Virus record (IMG/VR): IMGVR_UViG_3300022932_000003
Coordinates: 1 to 53,052 of that record
From: a virus
Direction: 5' to 3' (one strand)
DNA: 53,052 nucleotides
The position numbers and the translations under genes were made by a program. The first letter of the stretch is position 1, and the number at the start of each line of letters is the position of its first letter. A model generated the notes under the pieces. The model had not been told where the DNA came from, made no database searches, and saw only the letters and a program-made list of their open reading frames with translations. Of the stretch, positions 1-53,052 are shown piece by piece.

Positions 1-127
1 ATTCTTTTTGAAAATTTGGATTGGCCAATAATGTATCATAATAATCCTGATCTTTTAGAACTAAATTTTTATCCTTAAAGGATCCTGAATCTTGGCCGGT
101 CTTTTTAAAATGTTCTCTTCTTCTCTT
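1..127. repeat. Terminal direct repeat, left copy (circular join)
   Basis: The first 127 bases are identical to the last 127 (52926-53052). The repeat lies inside an open methyltransferase frame that continues across the join in phase, so the molecule is circular or circularly permuted. A length of 127 equals a common de Bruijn assembler k-mer, so I read it as an assembly overlap and not a biological terminal repeat. The unique genome would be about 52,925 bp. Confidence 0.93.
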
Positions 128-1531
128 CTTCTCTTCTTCTGATCGACCAAAGCAAACTACTAAAGGCAAATTACTTCCTCCGGCCGTTCCTCCGGCCGTA
201 ATAGTAGATGAAACTTCACTTTCTGAATAATCATTGTATTTGTTTCTGTTTAATAAAATTGGTTCATTAACAATTATTTTGCTTTCATGACCATGACTTT
301 CTGCTCTTAAACAAGGAACTATTCCATTAAATATTAATTTAGCTTCTTTTTCAATATGACCTCGATGTTCTAAAATAACAGGGTTTTCAGAAACCTGAAC
401 AAATGGCTGCCTATTGCCACCTTGCATAGTATTCAGAGTTGGGTATTTCCCCAACTCTGAATAGATTCTATCGTTTGAATGAATCGGATCGTTTAATTGG
501 ATTATTTCATCTTTTATATATCCTGAAGCATAGCCATGAGTTCCGGCGCACAAGGTCGGGAAAACTTCTTCCAAATTATGAACCTGTGAAGCTTGTGTAT
601 TTTGATTAATAAATTCTTTGCCGTTATCTTTTATTAGTTTAGAAACCATTTCATCACTCAAAAAATACTTTTCATCAACAACCGGTTCAAAAATATCTTT
701 CAATCTTTTTTCTAATGGAAAAGTCATTGGAAAATTAAATTTATTTTTAGAATCATCACGGATTCCGATAATAAATATTCTTTCTCTGTTTTGCGGAATG
801 CCGTATTCTTTAGCATTTAAAACCTTGAAATAAATATGATATGGAACTGAATCTTCATAAGGAAAAAAAGTAGGATTTCCATTAACTGACTTACCGCCTA
901 AATAATTTATCCATTCTTGAAAAGTATTTCCGTATAAAGCTTTTTTATTGGTTTTATCATCACTCAAAAGGCCTTTTACATTTTCAAAAATAAATGCTTC
1001 AGGTTTATTCTGTTCTATAAATTCCAAAGAATTAAAAAATAGAATCCCTTTAATATCATTTTTACCTAATCTTTTACCGGCCAAACTAAATGCTTGACAA
1101 GGCGGCGAAGTCATAAAAATATCTAAAGGTTCTTCAGGGATTTGGCGATCATAAACATTGAAAGGATAATAAAAAGAAAATGTTGCTGCATACTGATCTG
1201 CTCTAATTGCAAAATTAAATTTCTTAATTTCTAAATCCGGACCATCTACAGAAATTTTTTTGCATTTCTTTTCAAATTCAGAAATATCCTTTTCTTCTGA
1301 TTTTCCTAAAATTATAAATTCCATTCCGGAACAAAACATTTTATGTTCTTTCGACTGAGCTAAAATTAAATCCTGATCAGTTCCAAAATTTAAAATGTAA
1401 GTAACCCTAGCGCTGTAATCAAAATCACAAGCGAAAACTTTTTCATAATCAATTTCATTTCTAATTAATGCCATATCAAAACTTCCAACACCCGAATAAT
1501 CAGATCCAACTTTTAAAGTACGTGTTTCCAT
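1..1531 (-). CDS. DNA (cytosine-5-)-methyltransferase, N-terminal 510 codons (gene continues at right end)
   Basis: Orphan C5-cytosine methyltransferase acting on phage DNA, presumably protecting it from host restriction. The start is the ATG at 1529-1531. Motif I is VGSDYSGVGSF (residues 8-18), motif IV is TSPPCQAFSLAG with catalytic Cys145, motif VI is FENVKGL (182-188), and motif VIII is YGIPQNRERIFIIG. Cys145 sits later than in typical family members (about 70-80), because about 60 extra residues lie between motifs I and IV. The target-recognition region from about residue 320 holds four loosely repeated P-T/C-L...G segments. A CTTCTT microsatellite near 115-140 gives an EEKRREEKRRE stretch. 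Joined to 52723-52925 across the circular junction the protein is 577 aa. No partner restriction endonuclease is visible. It is the last large gene of the operon starting at 4266. Confidence 0.93.
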   Translation of the reverse strand, partial: METRTLKVGSDYSGVGSFDMALIRNEIDYEKVFACDFDYSARVTYILNFGTDQDLILAQSKEHKMFCSGMEFIILGKSEEKDISEFEKKCKKISVDGPDLEIKKFNFAIRADQYAATFSFYYPFNVYDRQIPEEPLDIFMTSPPCQAFSLAGKRLGKNDIKGILFFNSLEFIEQNKPEAFIFENVKGLLSDDKTNKKALYGNTFQEWINYLGGKSVNGNPTFFPYEDSVPYHIYFKVLNAKEYGIPQNRERIFIIGIRDDSKNKFNFPMTFPLEKRLKDIFEPVVDEKYFLSDEMVSKLIKDNGKEFINQNTQASQVHNLEEVFPTLCAGTHGYASGYIKDEIIQLNDPIHSNDRIYSELGKYPTLNTMQGGNRQPFVQVSENPVILEHRGHIEKEAKLIFNGIVPCLRAESHGHESKIIVNEPILLNRNKYNDYSESEVSSTITAGGTAGGSNLPLVVCFGRSEEEKKRRREHFKKTGQDSGSFKDKNLVLKDQDYYDTLLANPNFQKE

Positions 1532-2073
1532 GATTTTTTATTTATTACTGATTGAACAACACTTCTGCTAATATTGTAAATTTCGGCTATTTCTTTATGT
1601 TTTAAAACTCCTTTTAGTTGTCTAATATCAATAACTTTTTCATCATTTAACTTTGCGTTTCCGTGATTAATTCCTAAAATAGGTTTACTCATTCCATTAT
1701 CCCAAGAATGATTTACGTTTTGCTTTGATGTATTCCATTCTAAATTCCAATCATTGTTATTTAACTTATCTCCATCTTTATGGTTTACTTGAGGTAAATT
1801 AAATGGATTTGGTATGAATGCTATTGCGACCAATCTATGAACTGATATATATTTTCTTTCACCTGACTTTTGTAAAACAATTGTTTTATATCCTTTCTTA
1901 ATATTAGGAAGCAATATCACACCTTTTTCTATTTTATTAATAGGATTGTTAGAAATCCTATCTAAACTCCTTACTTGTCCAAAATTAGAAACCTGGTAAA
2001 AACCTTCATAATTATTAATGTCGATCCATTTTTCATAATCTGAACCTACTTTTATTTTTTTATCTTTATACAT
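1513..2073 (-). CDS. HNH homing endonuclease with NUMOD4 domain
   Basis: 186-aa free-standing homing-type endonuclease. The N-terminus has a NUMOD4-like motif (EGFYQVSNFGQVRSLDR), followed by an HNH core with VNHKDGDKLNN and LEWNTSKQNVNHS, and a C-terminal helix-turn-helix (HKEIAEIYNISRSVVQSVI) that probably sets DNA specificity. The first ATG is at 2071-2073; its ATG overlaps the end of the upstream NinG gene by 8 nt. The 3' end overlaps the methyltransferase start by 19 nt. The N-terminus contains KVGSDY, which also occurs at residues 7-12 of the downstream methyltransferase, encoded by synonymous codons. That suggests the element inserted at the 5' end of the methyltransferase gene. Confidence 0.9.
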   Translation of the reverse strand: MYKDKKIKVGSDYEKWIDINNYEGFYQVSNFGQVRSLDRISNNPINKIEKGVILLPNIKKGYKTIVLQKSGERKYISVHRLVAIAFIPNPFNLPQVNHKDGDKLNNNDWNLEWNTSKQNVNHSWDNGMSKPILGINHGNAKLNDEKVIDIRQLKGVLKHKEIAEIYNISRSVVQSVINKKSWKHVL

Positions 2074-2764
2074 AAATTCCAATTTCTTTGTTAAATCTCA
2101 GTCTTAAACTTAATCTTTCTTCAGTAGAAAACATTCTGTCCTGTAATTTTAACCATTTGACTATTCCGCGGCAAATTGTAATTTTTTCTTTGATTTCCTG
2201 AATAGTTAATTTTATTGGCGCAATTGATTGTAAAGAATCCATGTACTCCAAATAATCCCTACCAAACAATTTCCTAATTCCTTTTTGATATCTAATAGTA
2301 TCGCCTGCTTTCCAACTGTTAGAATGTTCAGATTGTAACCAAATGTTTTCTAAATGGTATCTAATGGTTCCGTTTGATCCAACCGAAATATAATGGCCTG
2401 CGTTCATTTTGCCAACAAATTTATTAGTTGCTATACATGCATGACCATTATCAATTAAACGAACGATAGAGTTAATTTCTTTTTGAAGATCATTTCTAAA
2501 AGCCGAAATTGTTTTTAGATTTTCTTTTTGCTGCTTAATTTCTTCACGGTTATTTTTAACAACTATTTTTTGATTGTTGTTTTTGCCTTTCAGCATAGCC
2601 CTTTGCATAATTAATTTGCCCGGTTCCGTTTTAAGAAGGAAATCAGAATAGCACCCGCACATAAGACCAAGCCCGAGCTTTCTATGAAAAGTTAGTTTTC
2701 CACAACCTAAATCTTTTGTTATACCAAGCCCTTTGCAGGGCTTTTCTTTTATTGGAATTCCCAT
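2066..2764 (-). CDS. ninG: NinG-like recombination protein
   Basis: 232-aa protein resembling lambda NinG (Rap), a structure-specific nuclease that helps phage recombination. The family signature is present: a central MNAGHYISVGSNGTIRYH followed by ENIWLQSEHSNSWKAGD and IRYQKGIRKLFG. The N-terminus has a small Cys cluster (C9, C21, C36, C38), possibly a metal site. A basic, Gln/Lys-rich coiled segment links the two halves. It lies between the adenine methyltransferase-like gene and the HNH gene. Together with NinB and RecT elsewhere in the window it forms a lambda-like recombination set. Confidence 0.85.
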   Translation of the reverse strand: MGIPIKEKPCKGLGITKDLGCGKLTFHRKLGLGLMCGCYSDFLLKTEPGKLIMQRAMLKGKNNNQKIVVKNNREEIKQQKENLKTISAFRNDLQKEINSIVRLIDNGHACIATNKFVGKMNAGHYISVGSNGTIRYHLENIWLQSEHSNSWKAGDTIRYQKGIRKLFGRDYLEYMDSLQSIAPIKLTIQEIKEKITICRGIVKWLKLQDRMFSTEERLSLRLRFNKEIGIYV

Positions 2765-2766
2765 AA

Positions 2767-3507
2767 TTAAAAAATTATTTCAGTTTGTTTTTGTTTTTCT
2801 AAATATTCCTTGTAATAATTATTCCATCGATATAAAAAATCAGAGTGATGATCCACATCAAGTTCACAAGCTACCAATTCAAACCCTAGATTATTACATG
2901 CAATTGCTATGCTTCCGGAACCTAAATGCGTATCAATTATTTTAAATCCCGTTGAAGCATAATTTCTCAAAAGATATTCATATAAAATTACTGGTTTTTG
3001 TGTTTGATGAATTCTTTCTTCATTTAGATTTTTATTTCCTTGTTGAATTAAAGCTTTTTTAATATCTTTTCCACAATAAACACCTTGAAACATTCCACGC
3101 CACAAATAATAAATAATATCTGTTCTGTTATTTAAACTACACCAAGCTAATTCACACCCAAACTGATCAGATTCTCCATTTAGTTTGTCCCAAACAATAT
3201 AACCGCCTTTTAAACCGTAATAATTGCCGCCGAAAATAATTTGATTTTTAGAAACTCTAAATAGCTCGAGTAAATACTCATTGTCTGATAATTTTAAATC
3301 CCAATCCTTTTGTTTATAATTTGGTTGCTTAATTTTTGATTTCTTGCCATTATTTTGAGTTACAATATTTGGTTTTATACTTGGCTTACTTGCTCCGATG
3401 CAATATTCTAAATCAACAATTGCTAAATCGAAATAATTATCAGGATAACGAGACATTAAAATTTTGTTGTCTTCGTTTGTTACCGTTATTTTATTTGTTA
3501 AATTCAT
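2767..3507 (-). CDS. N6-adenine/N4-cytosine DNA methyltransferase-like protein with DLEY motif
   Basis: 246-aa protein of the N6/N4 methyltransferase fold (beta-class order). The catalytic motif near residues 27-36 reads AIVDLEYCIG, where the family usually has a DPPY tetrad. RVSKNQIIFGGNYYG and YIVWDKLNGESDQFG follow. QTQKPVILYEYLL and the SAM-binding motif IIDTHLGSGSIAIA are near the C-terminus. I prefer the ATG at 3505-3507 (17-nt overlap with the upstream gene); a longer version could begin at 3558. The DLEY change is encoded cleanly with no sign of gene decay. It may be a subfamily variant with altered activity or an inactive protein. Confidence 0.85.
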   Translation of the reverse strand: MNLTNKITVTNEDNKILMSRYPDNYFDLAIVDLEYCIGASKPSIKPNIVTQNNGKKSKIKQPNYKQKDWDLKLSDNEYLLELFRVSKNQIIFGGNYYGLKGGYIVWDKLNGESDQFGCELAWCSLNNRTDIIYYLWRGMFQGVYCGKDIKKALIQQGNKNLNEERIHQTQKPVILYEYLLRNYASTGFKIIDTHLGSGSIAIACNNLGFELVACELDVDHHSDFLYRWNNYYKEYLEKQKQTEIIF

Positions 3508-3847
3508 GTTCAGGTATTTCAGCAGTTCCTGCGGTTTTACAAACAACTTTAATTCCAATTTCTAAACAAACATTAATTTCTGATCTCATACCGTTTGAAA
3601 TTCTATCACCGTATAGCCAAATTTCATTAATAAATCCCTTTTTAAGCATGAATAAACCATTTGCTAAACCTCTTTCACGTTCTACAGATTTTGAATCATC
3701 TAAAGCATATAAATCTGATAAATACGGAACGAATGGAATAATATTTGGTTCGGTTAAATTTACTTCTCTGCAGATTGCAATTACTTTTTTAATGTTGTTT
3801 TCAACATCACCGCCTATTGGATGGGCGATATATACTATTTTTGACAT
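3491..3847 (-). CDS. Nucleoside deoxyribosyltransferase-like (DUF7768-type) protein
   Basis: 118-aa protein with IYIAHPIGG-like opening (VYIAHPIGGDVENN), IPFVPYLSDLYALDD, ERERGLANG and EIWLYGDRISNGMRSEI. These are typical of the small nucleoside 2-deoxyribosyltransferase-like fold (DUF4406/DUF7768) common in phages. In the wider family the enzymes transfer deoxyribose between bases; for this phage branch the substrate is unknown. It overlaps the downstream methyltransferase by 17 nt, so the two are translationally coupled. A role in nucleotide salvage or DNA-base modification is inferred from this context. Confidence 0.75.
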   Translation of the reverse strand: MSKIVYIAHPIGGDVENNIKKVIAICREVNLTEPNIIPFVPYLSDLYALDDSKSVERERGLANGLFMLKKGFINEIWLYGDRISNGMRSEINVCLEIGIKVVCKTAGTAEIPEHEFNK

Positions 3848-3858
3848 AATTTTTTTTA

Positions 3859-4266
3859 TTAAAACAAACTCAATTGTTGATTTATATTTTTAACTAATTT
3901 CTTAAACTCTATTTTATCAAAATTATAATTTATAATTTGCTCAATAACCAAAGCATATTCATCTTTTTCAAACAATGCTTTATAATAGCCGTTATCATCA
4001 TATTTTTGAATTACTTTTTCTAGAGTTTTATTAAAGCAGTTTTTAATATTTCTATCTTGTAATCTAATAGAAAAATCAACTTCATATTCTTTATAAAATT
4101 CATTTAGATTATCAATAAATTTTTTATGATTTTTGGTATAAAGTAATTCAGAGAATTTAATACTACTGACCTTGTAACAGAAAATAAAAATCGTTGCAAT
4201 ACTTAATTTATCTTCAACGCTGTAAATCTCCCTAGTGGTTTCATATATTATTTTTTCTATTTCCAT
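3859..4266 (-). CDS. Hypothetical protein ending in a sliding-clamp motif
   Basis: 135-aa, Lys/Ile/Phe-rich, predicted mostly helical protein that I do not recognise. It ends exactly in QQLSLF, which fits the bacterial beta-clamp-binding consensus QL[S/D]LF. The extreme C-terminal position is typical of clamp-interacting peptides. It is the first gene of its operon, 23 nt downstream of the -7 box of promoter P1. Recruitment to the host DnaN clamp is a plausible inference. Confidence 0.75.
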   Translation of the reverse strand: MEIEKIIYETTREIYSVEDKLSIATIFIFCYKVSSIKFSELLYTKNHKKFIDNLNEFYKEYEVDFSIRLQDRNIKNCFNKTLEKVIQKYDDNGYYKALFEKDEYALVIEQIINYNFDKIEFKKLVKNINQQLSLF

Positions 4267-4288
4267 TATTTTACTTTTTAATTATACG

Positions 4289-4348
4289 TAAATGTACTTT
4301 TTATACAAACACAAAATACATTCAATCGTAGTTTAGAATGATTTTAAA
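4289..4348 (-). promoter_or_regulatory. Promoter P1 with 17-bp palindrome
   Basis: Drives the operon beginning at 4266. The palindrome TTTAGAATGATTTTAAA lies at 4332-4348 and directly abuts the stop codon of the upstream gene (4349). A -7 box, read on the minus strand as TACATTTA, is at 4289-4296. The gap between them is 35 bp and starts with CTACG. No perfect -33 TTG is seen. Confidence 0.7.
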
Positions 4349-4822
4349 TTAATATCTGAAAGGCGTAAAATGAATAATCGCCATCGGTTCTGATAAATCA
4401 TATTTTTTAAACCACTCAAAAAAATCAACTTCTGAAAGTCCATCATTAGTTGATATTTGGTAATGGGTTACTTCTGTATCAACATATTTTTTTGCCGATT
4501 CCCAATCCACGTATGGATATAAGTAATTTGATTGATTAAATATTAGCTTTTGAATACCAATAGCGGAATCTTTATCAAAAACAAATACTTCTTTTTGCTT
4601 TGATTTGTACGGTTTACCTGTCCAATATCTAACTGATAAAATTGCATTTCCGGCTTGAACTTCTTCAATACGTTTTTTCCAAAGCGGATAATTTCCGCGG
4701 ATTGTATGAAGTTTTGTTTGATTTGAAATTGAGTTTATAAAACCCGTTGGCAATCCTGATTTATTATGTGTTTTTGGGAAAAATTCTGAAACAGTCAACA
4801 CGTAAGTTTTATTTTTTTTCAT
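4349..4822 (-). CDS. Hypothetical protein, ASCH/PUA-like features
   Basis: 157-aa protein starting MKKNKTYVLTVSEFFP. The segment HTIRGNYPLWKKRIEEVQAG followed by ILSVRYWTGKPYKSKQ resembles the ASCH/PUA-like fold (small RNA- or nucleotide-binding barrel) seen in phage genomes, but the similarity is only by eye. It is the last gene of the 7991-4349 operon and its stop codon touches the P1 palindrome. Function unknown. Confidence 0.7.
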   Translation of the reverse strand: MKKNKTYVLTVSEFFPKTHNKSGLPTGFINSISNQTKLHTIRGNYPLWKKRIEEVQAGNAILSVRYWTGKPYKSKQKEVFVFDKDSAIGIQKLIFNQSNYLYPYVDWESAKKYVDTEVTHYQISTNDGLSEVDFFEWFKKYDLSEPMAIIHFTPFRY

Positions 4823-4824
4823 GA

Positions 4825-5463
4825 TTATTTTAGTTTTTCAATTAATTCTCTTTCGTAAGCGTAATAACATTTTTTAAACAACTTTTTCACATCAAGTTTA
4901 TCTTTATGCAAAAATTTTCCATCTTTAATTTTGGTGCATTGTCCAAATTCATCAACATAAATTAATCCGGCGTATTCCGGAACTTCTTCTTTGCTGATCA
5001 ATCCCGTAGGCACAACGTAAAAAAACTTATTTGGCAGCAACTTGTTATCGTGCGAAACAAATCTAATTTTTGATGAAATTGTTGCCCGCAAATCCAATAC
5101 AGTAACTTCTTCGAAAAAAGGATCGTGCGTTAATCTTCGTCTTTGAATGTATTCTTCAGATTCTACTAATTCCGGGAATTCTTTACAAAATTGCCAACTA
5201 GGATTAAAAGAAAGCGAAATACCTTCTTTTCTCAGAAATAAATTTCCTTTGATTTCGTTAGCCTTATGAATCGTGTGTTTCTCTTTCTTGAAATCAGCTT
5301 TGAAATCTGAACGGCTGATCTTAATTTCACATTCATAACAGAATCCGGAATCTAAGAAGCTCAGAAAGTCTGATTCATTCCCGAAGTAGTAAACGTTAGT
5401 AAATTTATATTTGTGCGAATGGAATGCACGAAATAGCGCTTTTTGAATTGATTTTTCAGTCAT
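4825..5463 (-). CDS. PD-(D/E)XK nuclease-like (MmcB-type) protein
   Basis: 212-aa protein. The segment FCYECEIKISRSDFKADF (residues about 41-58) gives an E-x-K element followed by a conserved basic patch, like the active strand of PD-(D/E)XK nucleases of the MmcB/VRR type found in phage recombination modules. Later KFFYVVPTGLISKEEVP and AGLIYVDEFG match a recurring phage family layout. It is only 2 nt from the next gene and overlaps the upstream gene by 4 nt (ATGA-type coupling). The catalytic assignment is an inference from motif appearance. Confidence 0.65.
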   Translation of the reverse strand: MTEKSIQKALFRAFHSHKYKFTNVYYFGNESDFLSFLDSGFCYECEIKISRSDFKADFKKEKHTIHKANEIKGNLFLRKEGISLSFNPSWQFCKEFPELVESEEYIQRRRLTHDPFFEEVTVLDLRATISSKIRFVSHDNKLLPNKFFYVVPTGLISKEEVPEYAGLIYVDEFGQCTKIKDGKFLHKDKLDVKKLFKKCYYAYERELIEKLK

Positions 5464-5726
5464 GGCTTCGGTTTTAATAATTCACGAACCTGATCGGCTT
5501 TGTTTAAATGCTTTGGTAATTCTTGTCTAATCGTTTCAAACAAAGAAATTAATCCTTTTTCATGTTCTTCTAAAGTAGAACGTCCTAATTTTTCATAAAA
5601 TACTTTTAGAAAAGTTTCAGATCCATAAACGGTTAATTCTCTTAAAGCCCTAGCTTCAACTTCTGTAAGAGTGATATTTATTTCAATATCAAATTTTGAT
5701 TGCGATTTTACTAATTGATCTTTCAT
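5460..5726 (-). CDS. Hypothetical protein
   Basis: 88-aa acidic/basic mixed helical protein, unrecognised. The middle region VEARALRELTVYGSETFLKVFYEKLG looks like a compact helix bundle. It overlaps the nuclease-like gene by 4 nt and is separated from the upstream gene by 4 nt, so it belongs to the same transcript and probably the same DNA-processing module. Confidence 0.75.
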   Translation of the reverse strand: MKDQLVKSQSKFDIEINITLTEVEARALRELTVYGSETFLKVFYEKLGRSTLEEHEKGLISLFETIRQELPKHLNKADQVRELLKPKP

Positions 5727-5730
5727 AATT

Positions 5731-6558
5731 TTATTTTAAAATGGTTAATAATTCTTCTAAGGTGATTTTTGATTTCAAAATATAATCCGAAACCAAAATA
5801 CTTCTGCATTTATTTTGAACTGCAATCGGTTTTTTTCCGTTTTGATATGTTTTTTCGAACGCAGATATTTTAAATTTAAAGTCTAAAGGATTTTGTTTGA
5901 TGATTCTTTTGCGTTCTGCAGGAATATAAACAGCCATTTCTTTTTTAAACAATTCAACTTTTTCATCATTCGAAATTTCTATCTTTTTAAGATCTTCCAA
6001 TTGTTTGAAAATATACCAGGCATCAGAACAAAAACCTTTTTCAATTATTTCATTGAAAACCATTTCAATAAATTCAGTTCTTATTTTTTGCTTTTCTGAT
6101 TGTGATTTTTCTATTGGAGCATTTAATAAATTTTGTCTTTTAAGTAAAAAAGGTTCAACTGCTGCGTTTCTATATTCGATGTATGCATTCAAAATTTCAC
6201 CAACGGCAACGCAATCAACTAATCTGAAAACTTTTACATCAACAAATTTTTTAGAAACATAAAGCTTAAACGCTTCTTTTATCTCCGATGGTGTAAGATT
6301 TGAAAAATGAGAATTTATAATATCAGCAATCAAAATCATTTGCCTGTCAATTTCATCCTGTTCATCCTGAGTAACAATTTTAATATTCAAAATATCTAAC
6401 ATGAAATCTAAACAACTTTCTTTTTCGTTAGCCGTTACGGTTTTCCATTTCGGTTCGTTTTCTTTCAGCGTCAGCAAGTAGGGTTTGTTCTGCTCTAGCA
6501 ATGCTAAATCTTGCGCGGGTTTTTGTATTGCCGGTAAATTGTTGTTCTGATTTTCCAT
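5731..6558 (-). CDS. Hypothetical replication-associated protein
   Basis: 275-aa helical protein. Its N-terminal tail (MENQNNNLPAIQKP) is Gln/Asn-rich and likely disordered, followed by a mainly alpha-helical body. It directly follows the replication-initiator-like gene and overlaps it by 131 nt, with both frames looking like normal protein. An alternative start at the Met near residue 53 (6402) would remove the overlap. The position suggests a helicase-loader or initiator partner, but no DnaC/DnaB motif is visible, so the role is open. Confidence 0.7.
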   Translation of the reverse strand: MENQNNNLPAIQKPAQDLALLEQNKPYLLTLKENEPKWKTVTANEKESCLDFMLDILNIKIVTQDEQDEIDRQMILIADIINSHFSNLTPSEIKEAFKLYVSKKFVDVKVFRLVDCVAVGEILNAYIEYRNAAVEPFLLKRQNLLNAPIEKSQSEKQKIRTEFIEMVFNEIIEKGFCSDAWYIFKQLEDLKKIEISNDEKVELFKKEMAVYIPAERKRIIKQNPLDFKFKISAFEKTYQNGKKPIAVQNKCRSILVSDYILKSKITLEELLTILK

Positions 6559-7426
6559 TTGATTTGTGTTTTTGCATTATTAATTTTGAAATCTGTTTTC
6601 TTAAAGTTTTTGTGCAAAGAATATTTGGCTTCCAAAATTCACCCTCTAAACTATTTAAGAAATTATAAGCTTCTTTGAACTGTTCCTGTGTTACCTGATC
6701 TTTTTCAAACATCAAACGAATAGGATCAACATAATTTTTATATTTTGCGTTTTCCTGATCACTAAAAGGCGAATCTTTTTCTTTTAAATTTTTAATGAAA
6801 AGTTTTTGAAACCAAACCGCTGTTTTAAAATATTTTTTTTCATTTTCAGAACAATTGATATTATAATTTTTAAATGAAAGAATATTTTCGTCGGAAATTT
6901 TTATTTCCGATAAAAAAGAAATATTAAGTTTCTTTATAATATCTTCTCTTTTCTCTTCTTTATCTAATCTTATCTTATCTGCGATGTTTTGCGATCCTGT
7001 TGCGATCGGGGTGCGATCATCTACCGATTGCTTTGCGACTGATTTAGAAAGTTCAATTGCCTTTTCCAAAGATATTTTTTTAGAAACAAAATCATCATAA
7101 ATTTCTTTATGCCAACGCTTTAAGTTTCCAATTATGCCACTATTACTTTTATCTTTAGAATCTTCTTTTATCTCAAACATTTGTTCATCTAAAAAAGAAA
7201 TATAAACCCGATTATGATCAAGACTGATTATTTTTTTTGATTTTAAAATATCAAAATGATCTTGATCAATTTCAATTACTGCATCTTCTATTGTCATTTC
7301 GCATCCTTTGGACCAATACAGCGAACATAAACGAATAAACCTTGCCTGAGTAATTTCGCCGCATCTTTGTATTTTACCCATCATCCAAGCTGATGGATTA
7401 AATTTAAACCAGGGAATATTTTCCAT
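6428..7426 (-). CDS. Replication initiator / replisome organizer-like protein
   Basis: 332-aa protein. The N-terminus (WFKFNPSAWMMGKIQRC, then GEITQARFIRLCSLYW) resembles the winged-helix N-terminal domain (Lin1244/DUF4373-like) of phage replication initiators. That part is followed by a charged linker (IRLDKEEKREDI) and a second helical domain near residues 225-275. The C-terminal tail is Arg/Glu-rich. I start it at the ATG 7424-7426; a TTG at 7432 is less likely. No ATPase motif is seen. It probably binds the origin and recruits the host helicase, since the phage has no primase or polymerase of its own. Confidence 0.65.
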   Translation of the reverse strand: MENIPWFKFNPSAWMMGKIQRCGEITQARFIRLCSLYWSKGCEMTIEDAVIEIDQDHFDILKSKKIISLDHNRVYISFLDEQMFEIKEDSKDKSNSGIIGNLKRWHKEIYDDFVSKKISLEKAIELSKSVAKQSVDDRTPIATGSQNIADKIRLDKEEKREDIIKKLNISFLSEIKISDENILSFKNYNINCSENEKKYFKTAVWFQKLFIKNLKEKDSPFSDQENAKYKNYVDPIRLMFEKDQVTQEQFKEAYNFLNSLEGEFWKPNILCTKTLRKQISKLIMQKHKSNGKSEQQFTGNTKTRARFSIARAEQTLLADAERKRTEMENRNG

Positions 7427-7428
7427 AA

Positions 7429-7797
7429 TCAAGTTTTATAAGTTTCAATAAGCCTATTTAAAGCCAAAAGTTTTTTTGATAGATAATCACGTTGTTTGAT
7501 TAATGATTCATAAAACGCGTCGATTTCGGGTTCATTTGGCTTTTCAATATCTTTTTCCGGATCCATTTCGAAAACAATTTCATTTTTAGGTTTTTCGGGC
7601 TCAATATACCCAAAAGGCATTTTATGAAAAACGGCAAAAGTGTTGATCAAACAATAAACCTCGTTATCATCTTCATCATAAGGATAAATACCCCTTTCTT
7701 TTGCTTTTTTGACAACATAAGCTTTGGGTTTATTTCCGTATTCATTTACTAGGCGCCTGAGTAATTCACGCCTTAATGCTGTTGTTTTAGTTTCCAT
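7429..7797 (-). CDS. Hypothetical protein
   Basis: 122-aa protein with a basic N-terminal helix pair (TTALRRELLRRLVNEYG, then KAYVVKKAKERGIYPYD), an acidic Pro-rich linker, and a C-terminal coiled coil (IKQRDYLSKKLLALNRLIE). Unrecognised. It lies immediately upstream of the initiator-like gene with a stop/start gap of about 2 nt, so it may be a replication accessory factor. Confidence 0.75.
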   Translation of the reverse strand: METKTTALRRELLRRLVNEYGNKPKAYVVKKAKERGIYPYDEDDNEVYCLINTFAVFHKMPFGYIEPEKPKNEIVFEMDPEKDIEKPNEPEIDAFYESLIKQRDYLSKKLLALNRLIETYKT

Positions 7798-7799
7798 TG

Positions 7800-7991
7800 T
7801 TAAGTAATTTTAATTGAATTTGAAACATTTGGTGTAATATGGATACTAGAATCAGCAGAGCCATAAACTTTTATAATTTCAAGGTTTTTAAATTTATCTA
7901 CTGAAATTCTAAATTCTGTATCATCATCAACAATTACTGTAATATGACGCGCCTGAAGAATTATTTCTGAATTATCGTGCTTATATTCCAT
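7800..7991 (-). CDS. Hypothetical small protein, first gene behind structured leader
   Basis: 63-aa protein, beta-rich by appearance (ARHITVIVDDDTEFRISV), unrecognised. It is the first gene after promoter P2 and follows a roughly 125-nt RNA leader with two hairpins and complementary loops, so its translation is the most likely target of any leader-based control. It is 2 nt from the next gene. Confidence 0.75.
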   Translation of the reverse strand: MEYKHDNSEIILQARHITVIVDDDTEFRISVDKFKNLEIIKVYGSADSSIHITPNVSNSIKIT

Positions 7992-8120
7992 AATAAAAAG
8001 TATTAAATAGCAAAATCCTATCAGTTTGGCAAAGATGTGAGACGTGCCGCCCTGATAGGACTTGTATAATATTTTCCGTTATGTTACTGTAGTTTGGTAT
8101 TGCGTCTCACTTCAATACAG
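7992..8120 (-). ncRNA. Structured 5' leader A with kissing-loop/pseudoknot
   Basis: The transcript from promoter P2 should begin near 8119. Hairpin 1 pairs 8113-8118 with 8097-8102 (GTATTG/CAATAC), and its loop contains GTGAGACG (on the plus strand, CGTCTCAC at 8103-8110). Hairpin 2 pairs 8052-8059 with 8017-8024 (CCTATCAG/CTGATAGG, 8 bp, plus an inner GGC/GCC), and its loop carries CGTCTCAC (8037-8044), the exact 8-nt complement of loop 1. The order 1-2-1'-2' makes a pseudoknot or kissing complex. The hairpin base is about 25 nt before the start codon at 7991. No known riboswitch class is recognised. Confidence 0.72.
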
Positions 8121-8123
8121 TAG

Positions 8124-8183
8124 CAAAAATACACATTTATTTCAATGTACAAACAATTTAAGTTAATTTATAATGATTTTAAA
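8124..8183 (-). promoter_or_regulatory. Promoter P2 with 17-bp palindrome
   Basis: The palindrome TTTATAATGATTTTAAA is at 8167-8183, touching the stop codon of the upstream gene (8184). The -7 box TATTTTTG (minus strand) is at 8124-8131, exactly 35 bp away. A TTTG lies 18 bp upstream of the -7 box, so both elements of the Bacteroidetes consensus are present. It drives the leader A operon. Confidence 0.78.
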
Positions 8184-8492
8184 TTATTCTAAAATAGGAT
8201 CTTGGTGAACCGGAGCAATGCTTCTGATTGTTTTTTGTCTTTTAATCTTAAGTTCCTCAGGCAGAAAATCCCCAAATTCCCAAATCATATTTTTTTTAGC
8301 AAGAATATGATGTGTTTTATTTACATCGAAATCTTTAGCAAGAATATTCCATGCTGTACCTTTGGTTAAGCCTTTGTTTACTGTAGCAACTTTTGTCCAA
8401 TCAGTTATTTTTGATTTGGCATTTTCGAACATTTCTTTAATTTGTTCGTTAGTTATAGTTTCCGCTATTTTTCTTGCGTCATTTCTGTTCAT
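8184..8492 (-). CDS. Hypothetical protein
   Basis: 102-aa helical protein starting MNRNDARKIAETITNEQ, unrecognised. GLTKGTAWNILAKDFDVN may form a helix-turn-helix-like unit, but I cannot confirm it. It is the last gene of the long 13857-8184 operon and its stop codon abuts the P2 palindrome. Confidence 0.72.
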   Translation of the reverse strand: MNRNDARKIAETITNEQIKEMFENAKSKITDWTKVATVNKGLTKGTAWNILAKDFDVNKTHHILAKKNMIWEFGDFLPEELKIKRQKTIRSIAPVHQDPILE

Positions 8493-8509
8493 AATAATAA
8501 ATTTTTAAA

Positions 8510-8764
8510 TTACTTTTCTTTTTCCACTTCCTGGATCATATCAAATAAGTCGATCTGATTTTCCGGTTGAGGTTTTAAATTTGAAACTTTCGTTTTTAAT
8601 TGAACTTTTATTTCATCACACCATATTTTATAAGGGTGTCGGGCGCGTTCTCCATAAGGATATGCAGCGTATAAAGCCTTTTTTATCTCTTGTGGTGTTT
8701 TTCCTTTATTATTAGCAATTACTTTTGCTATAATGGGCGATGCGTGTTCTCTCCATGTTGGCAT
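8510..8764 (-). CDS. Small conserved phage protein with clamp-binding motif
   Basis: 84-aa protein starting MPTWREHASPIIAKVI, with PQEIKKALYAAYPYGERARHPYKIW. This pattern recurs in Bacteroidetes phages as an uncharacterised protein. Residues about 69-73 read QIDLF inside ENQIDLFDMI, a good match to the beta-clamp-binding pentapeptide. It is flanked by other small genes, downstream of the SF2 helicase gene. Confidence 0.75.
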   Translation of the reverse strand: MPTWREHASPIIAKVIANNKGKTPQEIKKALYAAYPYGERARHPYKIWCDEIKVQLKTKVSNLKPQPENQIDLFDMIQEVEKEK

Positions 8765-8769
8765 GATTT

Positions 8770-9003
8770 CTAAACTAAATATCCAAATGCATAAGCAGCA
8801 GCTTCACCAATATCACCTAAATCACCTTCGGAATCTTCATCTTCATAAAACTTACCAATTTTTTTATCTAATTTATCCCATTTATTACTAACTTTTTGTA
8901 GCGAATTAAGTGTTTGTAAAATTTCGGTTACTGTCATTTGAACCCCGTTTTTTAATATTGCAGCACCATCGCCGGCAATACCTTCTGTGTATTCTACTTT
9001 CAT
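8770..9003 (-). CDS. Hypothetical acidic small protein
   Basis: 77-aa protein from the ATG at 9001-9003 (MKVEYTEGIAGDGAAILKNG). A longer upstream frame exists but would overlap the preceding gene, so I prefer the shorter start. The C-terminal third is strongly acidic (DEDSEGDLGDIGEAAA). Function unknown. Confidence 0.68.
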   Translation of the reverse strand: MKVEYTEGIAGDGAAILKNGVQMTVTEILQTLNSLQKVSNKWDKLDKKIGKFYEDEDSEGDLGDIGEAAAYAFGYLV

Positions 9004-9022
9004 AATAATTTTATTTAAATAT

Positions 9023-9211
9023 TTATAATTTACTTCGTTCAATAATTTCTGTAAAACAATTTTCGAAATCATCATCAGATAAATTTCTAATATCTTCGAA
9101 TGTTACTGAAGCGACAAACTTACCAAATTTAAGTATAAAAGAACTTTCAGCCATTTCAAAGCCATATTTTTTTAATTTTCTGATTCTGTTTTCTATTTCT
9201 TGATTATTCAT
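9023..9211 (-). CDS. Hypothetical small protein
   Basis: 62-aa protein (MNNQEIENRIRKLKKYG at its N-terminus), basic first helix and acidic C-terminal half. Unrecognised. It sits 6 nt downstream of the helicase gene in the same operon. Confidence 0.68.
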   Translation of the reverse strand: MNNQEIENRIRKLKKYGFEMAESSFILKFGKFVASVTFEDIRNLSDDDFENCFTEIIERSKL

Positions 9212-9217
9212 AAGAAT

Positions 9218-10393
9218 TTATTTAATTAATGGAACATTTGTTAATTGTTTGCCATTATTCCAAATAGAAAATAGCCCTTTTTTAACCTCTTTGATGATCA
9301 TTGTTTCAATTTTACCAAAGAAATTGATATTACCTCCTAAATCTATAATCCAACCTTCTTTTTTAGTTCCATCAGGATAAGTAAAAATCCTCATTACACG
9401 GCCAACAATTTGATAATACAATGCTAATGACATTGTTGAACGGGCAATTAAAACAGATTCTAATCCAGGAAAATCAAATCCGGTTGTTAAAACTCCGACA
9501 TTAACTAAACATTTTATCCTACCTTTTTTAAAATCCATCAATATACGTTCTCGATCTTTTGTCTTAGTTTCACCTGTTAAAATTACCGCACCTGAAATGT
9601 TTCTAGTGACAATTGTGGCTTCTTCAATCATAGCACAAAAAATCAATATATTATTTCTTTTAGCAAGTATCTTTTTAGCATATCTAACGATGTGGCCAGG
9701 CATATCTATACTTTTATATAATCTGTTTAAACTCGCTGTTGTAAAGTCTGTTCCTGAGCTATTAACTTCTAATTTAGAACGGTCAACAACATCAAAAGAA
9801 TAATATTGTAATTTAGCCAAATAACCCGCATCAAAAAGGACAGAGTTTTGAACGAAATATAAAACATCATGAAAGATTTTAGGGCGTGTTCTTGTGATAA
9901 ATTTTAGTTGAGCCCCATAAGAATCATTTGAAAGCCTATAAGGTGTAGCGGTCAAACCTAAAACTTTTGCATTTGAAAAATAACTAATCAATTTTTCATA
10001 CATGCCGCCTTTAGCATTTACTAAATGGCATTCATCAATTAAAATATTTTCGGTTCCTTCAAACAAATAAAGTTTTTCTATAATACTACCAATCGTACAA
10101 AATGTGATTTTACCAATTCTTTTTTCTCCAATAGATGCCGAATAAATATTAGCATAACCGCCGCTTTTTATAAATTTTTCAAAGTTCTGTTCTAAAATTT
10201 CCTTTGATGGCTGAAGTACTATTGTGTTTCCTTGAACGCCATTCAATATTTTTGCAATTACAACCGATTTTCCGGATCCTGTTGGCAAAATTAATATTGC
10301 ATTCTTTCTAGTTTTGGTCTTTTGTTTTGATTGGAAGTAATTTATACCAGACTGAATCGCATCAGTCTGGTATTGTCTGTCTTGAAAAACCAT
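9218..10393 (-). CDS. SF2 DEAD/DEAH-box helicase
   Basis: 391-aa superfamily-2 DNA/RNA helicase. Motifs in order: Q-like QYQTDAI, Walker A LPTGSGKS (residues 36-43), Walker B DECH (120-123), motif III TATP (148-151), and motif VI QIVGRVMR (328-335) with its arginine fingers. The size and layout resemble phage UvsW/RadD-like helicases that remodel replication and recombination forks. The start codon of this gene overlaps the stop of the upstream gene by 1 nt (TAATG). The ATPase residues are all intact. Confidence 0.9.
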   Translation of the reverse strand: MVFQDRQYQTDAIQSGINYFQSKQKTKTRKNAILILPTGSGKSVVIAKILNGVQGNTIVLQPSKEILEQNFEKFIKSGGYANIYSASIGEKRIGKITFCTIGSIIEKLYLFEGTENILIDECHLVNAKGGMYEKLISYFSNAKVLGLTATPYRLSNDSYGAQLKFITRTRPKIFHDVLYFVQNSVLFDAGYLAKLQYYSFDVVDRSKLEVNSSGTDFTTASLNRLYKSIDMPGHIVRYAKKILAKRNNILIFCAMIEEATIVTRNISGAVILTGETKTKDRERILMDFKKGRIKCLVNVGVLTTGFDFPGLESVLIARSTMSLALYYQIVGRVMRIFTYPDGTKKEGWIIDLGGNINFFGKIETMIIKEVKKGLFSIWNNGKQLTNVPLIK

Positions 10394-11001
10394 TAATCTT
10401 CTATTTTACCGCCTTCCAAATCCTGAGCATCCTCTTCTTCAAAAGAATCAATCATTGAAAGCTGCTCTAGTTTTGGCGCTGATTTACCATTCATATAGGC
10501 TTCGACTTCATTCAAAGCAATACGCAGCCTTTCGTTTAATTCTTCAATGTACAAATAAGTACCATCAAGTTTAATTTTAGGCAAAGGATAACTTACAACT
10601 CCATTTATTAATGACTTACGTCCACTCAAAACAACTGATCTGTTTTCGTCGAATCCTGTAATCTTAAAAGATGTTACTGTGTAACGAACTAAATCGGGGT
10701 GCTCTTCTAATTTTGCAATCGGCGTTTGATTGTTTACATCAAGATCATTTTTGAAATAATCATCAATATGCATGAAGAAAATATCAAGTTCCGAAAATGC
10801 ATTGTTTAGATCATCATGCACCAAATGAACGCCTTTTCTCGAAAGTTCGTCACCTCTTGTTTTTCCTGTTAGCAGTTCGTAAGAATAGGTACATTGATGA
10901 TCTTTTAGCGTTGCGCCTTTGATTTCAATATCTCTTTGAACTTCTGAAGTTTCTAATGCATTTAAAAATTTATCTGCATCAATTGTAATGGATTTTCCCA
11001 T
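10393..11001 (-). CDS. Hypothetical protein, possible single-strand-binding-like
   Basis: 202-aa protein starting MGKSITIDADKFLNALE. The body is beta-rich (VRYTVTSFKITGFDENRSVVLSG...). The C-terminus contains EQLSMI, a weak clamp-motif look-alike, followed by an acidic tail (SFEEEDAQDLEGG) reminiscent of SSB-type tails. Location next to a helicase supports a DNA-metabolism role, but I do not recognise the family. It follows structured RNA B by 44 nt. Confidence 0.7.
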   Translation of the reverse strand: MGKSITIDADKFLNALETSEVQRDIEIKGATLKDHQCTYSYELLTGKTRGDELSRKGVHLVHDDLNNAFSELDIFFMHIDDYFKNDLDVNNQTPIAKLEEHPDLVRYTVTSFKITGFDENRSVVLSGRKSLINGVVSYPLPKIKLDGTYLYIEELNERLRIALNEVEAYMNGKSAPKLEQLSMIDSFEEEDAQDLEGGKIED

Positions 11002-11039
11002 GATTTAAATATTTAATTATTATTGATTAAGTGTTAAAA

Positions 11040-11143
11040 AGTAGAAATTCCCTAAAGGGCTATTGTCGGATAGCTGATCTTTAGGGAATTCTGATATGTC
11101 TTACATTGTGATTAATCCGACAATAAACCACTAGACAAATATA
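11040..11143 (-). ncRNA. Structured RNA leader B with complementary loops and its own -7 box
   Basis: A minus-strand TATATTTG box is at 11136-11143; no good -33 was found. The RNA that would start near 11131 first shows TATTGTCGGA (11116-11125), within a weak hairpin GTGGTT/AATCAC. Next comes a 12-bp perfect hairpin (11079-11090 with 11046-11057, AATTCCCTAAAG/CTTTAGGGAATT) whose loop holds TCCGACAATA (11061-11070), the exact 10-nt complement. The layout parallels leader A: a small hairpin, a linker, a long hairpin, and loop-to-loop pairing. It precedes the gene starting at 11001 by 44 nt. Confidence 0.68.
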
Positions 11144-11148
11144 AGAAT

Positions 11149-11397
11149 TTAATCGTATAAACGGAATGAATTTCCAATCATTAAAAGAAAATTTGCACAA
11201 TCTGCTAAATGTTCTTTTATTCTTTCTCGATCGCCTTGTTGAATTGCGCGACTTAATTTATCTTCATGATAATCTAATTCCTGAAGCTGCGAATGTACAT
11301 TATTCCATGTTCGCCAATCTCCTTTATTTTTATTTGCATCTAATTCGTTTTTCATTGATTTTGCAAATTCATCTACTAATTCATTTTGGTTTTTCAT
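11149..11397 (-). CDS. MazG-like protein
   Basis: 82-aa protein. The pattern ELDYHEDKLSRAIQQGDRERIKEHLADCANFLLMIG matches the core of MazG-like NTP pyrophosphohydrolases (acidic helix residues and ADxANF). These phage enzymes trim nucleotide pools or reduce ppGpp-like signals. It is short for a full enzyme, so it would act as a multimer. It lies just upstream of RNA B in the operon. Confidence 0.65.
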   Translation of the reverse strand: MKNQNELVDEFAKSMKNELDANKNKGDWRTWNNVHSQLQELDYHEDKLSRAIQQGDRERIKEHLADCANFLLMIGNSFRLYD

Positions 11398-11399
11398 AA

Positions 11400-11840
11400 T
11401 TACAAATATTGCTTATTATTTTCAACTGTTATTTTGATTTCATCGATCAAAGAAAGATCGTGCGGATCAGGAAGATAAATTCCGGCTTCTTTCGATGCGT
11501 AATCCCGGAAGCGGTCAATACAAAGTGTCATTTCTTTTGTGTTGAGGTTAGCAGTTGATCGCCAACGTTGCAACACAACTAAACCTTTATCAACTTCACC
11601 ATCGTAAAACGTATCAGGATTTACAATTTTCTTAAATATTTCCTGTTTTACCTCAGCAGTTGTGTAACCCGTTTCATGTGCGAAAAATTGTAATATAAGA
11701 TGCAGGAATGAATTCTGACTTATTGACCTGGTTCGCTTCTTTTCGGTAAGTTCAAAAACTTTTCCGTTCGCAATTAAGAACTGTAATCTTTGAATTGCTC
11801 GTTGTTGGTCGATCTTTTTAGATCCGTTGTAAACGCTCAT
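11400..11840 (-). CDS. ninB: NinB-like recombination protein
   Basis: 146-aa protein resembling phage NinB, a single-strand-binding recombination mediator. Typical pieces are RSISQNSFLHLILQFFAHE, GYTTAEVKQEIFK, and RSTANLNTKEMTLCIDRF with IYLPDP near the C-terminus. It overlaps the upstream gene by 4 nt. With NinG and RecT it suggests lambda-type homologous recombination. Confidence 0.78.
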   Translation of the reverse strand: MSVYNGSKKIDQQRAIQRLQFLIANGKVFELTEKKRTRSISQNSFLHLILQFFAHETGYTTAEVKQEIFKKIVNPDTFYDGEVDKGLVVLQRWRSTANLNTKEMTLCIDRFRDYASKEAGIYLPDPHDLSLIDEIKITVENNKQYL

Positions 11841-12091
11841 GGCTTAAACTTAACATTTACTGACTTTGCTAAATATTGAAATAAACGTTGTCCTTCAAAA
11901 CCATATCCTACATAATATTCCACAAATTCTTTGTCGTATAAGCCTTCTAAATATTCTAATTTTATTTCTTTTATTAAATACTCTCCTATTCTATGCGATC
12001 TATAGTATTGATCATCATTTAGAATATACACTTCAAGTGTTTCAGGGCGACTTGAAAAAGCCTCTGTAATTGATTTTATTTTTTGGTTCAT
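11837..12091 (-). CDS. Hypothetical protein
   Basis: 84-aa protein rich in Tyr and acidic residues (MNQKIKSITEAFSSRPE at its start; YVGYGFEGQRLFQYLAK later). Unrecognised. It is translationally coupled to the NinB-like gene by a 4-nt overlap. Confidence 0.7.
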   Translation of the reverse strand: MNQKIKSITEAFSSRPETLEVYILNDDQYYRSHRIGEYLIKEIKLEYLEGLYDKEFVEYYVGYGFEGQRLFQYLAKSVNVKFKP

Positions 12092-12093
12092 TT

Positions 12094-12429
12094 CTAATCA
12101 AATTTAAGTTCTTTTTTAAATAAACATGAATGCAAATTTTGAAGTTCGTGAGCATAATCCAAACGCGTTCCTGTATTGATATGCGTAAACTTTTCACCTG
12201 AAACAAATATTGCAGAATTATCTTCGAACGATCCCAATGAATAGGTTTTGTTTATGCATTTCAATTGCTTGTAACCTGCTTTTTTTAGCCAATCAATTGA
12301 TAACGGGATTGGTTTATATGGGTGCTTGGGATTATCTACAATATTTTCAATAATGTATTTATCTACAATTAATATCTTTGCTACTCCTTGAATATAATTT
12401 CCAATTTTCACATCAGTTGATTTTATCAT
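12094..12429 (-). CDS. Conserved Bacteroidetes phage protein
   Basis: 111-aa protein of a recurring Bacteroidetes phage type: IGNYIQGVAKILIVD, then KPIPLSIDWLKKAGY in the middle and AHELQNLHSCLFKKEL at the C-terminus, the latter close to the common HxLQNLYFALTGEEL ending. No biochemical function is known to me. Its position within a recombination/helper operon is consistent with an accessory role. Confidence 0.75.
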   Translation of the reverse strand: MIKSTDVKIGNYIQGVAKILIVDKYIIENIVDNPKHPYKPIPLSIDWLKKAGYKQLKCINKTYSLGSFEDNSAIFVSGEKFTHINTGTRLDYAHELQNLHSCLFKKELKFD

Positions 12430-12434
12430 AATAA

Positions 12435-12575
12435 TTAATTTAAGCAGATTCCAATTTCTTTAATAATTTTATCAATCAGTTCTTTGTTAGTTTTGCAAAA
12501 TATAAAACGCTTTTCAGGACTCAACCGTGAATCTAAATCACGGTTGAGGTTGCGGAATATTTCGTTAGTTTTCAT
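12435..12575 (-). CDS. Small hypothetical protein (46 aa)
   Basis: Short frame beginning MKTNEIFRNLNRDLDSR and ending IGICLN. Its ATG overlaps the stop of the upstream gene in an ATGA arrangement and it fills the otherwise empty 140-nt gap, both of which support it. A perfect inverted repeat (AACCGTGA..TCACGGTT) lies inside it and may form an mRNA hairpin. Function unknown. Confidence 0.6.
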   Translation of the reverse strand: MKTNEIFRNLNRDLDSRLSPEKRFIFCKTNKELIDKIIKEIGICLN

Positions 12576-13060
12576 GATGTGTAAATTTCTTTAAATAAAT
12601 ATTTTAATGATCTTTCGGTTAATTTAAACTTTTCGTCTTTTTTGTTTGCATAACGGATAACATCAATTAAAGTTTTAGGTGTCCAAGGTGTTACATTTGA
12701 AATAGTTATTCTTGTCCAATGATCTTTAGAATCTGTGTACATTTTACCTTCGTTTCTTAGTTCTATATTACCTGTAACTAATTTCATGTTTATAGCTTTT
12801 TTGTAAATTCTATCAGGAACTTGAACAAATATTCCGTATCGACTGTTGTCAAATTCATAATAACCGCACTTTCCGTTTACTAAATACAATTCATTTCCAA
12901 AATTATCAACCTCCCAAATAAACTTAGTTTGGAACGGTGCGCTTATGAATTTAATGTATCTAATGATAAAATCATATCTCAAATCTTTTGAAACTTTTAT
13001 TTTTTGAATATTTTTAATAAAAACTTCTAATGGTTCTAAATAAAGCAGTTCTTCTTTCAT
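12572..13060 (-). CDS. Hypothetical protein
   Basis: 162-aa protein, aromatic-rich and beta-like in the middle (FGNELYLVNGKCGYYEFDN), with a C-terminal helix pair. Unrecognised. It starts MKEELLYLEPLEVFIKN and is coupled to the 46-aa frame downstream. Confidence 0.72.
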   Translation of the reverse strand: MKEELLYLEPLEVFIKNIQKIKVSKDLRYDFIIRYIKFISAPFQTKFIWEVDNFGNELYLVNGKCGYYEFDNSRYGIFVQVPDRIYKKAINMKLVTGNIELRNEGKMYTDSKDHWTRITISNVTPWTPKTLIDVIRYANKKDEKFKLTERSLKYLFKEIYTS

Positions 13061-13081
13061 AATTTTTGTTTTAATTGTTAT

Positions 13082-13279
13082 TTATCTGTTGTAACGCTCG
13101 GTTAAATAATTTTTAATTCTTGTGTAACGAGCAATATTATTGTGTGAATTTTCAATAGAAAAATAATTAGTTGCAAAAGAATTTATAAAAGCTTCAGCGT
13201 TTTCAATACATCTATCGCATTCCTCAATCATTTCAATGATAGCTAATTTTCTTTGGTGGTATTTTTTTTGATCTTGCAT
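13082..13279 (-). CDS. Hypothetical small helical protein
   Basis: 65-aa protein, MQDQKKYHQRKLAIIEMIE at the start, predicted as two amphipathic helices. Unrecognised; belongs to the 13857-8184 operon. Confidence 0.68.
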   Translation of the reverse strand: MQDQKKYHQRKLAIIEMIEECDRCIENAEAFINSFATNYFSIENSHNNIARYTRIKNYLTERYNR

Positions 13280-13294
13280 GGTTTCTATTTTTTA

Positions 13295-13564
13295 TTAATT
13301 GATTAATGAATGATGTATTGGTATTGTAAAAAAAACTCTTTGTTCACTTCTTTCTACGTTTTTAAAAATTAATCTTCCTGAAATATAGGATTCTCCATTA
13401 TAGTAAGAAGAATCAATTATTATTTTGCATAGTTTAGGCACTTCTTTATATTTTTCAAAAACATATTTTTCTCCTTGCTCATTAACTCGGTATTCAGCAG
13501 GATTATCATAATCAATCTCATTATAATACTCTTTGGAATTATTTATTAGTATAATATTTTTCAT
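13295..13564 (-). CDS. Hypothetical protein
   Basis: 89-aa protein (MKNIILINNSKEYYNEID at the start), beta-rich with ISGRLIFKNVERSEQ. Unrecognised. It is 2 nt from the upstream gene. Confidence 0.7.
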   Translation of the reverse strand: MKNIILINNSKEYYNEIDYDNPAEYRVNEQGEKYVFEKYKEVPKLCKIIIDSSYYNGESYISGRLIFKNVERSEQRVFFTIPIHHSLIN

Positions 13565-13566
13565 GA

Positions 13567-13857
13567 CTAATCAAGATTAAGCGTATGTCCATCATAATAA
13601 GCTGCAGCATTTGAATTGCTTTCAACACTTCTAAAAGTTAAAGCAAAATCAACAGTATTAAATTGCTCATACATTTTTTTTGCTTCAAGCTTCTTTTTAG
13701 CCGTTGATGGTTTATTAGGAATTGAATTGTAAATAGCAACATAAAACTGTCTTTTAAAATCAGTCCATGCTTTTTTTAATGCCTTACCAAAAGTAATATT
13801 GTACTTTCTGAATAATGTCCAAGCTTGTGAAAAAATTTGTGATCTATTTGCTTTCAT
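13567..13857 (-). CDS. Small basic phage protein
   Basis: 96-aa protein from the ATG at 13855-13857 (MKANRSQIFSQAWTLFRK). A longer frame to 13923 runs through the promoter and is unlikely. ITFGKALKKAWTDFKR repeats the AW..F theme of small phage proteins of unknown function. The basic N-terminal half could bind nucleic acid. It is the first gene after promoter P3. Confidence 0.7.
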   Translation of the reverse strand: MKANRSQIFSQAWTLFRKYNITFGKALKKAWTDFKRQFYVAIYNSIPNKPSTAKKKLEAKKMYEQFNTVDFALTFRSVESNSNAAAYYDGHTLNLD

Positions 13858-13890
13858 GATGATAAATTTTAATTGTTTATTTCTATATGT

Positions 13891-13950
13891 CAAATGTATA
13901 AAATATTTGTATATAAAATACATTCAGTTGTAGTTTATACAGATTCTAAA
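13891..13950 (-). promoter_or_regulatory. Promoter P3 with 17-bp palindrome
   Basis: Palindrome TTTATACAGATTCTAAA at 13934-13950, then exactly 35 bp (starting CTACA on the minus strand), then the -7 box TACATTTG at 13891-13898. Drives the 13857-8184 operon. The upstream operon's terminator abuts it (13955). Confidence 0.72.
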
Positions 13951-13954
13951 TAAG

Positions 13955-13984
13955 AAAAGCCACTCGTTAAAGTGGCTTTTAAAA
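13955..13984. terminator. Intrinsic terminator
   Basis: Hairpin AAAAGCCACT/AGTGGCTTTT with a short loop and U-tracts readable on both strands. It lies 17 nt after the lipoprotein gene and ends the 17977-14001 operon before P3. Confidence 0.8.
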
Positions 13985-14000
13985 TAATTATTGTGATTTT

Positions 14001-14288
14001 TTATTTATTAGAAACGGCATTCAAACATGTCTGATTGTAAATTTGATACTCTCCATCCCATTCGCAAATTTCAAGAGTATAAACGAATCCTTTATTGTCT
14101 ATAACTTGATACGCTGCGAATCCTCCATTGAATCCCATACTAAGATTAGATTCGTAACCATCATATGAAACGATAGTATAACCACGTTCTTTTAAAAATT
14201 CAGGAGCATTTTTTTTAATACCTTCAATATCTCTGTAACAAGAAGTTAAACAAAGTATTGAAATTGCTAATAAAATTGTTTTTTTCAT
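14001..14288 (-). CDS. Small lipoprotein
   Basis: 95-aa protein with a classic lipoprotein signal: MKKTILLAISILCLTSC, lipobox LTSC with Cys17. The mature part (about 78 aa) is Tyr/Gly-rich with an additional Cys pair. Phage-encoded lipoproteins are often superinfection-exclusion or surface-modifying factors; that role here is inferred. It is the last gene of the RecT operon, just before the terminator. Confidence 0.78.
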   Translation of the reverse strand: MKKTILLAISILCLTSCYRDIEGIKKNAPEFLKERGYTIVSYDGYESNLSMGFNGGFAAYQVIDNKGFVYTLEICEWDGEYQIYNQTCLNAVSNK

Positions 14289-14307
14289 AAGTATTTGTAT
14301 TTATTAA

Positions 14308-14928
14308 TTAATTGTTTTTGCTTTCATGCAGCCGAATAAATTTTGAATCCGGACCGGCATTTTTAAATATAAAGTCCTTTGCTTGTTGTTCTGAAAGATG
14401 ACTATTCTTTGCGCCAATCTCATAAGCGAATTGTCCTTTACGTTGTTTTTCTTCTATCCTTGCATTTAATGATTCTTCACAATGATTGTGTTCAATCGCA
14501 TACAATGAATAGTTTAGCGCGGAAATACCTTCTAAAGTATAAGTATCTGTACAATGAATTATTTTAGTTTCACCTTTAAAAATTCTATAACCAAATGTTG
14601 GGCAATCATGATAAAGTGTTAAAGGCGAAACTTTAAAAACTCCATAATCATAAATTTTACCTGATTCTAAAACATCAAAGTTTTTTATTCCTGGTAATTT
14701 GTCTTTTAGGAATTCGCCACCGGCAAAACGTAAAGTCGGCCTTTCTGCTGCAAGTTTTTGAATAGTTGATAACTTTATATGATCCGTATGGTGATGCGTT
14801 AATAATACCAATTGAAGTTGCTTTTTATAGGGTTCAATCATCTTATATGAAATTCCCATATCTAAAGCAATTGTGTTTAGATAAATAACACAATTGCCTT
14901 GACTACCTGATTTTAGTATATTATACAT
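14308..14928 (-). CDS. Metallo-beta-lactamase-fold hydrolase
   Basis: 206-aa protein with the metal motif THHHTDH at residues 44-50 and further ligand candidates at HCTDT and the C-terminal RLHESKN. Phages often pair such MBL-fold proteins with RecT, where they are proposed to act as a nuclease partner. It overlaps RecT by 1 nt (TAATG), consistent with that pairing. The substrate is not determined by the sequence. Confidence 0.82.
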   Translation of the reverse strand: MYNILKSGSQGNCVIYLNTIALDMGISYKMIEPYKKQLQLVLLTHHHTDHIKLSTIQKLAAERPTLRFAGGEFLKDKLPGIKNFDVLESGKIYDYGVFKVSPLTLYHDCPTFGYRIFKGETKIIHCTDTYTLEGISALNYSLYAIEHNHCEESLNARIEEKQRKGQFAYEIGAKNSHLSEQQAKDFIFKNAGPDSKFIRLHESKNN

Positions 14929-15716
14929 TAAATCTTAACTTTTTCCGGTCCAGGATTATCTAAAACCAAAACTTCCTGCTGATCAATGATTTCTTTTTCA
15001 AAAACTTCTCGGTGTTCTACATCAATTGTATCAGGTTCCGCATATAAATCTTCTTTATCGGTATCAGTATGCATTTCAATTATTCTTTTAATTGTGGCAT
15101 TGATTAATGTTTTTTCATACATTTCACGTTCCCATGCCCAAAAATTGCCACTTTTAGCTTTTGATTTTTCTCTACGTTGATCTAAATCTGCTCTAGTATA
15201 ATATTTAGGGCGAAGATCTCCGTTGTTTTTTTCAACTACACAATAACCGCCTGTTATTTCTCCTGAGAATGTTGGAATGTGTTTATCAATTTTTAGAACT
15301 CCATATTCATAATGCATTTCAAATTCATCATCAGCATTAACCAAAACAGGAATAACATCTTTTACTTCACATGTTCTTTTTGCAACTGATACTAAACCTT
15401 GATATTGCCACCCGAAACGTAAAGAAATTCCTGTCGCTGATTCTTTATCATTTTGAACAAAGAAATAGCAATGATTTTTTTGAAAGTCTAATTTGTTATT
15501 GAACATTTTTAGAAATGCCTTTGTAAAACTTACTGAAGGAACCTGATCAATTCTTTCAAGTGTAGAAAGCTTTTCCATTGCAAAATAAACGCTTTCCTTA
15601 TAGCTTTCCGGCAAAGATGCATATTTAGACGCTGCCATTGATTCTAGTTGCTTAATAACTTCTGATCTCACTTTTGTTGGTTCGTAGACCGCGACTTGAT
15701 TTGGTGTTGTACTCAT
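14928..15716 (-). CDS. recT: RecT family single-strand annealing protein
   Basis: 262-aa RecT-type recombinase that anneals single-stranded DNA during phage recombination. Family features include VPSVSFTKAFLKMF, ISLRFGWQYQGLVSVAKR, GGYCVVEKN, and the region around FWAWEREMYEKTLINATIKR. The acidic C-terminal tail is typical. Its neighbour is the MBL-fold protein, not the RecE-type exonuclease of the classical pair. Confidence 0.88.
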   Translation of the reverse strand: MSTTPNQVAVYEPTKVRSEVIKQLESMAASKYASLPESYKESVYFAMEKLSTLERIDQVPSVSFTKAFLKMFNNKLDFQKNHCYFFVQNDKESATGISLRFGWQYQGLVSVAKRTCEVKDVIPVLVNADDEFEMHYEYGVLKIDKHIPTFSGEITGGYCVVEKNNGDLRPKYYTRADLDQRREKSKAKSGNFWAWEREMYEKTLINATIKRIIEMHTDTDKEDLYAEPDTIDVEHREVFEKEIIDQQEVLVLDNPGPEKVKI

Positions 15717-15717
15717 T

Positions 15718-16077
15718 TTATTGTTGTTTTAAAATATTAGTATTTATATTGTTTTGATGTAAGGTCATTTCACTTAGAATATTTCTAAATCTATTTTTAA
15801 TCGCTGTTGACTGAATAGAATTTTGCATTTCTAATGATTTTAAAATTAATTGCAATTCTCTATTTGATAAATCACAATTTCTATCATCATTATCTACATC
15901 TCTATAATTAATAGTTCTTCGGTTATTCAAACCATACATGAAACCGCCTATTTCTACAGACATTTTTATCGTTAAATCATAATGATGCTTCATACATTCT
16001 AATAAAAAACTAAAATCATCATCATTAATAAAAACATTTGCATTTAATGTTGCGAAAAAAGAATAAGTATTTTCCAT
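15718..16077 (-). CDS. Hypothetical protein
   Basis: 119-aa protein starting MENTYSFFATLNANVF, helical, Asn-rich, unrecognised. It separates RecT from the DUF1351-like gene with only 1-2 nt gaps. Confidence 0.72.
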   Translation of the reverse strand: MENTYSFFATLNANVFINDDDFSFLLECMKHHYDLTIKMSVEIGGFMYGLNNRRTINYRDVDNDDRNCDLSNRELQLILKSLEMQNSIQSTAIKNRFRNILSEMTLHQNNINTNILKQQ

Positions 16078-16079
16078 GG

Positions 16080-17210
16080 TTAAATATTTTTATATTCGAT
16101 TCCGTTTTCTTTCATCCATGCGCCTAATAATCGTAATTTACTCATTGTAGCTTTTACCTCGAATGAAGCGGTTTTAATTTCTTCTTGTACAAATTCTACT
16201 TTTGGAGCCGAAATAGGAGCAGCAATAACTGGTTTTACAATTCTTGAATGACCTGTTTCAGGATTTATTCCCTCGGTTTTTGAAACTTCAAAAAGATCTC
16301 CTTTTACCTCTATTGTTTCCGGCTGAAAGTGTTTATCAATTTCTTCGAATTCTTCTTTAGTTAAATTATGAGAAGTATCTTCAACAATTTGTGATTCTAC
16401 AAATGATTTAATTTTAGCTGAAACCTCGGCATGAATCTTAATAAATTCTTCTTTAGATCTGTTGATTACATCACTTAAAGATACAAAAATATCATCGTTA
16501 TATTCGTAAGCATTAGTGATTTCTACGTAATTTAGACCTAGTTTAATTAGTGCATTTTTACGATTTTGAATAAGTTCGGCTTTAATTTTTGCTTCCTCTG
16601 CTGCTTCAGATTCTTTACGTGTTTTAACCGTTGTAATGGCCTTTGAAGCGTTCAAAGTAAGTTTGTACTCAGTCATGATTTCGGCTTCAAAATCAGTAGC
16701 TTTAATTAACGCCAAATCATCATTTACTTTTTCAATGAAGGCGTAAACCTGTTCTTTGTATTTTTTCTCAGCAGTAGAAAGATTTACCTCTATTTTTAAT
16801 GATTCGAACTTTACAAAATCAATACATTCAGCAACACAAAGTTCATCGAAATATTCTTTGATATTGTTTTCTTTTTCTTTCTTGATTTTGAATTCTACGG
16901 TATCGATATTGTTTTTCAGCAAATCAGTTGCTTTTTTGTATCGGTCTGTGATTTCAGTTTTGTAAATACTTTCGAACTCCAAATAAGGTTTATTTACTTC
17001 GCTTTTTATATAACCGCGTTGTTCTTCAAAATCTTTTACTTCTTTATTAAGTTCGGCGCGCAAAACCTTCATTGATTTTACAGTTTCTTCAGTAGCAACT
17101 TGTTTATCAAGTTCTAAACTATCAATTCTTTTTTGAACACTTTTTCCGGCATCCTGAAGCTTGTGAACGATGATAGGTAATTGCTTTAATACGATTTCGT
17201 TGTTTTCCAT
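16080..17210 (-). CDS. DUF1351-like coiled-coil protein
   Basis: 376-aa, Lys/Glu-rich protein with long coiled coils. VLRAELNKEVKDFEEQRGYIKSE is typical of the phage DUF1351 family, which is regularly encoded next to RecT in phages of low-GC bacteria and Bacteroidetes. The C-terminal 80 residues form a separate small domain (MSKLRLLGAWMKENGIEYK). A role in DNA recombination or replication is inferred from neighbours. Confidence 0.75.
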   Translation of the reverse strand: MENNEIVLKQLPIIVHKLQDAGKSVQKRIDSLELDKQVATEETVKSMKVLRAELNKEVKDFEEQRGYIKSEVNKPYLEFESIYKTEITDRYKKATDLLKNNIDTVEFKIKKEKENNIKEYFDELCVAECIDFVKFESLKIEVNLSTAEKKYKEQVYAFIEKVNDDLALIKATDFEAEIMTEYKLTLNASKAITTVKTRKESEAAEEAKIKAELIQNRKNALIKLGLNYVEITNAYEYNDDIFVSLSDVINRSKEEFIKIHAEVSAKIKSFVESQIVEDTSHNLTKEEFEEIDKHFQPETIEVKGDLFEVSKTEGINPETGHSRIVKPVIAAPISAPKVEFVQEEIKTASFEVKATMSKLRLLGAWMKENGIEYKNI

Positions 17211-17413
17211 TATGATTTTAATTTATGATTTAATAATTCGCTAATTTTTCCTTTTGATTCCATTTTTTCAATCCAATCAAAAAGTTGTTCGGTTCCTAGT
17301 TCAAAGATATCTTTGTCCGATGTGTATCTATCATCGTAATAATCATCTTTTGTTTGTGCTCTTATTTTGGCTAAATGCTTTAACTGATCTAAAGTATATT
17401 TTGGTTTATCCAT
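17210..17413 (-). CDS. Hypothetical small protein
   Basis: 67-aa acidic protein (MDKPKYTLDQLKHLAKI at the start), with Asp/Tyr-rich centre. Unrecognised. It overlaps the DUF1351 gene by 1 nt. Confidence 0.7.
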   Translation of the reverse strand: MDKPKYTLDQLKHLAKIRAQTKDDYYDDRYTSDKDIFELGTEQLFDWIEKMESKGKISELLNHKLKS

Positions 17414-17549
17414 TACTTTTTAAATTAGTTTTTGAATGTGCTTCTTTCATGAACAACATGAAATTAGAAAGCCGTTGTTTGTCGTTCCTGGTCATATAAC
17501 GGTATTTTTTACCATCAACAGTCCATTTTCCATTAATGCGAGTAATCAT
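17406..17549 (-). CDS. Small basic protein (47 aa)
   Basis: Short frame MITRINGKWTVDGKKYRYM continuing to KTNLKSNG, strongly basic. Both ends are coupled: ATGA overlap with the upstream stop and an 8-nt overlap with the next gene. It fills the otherwise unexplained 130 nt. It may bind nucleic acid, but there is no family call. Confidence 0.62.
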   Translation of the reverse strand: MITRINGKWTVDGKKYRYMTRNDKQRLSNFMLFMKEAHSKTNLKSNG

Positions 17550-17773
17550 CGTTTAGCCCTTGTGATAAACATTTCTTCAATGGTTTTCTTTTTCAGAAAA
17601 TCTTTCACAACGCATATAACCCCGTATTGCGTTAGCTTCTCAGATTTAGCAATTGCCAATGTGCGAACGCTGTTGTTTTGAATGAAAAGAACTTCTGAAA
17701 TGACCTGTTTTAGATCGTAATTCTTTTTAATTTCCTCGAAAATCTCATCTTTTAAAATTTTAATTTGTGCCAT
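17546..17773 (-). CDS. Hypothetical protein
   Basis: 75-aa protein starting MAQIKILKDEIFEEIKKNY, helical, basic C-terminus. Unrecognised. Coupled to the 47-aa gene by ATGA. Confidence 0.7.
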   Translation of the reverse strand: MAQIKILKDEIFEEIKKNYDLKQVISEVLFIQNNSVRTLAIAKSEKLTQYGVICVVKDFLKKKTIEEMFITRAKR

Positions 17774-17788
17774 AAGTTTATTTGTTTT

Positions 17789-17977
17789 TTAAAGATTATT
17801 ATATTTTTCAATAGCATCGTAAGGATGCAAAGTACGATGAACTAATTTCCCTTTGATCCAAATTTCATAAGTACCGCGAAGAGATATCAATATTTTTTTA
17901 TCTCTTTTAGAATCTACGGTATATTGAACAAATGTTCTTCCTACGAAGTCAATTAAATCGTTTACTTGTTTTTCCAT
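17789..17977 (-). CDS. Hypothetical small protein, first gene of RecT operon
   Basis: 62-aa protein (MEKQVNDLIDFVGRTFV at the start; beta-rich KKILISLRGTYEIWIKG). Unrecognised. First gene downstream of promoter P4. Confidence 0.7.
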   Translation of the reverse strand: MEKQVNDLIDFVGRTFVQYTVDSKRDKKILISLRGTYEIWIKGKLVHRTLHPYDAIEKYNNL

Positions 17978-18010
17978 TATTTTAATTTTTAAGTGAATAT
18001 TATTAGATCA

Positions 18011-18082
18011 CAAATGTAATAAAATATTTGTATAAAAAATACAAACAAAAAATAAATAAACGTAATTTATATTGATTATAAA
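18011..18082 (-). promoter_or_regulatory. Promoter P4 with 17-bp palindrome
   Basis: Palindrome TTTATATTGATTATAAA at 18066-18082 and -7 box TACATTTG at 18011-18018. The gap is 47 bp, about one helical turn longer than the 35 bp seen at most other copies. The minus-strand sequence after the palindrome starts TTACG, like CTACG elsewhere. Drives the RecT operon. Confidence 0.66.
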
Positions 18083-18092
18083 TAGTAGGCAT

Positions 18093-18126
18093 AAAAAAAC
18101 CGCCTAGAATTAACTAAGCGGTTTTT
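18093..18126. terminator. Intrinsic terminator
   Basis: Hairpin AAAACCGC...GCGGTTTT with A/T runs on both sides. It follows the spanin-like gene (ends 18188) and closes the lysis operon before P4. Confidence 0.82.
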
Positions 18127-18187
18127 AAAGGATTTTGTTCATTAAATTTGATTGTTCATTTTAAATGAACGCGAAAAAATAATGAAC

Positions 18188-18859
18188 TTATCTCTTAATA
18201 TTGAAGATTGATTTGTTATATCCTACCCAAACATTTTTATTTGTATCATAAGAAGTACTAATTATATCGCCTTTTCTATTCTGAAACATCACGTTTGCTT
18301 TAAAATTCAATTTAGGCGTAATTATACTGCTTCCGATTTCTGCGCCCGCTAAAAGCCTAAAAACGCTTTCTTTTTGTTTTACTTCGATTTCAAATTCTTT
18401 TCGAGTATATGAAGGTGTGATTTCCTGAACCTCGCCGCGAACAGTTCCGTTAATATTTAATACCATGAATTTATCTTCGAACCTGGATGAAAATGTATTT
18501 AATTCAATAGCCTTTTCGTAGGTTTTGGCCTTTAAAGAATCGCTCATTTTTGAGTACTCTAATTTTAATTGTTCGTTTTCTCTCAGCAGATTCTCATTTA
18601 ATGGATTAGGAACATAAACAGCACCTTCTTTTTTTACCTCTGTAATTGGCTGCTGTTTTATCTCCAAAGGTTTTGAATCAGGCTTTTTAGGATCAAATGA
18701 TCCTGATTTTGCAGGAATAATTACAGTTTGTGTTTTAGTTGTTGCCGGTCCGGAACTGCAACTTTTTACCCAACTGAATATCAAAATAGATATAATTGCG
18801 ACTACAGCATATTTTAGCAACTGAATAAACGAGGGTGATCTTGGATTGATTTGTATCAT
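18188..18859 (-). CDS. Membrane-anchored coiled-coil protein, spanin-like
   Basis: 223-aa protein from the ATG at 18857-18859. It has one N-terminal transmembrane helix (LLKYAVVAIISILIFSWV), then Ser/Cys and Pro/Lys-rich linker, a coiled coil (LLRENEQLKLEYSKMSDSL) and a beta-rich C-terminal domain. The layout fits an inner-membrane protein projecting into the periplasm. Being next to the endolysin, it may be a spanin-like lysis factor, although sequence alone does not prove this. Confidence 0.65.
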   Translation of the reverse strand: MIQINPRSPSFIQLLKYAVVAIISILIFSWVKSCSSGPATTKTQTVIIPAKSGSFDPKKPDSKPLEIKQQPITEVKKEGAVYVPNPLNENLLRENEQLKLEYSKMSDSLKAKTYEKAIELNTFSSRFEDKFMVLNINGTVRGEVQEITPSYTRKEFEIEVKQKESVFRLLAGAEIGSSIITPKLNFKANVMFQNRKGDIISTSYDTNKNVWVGYNKSIFNIKR

Positions 18860-18892
18860 AATTAAAATGTTTTTGATGAAAAACAAAGGTAT

Positions 18893-18926
18893 AAAAAAAG
18901 CCGTTATATAATTTAACAGCTTTTTT
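18893..18926 (-). terminator. Terminator-like hairpin after the endolysin
   Basis: Imperfect hairpin AGCTGTTA/TAACGGCT flanked by A and T runs, placed between endolysin and the spanin-like gene. It may partially terminate or protect the lysis transcript. Confidence 0.6.
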
Positions 18927-18952
18927 GTATATAATTTTTACGAAATATTGTA

Positions 18953-19465
18953 TTATATTTTAGGGTATTTAATACCATTCTCTAAAATAAATTTTCCGGA
19001 ATCAACCAAGGCTTTCAATTCCTGCCATTTATAAGATGATCCATCAGGCTTTTTTAATTGAAAATGAGGCTGATCTTTAAAGCTTTTCCAATCGCCGCCA
19101 TGCTCCCAACCTTTGGATTTAAAGTAATCAACAATTTCTTTCCAATCAGCTTTACCATCTTTATCAAAATCACGAATCATTGACCAAGAAGCTTCTTCAA
19201 ATTTTCCATCACCATCATTATCATAAAGCAAAACGATATCGAAAGCCATTGCGTAATTATGAATTGATTGGCCGCCTTTAGCATTTGTTACTTTTGGTTT
19301 TTGGTTGTATAATTTATCCTGTAAAGCGTTAGAACGATATACATAAGCAAATCGTAATCGAGCGCCTTTACCAAGTAAATTGTTTGATTCAATATATTGC
19401 TTCAAAAGTAAATCCCTAAATTTTGGGTGAAATTCTTTTATTCTTTCTATTGTAATTGCATCCAT
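18953..19465 (-). CDS. M15-family peptidase endolysin
   Basis: 170-aa peptidoglycan peptidase (VanY/L-alanyl-D-glutamate type). Metal ligand candidates are His69 and Asp76 in SIHNYAMAFDIVL and His134 in DQPHFQL; EHGGDW (121-126) lies nearby. Two EF-hand-like loops (DNDGDGKFEE at about 82 and DKDGKADWKE at about 101) are inserted between the motifs, recalling the calcium-dependent T5 endolysin. There is no signal peptide, so release needs a holin. The membrane genes immediately upstream are candidates. Confidence 0.88.
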   Translation of the reverse strand: MDAITIERIKEFHPKFRDLLLKQYIESNNLLGKGARLRFAYVYRSNALQDKLYNQKPKVTNAKGGQSIHNYAMAFDIVLLYDNDGDGKFEEASWSMIRDFDKDGKADWKEIVDYFKSKGWEHGGDWKSFKDQPHFQLKKPDGSSYKWQELKALVDSGKFILENGIKYPKI

Positions 19466-19467
19466 GA

Positions 19468-19776
19468 TTATTCATTTTTTTTAAAAGGTTGTATGAATTC
19501 TTTGTTCCATTTTCCCGCAAAATTTTCATTCTCTTTTGCAATTAATTCCTGTTCTAAAATTTTACTCCTGATCCTGGAATCACGAATGTAAGTTCTAAGC
19601 CTATAATAAGCAAAAAAAACCCCAATGATAGTTAGTATCAATTGAGCAATATTTGTTGCGTTATCTAAATAGAATTCATGGAATAAGCTCTTTTTTAGAA
19701 CATCGATAAACGTAAAACTATATAAAATGTAAAAACAATAGTTAATCGCGTTGAAAAGTAATTTTGCTGTTTGCAT
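19468..19776 (-). CDS. Small membrane protein, lysis-associated
   Basis: 102-aa protein with a hydrophobic N-terminal half (FNAINYCFYILYSFTFID and IAQLILTIIGVFFAYYRL) giving two transmembrane segments, and a charged C-terminal tail. It lies 2 nt before the endolysin and overlaps the upstream membrane gene by 35 nt. It could be a holin or antiholin. Confidence 0.65.
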   Translation of the reverse strand: MQTAKLLFNAINYCFYILYSFTFIDVLKKSLFHEFYLDNATNIAQLILTIIGVFFAYYRLRTYIRDSRIRSKILEQELIAKENENFAGKWNKEFIQPFKKNE

Positions 19777-20158
19777 ATGCGTAAGTTATAGCCGTTAACG
19801 GCAGTTTACACAAATAATAATTGTTATCCATTAATCCTAAAAACAAAAAGTCGTAAGCGTTAATAATGAATAAAAATAAAATTATTTGTTTGGTGATCAC
19901 TTCTAATTTGACAAAAATAGCATAAAATAGTATTACGCCAATAATAACTATATTGGAATAATCCTCTAATACGTTACACATTAGCTTTCTATTATCAGAA
20001 AATAAATACCAGGAAACACGCAAATCTGATTCATAAAAGATTGCTTTTATCTCAGACAAAGGAATCAAGCATAAAAGAGCTAAGCTTTTCCTGTTTTTAT
20101 TTATCTCATAAAGAGTTAATAAAAAGAAAGATAATATGTATTTTAAATTACTTTTCAT
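19742..20158 (-). CDS. Multi-pass membrane protein, lysis-associated
   Basis: 138-aa protein with about four hydrophobic segments, including NIVIIGVILFYAIFVKL and IILFLFIINAYDFLFLGL. Unrecognised family. Position between two other membrane genes and next to the endolysin suggests a function in lysis or in superinfection control. Confidence 0.62.
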   Translation of the reverse strand: MKSNLKYILSFFLLTLYEINKNRKSLALLCLIPLSEIKAIFYESDLRVSWYLFSDNRKLMCNVLEDYSNIVIIGVILFYAIFVKLEVITKQIILFLFIINAYDFLFLGLMDNNYYLCKLPLTAITYAYANSKITFQRD

Positions 20159-20426
20159 CGGTTTTTACAGGTGGTGTTGATCCGCCAATATCATCAGCAA
20201 CTTTATTTTCAACTATTTCCTTTAGCTTTTCAGTATTTTGAGTAGGCAGCTGATTTTTCAATCTCCAAATACCATATAAAGCAAAAGCCATTTTAACAAC
20301 TCCAATCCATTTACCTGTGATGCCTAAATCAACTAAAATAGGATTTACAAAATCGAAACCCTGATCTAAAGCGACCAAGACAATTCCAATAATACCTAAC
20401 CACCAATTTTTTAATTTGTTTTTCAT
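20148..20426 (-). CDS. Putative holin
   Basis: 92-aa protein with two transmembrane segments (WWLGIIGIVLVALDQGFDF and WIGVVKMAFALYGIWRL), a short basic start (MKNKLKNWW) and a charged C-terminus. The size and topology fit a phage holin. It precedes the membrane and endolysin genes in the same operon and overlaps the next gene by 11 nt. Confidence 0.7.
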   Translation of the reverse strand: MKNKLKNWWLGIIGIVLVALDQGFDFVNPILVDLGITGKWIGVVKMAFALYGIWRLKNQLPTQNTEKLKEIVENKVADDIGGSTPPVKTDEK

Positions 20427-20443
20427 TTTATATTTGTTTTTAA

Positions 20444-23113
20444 TTATTCTGTTGTGGAATATTGAAAAGTTCCCGTAACATTTGTGGCATTCGTATTAAC
20501 TGCCGTAAATATTATATTCACTGTCGATGCAGAACTTTGTGACTGAACCCTAACAGGTAAAAGTATACCCCCATTGTTAGCACAGCCCGATCCAAAGTCT
20601 AAATTAGAACCGCTTGTTGTTTTATTTACAGGCAGTGTCATTATTACGTTACATCCTGATAAAAGTGTAGGAGTTACGTTTACCGAAAAACTAACAGTAA
20701 TTACGTTTCCTACTCTTGTGTAAGTAGCTCTTACTAGTGTAGATAAGGAAGCGTTTGCACCGTTTGTTACCGTTGGCGTATAAGTTCCTGATGTTGGCGC
20801 AATATCTGTTGCGCTCAAATTACCGCTTGCATCTGCTACAACTGTACGTGTTCCTGTTCCCGCTAAATCTGATATCTTAACCTTTCCATTAGCTTCAAAA
20901 GAAATTCTTTCTAACCCCGAAGTATAAATTTTTACAGGATTGTAAGAGCCTCCACTTCCATAAGTTGAATCAAAAACAAAAGCAGATCCATTAAAATAAA
21001 TATTCATCTGCGTATCACTCAATGATGATTCTAATTTTATACCGCCTGTAAACGTGTTTGCATTTTGCTTTATATGAAGCAAGGAGTTTGCAGATGCAGG
21101 AGTATTAATTCCTACATTACCGCTAGAAACTTGAATACCATTAAACATCTGATTGTGTTTTATAGAACTAGTTACTGCGCCCCAAAATTTACTATTAAAA
21201 TAAACGATGTCGCTCGCGGTCCCGGTGTTGTTTGTGCCATTCCAATTCATGTTAAAGATAGGAGTTGTTACAAATTTTGTATCGATAAACTCACATAATG
21301 TAGCATTTTCGGCAAATATAGTGCTTACAGATCCAATGTCGCAAGAATTGAACTTAATACCAATACTATTTTTTAAGTAAATATCCCCGGCATAAATGGC
21401 ACAATCAGATATATTATACCCATTTGCAATTCCATTGGAATATATATTGTAATTTATAGCATGGGTAATTTCTGAGCTTGATAAAAACGTATGGCCGTCA
21501 TTTGCGCCGCCATCAAAATAAACATTAGTCCCGTTAGCCGAAAATATAGACCCCGAAACGACATTGTTCCCACCTTTTGCATATAAACCGATACCGCAAG
21601 CATTAGCAACAACCCCGTTTAAATTATTATACTCTGCTCTTTCATCTAATAAATAACCGTAACCGCAGTTATTTGCATATGTGTTCGCTATTTGCGAAGA
21701 TTGAGATCCAAAAGCTCCATTTTCTTTTATGTAAACTCCTGCGCCTTCCATAGAATAAAACGCACAATTATTTATTAAAATACCGTTATAAGATCCAGTT
21801 GTATATGAAGGGTTTTTTAAAGAAATACCATGTTGTAACGTTTTAGATGCTGAACCTATCGCCCTTGTGCCTCTAATACTTAAACCGTCAATAGTTATAT
21901 ATTCACCATTTAAAATAAAAGCAGGAACATTAGCCGTAATTAATATGTTTGTTAATTGTGAAAGTCCTGTACCTTTTATTGTTGTACCCGCAGGAACGTT
22001 TATACTATCTGATATATAGTATCTTTTTTGAGCAAACATTACAGGCTTCCCGCTGTTTATAGCATTTTGAACAGCTATTTTATCATCTGTTACAGCATCA
22101 CCAACTGCTCCAAATTGCTCAGGCGTAACCCAGTTTAAGTTTCTTTGATATAAAATATCAGTTTTTGATTTTATATAATTCCATAAATTCAACAAAGAAA
22201 ACTTTTTAGGAGTATTAGAATTTCCGCTATCAGAAATTATAGAAGAATCATTATCTAACAATGTAGTCTTGGCGGGTAATCCATTTATTTGCGCTCCTAA
22301 ATCTCCTGACCAATAGCTTTTCAAAATCCATTGATTGCCTATTGGCTCATAAACCCAAGTATAAGTATCGTAAGATTTGGCTCTTGGTGGGAAATAATCA
22401 ATAACACCTCCTGCATTTATCGTTAAATTGGTTACTGATGTATTAAACGTTACCGAAACTTCCTTAGCATCGATTAATGTCGGAAGTGTAATAGTATAGT
22501 TTGTTACTGCGCTACCATCTACTGATAAAATATCTTCATCTTCGACGATCACTCTAGTTCCTCCGTTTGTTGCAGTAACGTAGCCCCATTTTATAGATTT
22601 CGGATCTATTACGGGCGGCACATATCCAATTGAATCATCGGTAACATTTACAGTAGTAACCAAAACAGTATTTAAAGGCACATTCGGGGCCGGTGAAACA
22701 CCTCCAGTTTCCGGACCATTAACACGATACATATTATTTAGTTCATCTGCAACAATAATATCAGTTCTTGTGTTTCCATCTTCAGCATATGGAACATTAA
22801 TAACAATATTTGAAGGGTTGGAATAATTAGTGTTATTAATTAACCAATTTGCGCCTGCAGGAATCGTTAAATTATTTCCGGCAACTGTGATTGTACCAAT
22901 TGATAATAATTGATTTTGTCGAACTGATAAAGCAGCATCAATTATTTGCTGAACAGTTATAAATTCTGAAACACCTTCTTCATTTGCAACTTGCATTTTG
23001 GAACCGGTTCTTAGAATGTTTTGCCACGGAAGTTCAAATATTTTTCTTGCCTGATTAATTATTTGATTATAAGCATTGGTTAAATTAGCCAATTGTTGCA
23101 ATATCTGATTCAT
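20444..23113 (-). CDS. Tail spike with pectate-lyase-type beta-helix
   Basis: 889-aa receptor-binding or polysaccharide-degrading tail protein. Residues 1-300 form an attachment region. A right-handed beta-helix begins at about 329 (VTPEQFGAVGDAVTDD) and runs to about 640 with YYISDSINVPAGTTIKGTG. After that comes a segment NVGINTPASANSLLHI typical of fibre knobs. The C-terminal 110 residues form a beta-sandwich (GTYTPTVTNGANASL). It is first in the lysis operon, driven from the divergent promoter region at 23134-23167, and probably sets host range. Confidence 0.88.
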   Translation of the reverse strand: MNQILQQLANLTNAYNQIINQARKIFELPWQNILRTGSKMQVANEEGVSEFITVQQIIDAALSVRQNQLLSIGTITVAGNNLTIPAGANWLINNTNYSNPSNIVINVPYAEDGNTRTDIIVADELNNMYRVNGPETGGVSPAPNVPLNTVLVTTVNVTDDSIGYVPPVIDPKSIKWGYVTATNGGTRVIVEDEDILSVDGSAVTNYTITLPTLIDAKEVSVTFNTSVTNLTINAGGVIDYFPPRAKSYDTYTWVYEPIGNQWILKSYWSGDLGAQINGLPAKTTLLDNDSSIISDSGNSNTPKKFSLLNLWNYIKSKTDILYQRNLNWVTPEQFGAVGDAVTDDKIAVQNAINSGKPVMFAQKRYYISDSINVPAGTTIKGTGLSQLTNILITANVPAFILNGEYITIDGLSIRGTRAIGSASKTLQHGISLKNPSYTTGSYNGILINNCAFYSMEGAGVYIKENGAFGSQSSQIANTYANNCGYGYLLDERAEYNNLNGVVANACGIGLYAKGGNNVVSGSIFSANGTNVYFDGGANDGHTFLSSSEITHAINYNIYSNGIANGYNISDCAIYAGDIYLKNSIGIKFNSCDIGSVSTIFAENATLCEFIDTKFVTTPIFNMNWNGTNNTGTASDIVYFNSKFWGAVTSSIKHNQMFNGIQVSSGNVGINTPASANSLLHIKQNANTFTGGIKLESSLSDTQMNIYFNGSAFVFDSTYGSGGSYNPVKIYTSGLERISFEANGKVKISDLAGTGTRTVVADASGNLSATDIAPTSGTYTPTVTNGANASLSTLVRATYTRVGNVITVSFSVNVTPTLLSGCNVIMTLPVNKTTSGSNLDFGSGCANNGGILLPVRVQSQSSASTVNIIFTAVNTNATNVTGTFQYSTTE

Positions 23114-23133
23114 AATTTAAGTATTTAGTTTTA

Positions 23134-23210
23134 CAAATGTACTAAAACTATTTAGAATTAGTCTAAACTACGTATTACCAAATTTTCAATGCTATTTTGT
23201 CATAAATTTG
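23134..23210. promoter_or_regulatory. Divergent promoter P5 with shared 17-bp palindrome
   Basis: Palindrome TTTAGAATTAGTCTAAA at 23151-23167. On the plus strand, exactly 35 bp separate it from TAAATTTG at 23203-23210, 4 nt before the ATG at 23215, so a near-leaderless transcript is expected. On the minus strand the -7 box TACATTTG is at 23134-23141, only 9 bp from the palindrome, where a bound protein would cover the -33 region of the tail-spike/lysis promoter. The two directions could therefore be regulated oppositely. Confidence 0.75.
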
Positions 23211-23214
23211 CTGT

Positions 23215-23430
23215 ATGATAGTATTTTTAATAATCGGTTTAGGGTTTTGGCTGTTTGGTTATGTTGGTTACAAAATAGCTATAGGCATTTTTGATATGTT
23301 TTTCCCACGTGAAAAGAAATCAACTTATACTTTTATTGATAACTCAGTTCATCACCATAAGCATGAGCATAAAAATATTCATATCATCGACGAACAAACA
23401 AAAGAAAATATTTTAAACAATTTAAATTAA
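23215..23430 (+). CDS. Small membrane protein with His-rich segment
   Basis: 71-aa protein with an N-terminal transmembrane helix (MIVFLIIGLGFWLFGYVGY) and a His-rich stretch (SVHHHKHEHKNIHI) before a charged tail. Similar short proteins occur in flavobacterial prophages. First gene of the only plus-strand operon. Function unknown; a membrane-directed host-takeover role is possible. Confidence 0.75.
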   Translation: MIVFLIIGLGFWLFGYVGYKIAIGIFDMFFPREKKSTYTFIDNSVHHHKHEHKNIHIIDEQTKENILNNLN

Positions 23431-23693
23431 TGATTATGGGATTCAAAGGAACAAAAGGATTTTGGAAAATAGGAGTATTAGGAAGCGTTCAAAACGAAAG
23501 AGGCGAATTTATTTGCGAATCAGAAAAGAACAAAGCAACAGAAGAAGAAAATAATGCAAATAACTTACTTATTTCTTGTGCTCCCGAAATGCTTCAACAA
23601 TTGATCGATATAAGAGATTGGATAGATAAAGATATTAACGTTTCTGAATATAGAACACAAATTGATGAACTAATCAAAAAAGCAACATCATGA
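23430..23693 (+). CDS. Hypothetical protein
   Basis: 87-aa protein, MIMGFKGTKGFWKIGVLG at the start, Glu/Asn-rich middle, helical C-terminus (EMLQQLIDIRDWIDKD). It overlaps the preceding stop (TAATG). Reminiscent of small phage proteins that carry an N-terminal beta hairpin of unknown role. Confidence 0.72.
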   Translation: MIMGFKGTKGFWKIGVLGSVQNERGEFICESEKNKATEEENNANNLLISCAPEMLQQLIDIRDWIDKDINVSEYRTQIDELIKKATS

Positions 23694-23941
23694 AGAAAGA
23701 GGATTTTAGAATAAAAGAATACGATGATCGATTCGTTATTGAAAAACGAGTAAGAGAACCTAAATTGGTAATTCTTTGTTTCATCTTAACCGTACGCGAA
23801 AAATGGATTAGTTATGATGATAATGTAAAATTTCAAGACAGGCTTATAAATCCGTTTATTAAAGGCGGTTATGATTCCCTTGAATCAGCCAAAGCAAGAC
23901 TTGAAAAAATATTAGAAGAACCTAAATATTATTATTTATAA
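23690..23941 (+). CDS. Hypothetical protein
   Basis: 83-aa protein beginning MKKEDFRIKEYDDRFVIE, with KWISYDDNVKFQDR and a C-terminal helix. Unrecognised. It overlaps the previous gene by 4 nt (ATGA). Confidence 0.72.
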   Translation: MKKEDFRIKEYDDRFVIEKRVREPKLVILCFILTVREKWISYDDNVKFQDRLINPFIKGGYDSLESAKARLEKILEEPKYYYL

Positions 23942-23943
23942 TT

Positions 23944-24222
23944 ATGGAAACAAACGAAATATTCCCGAACGATAGAAAAAGATGGCGTAATCAAAGGCAT
24001 ATTTATGCTGCTTCTCAGAAAAGCTATATTGAATTTGCAGAAATAAAATTTCTAACAGATTCTTTTAATAGTCTACCAATCGAAAAACGAAAACAACTTT
24101 TATCTTTTAGCATGATTGATCCATTTGATGATAAACAACCGGAATCAGAAAGTGAAGCTGAATATAGAGAAGTATTAAGGAATAAGAATTATATTGAATT
24201 TAACGCTGAAATAATAATTTAA
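23944..24222 (+). CDS. Hypothetical protein
   Basis: 92-aa charged helical protein (METNEIFPNDRKRWRNQ at the start). Unrecognised; second half is acidic (ESESEAEYREVLRNKN). Same plus-strand operon. Confidence 0.72.
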   Translation: METNEIFPNDRKRWRNQRHIYAASQKSYIEFAEIKFLTDSFNSLPIEKRKQLLSFSMIDPFDDKQPESESEAEYREVLRNKNYIEFNAEIII

Positions 24223-24223
24223 T

Positions 24224-24409
24224 ATGACCTTATTTAGCGACCCAAAAGAAATAAATCCAGGTGATGCTGTTTATTTTGAATACGATGATAAAATTGCCGT
24301 TGGCAAATGCATTGGTTTGCCCGATGGATTAATCGAAGTTGATTACACAACACAAGGAAGTACCGAAACAAAAATCGATAGATTCCGAAAGGGATTTTGG
24401 AAAAAATAA
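24224..24409 (+). CDS. Hypothetical small beta-rich protein
   Basis: 61-aa protein (INPGDAVYFEYDDKIAVG then IEVDYTTQGSTETKI), likely a small SH3-like barrel by its strand pattern, though this is only a visual impression. Belongs to the plus-strand operon. Confidence 0.7.
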   Translation: MTLFSDPKEINPGDAVYFEYDDKIAVGKCIGLPDGLIEVDYTTQGSTETKIDRFRKGFWKK

Positions 24410-24414
24410 AAGTT

Positions 24415-24702
24415 ATGAGGGAATTAGAAGATTTTGAAATTGAAGTGACAATTATTACGGCATTATCAAAAGATGATATTTTAAATCTTGAAAATGTCTG
24501 TGGCCGGCAATTAGATACAATGGAATTATTGAAAATTGCAAAGCTTAATTTTAGCCCTGTAGGTTTGTCAGTATTTTTATATACAATTATAGATATGAAA
24601 AATTATCAAACAGAAACATATCCCAGTCTTATGGGTAATGAAAAAGTTTTTGCAGAAAATAAAGAGTTTCTAAACGGAAAAGGTAAAACATTTGAAATGT
24701 AA
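24415..24702 (+). CDS. Hypothetical protein
   Basis: 95-aa protein from the ATG at 24415 (MRELEDFEIEVTIITALSK). A TTG 18 nt upstream would overlap the previous gene. Unrecognised. Confidence 0.68.
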   Translation: MRELEDFEIEVTIITALSKDDILNLENVCGRQLDTMELLKIAKLNFSPVGLSVFLYTIIDMKNYQTETYPSLMGNEKVFAENKEFLNGKGKTFEM

Positions 24703-24705
24703 ATT

Positions 24706-24936
24706 ATGAAAGTATCTAAAATTGAAATCGATCGAATAAAACAGGGCTGTAATTGTGAATTTCATCAAGGAAGATCACGAAAATATAAAGTTTCTGAATG
24801 TAAAGCATGTTTACATAAACAAGGAAAAAGTTTTATAAGGAGGCAAAAAGAATATGTTTTACGAGAAATGGAATTGGCATTTCAAAAACAAAAAGAATCA
24901 GAATCTTTTCAAGAACAATTATTAAAAGCGTTTTAA
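24706..24936 (+). CDS. Cys/His small protein with in-frame extension after stop
   Basis: 76-aa basic protein with a possible metal site (CNCEFH at residues 15-20 and CKACLH at 33-38). It stops with TAA at 24934-24936. The same frame then continues for 29 sense codons (24937-25026), encoding EEEKPKETIKLNWFQKIF and a basic end, before a second TAA inside the terminator stem. This looks like a C-terminal tail cut off by a recent stop, or a readthrough extension. Confidence 0.65.
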   Translation: MKVSKIEIDRIKQGCNCEFHQGRSRKYKVSECKACLHKQGKSFIRRQKEYVLREMELAFQKQKESESFQEQLLKAF

Positions 24937-25008
24937 ACAGGAATTATAGAAGAAGAAAAACCAAAAGAAACAATAAAACTAAATTGGTTTCAAAAAATAT
25001 TCAGAATC

Positions 25009-25043
25009 AAAAAAGCCGTATCATAATCGATACGGCTTTTTTT
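25009..25043. terminator. Bidirectional intrinsic terminator
   Basis: Strong hairpin AAAGCCGTATC/GATACGGCTTT with long A and T runs on both sides, between the plus-strand operon and the converging tail operon. It should stop both transcripts. Confidence 0.88.
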
Positions 25044-25074
25044 GTCACGTTTACAACATAAATATGTGACAAAA

Positions 25075-27105
25075 TTATATTTCCAAAAATCCCGAATCTG
25101 TTTTAATCAATGCCGGCATATCAATTGGCGTTTCAGTATATTCAAAAGGCGCATTAGATTTGCTATTGTAAACATTACCTGTTTTAACCATTGTAGCACT
25201 TAATACATATAAATTTGTTTCCGCCAACGGTCCATCTGTATTGAAACCTGCGTTTTTTACGTAGGAAACGCCATTAATAACAACAATTTCATGTGTAAGG
25301 GCTATATTTATCTTTCTCCAAATTTCTTTCGTGTTAGGCTCAAAAACGAATTCATCTACTTCGTATAAGTCAGCGCTCAATAATTTTGATGTTGTATCAG
25401 TTTTATATGTTTCTGATTCTTCATCATATTTACCATTGATTTTATTGAAAGGTACTCTAATCAAATGCTCTATTCCTGTTGAATAAACGATATCGGTATT
25501 GGAATTATTTTTGTATTTCAACTCTAAAAGATCTTCAACATTATCCGAAACATTTATTTCTTCGCTCAAATATTCTATATCCGGGAATAGTTCGTTTTCA
25601 GCATTTATTTGAACTCTAAAAAGATTATTTTCAAAGTCAACCATGTTATTAATGAATTCGTAAACCTCATAGTTTTCACGGTTGTAAATTGACCCTACAA
25701 TTATAGAAGCGTCGATTCCAGTATAAATGTTTGAGATAACCAAAACATCAGCAGTTTTTGCTTCATTATAAATAATTTGTTCAATTTCAAACCATGCAGC
25801 ATCTATTTGGATATAATTTCCAATTCGGCCCCATTCCGGAAGTCCACCGTTTAAAACATAGCTGCCATTTACAACATTTGTATCAAAATCATACGTATTA
25901 CCGGCATCAAAATAAATTCCGGTCTTAGAGTTTCCTAAATTGTATTTGATAGCTTGGCGCTTATCTTTTATACCAATATTGTTGCTTTTTTTGTAGATCG
26001 GTACATTTAATTGTACTCCGTTGCTGTCAATTGTTTTTACAATATTGGTTGAATAGTTAGATTTAAACTGACTTGTAATAATATCTTCAGTTTTAAAATC
26101 CTGAATTTCCTGATATGGCAGAACAACATCACTTTCACAACTCAAAGTATTTTCATCTGTTTTGAAAATAGTGATATCGTTCCATGTTTGACGCAAGGCA
26201 AAACGAATTGAATTTGACTTTGAAATATAAAAATATGGTTCTGTAACATTGAATTCACTTATAACAAAATCTTTCGTTACCGAGCATCCGAAATTATCAC
26301 GCATATAAGCGGTAAAACTTCCAACGGATAAACCCGGGAAAACATTTTCTTCCTGCCATGTAACACCATCTAAACTATATTCTAATTCTAATCCTGTCAA
26401 TCCGATAGGCGTTATAATTGCCGTACCGCCGTTAGGACTATTATTTGCAGTTATAGCGAAATTATCAGGTGTTAATACACTTGGCGTTGTAATTGATTGA
26501 CTTGCCTGAAATCCGTTTGAATCCTCTACAAGCAAATTGAATGTTTGTCCACGCAGCCAATCAAACGAAAAAGGGTTTGCTGAGTTTGGATTTACTACAA
26601 TTGGACTTAATATTTTAGTAGCTAATATACTTGTTGTAGCATTTACTTTTACGTTTTGGCATTTGTTTGTAGTTGCTTCTGATAAAGAAGTACTTGTAAT
26701 TGATATTACAGGAACGGAAGGTTCGTTTTCAATTATAAAAGTTACGTCACCATCTGCCGAAGCATTGGAAAAAACAGCATTGGGAAAATTAGCCGTTATA
26801 ATAACCGTTCCTATTCCGGAATTAACAGCACCTCTTATCGATTCAACTGTAAATAAATTAGCTGAATTGTAATCCAAATTGAATGCGGTTCTGTATAAAT
26901 CAGAAGCAAAACCTGCATAAACGGGTTCTATCGATGTTTCATCAGATATATCTTTTGGTAATTCTGCCTGATTAGGTCCTAAACGAGAAGTTAAAAAAGT
27001 TTCTCGCATAAAATTAGGAGCCCCGGCTGTTTCCTGATCAAAATAAACTGATTGATTGAAAAGCGGAACTGAATTAAACTGTATTGTTATTTTTGAATAT
27101 GCCAT
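25075..27105 (-). CDS. Tail/baseplate structural protein with SprB-like repeat
   Basis: 676-aa structural protein, Asn/Ser/Thr-rich and beta-predicted throughout. Around residues 230-280 the sequence ELEYSLDGVTWQEENVFPGL followed by VGSFTAYMRDNFGCSVTKDF closely follows the SprB repeat pattern found in gliding adhesins of Flavobacterium. The rest is unrecognised. It is the last gene of the head-tail operon, after the tape measure and another large tail protein, consistent with a tail-tip or host-contact role. Confidence 0.72.
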   Translation of the reverse strand: MAYSKITIQFNSVPLFNQSVYFDQETAGAPNFMRETFLTSRLGPNQAELPKDISDETSIEPVYAGFASDLYRTAFNLDYNSANLFTVESIRGAVNSGIGTVIITANFPNAVFSNASADGDVTFIIENEPSVPVISITSTSLSEATTNKCQNVKVNATTSILATKILSPIVVNPNSANPFSFDWLRGQTFNLLVEDSNGFQASQSITTPSVLTPDNFAITANNSPNGGTAIITPIGLTGLELEYSLDGVTWQEENVFPGLSVGSFTAYMRDNFGCSVTKDFVISEFNVTEPYFYISKSNSIRFALRQTWNDITIFKTDENTLSCESDVVLPYQEIQDFKTEDIITSQFKSNYSTNIVKTIDSNGVQLNVPIYKKSNNIGIKDKRQAIKYNLGNSKTGIYFDAGNTYDFDTNVVNGSYVLNGGLPEWGRIGNYIQIDAAWFEIEQIIYNEAKTADVLVISNIYTGIDASIIVGSIYNRENYEVYEFINNMVDFENNLFRVQINAENELFPDIEYLSEEINVSDNVEDLLELKYKNNSNTDIVYSTGIEHLIRVPFNKINGKYDEESETYKTDTTSKLLSADLYEVDEFVFEPNTKEIWRKINIALTHEIVVINGVSYVKNAGFNTDGPLAETNLYVLSATMVKTGNVYNSKSNAPFEYTETPIDMPALIKTDSGFLEI

Positions 27106-27108
27106 ATC

Positions 27109-29337
27109 TTAATTATTAAATTTTATCACTTTGAATTTACCTTCATTTGTAGGTTTTAAGTTCAAAAGAAAACCTTTTTCAACCTGGTTAAATTCATTTA
27201 TAAACTCAATTAATCCATAAACATTTTTAACAGGAGTGCCGTTAATCATTGTTGTACCGTTAATTTGCTTCATCACTTCATAATCGCAAACATGTTCGAA
27301 TTCAATTTCTTCACAAACAAATCTTGCCTTTTCTAATTCAGCATTTTGAATTACTCCATTTTCTGAATATTCAGGCTTTCCGATCAATTGAGTAGTTAAT
27401 TTTGAATTGGCTGTTGAGCTTGCGTATCTAACAAATTCATCTTGATATTTATCGAATCCCGCACCAAAAAACCATCCATGACGTAACAAAATATTAAAAG
27501 GTGAAAGTCTTAAATTAAATGCTGTTGCAGGGCTAAAAATTCCTGTTGGCAATTTAGCAAAATCATCGTACCATTTACGTTGCAAAAATACATTATTCGA
27601 ACCTCTTTTTAAATCATTAAACCAAATATCATTGTCATAGTTTGTATCTTCAGTATTATTAAGCGTTACCGGCTTTCTTCTTGCAAACTCAAAACCATAA
27701 CTATCAGCACGAAATTTTGACACTTTACTGAATGTATTCTTTAGCCCATTTATAACGGTTGTAAAATTGGATTTTGCATTTGGTTCATCAAGTCCCATAG
27801 CTTCATCATAGTCACCGCCTTTATCATATCCGAATTCTAAAGATGAAAAATAGCTATCGGGGGCTTCATTACGTTTTACTTTTTTAACTTGATTTGGAAG
27901 CCTTACAGTAACGTTTCTATTATAAAAAAATGATTGTTCCTCTATTCTTAAAACATCTTTATTCCCTTCTTTCTCTATTCCGATCCCAACAGATAAAACA
28001 GCATTTAACGATTCGTAATTTTCTTTGAATGATGTTGACAACGGTTTGAAAAGATTTTCAACTTTGGCAGCTTCATCAGTTGGCGAATTTTTATCAAAAC
28101 CACGAATCCAAAAACCATGAGTAAAACCCATTAAAGACCATTTTCCATCAACATTATAACCTAAATCAGTACGCCCTAAAAGATTGCTTCTAAGTGAATT
28201 CTTTTGATTAGTGCAGATAGTAAGTAGTCTATCGCATAATTCGTATATTAAAACACCTTTGGTTGTGCTTTTTTCAACAAATGAATCTTCTTCAATTGTA
28301 AAATCATTGCATACAATGTCACGAACAGATATAGTTAATCTAGACGCGTGACCATTACGACCATCATAATTTTGATCAAAAACCAAAGCTAAAGAATCAC
28401 CTGCTTCAATAGTAATAACTTGATCAAATGAAATTCCAAATTTTTTATAATTCAAATATGAATAATCTTCGCTAGTAAACAACATTCTGTTTTCTCTTAC
28501 ATTAAATTCGCTACCATCTTTATAATGTGCAAGTCTCAACCAAAATCTAAAAAAATTAACATCGTCAAAATCTAAAATAGCAACTACAAATTCAATATTG
28601 AATTTAATATGTAAAGTTCTTTTACGGTCAGAAACAGCAAAAAACATATTACTTACTTCGCCCTGAGCTGTTCTTTCCCAACTATTATCACCTACATTCC
28701 CACCAGGCAAAACTGATTGGGCATTTTCATGAGATTGACTAAATAAATTTAAAGGAACCCCAACTGTCGAACCTCTAGTATTTCCATTGGTACTGTTGCT
28801 TAATTCAACGCGGTTTTCTTCAGGCTTTACTTTATATTCAGATTTCAAAAATATTTCACGTCCATCAACTTCAATAGTAATGGGTTGCAAAGCATCAATA
28901 GGATAACCATCAAATGTGGTTATCCTATCTATTTCTACTTTATCGGAATCACGCGCTTTAATTGCTTGTTCCATTCCTCCCGAATTGAATTTTACCGAAA
29001 TCTTACCATCTTGGCTTTCCCATGTAGACAAATCCAAAAAACCAAAATATGTTTGTTCCCACACATCAGTTTTAGGATTTCGTTCTTCACGAATTAATTT
29101 TATCCTTTCATTGATTCCGTATAATTGGCGAACGGTATTTATATAAGAAGCGCCATCATCAACAAATTTTAATGAATTGGAAAATTGCTGAAAAATACCG
29201 TGGTACGTTTTACTTCTTTCTAATTCGACTTCATCGCTTTTCCATCCTTCAGGTTCTGTGATAACTTCATCATCGAAATGAATATTTCTAAGTATATACC
29301 TTATCCGATCAAAATATCCTTGATTTACATTTCCCAT
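27109..29337 (-). CDS. Large tail protein (baseplate/distal tail candidate)
   Basis: 742-aa protein starting MGNVNQGYFDRIRYILRN. Its length, position just after the tape measure and lack of enzymatic motifs fit a distal tail or baseplate hub of siphoviruses. Segments such as YFGFLDLSTWESQDGKI are common in Bacteroidetes phage tail proteins. Stop and start of the neighbouring genes are separated by 2-3 nt. Confidence 0.75.
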   Translation of the reverse strand: MGNVNQGYFDRIRYILRNIHFDDEVITEPEGWKSDEVELERSKTYHGIFQQFSNSLKFVDDGASYINTVRQLYGINERIKLIREERNPKTDVWEQTYFGFLDLSTWESQDGKISVKFNSGGMEQAIKARDSDKVEIDRITTFDGYPIDALQPITIEVDGREIFLKSEYKVKPEENRVELSNSTNGNTRGSTVGVPLNLFSQSHENAQSVLPGGNVGDNSWERTAQGEVSNMFFAVSDRKRTLHIKFNIEFVVAILDFDDVNFFRFWLRLAHYKDGSEFNVRENRMLFTSEDYSYLNYKKFGISFDQVITIEAGDSLALVFDQNYDGRNGHASRLTISVRDIVCNDFTIEEDSFVEKSTTKGVLIYELCDRLLTICTNQKNSLRSNLLGRTDLGYNVDGKWSLMGFTHGFWIRGFDKNSPTDEAAKVENLFKPLSTSFKENYESLNAVLSVGIGIEKEGNKDVLRIEEQSFFYNRNVTVRLPNQVKKVKRNEAPDSYFSSLEFGYDKGGDYDEAMGLDEPNAKSNFTTVINGLKNTFSKVSKFRADSYGFEFARRKPVTLNNTEDTNYDNDIWFNDLKRGSNNVFLQRKWYDDFAKLPTGIFSPATAFNLRLSPFNILLRHGWFFGAGFDKYQDEFVRYASSTANSKLTTQLIGKPEYSENGVIQNAELEKARFVCEEIEFEHVCDYEVMKQINGTTMINGTPVKNVYGLIEFINEFNQVEKGFLLNLKPTNEGKFKVIKFNN

Positions 29338-29339
29338 TT

Positions 29340-32300
29340 TTACAATTGGTTTTTAAGTTTCCAAAAAGCATGAGACAAATCTACGTTTTTTTGCTCTGAT
29401 TTTGAAGGTTTGTTTCTGCGGGTTACTTCTATCAATTTATCAATTTTATTTATCAATTCCGGATCTCTTTTATCTTTTACAATAACTAATCGCTGAAATT
29501 CATTTAGTTTTTTTCCTTCCTCCTGAACTCCATTCAATAGTTTTTTACGCTCTTTGTCGGTGTAATCTTCAACAGATTTGTGAACCGTATCGCCTTCCAT
29601 TAATTGAACTAAACGATTTTTACCTTCGTAAATTTTAGCGGTTCCATCTTTTGATTCTACAACTTCCGGAACATAATTTCCTGACCCCGTAACGCCATCA
29701 TTAATAATCGCTTTTTCTTTTTTACCACCTTTACGACCTGTTTTGTATTTAGGAATTGGCGTAGCAATTGCAGCAGCTAGTTGTATCGCGCCAATTACGC
29801 CCGCAGCCAATGCCCTAGCGAAAGCTGTGTAAGGATCTCCTGTTCCTAATTGATGTATAACAGCTAATGCGGTTTCAATTCCTATCTGAGCAATAGTAAT
29901 CGCTTTATTAAACTTTGCCTGTTTTTCCTGCTCTTTCCTTTTCTTTTTCTCTAAAGCTTCATTTTTTTTATCTCTTTCTTTTTCGAGCAGTTCTTTTTGT
30001 TTTTCATCCTCACCGGCTAATTCAATTTGTTTTTCATAGAATTCATTGTTTTTATCAATTTCATAATCAATATTTTGAATTTTCTTTTCAAATATAGCAC
30101 TTGCCAAATCGTTCAAAGCACTTGTTAAATCTTGTGATATTTGTAAAATTTCTGAAGCAAGTTTTAATTCTTCATCAATTATTTTTTTATTCTTCTTATC
30201 ATTTTTTTCTAACTCTTTTTCTGCAATATCTGATTTAGCTTTACTTAATTTCTCGGCTATTTCCTGACGTTTTTCAGCAGTCAAGCGTTCTTTATCAGGC
30301 AAAGCATCTGAAGCATCTAATTCATTTTGTAAAGTATCAGCCTGAGCACGCAAAGAAGCTAATGCAGCTTTCTTTTTAATCTCAAAAATTCTGTTTTCAT
30401 GATCTTGCGTAAGCTTTTCACGTTCACTAAATTTCAATGATTCTAAATCACCTAATTCCTTGAAACGAATATTTTCAAGTTCCAACTCTTTATTCATATT
30501 TTCATTGATACGAGAAATACGCTTTTCCATTGATTTAGTATATGATGCTTCATCGAACAAACGAATTTGATCAATGTCTTTTTGCATTTTTTTGTTTACA
30601 TCAACAATTTTGTTAGCGGCTTCACGCTCAATGAATAACTTTTGATTGGCGTTCATTTTATCTTCATCCAAAACAAATTTATCAGCATCTAATTTGTGCT
30701 GTTTAACAAGATCGATCAAATCTAGTTCGGCTTTGTTTACATTTTTCGCTGCACCTATTCGGATATCATCTTTTAATTTATCATCAGAAACAATTTCGCC
30801 GTTTAATTGTGCAATTCTTTCTAGTCTTTGGCGTTCCAATTCAAACAAAGCATCGTTTAATTCTTTTTGGCGTTTTAAAGCATCTTTTAGTTCTTTGTCG
30901 GATAAACCTATAGGCGGTTCTTCTTCTTTCTTAGAAACTTCTGATTTTTTACCAATACCTCTTATTTTTTTTTGAGATTCAATTAAAATTTGCTCTTGTT
31001 CCGCTATAGCTTTAATCAATCTTTCTTTTTCTAATTTTATATCTTTACCACTTCTTCCCGAAAGATTAATAGCATAAGGATTAAAATCTTTTAACTCATT
31101 TTCTGTTTTTTTTAATTCTTCTTTTAGTGTTTTTCTTTGAATCATGGCCGCCCTGCCTATAGATATAGCAATTTTTGTTTCATCACCTGTTCCTAATCTG
31201 TCTAAAAGAGAATTTTTTTCCTTTAGTAAAGCGGGATCATTGTAGCCCGATTGAATTGCATCATTAATTTCTTTTATACGATTTCTAATGTTTTTACGTT
31301 CTTTTTCACTTATTTCAGGACGTATTAACTCATTAAATTGCTGTTGAAAAGTTTTAACTCCTTGTGATGATCCTTCTTGCGCTGCTTTTCCAAATAAATC
31401 ATCCCAAGAAGTATTTAATCTAATTAATGATTTTAAAGACCCATTAGCACCATCAATAAAGAACTTAAAAAAATCTGATACTACCCCCGAACCACTGCCT
31501 ACAGATAATATGAATGAATCATATGTTGATTTTAATAATTCTGTCTTGCCATTTAATGTGTCCATTCTAATAGCCGCCTGTTCTTCTGCTGTGCCAACTT
31601 CCCTCATCTGCCCTGTCAATTCTTTCAATCTATCAGTATGAGAAAGTACATTAATGGCAGCTGTAGCATTTTCAAGCCCAAAAACCTTCACTATAGAGGC
31701 ATTATCTTTTAATAGCGGTTTTAGTAATTCTAATTTTTGTTGAATTGGGATAGATTGATCACCTAAAGTTTTCAATGAAATACCCAATCTTTCAAATTCA
31801 GCACGTGCTAATTTTGGCAATGCATTAGGTGCTGAAATCTTCAATAAAACATTTCTTAATGCTGTACCTGCTTCCGCTCCTTTTAATCCATTCTCGGCCA
31901 ATAATTCAACTAATGCAACACTTTCTTGTATGCTAACATTAGAACTACGAGCAACGGCCCCAAATTTTAGTAAAGATTCGGTTAATTGAGGTATTTCAGC
32001 AGATCCAAATTTTGCCCCGTTAGCTAAAGCATCAATAAAAGCTTGTGATTCATCGGCTGCAGCGCCAAATTGATTCATGGCATCCGTTAAAGCCGTAGCG
32101 GCTTCAGGAAGCTCTAAACCCGCAGCCTGAGATAAAGTAATTGCAGCTTCTGTTACAGCATTTAACGCTTTTACATTATCAAGTAATTCAGGTTTAGCAC
32201 CGGCAATTAATTTATAAGCTTCAACAACGGCCTGAGCACCTCCCGCAACTGTCTGACCTAAATCAATAGCCGAGTTTTTAAGGAATGATAAATCTTTACC

Positions 32301-33086
32301 TGTTGCGCCTGTGATAGAACTTAAATCAGCTAATGATTGTTCAAAGGCTTTTATTGTTTTATACGCATCACCTAATATTGCAGCAAATGCAGTAATCCCG
32401 CCAACCAAACCAAAAGCACCTGCCAAATCTTTTAAGCCTTTTGCAAAGCCTTTTAAATTTGGATAATTACCAACTGATTTATGAAAATCACCAACAGCCT
32501 GATCGGCAGCACGAACACGTTTATCCAAAGCATCAAAAGCTTTAGTTGCTTCTTTAATGGCGGCAATGTCTTTATTTTCTGCTGCCAATAAATCTAAAAG
32601 TGTTTTTTTAGCAGCTGTCCTTGCTGCGTTTAATTTGGTATAAGCGCCTACTAATCCTAATCTTTCTAAAGTGGCCTGTTTAGCAGCTTTATTTGCAATT
32701 TCTAATTGAATTCTTTCTTCAAGTGTTAGCTTAGTGCCTCGTTGCTTTTGAACGGATAATTTATTTTGAGCATCAGCATCGGCTTTAGATGTTTTAATTC
32801 TTTCCTGCTCAATTTTATTCATGGAAATTTCGGCAGCTTCTTGCCGCTTAATTGCATCAATCATTTTTTGAGTTTCTAAAGCTTGTTGTTGCTTAGCCGT
32901 AATATATCCGGATTGATCTTTGATTCCTTTGAATTCCTGAGCCAATTTATTAATAGCTTTCAATGATTCAACAAATTGCTTGTTTGCTTCAATCGCCTGA
33001 ACCATATTATCAGCGTATTGTTTACCGATAGTAAGGGCTTTATCCTCTATAATATCTTTTTGCGTAATAACACCATCGTTTGCCAT
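29340..33086 (-). CDS. Tail tape measure protein
   Basis: 1248-aa protein. The N-terminal 200 residues are coiled coil. Residues about 240-560 contain the TP901-type tape-measure core (LADLSSITGATGKDLSFL, then VAGGAQAVVEAYKLIAGAKP, PEAATALTDAMNQFG, and AGTALRNVLLKISAP). Residues about 720-1080 are a long Lys/Glu coiled coil, and about 1090-1135 are hydrophobic (AALAAGVIGAIQLAAAIA-like). The length suggests a long flexible tail of about 190 nm by the usual 1.5 Angstrom per residue rule (inference). Confidence 0.92.
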   Translation of the reverse strand: MANDGVITQKDIIEDKALTIGKQYADNMVQAIEANKQFVESLKAINKLAQEFKGIKDQSGYITAKQQQALETQKMIDAIKRQEAAEISMNKIEQERIKTSKADADAQNKLSVQKQRGTKLTLEERIQLEIANKAAKQATLERLGLVGAYTKLNAARTAAKKTLLDLLAAENKDIAAIKEATKAFDALDKRVRAADQAVGDFHKSVGNYPNLKGFAKGLKDLAGAFGLVGGITAFAAILGDAYKTIKAFEQSLADLSSITGATGKDLSFLKNSAIDLGQTVAGGAQAVVEAYKLIAGAKPELLDNVKALNAVTEAAITLSQAAGLELPEAATALTDAMNQFGAAADESQAFIDALANGAKFGSAEIPQLTESLLKFGAVARSSNVSIQESVALVELLAENGLKGAEAGTALRNVLLKISAPNALPKLARAEFERLGISLKTLGDQSIPIQQKLELLKPLLKDNASIVKVFGLENATAAINVLSHTDRLKELTGQMREVGTAEEQAAIRMDTLNGKTELLKSTYDSFILSVGSGSGVVSDFFKFFIDGANGSLKSLIRLNTSWDDLFGKAAQEGSSQGVKTFQQQFNELIRPEISEKERKNIRNRIKEINDAIQSGYNDPALLKEKNSLLDRLGTGDETKIAISIGRAAMIQRKTLKEELKKTENELKDFNPYAINLSGRSGKDIKLEKERLIKAIAEQEQILIESQKKIRGIGKKSEVSKKEEEPPIGLSDKELKDALKRQKELNDALFELERQRLERIAQLNGEIVSDDKLKDDIRIGAAKNVNKAELDLIDLVKQHKLDADKFVLDEDKMNANQKLFIEREAANKIVDVNKKMQKDIDQIRLFDEASYTKSMEKRISRINENMNKELELENIRFKELGDLESLKFSEREKLTQDHENRIFEIKKKAALASLRAQADTLQNELDASDALPDKERLTAEKRQEIAEKLSKAKSDIAEKELEKNDKKNKKIIDEELKLASEILQISQDLTSALNDLASAIFEKKIQNIDYEIDKNNEFYEKQIELAGEDEKQKELLEKERDKKNEALEKKKRKEQEKQAKFNKAITIAQIGIETALAVIHQLGTGDPYTAFARALAAGVIGAIQLAAAIATPIPKYKTGRKGGKKEKAIINDGVTGSGNYVPEVVESKDGTAKIYEGKNRLVQLMEGDTVHKSVEDYTDKERKKLLNGVQEEGKKLNEFQRLVIVKDKRDPELINKIDKLIEVTRRNKPSKSEQKNVDLSHAFWKLKNQL

Positions 33087-33091
33087 AGTAT

Positions 33092-33697
33092 TTATTTTTT
33101 AGCTTTCGCGTTTTGTTCTGATATTTGTTTCATCTTTTTATTTACCTGGCGTTTAATTGCTCTAAACTTCATATAAGAAACCGTATTGTAATCAAAATCA
33201 AATCCCATAATATCAGCATAACCACACATTATATCATCAATTGTTAATTTTTCATGCTGTAATGGTTGGTTTTCTTCTGAATCTTCTTTTGGTAATTGAT
33301 TCTTTAGCGTTTTTATCTTGATATTTAGCCCTTTTGCGAAACGTTTTACCTGTTCTATGTCCTGATAGTAGTTTTCGGTATTATCAGTCCTAATAACGTA
33401 TCTTTTTGATTTCAAAATTTCAATTAATTCATCATCAATATCAAATTCCAAACAATCACATGCGCCAACAATAAATTTATGTTCCATTTCTAAAGATTCA
33501 ACATCTAAAGTAATTCTGAATTCTCTTTTTGATTCCGGTGTGCTATCAAGTTCTAAATGTTCCTGGAATAGTTTTTCCCAAATTATTTCTAAAAGATTCA
33601 AACTTTCTTCAGTATCACTTAATAACGAAAAATCACCTGTTGCGGCAATTTTTAAAAACGTTTTATGGGGTATCGTATCAAGGCTGTTGTAAATCAT
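33092..33697 (-). CDS. Tail assembly chaperone-like protein
   Basis: 201-aa protein immediately upstream of the tape measure, the usual place of tail assembly chaperones. It is acidic and helical, starting MIYNSLDTIPHKTFLKI and ending in a basic helix (RAIKRQVNKKMKQISEQ). No frameshift site for a gpG/gpGT-like extension is obvious, because the gene runs directly into a stop 6 nt before the tape measure start. Confidence 0.65.
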   Translation of the reverse strand: MIYNSLDTIPHKTFLKIAATGDFSLLSDTEESLNLLEIIWEKLFQEHLELDSTPESKREFRITLDVESLEMEHKFIVGACDCLEFDIDDELIEILKSKRYVIRTDNTENYYQDIEQVKRFAKGLNIKIKTLKNQLPKEDSEENQPLQHEKLTIDDIMCGYADIMGFDFDYNTVSYMKFRAIKRQVNKKMKQISEQNAKAKK

Positions 33698-34143
33698 ATA
33701 TCTAAGTTATTTCTGAGGTTTTCAATAAAAAAAGGAGCTAAGCGACTAGCGATTAACTCCTTAAGATTTTTGTCAGTAAGTCCAAATAAATCATCTGAAA
33801 GCCAATGTTCACTATCTAAAATAAGATGTGTTTTCGGATCTGTAGCAAATAATCTGAAAGCTTTACCTTGAATATCAACGTAAAAGCTGCCTAACCATTT
33901 ACCGGATTCCTTACCATCGAACGGTTCACCTCTTTTTTTTCTTCCGTTAGTAATAACTTCAGTCATATAGGAGTAAAAACCGATGTTTTTATTATAAATA
34001 TCTTTGCTATCAATGTTTATTTGGTCAACATTCAGCTTTACAATTTCTTTTTCAATCTGCCTGATAAATTTAAACAAGTCATTACTTAACCGCGTAGGTG
34101 TCAGACTTCTTGCTTTCTTTAGTTGTTGATTGAAGTTTGCCAT
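33694..34143 (-). CDS. Minor tail/head-tail joining protein
   Basis: 149-aa protein (MANFNQQLKKARSLTPTRL at the start). GKWLGSFYVDIQGKAFRL and DSEHWLSDDLFGLTDKNL suggest a small tail-completion type protein. It overlaps the gene upstream by 62 nt, and the tail chaperone-like gene by 4 nt. Function inferred from position. Confidence 0.65.
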   Translation of the reverse strand: MANFNQQLKKARSLTPTRLSNDLFKFIRQIEKEIVKLNVDQINIDSKDIYNKNIGFYSYMTEVITNGRKKRGEPFDGKESGKWLGSFYVDIQGKAFRLFATDPKTHLILDSEHWLSDDLFGLTDKNLKELIASRLAPFFIENLRNNLDI

Positions 34144-34300
34144 TTTGATTGGTTAAAATTTCATAAGCTTTTTCTAGTTCCGATTCTAGATTTTCGGCGG
34201 GGGTATCTTTAAAAACATGACTATCAGAAAAGTCTTTTTTGAATTGCCCGAATGAAGTTTTAAATCCATTCGGGAATTCTATACCTTTATACTTTGGCAT
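34082..34300 (-). CDS. Hypothetical small tail-region protein
   Basis: 72-aa protein (MPKYKGIEFPNGFKTSFGQ at the start). The C-terminal 20 residues (ending KKSDTYAVK) overlap the next gene in a different frame by 62 nt. Position between tail tube and tail-completion genes suggests a tail assembly accessory. Confidence 0.62.
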   Translation of the reverse strand: MPKYKGIEFPNGFKTSFGQFKKDFSDSHVFKDTPAENLESELEKAYEILTNQNGKLQSTTKESKKSDTYAVK

Positions 34301-35178
34301 TATGGTGTAACTTCTAGAATTAATGTTTCAGGAGTTTCATAAGAAAGCCCGCCAACAGTTACAACACCTACCAATTCAACAGTATAACCATCTGCGAAAC
34401 CTGTACCTGTCAATGTATAAACACCTTCAGCATCCGGAGCAGTAAAAGTTACTGTTTGAATAACGCCCGTAAGATTTCTAACTACAAAATTAGCTAATAC
34501 AAAAGTTTCAACTAATTCATCACCACCCGAACAACCAACGCCCGCTGTTAATTTAATAACAGTTGAACTTGCTGAAACCTGTGTAAGTGTAACGTCAAAA
34601 ATACCAAACAATTCTGAATCTCTCCATTCAGGTCTGCCTATCCAACCGTTTTGCTCGAATTCACTTGAATCCAAATAATTGATTGTTACCAATGTGGATG
34701 GCGGTCTGTCGGCTGTTGCGTCTAATCTTGGTCCTACATTTAGTTTTACTGATTGACCTTTTACGCCTCCATCAGTAGTATTTACACCTTTGATTGCTCC
34801 ATCCTCTGTGAATTCAAACAATTGTAAAGGAGTATCACCGAATGATGTTAAAGCAAAATGAGAACATAAACCTAAAATACTGGTGAATGTTGTGATCTTT
34901 TTACCATTTGAAGTAAGGTATTGTTGTCTACGACCTTCAAAATATGTCGGTTCCGTGTTAGCGGTTGTAACTTCCTCAGCTTCGTAAAGCGGGAAAATCT
35001 GTTTTGCGGCAACTGCTGCATTCCATTTATCCAAATCTTCCGCATCATCGCGGCTATCAAATTGGAATCCAGGAATAGCGACCGCCGTACGAATCATAAC
35101 TCCTTCAATACATTGCTCTTTAGCACCTGTATTTCGCTTATTTTGATCTTTGCCTTTGCATTTTACAAATATTGCCAT
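34300..35178 (-). CDS. Major tail (tube) protein with Ig-like C-terminal domain
   Basis: 292-aa protein. N-terminal half (GMIRTAVAIPGFQFDSRD-like start, EPTYFEGRRQQYLTSNGKK) is consistent with a tail-tube fold. The C-terminal 90 residues (VRNLTGVIQTVTFTAPDAE, ending GLSYETPETLILEV) look like an Ig-like decoration domain. It is placed three genes before the tape measure, as expected for the tube protein. Confidence 0.75.
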   Translation of the reverse strand: MAIFVKCKGKDQNKRNTGAKEQCIEGVMIRTAVAIPGFQFDSRDDAEDLDKWNAAVAAKQIFPLYEAEEVTTANTEPTYFEGRRQQYLTSNGKKITTFTSILGLCSHFALTSFGDTPLQLFEFTEDGAIKGVNTTDGGVKGQSVKLNVGPRLDATADRPPSTLVTINYLDSSEFEQNGWIGRPEWRDSELFGIFDVTLTQVSASSTVIKLTAGVGCSGGDELVETFVLANFVVRNLTGVIQTVTFTAPDAEGVYTLTGTGFADGYTVELVGVVTVGGLSYETPETLILEVTP

Positions 35179-35197
35179 AAGTTCTATTTTTATTTAA

Positions 35198-35755
35198 TTA
35201 ACAATTTAAATTAATTTTGTATTTCATTGTTCCGGTAATTGCAAAACAATGAAATGGCTGCATATCATCGGTTTTAATGTTATCAGTTTTAAAGCCTTTG
35301 AATATATTTTCTAATCCTTTTTGAATACCATCAATAGCAAACATTTTGTTTTTCTTGATCTGAGCAATAACATCTAATTGGGCTTCAGAATCCGCACGAT
35401 GCAAAATAGTTGGATAACAATTCTTAAGATTCATCATCACTACAAATTTTCCCTCAGCAAAATAGAATTCATTGAAATCATCAGTCGTATGATCTCGATC
35501 TTCTTCAATAAAACAAATCGTAGCGTTTACAGAATCATTCAAATACAAATCTCGGTACTCACCATCACCAATATACGCTTCAGGGTAAAAATCATCACTC
35601 ACAGGATTTCTTCTGATTCTTCCAAAAACATCTAATGTAGTATCAGGATTAATCCCTGATGTTTTCCATTTAGCTTTTAGATTGTCGAACAAAAGTTTTT
35701 GCGTGTATTGAACCTGTTCGTCTAATCCTTTAGGATTTGTTATAGTATAATTCAT
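35198..35755 (-). CDS. Head-tail connector/minor tail protein
   Basis: 185-aa protein from the ATG at 35753-35755 (MNYTITNPKGLDEQVQY). The longer frame would overlap the preceding gene. VFGRIRRNPVSDDFYPEAY and the lack of other motifs fit a tail terminator or connector, by gene order between capsid/connector and tail tube. Confidence 0.65.
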   Translation of the reverse strand: MNYTITNPKGLDEQVQYTQKLLFDNLKAKWKTSGINPDTTLDVFGRIRRNPVSDDFYPEAYIGDGEYRDLYLNDSVNATICFIEEDRDHTTDDFNEFYFAEGKFVVMMNLKNCYPTILHRADSEAQLDVIAQIKKNKMFAIDGIQKGLENIFKGFKTDNIKTDDMQPFHCFAITGTMKYKINLNC

Positions 35756-35756
35756 A

Positions 35757-36338
35757 TTACCATGATTTTGTTCCATCAACAGGAATTTCAAAGGGAAATA
35801 TTACTTCTTTAGCTTTTCGAATAGCATAATAACGTTCTCTTTTTATTCCTTGTGCTACAATTGCACCCGAATCACTCCTAACACCTTCCAATTCCATTTT
35901 TAACTTCTCGTACGCTTCTTTTGCGTTACGCTCGAATAAGTTTTTTCTTGATGTGGAAATAAATAATTCAATACATTTTATTGCGATTGTATAACCAATA
36001 ACATCATCAAAAATAAAAGGATTGGTAATTATGATATTTGAATAATCTGTATCGATAAGTGAACGCGAATCTTTATTGATGATTTCATTTAGCGATTCTA
36101 AAACAGCCTGAGTTTTCATACTTTGTAAGTAAGTATTAAACGGCAATTCCAACATGTTTATTTGTGGAATTGCCGAATAAATATTTTCAACTATCGCAAT
36201 CTGATGAAATGAATTCACGTAACGGCCTGAATTCGACAAAACCACTTCCGGAGAAAGTGCGATTGCAAAATTAGAATCCATTGGTTCAGCGAATCCAATT
36301 CTATCTACTAACGACTGTATGCTTTCAGGACTATACAT
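35757..36338 (-). CDS. Head-tail adaptor-like protein
   Basis: 193-aa helical protein starting MYSPESIQSLVDRIGFAE. It follows the capsid gene by 2 nt, which fits a head-tail adaptor/connector. No specific family motif is visible. Confidence 0.65.
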   Translation of the reverse strand: MYSPESIQSLVDRIGFAEPMDSNFAIALSPEVVLSNSGRYVNSFHQIAIVENIYSAIPQINMLELPFNTYLQSMKTQAVLESLNEIINKDSRSLIDTDYSNIIITNPFIFDDVIGYTIAIKCIELFISTSRKNLFERNAKEAYEKLKMELEGVRSDSGAIVAQGIKRERYYAIRKAKEVIFPFEIPVDGTKSW

Positions 36339-36339
36339 A

Positions 36340-37623
36340 TTATGCTGATGCTGCTAATTGAGCTTCAAAGATCAAAATTTGTTCCTCGTTAAGCTTGTTT
36401 ATTGCTTTTTTGATTGATGCATCTGTTGAAGAAGTAGTTAATTTATTAGTTGAATCAGCAGCATTTAAACCTGCAATAACTGAAACTTTAGTGTAGTTAG
36501 TACCTTCATAGCTGTAATTTGCATCACCTTCTGTTTGTGCGCTAACATCGGCATCAGAAACGTCCATTAAATAGATTGAATCAACATTATCTAAAACAGG
36601 TAACGCTAAAGCCTGAGAAGAAGTAAATTCTCTTACAGGATCGTTTTTACCATATTTAGAAATCAAAATTAAATCATCCACTTTGGTATAAGTAACTTGC
36701 TTAACAGGGAATGTTTCTTCGGCCAATGAACCATAAGTCAAAGTACCAACATTCAAATCAGTTAAGAAAGTAACAATATTAGCAGTCCAAGGATTTGTAA
36801 CACTACGTACACCGTTTTTCTCTACTAACATTTGTCTATCGACAATTGTAATAGTTACGCCATAATTTGCTTTCAAGAACTCATTTGCACGTTCAACCGA
36901 TGGAACATTTGGAATTTGAGAGCCTGTAAATCCAAGTGAAAAAGCAAATTCTTGCTTAACCTGAGTATTAGCTTTAAATAAGTTCCATGTGCTTAGATCC
37001 ATGAAGATATAAGAAAGTGTTGCGCCTTTTGCACGTGCCTGAGATTTTACCCAATTGATATCATCGATTGGCGTAGCGTTGGCATCTGTCCAAGGCAAAG
37101 TAACACCGTATCTATTTGCCGCAGGAATACCAAAATCAATTCTTATTCCTACACCTGTAGAATCATCACCTGTAATCAAAGTTACACCTGAAGATAAAGC
37201 CTGTAAGAACATAAATTCTAAGGTTTCATAAATACCGGCAACGCATTTGTTCACATCACCAAATAGTTTACGTAAAATTTCAGATTCTTGGCCGGCCGTA
37301 GCTACTAAAATCTTAAGATCATTCATGGTATGTTCGTTAAGATACATTTTCATACCTAATTTAGGAATGTCACCTGTAGCTTTACTAATTGAATCTCTTC
37401 TTTTTAAAGGAAGGCTAGAATCCAAAGCAACTACATCTGCTCTTACAACTGTACCATTGCTAGAAATTGAACCCCATTGCAACGATGTTGAAAAGGTTTT
37501 TCTAAGCATTGTTTTATGCATGTATGTTAAAGGATTAGTCGTACCATTTAACTTTTCAATTACTTTAAGCGCAATCGCTTTAAAGAATTTGTCTACCCAT
37601 TGCGGGAATAATGATTGTTCCAT
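36340..37623 (-). CDS. Major capsid protein
   Basis: 427-aa protein. Its size, central position in the morphogenesis operon and sequence (IPKLGMKMYLNEHTMNDLK, ITGDDSTGVGIRIDFGIP, FMDLSTWNLFKANTQVKQE, RSVTNPWTANIVTFLTDLN) match HK97-fold capsid proteins of the Bacteroidetes phage type (capsid E-like). A decoration and a scaffold-like gene are directly upstream. No prohead protease is obvious in the window. Confidence 0.87.
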   Translation of the reverse strand: MEQSLFPQWVDKFFKAIALKVIEKLNGTTNPLTYMHKTMLRKTFSTSLQWGSISSNGTVVRADVVALDSSLPLKRRDSISKATGDIPKLGMKMYLNEHTMNDLKILVATAGQESEILRKLFGDVNKCVAGIYETLEFMFLQALSSGVTLITGDDSTGVGIRIDFGIPAANRYGVTLPWTDANATPIDDINWVKSQARAKGATLSYIFMDLSTWNLFKANTQVKQEFAFSLGFTGSQIPNVPSVERANEFLKANYGVTITIVDRQMLVEKNGVRSVTNPWTANIVTFLTDLNVGTLTYGSLAEETFPVKQVTYTKVDDLILISKYGKNDPVREFTSSQALALPVLDNVDSIYLMDVSDADVSAQTEGDANYSYEGTNYTKVSVIAGLNAADSTNKLTTSSTDASIKKAINKLNEEQILIFEAQLAASA

Positions 37624-37643
37624 TTTTTAAATGATTTTTAGGA

Positions 37644-38042
37644 TTAATCCTTTGTGAATAAAATGTGATTTTCAAGTGCCGTAATGGCAGCAGCGGGAAC
37701 CGCCGGTAAACCATAATTAACAATTGCTACATTGTTAACATCACCTGATAAAAGAACCGGTGCGAATGGTCTTTTGGTCAAAATTGTAGCGTACAAAATA
37801 CCCTTGTAGGTATGTCCTGCAGGAAGTGTTACGTATTCACCCGCTGAAATAGCTAAAGGTTTCAATACTCCGTTAGATGTTTGCTCGATGATCACGCGAC
37901 CGGCTTTTAAAACCTCCTCTGTGATTCCTGTAACGTCTAACGTTTTACCGCCGGGAATATCAACCAAAAGTTTTTTGATGATAATTGAATCCCAAGTAGT
38001 ATCAACCTGAACGCCCTCGTTGTTTAAATTTGCTGTTGGCAT
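37644..38042 (-). CDS. Capsid decoration protein candidate
   Basis: 132-aa beta-rich protein, with AGEYVTLPAGHTYKGILYAT and RPFAPVLLSGDVNNVAIVN, resembling lambda gpD-like head-stabilising proteins. It lies between the scaffold-like gene and the major capsid, as in lambda-like phages. Confidence 0.72.
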   Translation of the reverse strand: MPTANLNNEGVQVDTTWDSIIIKKLLVDIPGGKTLDVTGITEEVLKAGRVIIEQTSNGVLKPLAISAGEYVTLPAGHTYKGILYATILTKRPFAPVLLSGDVNNVAIVNYGLPAVPAAAITALENHILFTKD

Positions 38043-38069
38043 CTTTTTAGTTGTTTTTTAAATTAATAT

Positions 38070-38735
38070 TTAGAACGAATCAACAACCGAATTAACTAAT
38101 GCTTCATCAACTTTAGTTCCTGGATTAGCTCCTGTTGGAGTTGGTCCGGAATACGGTGTTGAATTAGCGTTTGATTGCGCTATAATTGTGTACTCAGATT
38201 CTAATGCGGCTATCTGATCTTCAATAGAAGTTTCAGAATCTACATTTATTCTGTTTATCCAATTTGGGCGAACCTCTTCTTTTAAGGCTTTCAACACTTC
38301 AGATTTTCCAAACAATTCCGCAGCCGTTGCCTTTTTTGTTGCCAAAACATTTCCTGTTTTTAAAGCGGTAATTTCAGCAACAACGGTTTCGTTTTGCTTA
38401 ATAAGTGCTTTAGCCCATTCAGGCACATCACCGGCAGGTGGTGTAATTACAGGTTCAGTTGGTTTTGGTGTTAGTGGGTCAGTTGGAGCAGGTTCTGTTT
38501 TAGGTTTTTGGTTTGCCTCTAATGTTCTCATGCGATCATCTTCTTTTGCGATGTCCTCAAAAGACATAAAGTCATTTGCGTTTTCTAAAACTGAATCAAT
38601 CTCTTCATCAGTAGCCCCATCTTTTGGCTTTGGTGCAAGTTTAGCTGCCAAAGCATCTATCCTTTTTTGTGATAAGTTCGCCTTAGGAAATTTTACCTTA
38701 AGTCGTGCCTTAATCTGTTCTGTTGTAACTGCCAT
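38070..38735 (-). CDS. Scaffolding protein candidate
   Basis: 221-aa protein with a basic N-terminal domain, a Pro/Thr-rich linker (TEPAPTDPLTPKPTEP), and a helical C-terminal half ending NSVVDSF. Low complexity, high charge and position first in the capsid operon fit a scaffold, but no direct signature exists. Confidence 0.68.
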   Translation of the reverse strand: MAVTTEQIKARLKVKFPKANLSQKRIDALAAKLAPKPKDGATDEEIDSVLENANDFMSFEDIAKEDDRMRTLEANQKPKTEPAPTDPLTPKPTEPVITPPAGDVPEWAKALIKQNETVVAEITALKTGNVLATKKATAAELFGKSEVLKALKEEVRPNWINRINVDSETSIEDQIAALESEYTIIAQSNANSTPYSGPTPTGANPGTKVDEALVNSVVDSF

Positions 38736-38771
38736 AAAAATAATTTTTTAGATTGTTGTTATTTATAATGA

Positions 38772-38811
38772 CAAATGTATAATTTATTTTCTTATTTAGA
38801 ACGATTCTATT
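38772..38811 (-). promoter_or_regulatory. Promoter P6 (capsid/tail operon) with 17-bp palindrome
   Basis: Palindrome TTTAGAACGATTCTATT at 38795-38811, -7 box TACATTTG at 38772-38779, gap 15 bp. The palindrome would therefore sit over the expected -33 region, unlike the 35-bp promoters. Drives the structural operon starting at 38735. Confidence 0.68.
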
Positions 38812-38831
38812 TAAATTTCATTATAAAGCAT

Positions 38832-38860
38832 AAAAAAACCACTCATAATTGAGTGGTTTT
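38832..38860. terminator. Intrinsic terminator
   Basis: Hairpin AAAACCACTCA/TGAGTGGTTTT with A/T runs. It ends RNA C and the 43178-38917 unit just upstream of P6. Confidence 0.85.
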
Positions 38861-38916
38861 ACATGAAAACAATTTTTAATTACTGATTCCTCTCTAAATT
38901 CGCCTTTCGCTATAGT

Positions 38917-39150
38917 TGTTCGGGATGAAGGATTCGAACCTTCACGTGAAACCGATTTTTTCAACGGATACCTGAGACTTAAATTAATAAGGCTGTAATC
39001 CTCGGTTAGATTTCGTTTAATTGATAAGACTATTACTCAGGCTTCTGTAACTCAAAAAAACTTATTCACTTACTTCTATTTTTTAGCGTCTGCCACATGT
39101 TTTAGTTGTGGGATAAATCCACCTTACTACCACTATTCCGCCAATCCCGA
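38917..39150 (-). ncRNA. Interrupted tRNA-like RNA (RNA C, tRNA-Leu-like ends)
   Basis: About 232-nt RNA with perfect tRNA ends. Acceptor TCGGGAT (39144-39150) pairs with ATCCCGA (38920-38926), then comes A73 and CA. The T arm is GAAGG-TTCGAAT-CCTTC. The 5' half reads TGGCGGAAT and, 39 nt later, TGGCAGACGC; joined, these give the consensus D arm of tRNA-Leu. A second insertion of roughly 110-120 nt lies between the D arm and T arm and contains CCTGAG/CTCAGG and AATAAG/CTTATT complementarities in interleaved order (possible pseudoknot). It could be an intron-bearing tRNA, a tRNA remnant, or a new tRNA-like ncRNA; I cannot decide without folding tools. Confidence 0.65.
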
Positions 39151-39154
39151 ATAA

Positions 39155-39184
39155 CAAATATAAACATTTTAATCAATTCGCCAA
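39155..39184 (-). promoter_or_regulatory. Promoter for RNA C
   Basis: Minus-strand TTG at 39182-39184, spacer 19, then TATATTTG at 39155-39162, five bases before the RNA C acceptor stem begins at 39150. This is the best full match to the Bacteroidetes promoter (TTG-N19-TAnnTTTG) in the window. No 17-bp palindrome is attached. Confidence 0.7.
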
Positions 39185-39432
39185 CCTTCCAAATTTAAAA
39201 ATCTTCTTTCGCTATAAATTGTTCCTCTTAAATTGCATTGAACACTTACTTTCTGACCTACTTTCAAAGAAGCTACAATTGCAACGCCTTTATCACCGCA
39301 AAACTTTATTGGAATCACGGTTCCGAATTGGCCTCCTTCATCAACCGCTATTTCCTGCGTTTTGAAACCGTTCGTTGATTGCTTTAATCCTTCGATTTCT
39401 TTTACTGTTCCTGTAATTTTAATATCTGCCAT
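39169..39432 (-). CDS. DUF3127-like OB-fold protein
   Basis: 87-aa protein (MADIKITGTVKEIEGLKQS start; IPIKFCGDKGVAIVASLKVG and RGTIYSERRFLNLEGWRID). This pattern matches the DUF3127 family of Bacteroidetes, which has an OB-like fold and is commonly found near phage SSB-type genes. The promoter of RNA C lies partly in its 3' end. Confidence 0.72.
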   Translation of the reverse strand: MADIKITGTVKEIEGLKQSTNGFKTQEIAVDEGGQFGTVIPIKFCGDKGVAIVASLKVGQKVSVQCNLRGTIYSERRFLNLEGWRID

Positions 39433-39438
39433 TGCTTT

Positions 39439-39609
39439 TTATTTTTTATAGTTTTTCTTTTTAACTCCTAAATACTTTTTACGAAAATTATCGTTTTCCG
39501 GATTCGGAATAAATTCTGTATAAGTATTTTTCTTTTCGGGTTTCGCTTGATCAGATTGACATTCTTTCATTCCTGATCCAAAATTTGTTCCACAATTAAC
39601 TGCTACCAT
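39439..39609 (-). CDS. Small protein (56 aa), Lys/Cys-rich
   Basis: Short frame MVAVNCGTNFGSGMKECQS continuing to KKYLGVKKKNYKK. It fits the gap between the DUF3127-like gene and the 106-aa gene. Basic C-terminus, two cysteines. No function can be assigned. Confidence 0.55.
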   Translation of the reverse strand: MVAVNCGTNFGSGMKECQSDQAKPEKKNTYTEFIPNPENDNFRKKYLGVKKKNYKK

Positions 39610-39663
39610 GTTTATTCTTTTTTAATTTCTACTTTGGTTTTGTACTCTTTGTTTTTGGAATTG

Positions 39664-39984
39664 CTATTCCTTTTTTCTTTTGATACTTTTGGAATTAGTT
39701 TTTTCACGTGTTAATAATTTTATGATTGATAAATGAATTTCTATTTTAACATCGTTTATAGCTATTTGTAGCTTTGTCAATGCATGTTCAGTTGTTTCTA
39801 AATACCACGGACCAAATAACAATGCTTTCTGAGTTTCTGCATCATACAAGGAAATTGTTTCGTCGATTAGATATCTGACTTTTAAAATGTAATTACCTCG
39901 ATACATCTTCAAAACATTTATTATTGATTCTTTCCATGTTATTGGCGGAACATAGCGAATAAATTTTTTATCTTTTGCTTCCAT
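39664..39984 (-). CDS. Hypothetical protein
   Basis: 106-aa protein (MEAKDKKFIRYVPPITWKE start), helical with basic tail SKSIKRKKE. Overlaps the upstream frame by 46 nt. Unrecognised. Confidence 0.66.
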   Translation of the reverse strand: MEAKDKKFIRYVPPITWKESIINVLKMYRGNYILKVRYLIDETISLYDAETQKALLFGPWYLETTEHALTKLQIAINDVKIEIHLSIIKLLTREKTNSKSIKRKKE

Positions 39985-40202
39985 GACCTTTTAATTTTAG
40001 TAGTTACTACACCGTTTTCGGGATTGAAATTTTCTTCGCCAGGAACTAACGATATTTGAATTTGATATCGAGTGCCTTTTATCTCCACTTCGCCAAATGA
40101 TTTACTTACTGACTTTGAATTTGGAATGTTATCTTTTACGATGTAATTACCAATAAGATCTACTATTTTTTGAATTGAAACGTCTTTTAGTTCTGTTGCC
40201 AT
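39939..40202 (-). CDS. Hypothetical protein
   Basis: 87-aa protein (MATELKDVSIQKIVDLIGN start) with beta-rich middle (GEVEIKGTRYQIQISLVPG) and basic tail. Unrecognised. Confidence 0.68.
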   Translation of the reverse strand: MATELKDVSIQKIVDLIGNYIVKDNIPNSKSVSKSFGEVEIKGTRYQIQISLVPGEENFNPENGVVTTKIKRSWKQKIKNLFAMFRQ

Positions 40203-40208
40203 AATATT

Positions 40209-40349
40209 TTATTGTAATCCGTTTAAACGTGATCTCGTGAATTGAATTTGTCTTTGCAGATCTTCTTTTATCTCCAAATCAGGCATATCTACTATTAAAG
40301 CCCACATTATAGCAATCTGATTTTCTAATATTAATACCGTGTTATCCAT
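40209..40349 (-). CDS. Small protein (46 aa)
   Basis: Short frame MDNTVLILENQIAIMWALI with a charged C-terminus (EIKEDLQRQIQFTRSRL). It overlaps the stop of the upstream gene (TAATG) and fills the gap before the next gene, which supports it. The hydrophobic centre is too short and charged for a clear membrane helix. Confidence 0.6.
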   Translation of the reverse strand: MDNTVLILENQIAIMWALIVDMPDLEIKEDLQRQIQFTRSRLNGLQ

Positions 40350-40561
40350 TATCTAATTCTTCTTTGAACGGCTTCAACAACCGAATTATAATTATGCATT
40401 CTTACTGAATTTGTGATTGAAACGTAATTGTTTACAGTTATTCCATACGCGGAATTTAGATCTTTAACCTGAACAAATTTTGTTTCGCTGTCCGTTTGTG
40501 TTTGCTGTAGAACATGCATTCTATAATCACGTTCTGATGGTGTAATGATTGCTATTGTCAT
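40349..40561 (-). CDS. Hypothetical small protein
   Basis: 70-aa protein from the ATG at 40559-40561 (MTIAIITPSERDYRMHVLQ); the longer frame would overlap the gene upstream. Beta-rich with VQVKDLNSAYGITVNN. Unrecognised. Confidence 0.62.
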   Translation of the reverse strand: MTIAIITPSERDYRMHVLQQTQTDSETKFVQVKDLNSAYGITVNNYVSITNSVRMHNYNSVVEAVQRRIR

Positions 40562-40977
40562 GATATAAAATAAATTAAAATTAATAATATTGCTGTTGTT
40601 GATTCGACGATCAAACATTTATCACCGATATTCATGATGCATTTTTTATTACGTAAATGCAAAACGCTATCCATGCCGAAAATCCAATAAAAAATAATGT
40701 GATGATGAATCTTTCGAAGTATTTGTTTCTTGCTTTCATGATAATTTTTTTTAGACTCCCAATTACTATTTATTTTAAAAATAACTGGAAATGATTTAAT
40801 AATTTTGAAAACCCATAGCATGTAAACTACAATAAAAACAACTAACAAAAACGCAAACAAATCACTTTGAATAGATAATCCTGTTTTGCAATTCGGGTTG
40901 TTTTCTCTTCCTGCTACTGAACACCAACAAGGCGAAAATTGTACGCAGTTAAATGGTGGCGGTGGAGGTGGGTTCAT
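40558..40977 (-). CDS. Membrane protein with Pro/Cys-rich N-terminus
   Basis: 139-aa protein starting MNPPPPPPFNCVQFSPCWC, then a transmembrane helix (LFAFLLVVFIVVYMLWVF) and a second hydrophobic tail (STTAILLILIYFIS). Unusual combination of poly-Pro and four N-terminal cysteines ahead of the membrane. Unrecognised; coupled to both neighbours by 4-nt overlaps. Confidence 0.66.
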   Translation of the reverse strand: MNPPPPPPFNCVQFSPCWCSVAGRENNPNCKTGLSIQSDLFAFLLVVFIVVYMLWVFKIIKSFPVIFKINSNWESKKNYHESKKQILRKIHHHIIFYWIFGMDSVLHLRNKKCIMNIGDKCLIVESTTAILLILIYFIS

Positions 40978-41441
40978 GATAATTGTTTTTGTGCGGTTTG
41001 GGTTAAGATAAATTCGTACTTAATAACATCTTCTACATTTATTTCGTTTTGGCTATTTATATTTATTTTTCCTCGATCAGTAAAACAAATTGAATGATTA
41101 TCTTTTTGAATCCAAACAGTAAATTCTCCTTTGTTCTCTAATGAAAAACCGTTAAAAATACATTTGTCTTTTGCTTCTTGGTATTCTAAAGCATCCTTAA
41201 AACTTTCATCCATTAGTCTATGACCTGTTGGATAAGTGTGCAATAATCCATAATTATGAGGGCATTCCAAAACAACCCAAACACCATTAACAAGTTTGCA
41301 AGGAAAAAACATCCATAGTTCTAATTTTTGACTTAAAAAATTAGCGTATGAAACTAACAAATGTAATTTTTGAATGTAGGTCAATCCTGCCATTTCCCAA
41401 ACAAGGATAATATATTCCTTTGCTGATATTAATTTTTTCAT
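40974..41441 (-). CDS. Hypothetical protein
   Basis: 155-aa protein (MKKLISAKEYIILVWEMAG start). Middle region LWMFFPCKLVNGVWVVLEC and late DRGKININSQNEINVED. Unrecognised. Overlaps the next gene by 4 nt. Confidence 0.7.
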   Translation of the reverse strand: MKKLISAKEYIILVWEMAGLTYIQKLHLLVSYANFLSQKLELWMFFPCKLVNGVWVVLECPHNYGLLHTYPTGHRLMDESFKDALEYQEAKDKCIFNGFSLENKGEFTVWIQKDNHSICFTDRGKININSQNEINVEDVIKYEFILTQTAQKQLS

Positions 41442-41484
41442 TGTTTTAGTTTATTTGTAATTCGTATTTAGGTTTTATTACTTG

Positions 41485-41766
41485 TTAGAATTCGAAGACA
41501 TCTAAAACAGATTCGTAATACCCAACATAGAAAATAACATCATCTTCGTCTGTATATTTTTCAAGTACTAACTCTTGAATAACGGCTTTTTTGAAATCAA
41601 TTTTGTTTTGTTCAACATCTTCGTTTTGAAATATTTCGTCAACAGTTTCTTTAATTTCAACTAATTGCTTTAAACTATCCGAAATCATTTTATAATATTC
41701 TGTTTCTCCGACTTGATCAATAATACTTTGTTTTACTTCTAATTTTAATTGTTCTAAATCTTCCAT
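41485..41766 (-). CDS. Hypothetical acidic helical protein
   Basis: 93-aa, strongly acidic protein (MEDLEQLKLEVKQSIIDQV start), ends VLDVFEF. Unrecognised. Confidence 0.7.
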   Translation of the reverse strand: MEDLEQLKLEVKQSIIDQVGETEYYKMISDSLKQLVEIKETVDEIFQNEDVEQNKIDFKKAVIQELVLEKYTDEDDVIFYVGYYESVLDVFEF

Positions 41767-41784
41767 TCCTAATAATTTACTTGG

Positions 41785-42312
41785 TTAAAATTTAAAAGTT
41801 AAACCTGCCATAACTGCATTTACAGAATCATAAGAAGCACGTATTCCAACCTGATCTGAAACCTCATAATCAATTGCAACCCCAAAAGCAATATAAATGT
41901 TTTGGCTTTCATCTTTGCCGTTAATAGTTTGATTTACATAAGCACCGCCAAACTTACCAATGATGTTTAATTCGTCGAATTTAGCGCCTATTAAAGCAAA
42001 AGCAGCGGGAACAACATCACCTTTGAATCTGTGAATTTTTCCTTTATCATTTGTATTGGCGCGTTTCTCAGATATACCCGAATCAACAATTGAAGCGGAT
42101 CCACCAAATATTAATTCGGTTTCTTCATCAGTATAAGTGGCCGATAATTCAAAAGCTTTATATCCGGCCATAACCGAAACTTTTCTATCCTGAGCGTAGG
42201 AAGATAGGAATGAAGCGAACAACAACGCAATGAAGATCGTTTTTTTACCTCCAAATAAGGCGTTTGAAATGTAGTCGTAGAATCTTTCGAATAATGATTT
42301 TTTAGTTTTCAT
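41785..42312 (-). CDS. Secreted outer-membrane beta-barrel-like protein
   Basis: 175-aa protein with an extended signal peptide (hydrophobic core TIFIALLFASFLSSYAQ ending about residue 42), then short alternating strands (VSVMAGYKAFELSATYTD, IAFGVAIDYEVSDQVGIRA) and a terminal Phe (GLTFKF), the normal outer-membrane barrel signature. A phage-encoded outer-membrane protein could block superinfection or alter the host surface; that role is inferred. No chaperone or second component is nearby. Confidence 0.75.
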   Translation of the reverse strand: MKTKKSLFERFYDYISNALFGGKKTIFIALLFASFLSSYAQDRKVSVMAGYKAFELSATYTDEETELIFGGSASIVDSGISEKRANTNDKGKIHRFKGDVVPAAFALIGAKFDELNIIGKFGGAYVNQTINGKDESQNIYIAFGVAIDYEVSDQVGIRASYDSVNAVMAGLTFKF

Positions 42313-42329
42313 AATTTATTTTTTATTGA

Positions 42330-42533
42330 TTATTTTTTAAATGCATATTTCCAACACCAAACGCCTCTTTGATGATTGCTTTCGGCATCATGCCCATATA
42401 CATATTTTTTACAACTAGGGCATTGCTTTTGATCTGAACATATTGCAGAATCGCAACAAGTCGTAAACATTTGACTATTGGTTCTACTTGACAAATAAAC
42501 ATACGCTTCGGTATAAGGTTTTTGTTGTGACAT
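42330..42533 (-). CDS. Cys-rich zinc-ribbon-like small protein
   Basis: 67-aa protein with seven Cys and a clustered CCDSAICSDQKQCPSCKK motif that could bind zinc. The rest includes HDAESNHQRGVWCWKYAF. No family assigned. It lies between the outer-membrane gene and a small membrane protein. Confidence 0.68.
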   Translation of the reverse strand: MSQQKPYTEAYVYLSSRTNSQMFTTCCDSAICSDQKQCPSCKKYVYGHDAESNHQRGVWCWKYAFKK

Positions 42534-42539
42534 AATGTT

Positions 42540-42758
42540 TTATTTTAATTGTTGAATCACTAATCTAACGGTTTCTTCTAAACTTTTGGTTAATTCTTCA
42601 CCATCTTTTTTGGCTTTTTTTAAATACTCATTATGAGATTTAAGACTTTCAACATATTCTTTAGTAATGTTAATTTTGCTTTGGATAGCTTTTTTGTAAA
42701 AGTAAAACCAAATAGCGTTTATTGCTATGATAATTGAGATTTGAATAATTGTTTCCAT
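42540..42758 (-). CDS. Small membrane coiled-coil protein
   Basis: 72-aa protein with an N-terminal transmembrane segment (METIIQISIIIAINAIWFYFY) and a coiled coil (KSHNEYLKKAKKDGEEL). It is the first clear protein gene after the tRNA-like elements in its operon. Unrecognised. Confidence 0.68.
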   Translation of the reverse strand: METIIQISIIIAINAIWFYFYKKAIQSKINITKEYVESLKSHNEYLKKAKKDGEELTKSLEETVRLVIQQLK

Positions 42759-42873
42759 TATATTTTTAAGTTTAAAATTAATATTAAAAAATGGTTGCTA
42801 CTATACTTCACAACCATTTTCCCACCACCAATAAAATAATAATCAAATAAATTAATTACTAATTTTCGGTTGA

Positions 42874-42950
42874 TTGGGTTAAAGGATTCGAACCTTTGCT
42901 CTTTCACGGTTTTGGCTACCGGATGCGTCGACCTACTGCGCATAACCCAA
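42874..42950 (-). tRNA. tRNA-like element 2 (Trp-CCA-like loop, degenerate)
   Basis: 77-nt cloverleaf-like sequence. Acceptor TTGGGTT/AACCCAA (7 bp), D arm GCG/CGC with a GG pair, T arm AAAGG-TTCGAAT-CCTTT. The anticodon arm pairs CGGT/ACCG around loop AGCCAAA, placing CCA (Trp) at 34-36 but with G at 33 in place of the universal U. One base bulges in the arm, and the discriminator base is T. No CCA end is encoded. Probably a degenerate or unusual phage tRNA. Confidence 0.6.
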
Positions 42951-42982
42951 TTTACATTATTTTTATATTCCAAACATATTAA

Positions 42983-43045
42983 TTAAGAAAACGGATTCGA
43001 ACCGTTATCATATTTTCCTTATATGACGTTAACCAAACTTTTTAA
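42983..43045 (-). tRNA. tRNA-like element 1 (shortened, degenerate)
   Basis: 63-nt sequence. Acceptor TTAAAAA/TTCTTAA with one mismatch, short D arm GTT-TGGTT-AAC, and a strong anticodon arm TCATAT/ATATGA around loop AAGGAAA (GGA at 34-36 if read as a 7-nt loop, with A at 33). T arm AACGG-TTCGAAT-CCGTT. The variable loop is only 1-2 nt and the overall length is below a normal tRNA. Likely a tRNA-derived element, located first after promoter P7. Confidence 0.5.
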
Positions 43046-43095
43046 TTATAGTGATCTGAAATACTCAAAGAACGTTTACTGCTTTTATTCTGATA

Positions 43096-43178
43096 CAAAT
43101 ATACAACGCTTTTAGAATACAAATGTATATTTTATACAAATATTTTATTCGTTCATATCAATTTATAATGATTATAAA
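43096..43178 (-). promoter_or_regulatory. Promoter P7 with 17-bp palindrome
   Basis: Palindrome TTTATAATGATTATAAA at 43162-43178 (a perfect dyad around the central G). -7 box TACATTTG at 43120-43127, gap 34 bp. A second TATATTTG at 43096-43103 could be an alternative or additional -7 box. Drives the tRNA-like elements and the small-gene operon to 38917. Confidence 0.72.
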
Positions 43179-43183
43179 TAACG

Positions 43184-43210
43184 AAGCCCCGAAACATATC
43201 GAGGCTTTTT
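43184..43210. terminator. Intrinsic terminator
   Basis: Hairpin AAGCCCCGA/TCGAGGCTT with a short loop (one A/C mismatch) followed by T-run in plus orientation and A-run preceding. It ends the terminase/portal operon; the U-tract in the minus direction is weak. Confidence 0.65.
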
Positions 43211-43226
43211 ATAAAATGTATTGTAT

Positions 43227-44675
43227 TTAAACGGTTGCAGGTGGATCAGTAGGCGGAATCTCAGTTGTGGCTTCCGGGAATTCTTCTGTTAATCTTCTAA
43301 CCTCAGCTTCAACATCAGTAACCAAATCCAACAACTTAACGCGCTCTAAACGTGAAATACTTTGTGAACTAAATCCATTTGATGCGATGGTACTATTTTC
43401 TAGAGTATCAGATGGAAGAATTGAATTAAACTTAACATCTACAACTAATTCATTAGTTTGTGCCTTAGAAGTAACATTTACCGCGCCTGTGATACCTGAT
43501 ATTAAAATATTAATAATACGCTCTACAATGGTTCTGTTTTGTCCCTCATTCATTTTTGCCTTAATCATTGGATCCAAAAACATAAGCTTTAAAGCAGTAC
43601 CTGAAATAGCGCCGATACTTTTCATTTTCTCAAATGATATGTCCGGCGTTTGAGTGATGGAAAATAAAAGCTCTCTAATAGTATCCATTTCAAGTTTAAC
43701 GGCTTCAGGCGCATTATCATTTGTTAAGAATTTTGCATCACCGTTATAAGGCTTGTTTACATCATCATCTTTGAACTTAATAGGAAAGTTGATTGTTTTG
43801 CCATCATCATTCATTTCAGGTAGGACTTTCAAATCTCCATACGTCAAAAGTATTGGATGCCCGGAATAATCGTTTGACACTCCCAATTTAGATAAAGCAA
43901 CTTCGTAACGGTCTATTAATCCTTCAACATCATACCATTCAGGGAATTCCTGCTCCATGTAAACAATTGGAATTCGATCGAACCCGTGTACTTCCGTTAA
44001 ATCCAAAGCTAGAGTTCCGGATGCATTACTAATTTTGTAAACATTGGTATCATCAAAAATCCAGGTATTATTTATGTCTTTTCCTTCAGCATTTTTTGTT
44101 ACGAATTGCCATGTAAAAGCTTTCATGTCATTGGTAGAATCGAAATAAGGTGACATTAAACCGTTTTTCCATGTCCAAACATTTGATTTAATATCAATCT
44201 TTTCGTTGGTTCCTGTCGGCTGAGTTGCTTTTGTTCCTGTTGCTTTTGGAGCAATAAAGAAATGAATAGCGCATTCGGTTTGGCTTTTTTGTGTAGTTTT
44301 TGCTTTTTGCAACTTATCATCAATACGGTTTGATTTCCACAAACGTAATAATTCATTAAACAAATCGTTTATTGTATCTGTTGAAAGCGTAACAGGTTCG
44401 CCTACTTCAAAAGCGCATGATGTGGTAACAATCTTTTTTTGATAGTTAACAGGTGATCGAATTGACTTAACAAGTCTTTGATTGTTGCCGGTGCCAATTG
44501 TTTTATCTTTTTGAACATTTCCAACCTGAGTATCACGAATAGTACGATCTAAGTTAGTATATTCTTTAACGTAATTCTCAATGATCTTTTTATCTTTTGA
44601 TTGAGAAGTAAGCGTTGTAATTGCTTTAGTTAAATCAGCTGATATGATTTCGCTAACTGTCAATTCGTTTTCCAT
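43227..44675 (-). CDS. Portal protein
   Basis: 482-aa protein of the SPP1 gp6-like/DUF1073-type portal class. Signature-like segments: RSPVNYQKKIVTTSCAF, TWIFDDTNVYKISNASG, RIPIVYMEQEFPEWYDVEG with LIDRYEVALSKLGVSND, and ISGTALKLMFLDPMIKAKM. It immediately follows the large terminase gene, the normal portal position, and there is no minor capsid/protease fusion. Confidence 0.88.
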   Translation of the reverse strand: MENELTVSEIISADLTKAITTLTSQSKDKKIIENYVKEYTNLDRTIRDTQVGNVQKDKTIGTGNNQRLVKSIRSPVNYQKKIVTTSCAFEVGEPVTLSTDTINDLFNELLRLWKSNRIDDKLQKAKTTQKSQTECAIHFFIAPKATGTKATQPTGTNEKIDIKSNVWTWKNGLMSPYFDSTNDMKAFTWQFVTKNAEGKDINNTWIFDDTNVYKISNASGTLALDLTEVHGFDRIPIVYMEQEFPEWYDVEGLIDRYEVALSKLGVSNDYSGHPILLTYGDLKVLPEMNDDGKTINFPIKFKDDDVNKPYNGDAKFLTNDNAPEAVKLEMDTIRELLFSITQTPDISFEKMKSIGAISGTALKLMFLDPMIKAKMNEGQNRTIVERIINILISGITGAVNVTSKAQTNELVVDVKFNSILPSDTLENSTIASNGFSSQSISRLERVKLLDLVTDVEAEVRRLTEEFPEATTEIPPTDPPATV

Positions 44676-44693
44676 AACTATTTATTATATTAA

Positions 44694-46136
44694 TTAATAA
44701 TTTACCCCGGCTTGTCGCGCTGATTGATTCATTTGTTCTTCAACTAAAACACTTTTAAAGCTCATATGTCTGTATCTTGATGAATCCCACATGTGATTAA
44801 ATTTATCAACAGGCTGATTTATAAATATTCCGTTGATCTCTCGCAACTTATAATTTTGCTGCTCTGTCTTTGCAAATTTAATCAAATGATTGTTTACAAT
44901 GTGAATTTTCTTTTCACGCATGGCAAGCAAATGAAACATAACAGATTTTGTTTTGCTGACTTTTGATATTTTCCAACCTTTTTTTCTAAGGTCACGGACC
45001 ATTTCAACAGTTCCGTTATTCTCAGAAGTATATTTATCTGAGCTATCGGCACTTATTGGAAGATCTTTATCAATTCCGATCGATTCCATATATTCACTAA
45101 CGGTTTCCGATGTTTCCATTGGATGATAAGAAAGTAATTCAATCCAAATATTATGATCATCTTCAGCGCATTTTGTAAGCGTACAAGGATCGGCGGTAAA
45201 ACCAAAGTCCAAACCATAAGAAAAAGCGATATCCGGGAATTCATCGATGTACTCAACGTTTTTAAATATTTGACCTTTCATTGCTCCACGCAAACCAAGG
45301 CCGTAAACTTTCCACATGTATTCATCAGCGGTTCCGTTTTTAATGTTTGTCGGATGCGGTGCCGGCTGATTCTTTTCGCTTATAACCTCAACTTTATCAG
45401 TTTTTTTATTATAACAAAAAACATCATCGCCTTTAACAATATAGCTTCCGGGTTTCCACGGTTCATACCCTAATATTTTATTCTTTTCACCGGGAGAAAT
45501 AAACGGATTGTCTTTATAAGTAGTTTTTAATGTCACTACATCGGGCCTGTCTGCAACTTTGAAAAACCAATGTTCTGTGAATGATGGGTTATAATCTGCC
45601 CACCAAAATTTTCTGCAACGCATTTCAACCTGATCAAATAAAGCATTACCGATAAACATAACCTCATTGAAGAATGCATAATCACAACCTCCCCCGTGTT
45701 TACCATCACCAAGAAACGAAATAACATTTTTACCAATCTTAAAGCTTTTTACTTCTTTTGCATTATGAAACGGATTATCTAAACCGAAATCATCCAAACG
45801 CCTTTTAAAATCATCGTAAAGCGTTGTTTTGAATTCATTGTAAGTTTCTCTGTAAATATTGATTGTACAATGCGTTTCTTTAAACAAACAAAGCCAAATG
45901 ATTATATCAACTCCGGACCATGTTTTTCCTGAACGTGATGAACCAGGTAATTCAGCAGCACGAAAACCCGCAACTAATTCACCTTTATCATTGTAAGCCT
46001 GTTCATTAATAGATTTTTGGAGTATCTTAAAGTTGGGGTTTTGTTGTGCGTTTGGATCATTAAGCGACTGCCGAAGATCAAAGTGTTTTTTGTCGGTCAG
46101 TAGTTTTTTAAGTAAAAGCAGCCTTTTTAATTCCAT
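44694..46136 (-). CDS. terL: Terminase large subunit
   Basis: 480-aa packaging motor. ATPase: Walker A PGSSRSGKT (residues 64-72), Walker B DYAFFNE (152-158). Nuclease: YGLDFGFTADP (307-317) and ISADSSD (361-367) supply the RNase-H-like acidic residues. The whole architecture is intact. The gene starts 29 nt after an RNA hairpin terminator, with no promoter recognised, so it may be expressed by readthrough or by a weak unseen start. Confidence 0.93.
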   Translation of the reverse strand: MELKRLLLLKKLLTDKKHFDLRQSLNDPNAQQNPNFKILQKSINEQAYNDKGELVAGFRAAELPGSSRSGKTWSGVDIIIWLCLFKETHCTINIYRETYNEFKTTLYDDFKRRLDDFGLDNPFHNAKEVKSFKIGKNVISFLGDGKHGGGCDYAFFNEVMFIGNALFDQVEMRCRKFWWADYNPSFTEHWFFKVADRPDVVTLKTTYKDNPFISPGEKNKILGYEPWKPGSYIVKGDDVFCYNKKTDKVEVISEKNQPAPHPTNIKNGTADEYMWKVYGLGLRGAMKGQIFKNVEYIDEFPDIAFSYGLDFGFTADPCTLTKCAEDDHNIWIELLSYHPMETSETVSEYMESIGIDKDLPISADSSDKYTSENNGTVEMVRDLRKKGWKISKVSKTKSVMFHLLAMREKKIHIVNNHLIKFAKTEQQNYKLREINGIFINQPVDKFNHMWDSSRYRHMSFKSVLVEEQMNQSARQAGVNY

Positions 46137-46150
46137 ATTATTTTAAATGC

Positions 46151-46179
46151 AAAAAACGTGACTGTTAATTGTCACGTTT
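46151..46179. terminator. Terminator/attenuator before the large terminase
   Basis: Hairpin CGTGAC/GTCACG with A/T runs; it overlaps the stop codon of the 36-aa frame and lies 15 nt before TerL. On the minus strand it resembles a full intrinsic terminator (GTCACGTTTTTT). It should reduce TerL and portal expression from the upstream promoter, or may work as an attenuator. Confidence 0.72.
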
Positions 46180-46275
46180 AATTATTTTACGATAAAGTTC
46201 ATTAACCGATTCTTTGTTGCAACCACGCGAATGGTAAAAATCCATTACAATGGCAATTCGTTCTAATGCTGTCAT
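46165..46275 (-). CDS. Small protein (36 aa)
   Basis: Short frame MTALERIAIVMDFYHSRG continuing to KIIKRDN. It is coupled by ATGA to the previous gene, and its 3' end lies in the terminator stem. Translation of this frame could affect hairpin formation. Function unknown. Confidence 0.5.
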   Translation of the reverse strand: MTALERIAIVMDFYHSRGCNKESVNELYRKIIKRDN

Positions 46276-46502
46276 GCTTTCATAAGTGTTATGTGACCTA
46301 ATCGAACATACTCAGCAATATTTCTTTCAACCTGATCTCGCTTTGATCGTGGCAAATCAGATTTTTTTTCCTGAATCAATTGGTATTGCTGAATGTTATA
46401 AGTAATTTCTTGTTTCAGATCTTCAGTAACTTGTTTTTCATCTACTTTTTTGCTGAACTTTTTTTGAATGAAAGCAGCAAATTGTTTGAATGGGTTTTTC
46501 AT
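46272..46502 (-). CDS. Hypothetical basic helical protein
   Basis: 76-aa Lys/Gln-rich protein (MKNPFKQFAAFIQKKFSK start). Unrecognised. Part of the terminase operon. Confidence 0.68.
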   Translation of the reverse strand: MKNPFKQFAAFIQKKFSKKVDEKQVTEDLKQEITYNIQQYQLIQEKKSDLPRSKRDQVERNIAEYVRLGHITLMKA

Positions 46503-46511
46503 AATGGTTAA

Positions 46512-46817
46512 TTATTTAATATGATTTACAACTCCGTTTTCGTCAGGCTTACCCCAAACACGATTTTTATTTATTTCTAATTTTTCATCCAAAGAATCAC
46601 AAATATCTTCATAAGTCATTCCTTCAGCATGAGCAGCACCAAAAAGTAAAAACAAACAATCTGCAAATTCATGTCTTTTTCCTTTAGCATTGTTTTTAAC
46701 ATCAGATTTAAGTTCTTTTAACTCCTGTTTTAAATGTGCTAATTTACTTAATGAAGTCGATTGTCCAAATGTTTCTTTTTGCCAATTTGTAATCTTAATA
46801 AATTGTTCTTTTGTCAT
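46512..46817 (-). CDS. MazG-like/DUF550 nucleotide hydrolase
   Basis: 101-aa protein. WQKETFGQSTSLSKLAHLKQ followed by ELKELKSDVKN, KRHEFADCLFLLFGAAHAEG and EKLEINKNRVWGK match the MazG-like (DUF550) pattern of phage dATP/dGTP pyrophosphohydrolases: a metal-binding EExxE-type helix and the HEFADxxFL segment. It is the second MazG-like gene in this genome. Confidence 0.8.
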   Translation of the reverse strand: MTKEQFIKITNWQKETFGQSTSLSKLAHLKQELKELKSDVKNNAKGKRHEFADCLFLLFGAAHAEGMTYEDICDSLDEKLEINKNRVWGKPDENGVVNHIK

Positions 46818-46821
46818 AATA

Positions 46822-47010
46822 TTAATTTTTAGGGATGAATATAATTTCTACGTAATCATTATCGAAATGATTGTCTTTTAATTGAAGTTCGCAATCAACA
46901 TTATTCTTTGAAATGTTTTCAGCAAAATCCATGAAAGCAAAACCGATCAATTCCGGATCAATCGTTTCAACTCCTTCAACAAATATTTTTCCTTCTTTTA
47001 CTTCTAACAT
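46822..47010 (-). CDS. Hypothetical small acidic protein
   Basis: 62-aa protein (MLEVKEGKIFVEGVETID start), beta-rich then acidic. Unrecognised. Confidence 0.68.
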   Translation of the reverse strand: MLEVKEGKIFVEGVETIDPELIGFAFMDFAENISKNNVDCELQLKDNHFDNDYVEIIFIPKN

Positions 47011-47012
47011 GG

Positions 47013-47363
47013 CTATCTTCTTTTAAAATTATTCTTTGGTTTTGAAAAATATTTTGATGGTTCGTTTTGTAAAGGCTGATTATTTTTAAATCTAACCTGA
47101 ATATCTTTTAGTTCATCGAATGAATTACGCGTAAAACTTGAAGCGGTAATAAGATCTGATAAAGCGTTTTGTAAATCATTAAATGAAAAAATCTGCATCG
47201 CCTGTTCTAAAACTTCTCTATCGTTTTTAATTCCTGCATTTTCAAGATTTTTAATTTCTCTTTCAATAAATATTTGATTATCATGATTTATTAGCGCTAA
47301 TTCAATAGCTGTAGTTTTACCAAAATCACGCCCCCCAATAATCATTGTTTTTATTTCTGCCAT
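47013..47363 (-). CDS. Small protein with P-loop-like motif
   Basis: 116-aa protein from the ATG at 47361-47363 (MAEIKTMIIGGRDFGKTTA). GGRDFGKT fits the Walker A pattern GxxxxGKT near the N-terminus, but no Walker B is evident and the chain is short for an ATPase. It directly follows the HNH gene and may be a truncated or unusual P-loop protein. Confidence 0.6.
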   Translation of the reverse strand: MAEIKTMIIGGRDFGKTTAIELALINHDNQIFIEREIKNLENAGIKNDREVLEQAMQIFSFNDLQNALSDLITASSFTRNSFDELKDIQVRFKNNQPLQNEPSKYFSKPKNNFKRR

Positions 47364-47383
47364 TTTCATAATATTTTTATTGG

Positions 47384-47827
47384 TTATTTTTTGTGGTTAT
47401 ATGATATTTTAATACATTTTTCTATAAACAAATCTAAATTCATATTCCTTTTCATAAAATTACAAACAGCACAACAAGGAACACTATTTGATTCGATATA
47501 ACCAACATTGTTATCCAATCTATCAAAACCTACTTTTATTATTAAATCCCCGCAATAATAACATGGAGCATTAACATGTTTTATAAAAAAATCTAAAGTT
47601 AAATTAAACACTAAACCTCTTTTTGTGGATTCTCTTTTATATCTTAAAAACGCATCCTTTGCTATAAAATTGATATCTCCTGAACTAATTTTATCAGCCC
47701 TTCGTTCTTCATTTTTTTTATTTACTCTGCCTCTTACTGTTTTTCTACATATATCACTGCAATATTTAGAACTATGACTAATTAAAAAACCTGAATATTC
47801 TAAATTACATTCTTTACATATCTTCAT
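47384..47827 (-). CDS. HNH endonuclease
   Basis: 147-aa HNH nuclease. N-terminal zinc finger-like cysteines (CKECNLEYSGF... KYCSDICRK), then the HNH core CYYCGDLIIKVGFDRLDNN and CCAVCNFMKRNMNLDLF. Homing-type freestanding endonuclease inserted in the terminase region. It is preceded by about 325 nt of non-coding DNA with a GC-richer island. Confidence 0.87.
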   Translation of the reverse strand: MKICKECNLEYSGFLISHSSKYCSDICRKTVRGRVNKKNEERRADKISSGDINFIAKDAFLRYKRESTKRGLVFNLTLDFFIKHVNAPCYYCGDLIIKVGFDRLDNNVGYIESNSVPCCAVCNFMKRNMNLDLFIEKCIKISYNHKK

Positions 47828-47939
47828 TATATTATTTTAAGTTTGAATTCCTACACAAAACCCCGTAATTTTCGATACTTATCTTACAAATAATAAAATA
47901 TACACTTAATTTCAATATCCTTCACATGTGTTTTTTATA

Positions 47940-48150
47940 ACGATAATTTTTTTAAGAAAGTCCTAATAAAAATTTCAATTACCGTAACGCGAACCGATCA
48001 CATTTTCTACTGCCCTACTGTTTACCCTATATCAGAATAAACGATCTCACAATCCCAATAGCGAGTAATGATTTAAAGAGCCTTTACAACCCTGAGAGTT
48101 ACCCGAGCCGTTTTATCGGCATCCAAAGACTGAAATTAGTTTGTATATTT
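47940..48150. other. GC-richer structured non-coding island between terS and HNH genes
   Basis: No gene fits here, yet the composition is visibly richer in G and C than surrounding phage DNA. On the minus strand it shows GCCG-ATAAAA-CGGC, GTTTA/TAAAC, and GTAAC/GTTAC pairings. Candidates are a packaging recognition site (it adjoins the small terminase operon), a structured RNA, or the ribozyme part of an intron associated with the adjacent HNH gene. I cannot discriminate by eye. The AT-rich remainder to 47828 has no clear promoter beyond weak TATATTTT/TTATTTG sequences. Confidence 0.45.
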
Positions 48151-48152
48151 TT

Positions 48153-48335
48153 TTACTTTTTTATTCTTTTTGGCCCGTTAGCCTGATCAATTATAGCGTA
48201 AATTGTTCTTTCTGTCAAAAACAATGAGTTCGATAATTCTTCAACTATAACGCCCATTTTTTTAGATTGATTATCGTTTATGTATTTCATAACGTAATCA
48301 GATCTTTTTTCGAGTAATTTTTTATCTCTAAACAT
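48153..48335 (-). CDS. Small helix-turn-helix protein
   Basis: 60-aa protein. MGVIVEELSNSLFLTERTIYAIIDQAN has the spacing of a helix-turn-helix (recognition helix LTERTIYAIID). N-terminal half is basic. Possible DNA-binding regulator or small terminase accessory. Located directly after the small terminase gene. Confidence 0.7.
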   Translation of the reverse strand: MFRDKKLLEKRSDYVMKYINDNQSKKMGVIVEELSNSLFLTERTIYAIIDQANGPKRIKK

Positions 48336-48336
48336 A

Positions 48337-48759
48337 TTACTCTACTTTAATTCCTGATTCCGCCAACTCTTTTGTAAGTTCAGCAATAAGTTTGTTTCTT
48401 GAAACTTCATCGTTGAATTCAATCGGATGATCTTTATCGCCTTTAAGTGTTGTTTCTTGGCGTGTTCCGCTCAATCTGTGAACTTCTTCATCACTTCCCA
48501 TTAATTTATAAGCAGCAATTTGAAGTGTTGAATTTTCGGATCCAATCCATTTTCGTTTTAAGCTTCCACAAACGATTCTTTTATTTGTATCTATTAAATC
48601 CTTTATATTGTCTAATTCGTCCGAATCAGCAGGAAAAAACAGGTAAAACGTTGATCTATGACAAGGGAGCAAAGCCGTAAGCTCGGTAATATCAAGGATT
48701 TCCTTTTCCTTAATTAATTCCAAAGCCTGTTTATAAATCTTTTTTTTGTTGAAAGCCAT
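48337..48759 (-). CDS. terS: Terminase small subunit-like protein
   Basis: 140-aa protein resembling Bacteroidetes phage small terminases: a DNA-binding HTH-like segment (ITELTALLPCHRSTFYLFF), then DELDNIKDLIDTNK and the oligomerisation-like SLKRKWIGSENSTLQIAAYKL. It lies two genes after the start of the operon that later contains the large terminase. The name is an inference from pattern and context. Confidence 0.75.
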   Translation of the reverse strand: MAFNKKKIYKQALELIKEKEILDITELTALLPCHRSTFYLFFPADSDELDNIKDLIDTNKRIVCGSLKRKWIGSENSTLQIAAYKLMGSDEEVHRLSGTRQETTLKGDKDHPIEFNDEVSRNKLIAELTKELAESGIKVE

Positions 48760-48771
48760 TTTAATTGTGTT

Positions 48772-49356
48772 TTAAAGCGTTTCTTTTTCTTTTTTGAGCA
48801 ATTGTACTAATGAACTACCAATATTGTAACCACGGTCTTTAAAATACTTGATTAATGCAAAGGCTTCATCGTATTCATTTATATCAAAAGCAATCATTAT
48901 CGATTTAGTCTTTTTGGTTTCGTTCTTTGCAATTGAACTATTTCCGATTGGATCAATTTTCTTTTCGATATCTAAACCCCAATTCGAAAGTTGCAAATCA
49001 TTCCATTCTAAATTAAGTGATTCCCAATCGTGTTGGCCGAAACTGATGTTGTCTTTGATTGTAATTGCTTTTAGCTTATCGATTGATGTTTGCGCCGGCA
49101 ATATTTTGCAGATCATTTCTTTGTAACCTAATTCCGTGCAAGCTTTTAAACGTTGGTTTCCTGCTATTACTACGAATTGGCGTTTGTAAGGAATAACAAT
49201 TAATTCGCGAAGCTCTAGCATTTCCGGATCCTCTTTGATGGACTGAACCAACTTTTTAAACCTGGCATCTTTTATAACACGCGGGTTTTTTGGCAATCCT
49301 TCGATTTGTCCGGTGTTATGATTTAGAAATTCTATTTGTATGCTTTTCGTTTCCAT
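48772..49356 (-). CDS. ParB/Srx-like nuclease domain protein
   Basis: 194-aa protein with a ParB N-terminal type domain: RFKKLVQSIKEDPEMLELR, ELIVIPYKRQFVVIAGNQR and LKACTELGYKEMICKILPA. Many phages have this domain next to terminase genes, where it is suspected to act in packaging or DNA modification. The C-terminal half is charged. First gene of the terminase operon; possible near-leaderless start. Confidence 0.82.
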   Translation of the reverse strand: METKSIQIEFLNHNTGQIEGLPKNPRVIKDARFKKLVQSIKEDPEMLELRELIVIPYKRQFVVIAGNQRLKACTELGYKEMICKILPAQTSIDKLKAITIKDNISFGQHDWESLNLEWNDLQLSNWGLDIEKKIDPIGNSSIAKNETKKTKSIMIAFDINEYDEAFALIKYFKDRGYNIGSSLVQLLKKEKETL

Positions 49357-49360
49357 GTTG

Positions 49361-49430
49361 TAAATGTACTAAAATTTAAAGCAAATGTACAAAAAGTATT
49401 CAAAAACGGATTATTTAGAACCGTTTTATA
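49361..49430 (-). promoter_or_regulatory. Promoter P8 with 17-bp palindrome
   Basis: Palindrome TTTAGAACCGTTTTATA at 49414-49430 (weakest of the set). Two possible -7 boxes: TACATTTG at 49382-49389, gap 24 bp, and TACATTTA at 49361-49368, gap 45 bp, only 4 nt before the ATG at 49354-49356. A TTG lies 21 bp upstream of the nearer-gene box. Confidence 0.6.
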
Positions 49431-49475
49431 TAATTTTTGGTTGTTTTTGGAAATAAAACGTTCATTATTGGAAAT

Positions 49476-49508
49476 AAAAAAACCTCAACGTTATTGCTGA
49501 GGTTTTTT
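49476..49508. terminator. Intrinsic terminator
   Basis: Hairpin AAAAAACCTCA/TGAGGTTTTTT with a short loop, A and T runs on both sides. It ends the 52530-49673 operon before P8. Bases 49509-49672 between it and the upstream gene hold nothing I can recognise. Confidence 0.86.
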
Positions 49509-49672
49509 GTTTAGTCATGTTACTATACTTCGCATGAGGTTTTGTAATTAAGCTATCAGTTTAAAACCTAAGAAAAAGTGCATTGATTAATTATTTTTAA
49601 AAATGGTTTAATTACGTAGTTTTTGATTTGCTATTTCATGATTTCTATTTTGTTGTTATGTCGCTTGACTGA

Positions 49673-50848
49673 TTAAACAATTTTTTTACCTAATTCTTTT
49701 TCGGCTTTTACTTTTGTAATTGTTGGGATTATTTCAGCCCATTTGCCTTTAAAAAATACATGCGTGCCTTTTAATAGAAATCCACCATCTGTTAGTTTTG
49801 TTACATGTGAAAAATCACCTTCATTCATTTCTATCTTAAAAATCCCTTCTTCATTCCTGTACCAAGGATATTTTAAGTAAACGCCATGTTTGTAACCTCG
49901 TTTTACCGCTTCATCTTTCAAAGCTTCAAAAACTTCTGATTCGGTTGCTTCAATCAAACTTTTCTGATGTGATGTATTCGCAATATATCCCTTTTTCCAA
50001 CCATCAAACCAAAAACCATAACAGTGTATTTCATCATAATCTATTTTATTCTCAATTCGTTCAATACAAATAAGAGAATTAAAATCTTTATTTCCTTTAT
50101 ACCATTTACCGACTTCCAACTCTTTAACTTCAGTTCCCACCATTGGCATATCTTTAAAATCAAAAGTAGATGATGCAGTAAAGCTCATTGTTTTAGCATT
50201 TGGAGCTGATAAAATAGCTTTGTTTTCGGCTTCTAATTCTTCAATACGAAGTTTTAGTTTGTTGTTTTCTTGTTTTAATATTTCGTATTGCTGAAAAATA
50301 TCAAATGAATCTGAAAGATGCGGCTGCATAAATCCATGTCCAAAATCTAAGCCTAAATTCAAACTCATAGGTTTGTAATTTTTCAATTCCTCGATAATGT
50401 TTGTGGTTTTAGGAATTACAATTTTGCCTTCTTTGATTGCTTTTAATAGCGATTCATAAATTGGCGCTTTAATTCCTGCAAATGGTTGCTTTAATTCAGG
50501 ATTAGACGGCATATCAACAATCTTTTTCAAATCAACTTTATGTTCCAAAATCTCAACACGTTTTTCTAATTCGGTTAGTTTGTTGGTTCTGATTGGTTTT
50601 TCAATTTTAATTCCGCAAGCAGCAAGGAATGTATTTTCGTTCCATGTTTCGAAAACTTCTCGACCTGAATTTTGGCAATCTTCTCTACCAACGTTTGCTA
50701 TATTGTTATTTGTATTTCTGAAATTGTTAACTAAATAACAAAAAGAATTGAAATTTCCTGATATATCCGATATTTGACAATTTTTCAATTTTGGTTTTAA
50801 TTGAATGAATTGTTCCTGAGTACATAACATGCTGATTGCTTTTTTCAT
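49673..50848 (-). CDS. Large hypothetical protein with coiled coil
   Basis: 391-aa protein. The N-terminus (MKKAISMLCTQEQFIQLK) has few Cys and Asn-rich stretches. A coiled coil lies at residues about 195-215 (LKQENNKLKLRIEELEAEN), and the C-terminal part is a probable beta-sandwich (GFWFDGWKKGYIANT). Related sequences occur in Bacteroidetes phages, function unknown. Last gene of the accessory operon. Confidence 0.7.
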   Translation of the reverse strand: MKKAISMLCTQEQFIQLKPKLKNCQISDISGNFNSFCYLVNNFRNTNNNIANVGREDCQNSGREVFETWNENTFLAACGIKIEKPIRTNKLTELEKRVEILEHKVDLKKIVDMPSNPELKQPFAGIKAPIYESLLKAIKEGKIVIPKTTNIIEELKNYKPMSLNLGLDFGHGFMQPHLSDSFDIFQQYEILKQENNKLKLRIEELEAENKAILSAPNAKTMSFTASSTFDFKDMPMVGTEVKELEVGKWYKGNKDFNSLICIERIENKIDYDEIHCYGFWFDGWKKGYIANTSHQKSLIEATESEVFEALKDEAVKRGYKHGVYLKYPWYRNEEGIFKIEMNEGDFSHVTKLTDGGFLLKGTHVFFKGKWAEIIPTITKVKAEKELGKKIV

Positions 50849-50853
50849 AATTT

Positions 50854-51054
50854 TTAAAATAAGGTTAATTGTTGTTTTTCTATAATTTCTATTCGGTCCG
50901 GATAACAGGCGATATATTTATTCATGTTTTCGACTAAAACACCGGTTAGGTTTTCCGCATCGGTTGTAATTTCTTTGAACTTTAGGATCTCGTTTCCTGA
51001 TGAATCATAAAGTATTTTGTTTTTACGATGGTATGTTATTGCAGGATTAAGCAT
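50854..51054 (-). CDS. Hypothetical small protein ending in a sliding-clamp motif
   Basis: 66-aa protein (MLNPAITYHRKNKILYDSS start; a GTG at 51061-51063 gives 69 aa). Its last residues are KQQLTLF, a perfect match to the beta-clamp-binding consensus at the extreme C-terminus. The rest is unrecognised. It may tether phage or host factors to the replication clamp. Confidence 0.7.
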   Translation of the reverse strand: MLNPAITYHRKNKILYDSSGNEILKFKEITTDAENLTGVLVENMNKYIACYPDRIEIIEKQQLTLF

Positions 51055-51223
51055 TTGCAACACGGTTATCGATTCTTTGCTGCTTTGCCATTTGACCTTT
51101 CCAAAAAGCCAAAAGGCTTTCGGTTGCAGGGATTCGATGTTTAAATTTAAATCCTGATTTGTATTCGATCAATTTCTCTTCGTAATGATTGATTCTTTCC
51201 TGAATTTCTGATTTATTTGCCAT
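51047..51223 (-). CDS. Small basic protein (58 aa)
   Basis: Frame MANKSEIQERINHYEEKLI continuing to QQRIDNRVANA, strongly helical and basic. It fills the gap and overlaps both neighbours (8 nt with the clamp-motif gene and 11 nt with the upstream HTH gene). Unrecognised. Confidence 0.6.
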   Translation of the reverse strand: MANKSEIQERINHYEEKLIEYKSGFKFKHRIPATESLLAFWKGQMAKQQRIDNRVANA

Positions 51224-51395
51224 TAGATGGTTTTGATTTTAAATATTCGTTAATCAAATAATTTATTTTGTGTTGGCTGTAATGAAATGTTTCAGACAAA
51301 TTCGCAATAGTATTGTTTGGCTTGTGCTTCCAATGCTCAATTATTAAAATCTGATCGGAAATAGGGATTGTGGGTGACAAACTTACATTTTCCAT
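51213..51395 (-). CDS. Small helix-turn-helix protein
   Basis: 60-aa protein. NNTIANLSETFHYSQHKINYLINEYLK fits a helix-turn-helix (recognition helix SQHKINYLINEYL). Among all genes here it is one of the better candidates for binding the 17-bp palindrome, although nothing in the sequence shows specificity. Confidence 0.65.
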   Translation of the reverse strand: MENVSLSPTIPISDQILIIEHWKHKPNNTIANLSETFHYSQHKINYLINEYLKSKPSNGK

Positions 51396-51398
51396 AAT

Positions 51399-51611
51399 TT
51401 AGTTTTTTGAATACATTTTTTTAAATCTTTCTCTATTCAATTTAAGAGCGTTTATTTTTTCTTTCCCGATTTCGATCATTTTATCTTCATGCCTTGTGAA
51501 CATTCTAAATTCCATGTAATTATCAAACACGTATTGTTTTGCAAATTGTTCAGTTACTGTTTTAATCCCTGTCATTTGCTGAACAGCTTCTATTAGTGTT
51601 GTTGCTTTCAT
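51399..51611 (-). CDS. Hypothetical small protein
   Basis: 70-aa basic helical protein (MKATTLIEAVQQMTGIKTV start). Unrecognised; overlaps the upstream gene by 4 nt. Confidence 0.68.
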   Translation of the reverse strand: MKATTLIEAVQQMTGIKTVTEQFAKQYVFDNYMEFRMFTRHEDKMIEIGKEKINALKLNRERFKKMYSKN

Positions 51612-51925
51612 AGTAAATTATAATTTAGTTCAAATATTGAAAATTTCCATTCAAAAGGTTCGAAACGAGGATCATTAGTTTCCCAATTCTTATATTTAAT
51701 AACTACGGGCATAGCCTGAAGAATTCTTCTATTTCCACGATAATCATCACAATAAATATCTTCTTCTTGACTGATTGAAATAATTCGGTATTGCTTACAA
51801 AGTCCTTTGATTATCTTTTTCGTATTTCCTTCTAAATACGGAATATGCTCAGATAATATTTCATTTACATCTTTACTAATACTAAATCCGGATAAAGATG
51901 TGTTTCTTCCTGTACAATAAATCAT
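51608..51925 (-). CDS. Hypothetical protein
   Basis: 105-aa protein (MIYCTGRNTSLSGFSISK start; YRGNRRILQAMPVVIKYK later). Unrecognised. Overlaps the upstream gene by 4 nt. Confidence 0.7.
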   Translation of the reverse strand: MIYCTGRNTSLSGFSISKDVNEILSEHIPYLEGNTKKIIKGLCKQYRIISISQEEDIYCDDYRGNRRILQAMPVVIKYKNWETNDPRFEPFEWKFSIFELNYNLL

Positions 51926-52179
51926 AATCCTTCACTTTTTAAATTAGCAATTCTTTCTTTCAAAAACTCGTTTCTTTCATCCCATGATTCAAACCAAAAT
52001 TCGCCTTTTTTCTTTCCTTCAGGCTTGAATGTTCCAAAATCGGCACAAAGCAAATCGAATTCTTCTTTAGTAATCTTTTTAGCATTGATTAAATATTGAA
52101 TCTCGATGCATAAGTTGGAACTATGAAATATAATAAAGCATTCCTGAAGTTTTAAATAGATATCGCTTAGTTTTCTCAT
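51922..52179 (-). CDS. Hypothetical protein
   Basis: 85-aa protein (MRKLSDIYLKLQECFIIFH start), aromatic-rich C-terminal half (GEFWFESWDERNEFLKER). Unrecognised. Confidence 0.7.
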   Translation of the reverse strand: MRKLSDIYLKLQECFIIFHSSNLCIEIQYLINAKKITKEEFDLLCADFGTFKPEGKKKGEFWFESWDERNEFLKERIANLKSEGL

Positions 52180-52182
52180 GGT

Positions 52183-52206
52183 GTTATTTAAGCCGGATTT
52201 TACACC
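52183..52206. other. GC-rich intergenic hairpin
   Basis: Dyad AGCCGG/CCGGCT with an 8-nt loop, between the first two genes of the 52530 operon. The U-tract after it is poor, so it may be a weak terminator, an mRNA stability element or an attenuator. Confidence 0.55.
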
Positions 52207-52218
52207 GGCTGATTAATT

Positions 52219-52530
52219 TTAAAGATTGTTTAATTGTCGAATGATTTCTCTTTGTTGAGAAAGATCAATTTTAGCCTCTCTGTGCTCATTTTTCAAGATT
52301 AGCACCTTATCACAAATTGAATCAAAATCTTTCGCTAAGAACGTGAATACAATGTTTTTCTTTTTACCAATCTGAACTACACACGAAATAGTTTTGTAAT
52401 AAGGCGTTGGTTTGTCTACTTCCGGTTTTTCTTCTAAACCTGATTCTTTAAGAATAAAAAGAACATCTTCTTTTGTGTAGGTTTGTTTAATTCCCGCTTC
52501 GATTGAATCAATCACATCTTGTAAAGCCAT
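52219..52530 (-). CDS. Hypothetical protein, first gene of accessory operon
   Basis: 103-aa protein from the ATG at 52528-52530 (MALQDVIDSIEAGIKQTYT). Beta-helical mixed pattern with VVQIGKKKNIVFTFLAKDF. Unrecognised. It begins 40 nt downstream of the P9 -7 box. Confidence 0.7.
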   Translation of the reverse strand: MALQDVIDSIEAGIKQTYTKEDVLFILKESGLEEKPEVDKPTPYYKTISCVVQIGKKKNIVFTFLAKDFDSICDKVLILKNEHREAKIDLSQQREIIRQLNNL

Positions 52531-52569
52531 AATCATTTAATTTTAAATTGTTTTGCATTATTGCATATA

Positions 52570-52629
52570 CAAATGTATAAAATATACATATATAAAATAC
52601 ATTAAGGATTAATTAATAATGATTCTAAA
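52570..52629 (-). promoter_or_regulatory. Promoter P9 with 17-bp palindrome
   Basis: Palindrome TTAATAATGATTCTAAA at 52613-52629, exactly 35 bp from the -7 box TACATTTG at 52570-52577. No full -33. It drives the 52530-49673 operon, and the palindrome lies inside the preceding 44-aa frame. Confidence 0.72.
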
Positions 52630-52736
52630 TAACAGATCTTAATGAAATCGAAAGTTACGGCTTTGATATTGTTGGCTTTCATTAATTCCTGCTTTTGGGC
52701 TTTGGTTAGAGATTTCCAATATTTAAGTTGGATCAT
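52602..52736 (-). CDS. Small protein (44 aa) after the methyltransferase
   Basis: Frame MIQLKYWKSLTKAQKQELM continuing to CYLESLLINP. Its ATG lies inside the last codons of the methyltransferase (14-nt overlap), as in other coupled pairs here, and its 3' half runs through the P9 palindrome. The double use of that sequence reduces my confidence; it could be fortuitous. Confidence 0.42.
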   Translation of the reverse strand: MIQLKYWKSLTKAQKQELMKANNIKAVTFDFIKICYLESLLINP

Positions 52737-53052
52737 TTAGTAATTTTTTAATTAGTAAAGCCAATACACCTACGCAAATACTGTTTCCGGCTTGCTTATA
52801 CAATTGTGAATCTGAAATTATTCCGGAAGAAATTGTTTTTTCTATCATTACAGGATTGAAGTCCATTAACCTAAAACATTCCGTTGGAGTTAATCTTCGT
52901 ATTCTTTGTTTTACTGAAATTAAAGATTCTTTTTGAAAATTTGGATTGGCCAATAATGTATCATAATAATCCTGATCTTTTAGAACTAAATTTTTATCCT
53001 TAAAGGATCCTGAATCTTGGCCGGTCTTTTTAAAATGTTCTCTTCTTCTCTT
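52723..53052 (-). CDS. DNA (cytosine-5-)-methyltransferase, C-terminal part (joins position 1531)
   Basis: C-terminal continuation of the gene at 1-1531. Motif IX RRLTPTECFRLMDF and motif X YKQAGNSICVGVLALLI are intact, and the frame runs open through 53052, whose last 127 bases repeat positions 1-127. The stop TAA is at 52723-52725. Together the two pieces give 577 aa with all conserved motifs. Any annotation that treats the contig as linear would call two fragments. Confidence 0.92.
   Translation of the reverse strand, partial: KRRREHFKKTGQDSGSFKDKNLVLKDQDYYDTLLANPNFQKESLISVKQRIRRLTPTECFRLMDFNPVMIEKTISSGIISDSQLYKQAGNSICVGVLALLIKKLLNDPT
52926..53052. repeat. Terminal direct repeat, right copy
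   Basis: Exact copy of bases 1-127. See the left copy; merging the two closes the circle and restores the methyltransferase gene. Confidence 0.93.

Follow-up and report, generated by a model that had tools for sequence, protein, structure and literature searches.

Predicted kissing-loop 5' leader RNAs in phages of Bacteroidota, mostly of Flavobacterium

Intrinsic terminator attenuators and riboswitch expression platforms are 5' leaders in which a hairpin and a U-rich tract precede the start codon. Plasmid kissing RNAs such as ColE1 RNAI/RNAII have hairpin loops, about 7 nt long, that pair fully, and the letters diversify while complementarity is kept. The EAR (epsC) RNA of the Bacillales is known for processive antitermination. 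It is structured, is predicted to contain a pseudoknot and lies in a long operon (PMC2864571). The put RNA of coliphage HK022 is a phage-encoded nascent RNA of about 70 nt with two stem-loops that needs no protein factor, and putL sits just behind an early promoter (PMC9378689).

The leaders described here have an arrangement of their own. ColE1-type kissing joins two RNAs, whereas here both loops lie in one RNA and would pair in cis; the two loops share one strand and one promoter, with no antisense Bacteroidota-type promoter nearby, which is not the layout of an antisense pair. Attenuators and riboswitch platforms have the same hairpin and U-rich tract, but here no antiterminator hairpin is evident, the kissing contact would be the control and Rfam gave no match. 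The EAR RNA belongs to another phylum and has another sequence, again with no Rfam match here. HK022 put, with two stem-loops behind a promoter, is the closest working analogue. Its copies share sequence, whereas leaders within one phage differ in loops and stems and have in common the promoter, an A/U linker and a U tract; its description (PMC9378689) is without loop-loop pairing, whereas the present leaders have paired loops with a sequence private to each. The leaders fall among phage leader RNAs, a known kind, with room left for a new class. In the literature searched, outside which most subscription papers lie, no paper was found describing this leader element and none connected kissing loops to phages of Flavobacterium or Bacteroidetes; the paper reporting the isolation of the Baltic phages named below (PMC7077304) makes no mention of promoters, terminators or RNA.

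The window, which is the whole stretch of DNA analysed (53,052 nt), is a 53 kb siphophage contig from an IMG/VR record with terminase, portal, capsid and tape measure genes. The genome is mostly minus-strand, with a cluster of small plus-strand ORFs at 23215-24936. The features of the first leader, Leader A, with its hairpins HP1 and HP2, are as follows.

8131 to 7992, minus strand: Leader A
8150..8153, minus strand: -33 box TTTG of the Bacteroidota-type promoter of Leader A (pattern scan)
8124..8131, minus strand: -7 box TATTTTTG of Leader A (pattern scan)
8097..8118, minus strand: HP1, 6 bp with a 10-nt loop AAGTGAGACG (covariation)
8118-8113 / 8102-8097, minus strand: HP1 arms GTATTG / CAATAC
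8103..8110, minus strand: loop 1 kissing segment GTGAGACG, pairing with 8037-8044
8066..8078, minus strand: A/U-rich linker GGAAAATATTATA, kept among family members (alignment)
8013..8063, minus strand: HP2, whole (covariation)
8052-8063 / 8013-8024, minus strand: HP2 lower stem, 12 bp
8059-8052 / 8024-8017, minus strand: 8-bp core of the HP2 lower stem, CCTATCAG / CTGATAGG, extendable to 12 bp
8048-8045 / 8031-8028, minus strand: HP2 upper stem GGCA/TGCC, 4 bp, exposing CGTCTCAC
8037..8044, minus strand: loop 2 kissing segment CGTCTCAC
8000..8016, minus strand: U-rich tract directly 3' of HP2, terminator-like
7800..7991, minus strand: first gene behind Leader A, 63 aa (ORF list)
6428..7432, minus strand: DnaD-like helicase loader / replication initiation gene downstream of Leader A (PHROG 2514, E 4e-10)

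The first-pass annotation had reported two hairpins with an 8-nt complementarity between their loops, and every element that it described was located on the minus strand where it had been placed. The loop-loop match is perfect over 8 nt, and each strand of the window has a single copy of each 8-mer. The promoter was found by a pattern scan as TTTG-N18-TATTTTTG, and the outer strands of HP2 are AAGTCCTATCAG ... CTGATAGGATTT. When Leader A RNA was folded alone, its stability was above that of shuffled sequences (z = -3.4; 1 of 200 shuffles was as good). The 63-aa gene, with its ATG at 7991, has no Pfam or PHROG match, and its homologue stands behind the same leader in locus L006. A search of Rfam 15 (including riboswitches and Bacteroidota motifs such as Flavo-1) gave nothing above the gathering threshold in the window and 11 loci, one of the searches admitting E-values up to 1, which agrees with the first reading that no known riboswitch is matched. 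A regulatory role of Leader A, as proposed in that reading, is plausible.

Protein searches around Leader A found only one near relative, a contig of 53,640 bases in which the 199-nt promoter and leader are retained at 96% while the genes flanking the leader on each side are replaced or diverged. Among named phages, blastn of Leader A gave Flavobacterium phages of the Baltic Sea (73.6%). Pattern scans of IMG/VR with loop 1 alone or loop 2 alone gave about 30 further records, and in the AT-rich matches, when read through, one loop was always accompanied by its partner loop at the expected place, the exceptions being L036 and L048, the halves of a single contig that the locus end divides. Six partnerless matches (L022, L028, L030, L035, L041 and L045) are without the architecture and were set aside as chance matches. 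In L027, L029 and L043 the loop order is swapped, with CGTCTCAC in HP1 and GTGAGACG in HP2. The start of transcription at HP1, as the first-pass annotation had predicted, is one that we infer from the box TANNTTTG, which nearly every homologue keeps a few nt ahead of HP1 (exceptions L018 and L023). Neither the family A loops nor the phage helicase gave a match in 84,980 genomes of bacteria and archaea, so prophages in that set showed no exact family A leader.

Among 23 leaders of family A, HP1, the HP2 lower stem and the HP2 upper stem all covary, and 99.3% of cells are paired; the eight loop-loop pairs are invariant in this set because the loops formed part of the search pattern. The decisive variants came to light without use of their loop letters: they were located by overall similarity or by a neighbouring protein and then read, snusmum6-1 via its helicase and morran9-1 and FCV-3 via similarity. 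The snusmum6-1 leader region is identical in mumin and mymlan phages and 92% identical to hemulen and filifjonk. The loops are GTGAGACG/CGTCTCAC in hemulen, GTGGAACG/CGTTCCAC in mumin and snusmum, GTGAGAAG/CTTCTCAC in morran (morran9-1) and GTAGAGAG/CTCTCTAC in FCV-3 and its near-identical F. columnare phage relatives. Phage FCOV-F13 (sister species FCL2) has at a similar site a leader with CATCCAC/GTGGATG, and the two sister species of F. columnare phages carry one code or the other.

With the snusmum6-1, morran9-1 and FCV-3 leaders added (26 sequences), 99.6% of cells are paired over the whole structure and both stems covary strongly, which was the check that the first-pass annotation had proposed. 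Changes on both sides were counted in 18 of 29 pairs, compared with 6.7 in shuffles, none of 500 shuffles matched the observed covariation, and sliding the register lowered pairing to 31-41%. By element, HP1 has 100% of cells paired and 2 pairs altered on both sides, the HP2 lower stem is changed on both sides in 8 of 11 counted pairs, and the upper stem in 3 of 4. The kissing helix has 5 of 8 pairs changed on both sides, none changed on one side and none broken, with 100% of cells pairing. Loss of loop complementarity among homologous leaders had been named as the finding that would speak against the proposed contact; complementarity is instead kept even where the loop letters change, as expected of a cis kissing-loop interaction, and the leaders of cultured phages, which alter both loops together, are natural compensatory variants. 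G-U pairs in the stems suit a minus-strand RNA, and the polarity is consistent, with the promoter directly upstream of HP1 and the U tract 3' of HP2. The kissing-loop reading is strongly backed by these compensatory changes, the swapped-loop leaders and the loop codes described below (about 30 in all), and we regard the kissing structure itself as almost certain.

A family A covariance model gave further weak matches within the same records. Several of these, on reading, are leaders built in the same way whose loops are unrelated in sequence yet once more complement each other; many others were dropped as the reverse strand of true leaders or as coding DNA. Descriptor scans found 51 non-redundant matches in 1.54 Mb of phage DNA, compared with 5 in Markov DNA of the same total length. 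A loop-blind scan (promoter, HP1, HP2, T tract and ATG) gave 61 candidates, of which 35 have their own loops complementary over at least 7 nt; the same match was seen in 1.5% of mismatched loop pairs and in 0 of 32 from Markov DNA. One phage may hold 2 to 5 leaders with different codes. Across 16 records with 39 leaders, no record had the same code twice (shuffled mean 3.7 repeats, P = 0.002), a result that is only suggestive of private codes because each locus has its own ancestry. When loci were chosen by the helicase gene only, related helicase genes were found behind leaders of differing code (GTTGCAG, GATCTCA, GGGCAT, CGTCTAC and GCTTCTCAC).

In the window, a descriptor of HP1, HP2 and the loop match gave two matches with a promoter, Leader A and Leader B, and 10 Markov copies of one strand gave one match with a promoter and T tract. 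The features of Leader B are as follows.

11045..11131, minus strand: Leader B (descriptor scan; the same leader occurs in L065)
11136..11143, minus strand: -7 box TATATTTG of Leader B (descriptor scan)
10393..11001, minus strand: first gene behind Leader B, 202 aa (ORF list)
9218-10393: DNA helicase, after the 202-aa gene

The HP1 loop TATTGTCGGAT and the HP2 loop ATCCGACAATA of Leader B form 11 loop-loop pairs, and its HP2 of 12-13 bp is followed by a U-rich tail.

Leaders are borne by many cultured phages, of Muminvirus, of Lillamyvirus, and of Ficleduovirus, the last being phages of Flavobacterium columnare. Bacteroides phage BS-TP2 has a single candidate leader, AAGTTGCGG/CCGCAACTT (L130 11175-11276), probably a kissing leader, and it is followed by an unannotated plus-strand ATG beside a repressor gene. 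As weak negatives, the descriptor scan found no perfect-promoter leader in a credible context in Nonlabens P12024L, Cellulophaga phi46:1 and phi17:1, lotta8-1 or FPSV-S1, a match with a promoter in lotta8-1 falling in coding DNA; nor did the descriptor find a leader in a similar stretch of Tenacibaculum PTm1. Comparative reading of these loci shows Leader A to be a member of a class of predicted 5' leader RNAs that occur in phages of Bacteroidota, for the most part Flavobacterium phages, and in which selection has evidently kept complementarity and not a particular sequence. Many Flavobacterium phage transcripts appear to begin with two hairpins whose loops would pair with each other, and this points to an undescribed, widely used element of phage gene control.

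Behind the leaders lie replication genes (DnaD-like proteins, primases and SF2 helicases) as well as homing endonucleases that stand alone and have NUMOD4/HNH or GIY-YIG domains. The NUMOD4 endonuclease gp037 of hemulen6-1 has its own promoter and a GTCGTCG leader, and this unit (L124 6740-7305) fills a gap of about 620 nt; the two genes flanking the gap have apparent counterparts that are annotated 10 nt apart in filifjonk9-1, where the corresponding site is without the NUMOD4 unit (L014 4576-4587). It looks like an insertion of about 620 nt, from which such leaders seem to travel with mobile genes. Another GTCGTCG leader (L044 200-273) seemingly has its endonuclease gene missing, with only a 43-aa ORF 70 nt later, and is perhaps a remnant after gene loss. 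The annotated start of the snusmum6-1 helicase gp033 falls inside HP2 of its leader (L125 9791), the ATG after the U tract being the more likely start. In FCV-3 the upstream annotated ORF stops right where the leader starts (L133 2874-2877), so that translation of a read-through transcript could interfere with folding of HP1. A second small conserved motif (for example AATAGTTTATCCGTATCTTAAAACGGTTATTATTATG and ATAGTTGTAGGTAATCTTTAAACCTTAAATATTATG) lies between HP2 and the start codon in the 'MAKFELKF/MANVRLKF' family (L009, L013, L014, L015, L023, L029 and L046), and its arms CCG/CGG and AGGT/ACCT show apparent covariation.

HP2 is a stable, covarying hairpin with a U-rich tract directly after it, as in an intrinsic terminator, and in the family the tails after HP2 are 64% T against a background of 31%. 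A simple terminator scan (loops of 3-8 nt) did not call HP2, in which an internal loop parts the lower and upper stems and a compact loop of 3-8 nt is absent; the U tract is frequently interrupted (TTTTGCTTTTT), and with its large compound loop HP2 may therefore be a weak terminator. The explanation that we favour, and hold tentatively on these sequence features, is that the leader controls read-through of transcription at HP2. The RNA is predicted to begin at HP1 or a few nt before it, and the apical loops of HP1 and HP2 would pair in a kissing complex of 7-11 bp. HP2 would serve as an intrinsic terminator or pause hairpin, with its U-rich tract before the first codon. HP1, being made first, would capture loop 2 as it leaves the polymerase, while the U tract is being copied, and this capture could hinder or reshape the folding of HP2, so that the kissing contact would decide read-through by RNA polymerase. 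In this way the leader would set the amount of transcript for a replication operon or a homing endonuclease, and private codes would prevent cross-pairing among the leaders that share a cell. Read-through control is favoured because loop 2 would exit the polymerase at about the time that the U tract is made, and because the U tract stays attached to HP2 even in the 'MAKFELKF' / 'MANVRLKF' group, where the ATG lies 42-51 nt after HP2 and both HP2 and the U tract are unchanged. Against it, a terminator ahead of essential genes needs a release signal, of which none is known, and the start codon, often 8-23 nt after HP2, also fits control of translation.

In that alternative, which we consider unlikely, the kissing complex upstream of the start codon would recruit or space the ribosome or insulate the start region. 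Bacteroidota generally start translation without depending on Shine-Dalgarno pairing, and a structured leader could stand in for it. Besides the 8-23 nt spacing in most leaders, this reading has in its favour that the leaders stand at the head of each unit, before its first gene, homing endonuclease genes among them; the more distant ATG of the 'MAKFELKF' / 'MANVRLKF' group, with the small motif in between, argues against it. Quite unlikely is a compact 5'-terminal structure that shields phage transcripts from decay dependent on the 5' end. Loops that need only pair could drift freely in their letters, which accords with selection on pairing only, with the predicted 5'-terminal place of HP1 in almost every leader and with the unrelated genes served; however, a single 5' hairpin is usually enough for protection, and the conserved U-rich tract after HP2 and the long lower stem would be left unexplained. 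A folded leader that binds the elongating RNA polymerase and makes it resist downstream terminators and pauses, as HK022 putL does, has the same position directly behind the promoter and the same number of hairpins in its favour (PMC9378689), but several leaders precede homing endonuclease units that look short and would offer processive antitermination little to work on, and put is described with copies similar in sequence and with an RNA triplex, in a text without kissing or pseudoknot (PMC9378689); we judge it improbable.

The possession of a promoter and a terminator-like end would also suit a short RNA of about 105 nt ending at HP2, whose loops, since they could pair between molecules too, would regulate another RNA by kissing. 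The search near Leader A for an antisense promoter of the Bacteroidota type was negative, and since the codes of one phage differ from each other, the only partner in sight for the loops is the molecule itself; such a trans-acting role is highly improbable. Least credible of all is an element acting as DNA, in which the inverted repeat of the loops would be a protein operator or part of an origin and the RNA structure incidental. The place upstream of a replication initiation gene would suit it, but the stems covary as RNA and their G-U pairs fit the RNA strand, the codes of the loops vary widely between copies, and several copies occur per genome, also ahead of homing endonucleases. Beyond read-through control at single leaders, it is possible, if rather doubtful, that the leaders constitute a general, gene-independent device, in which orthogonal kissing-loop pairs, one per transcription unit, switch a terminator-like hairpin and mobile homing endonuclease genes carry it ready-made.

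Cis-acting phage leader RNAs are already known, but no description was found of a class with dozens of leaders of one architecture, each with its own complementary loop pair. Many cultured phages carry the leaders, which makes them testable at once, and the natural variants are a ready compensatory-mutation series. The class would provide a natural library of intramolecular kissing loops, and would give a handle on how Bacteroidota phages control their replication genes and homing endonucleases.
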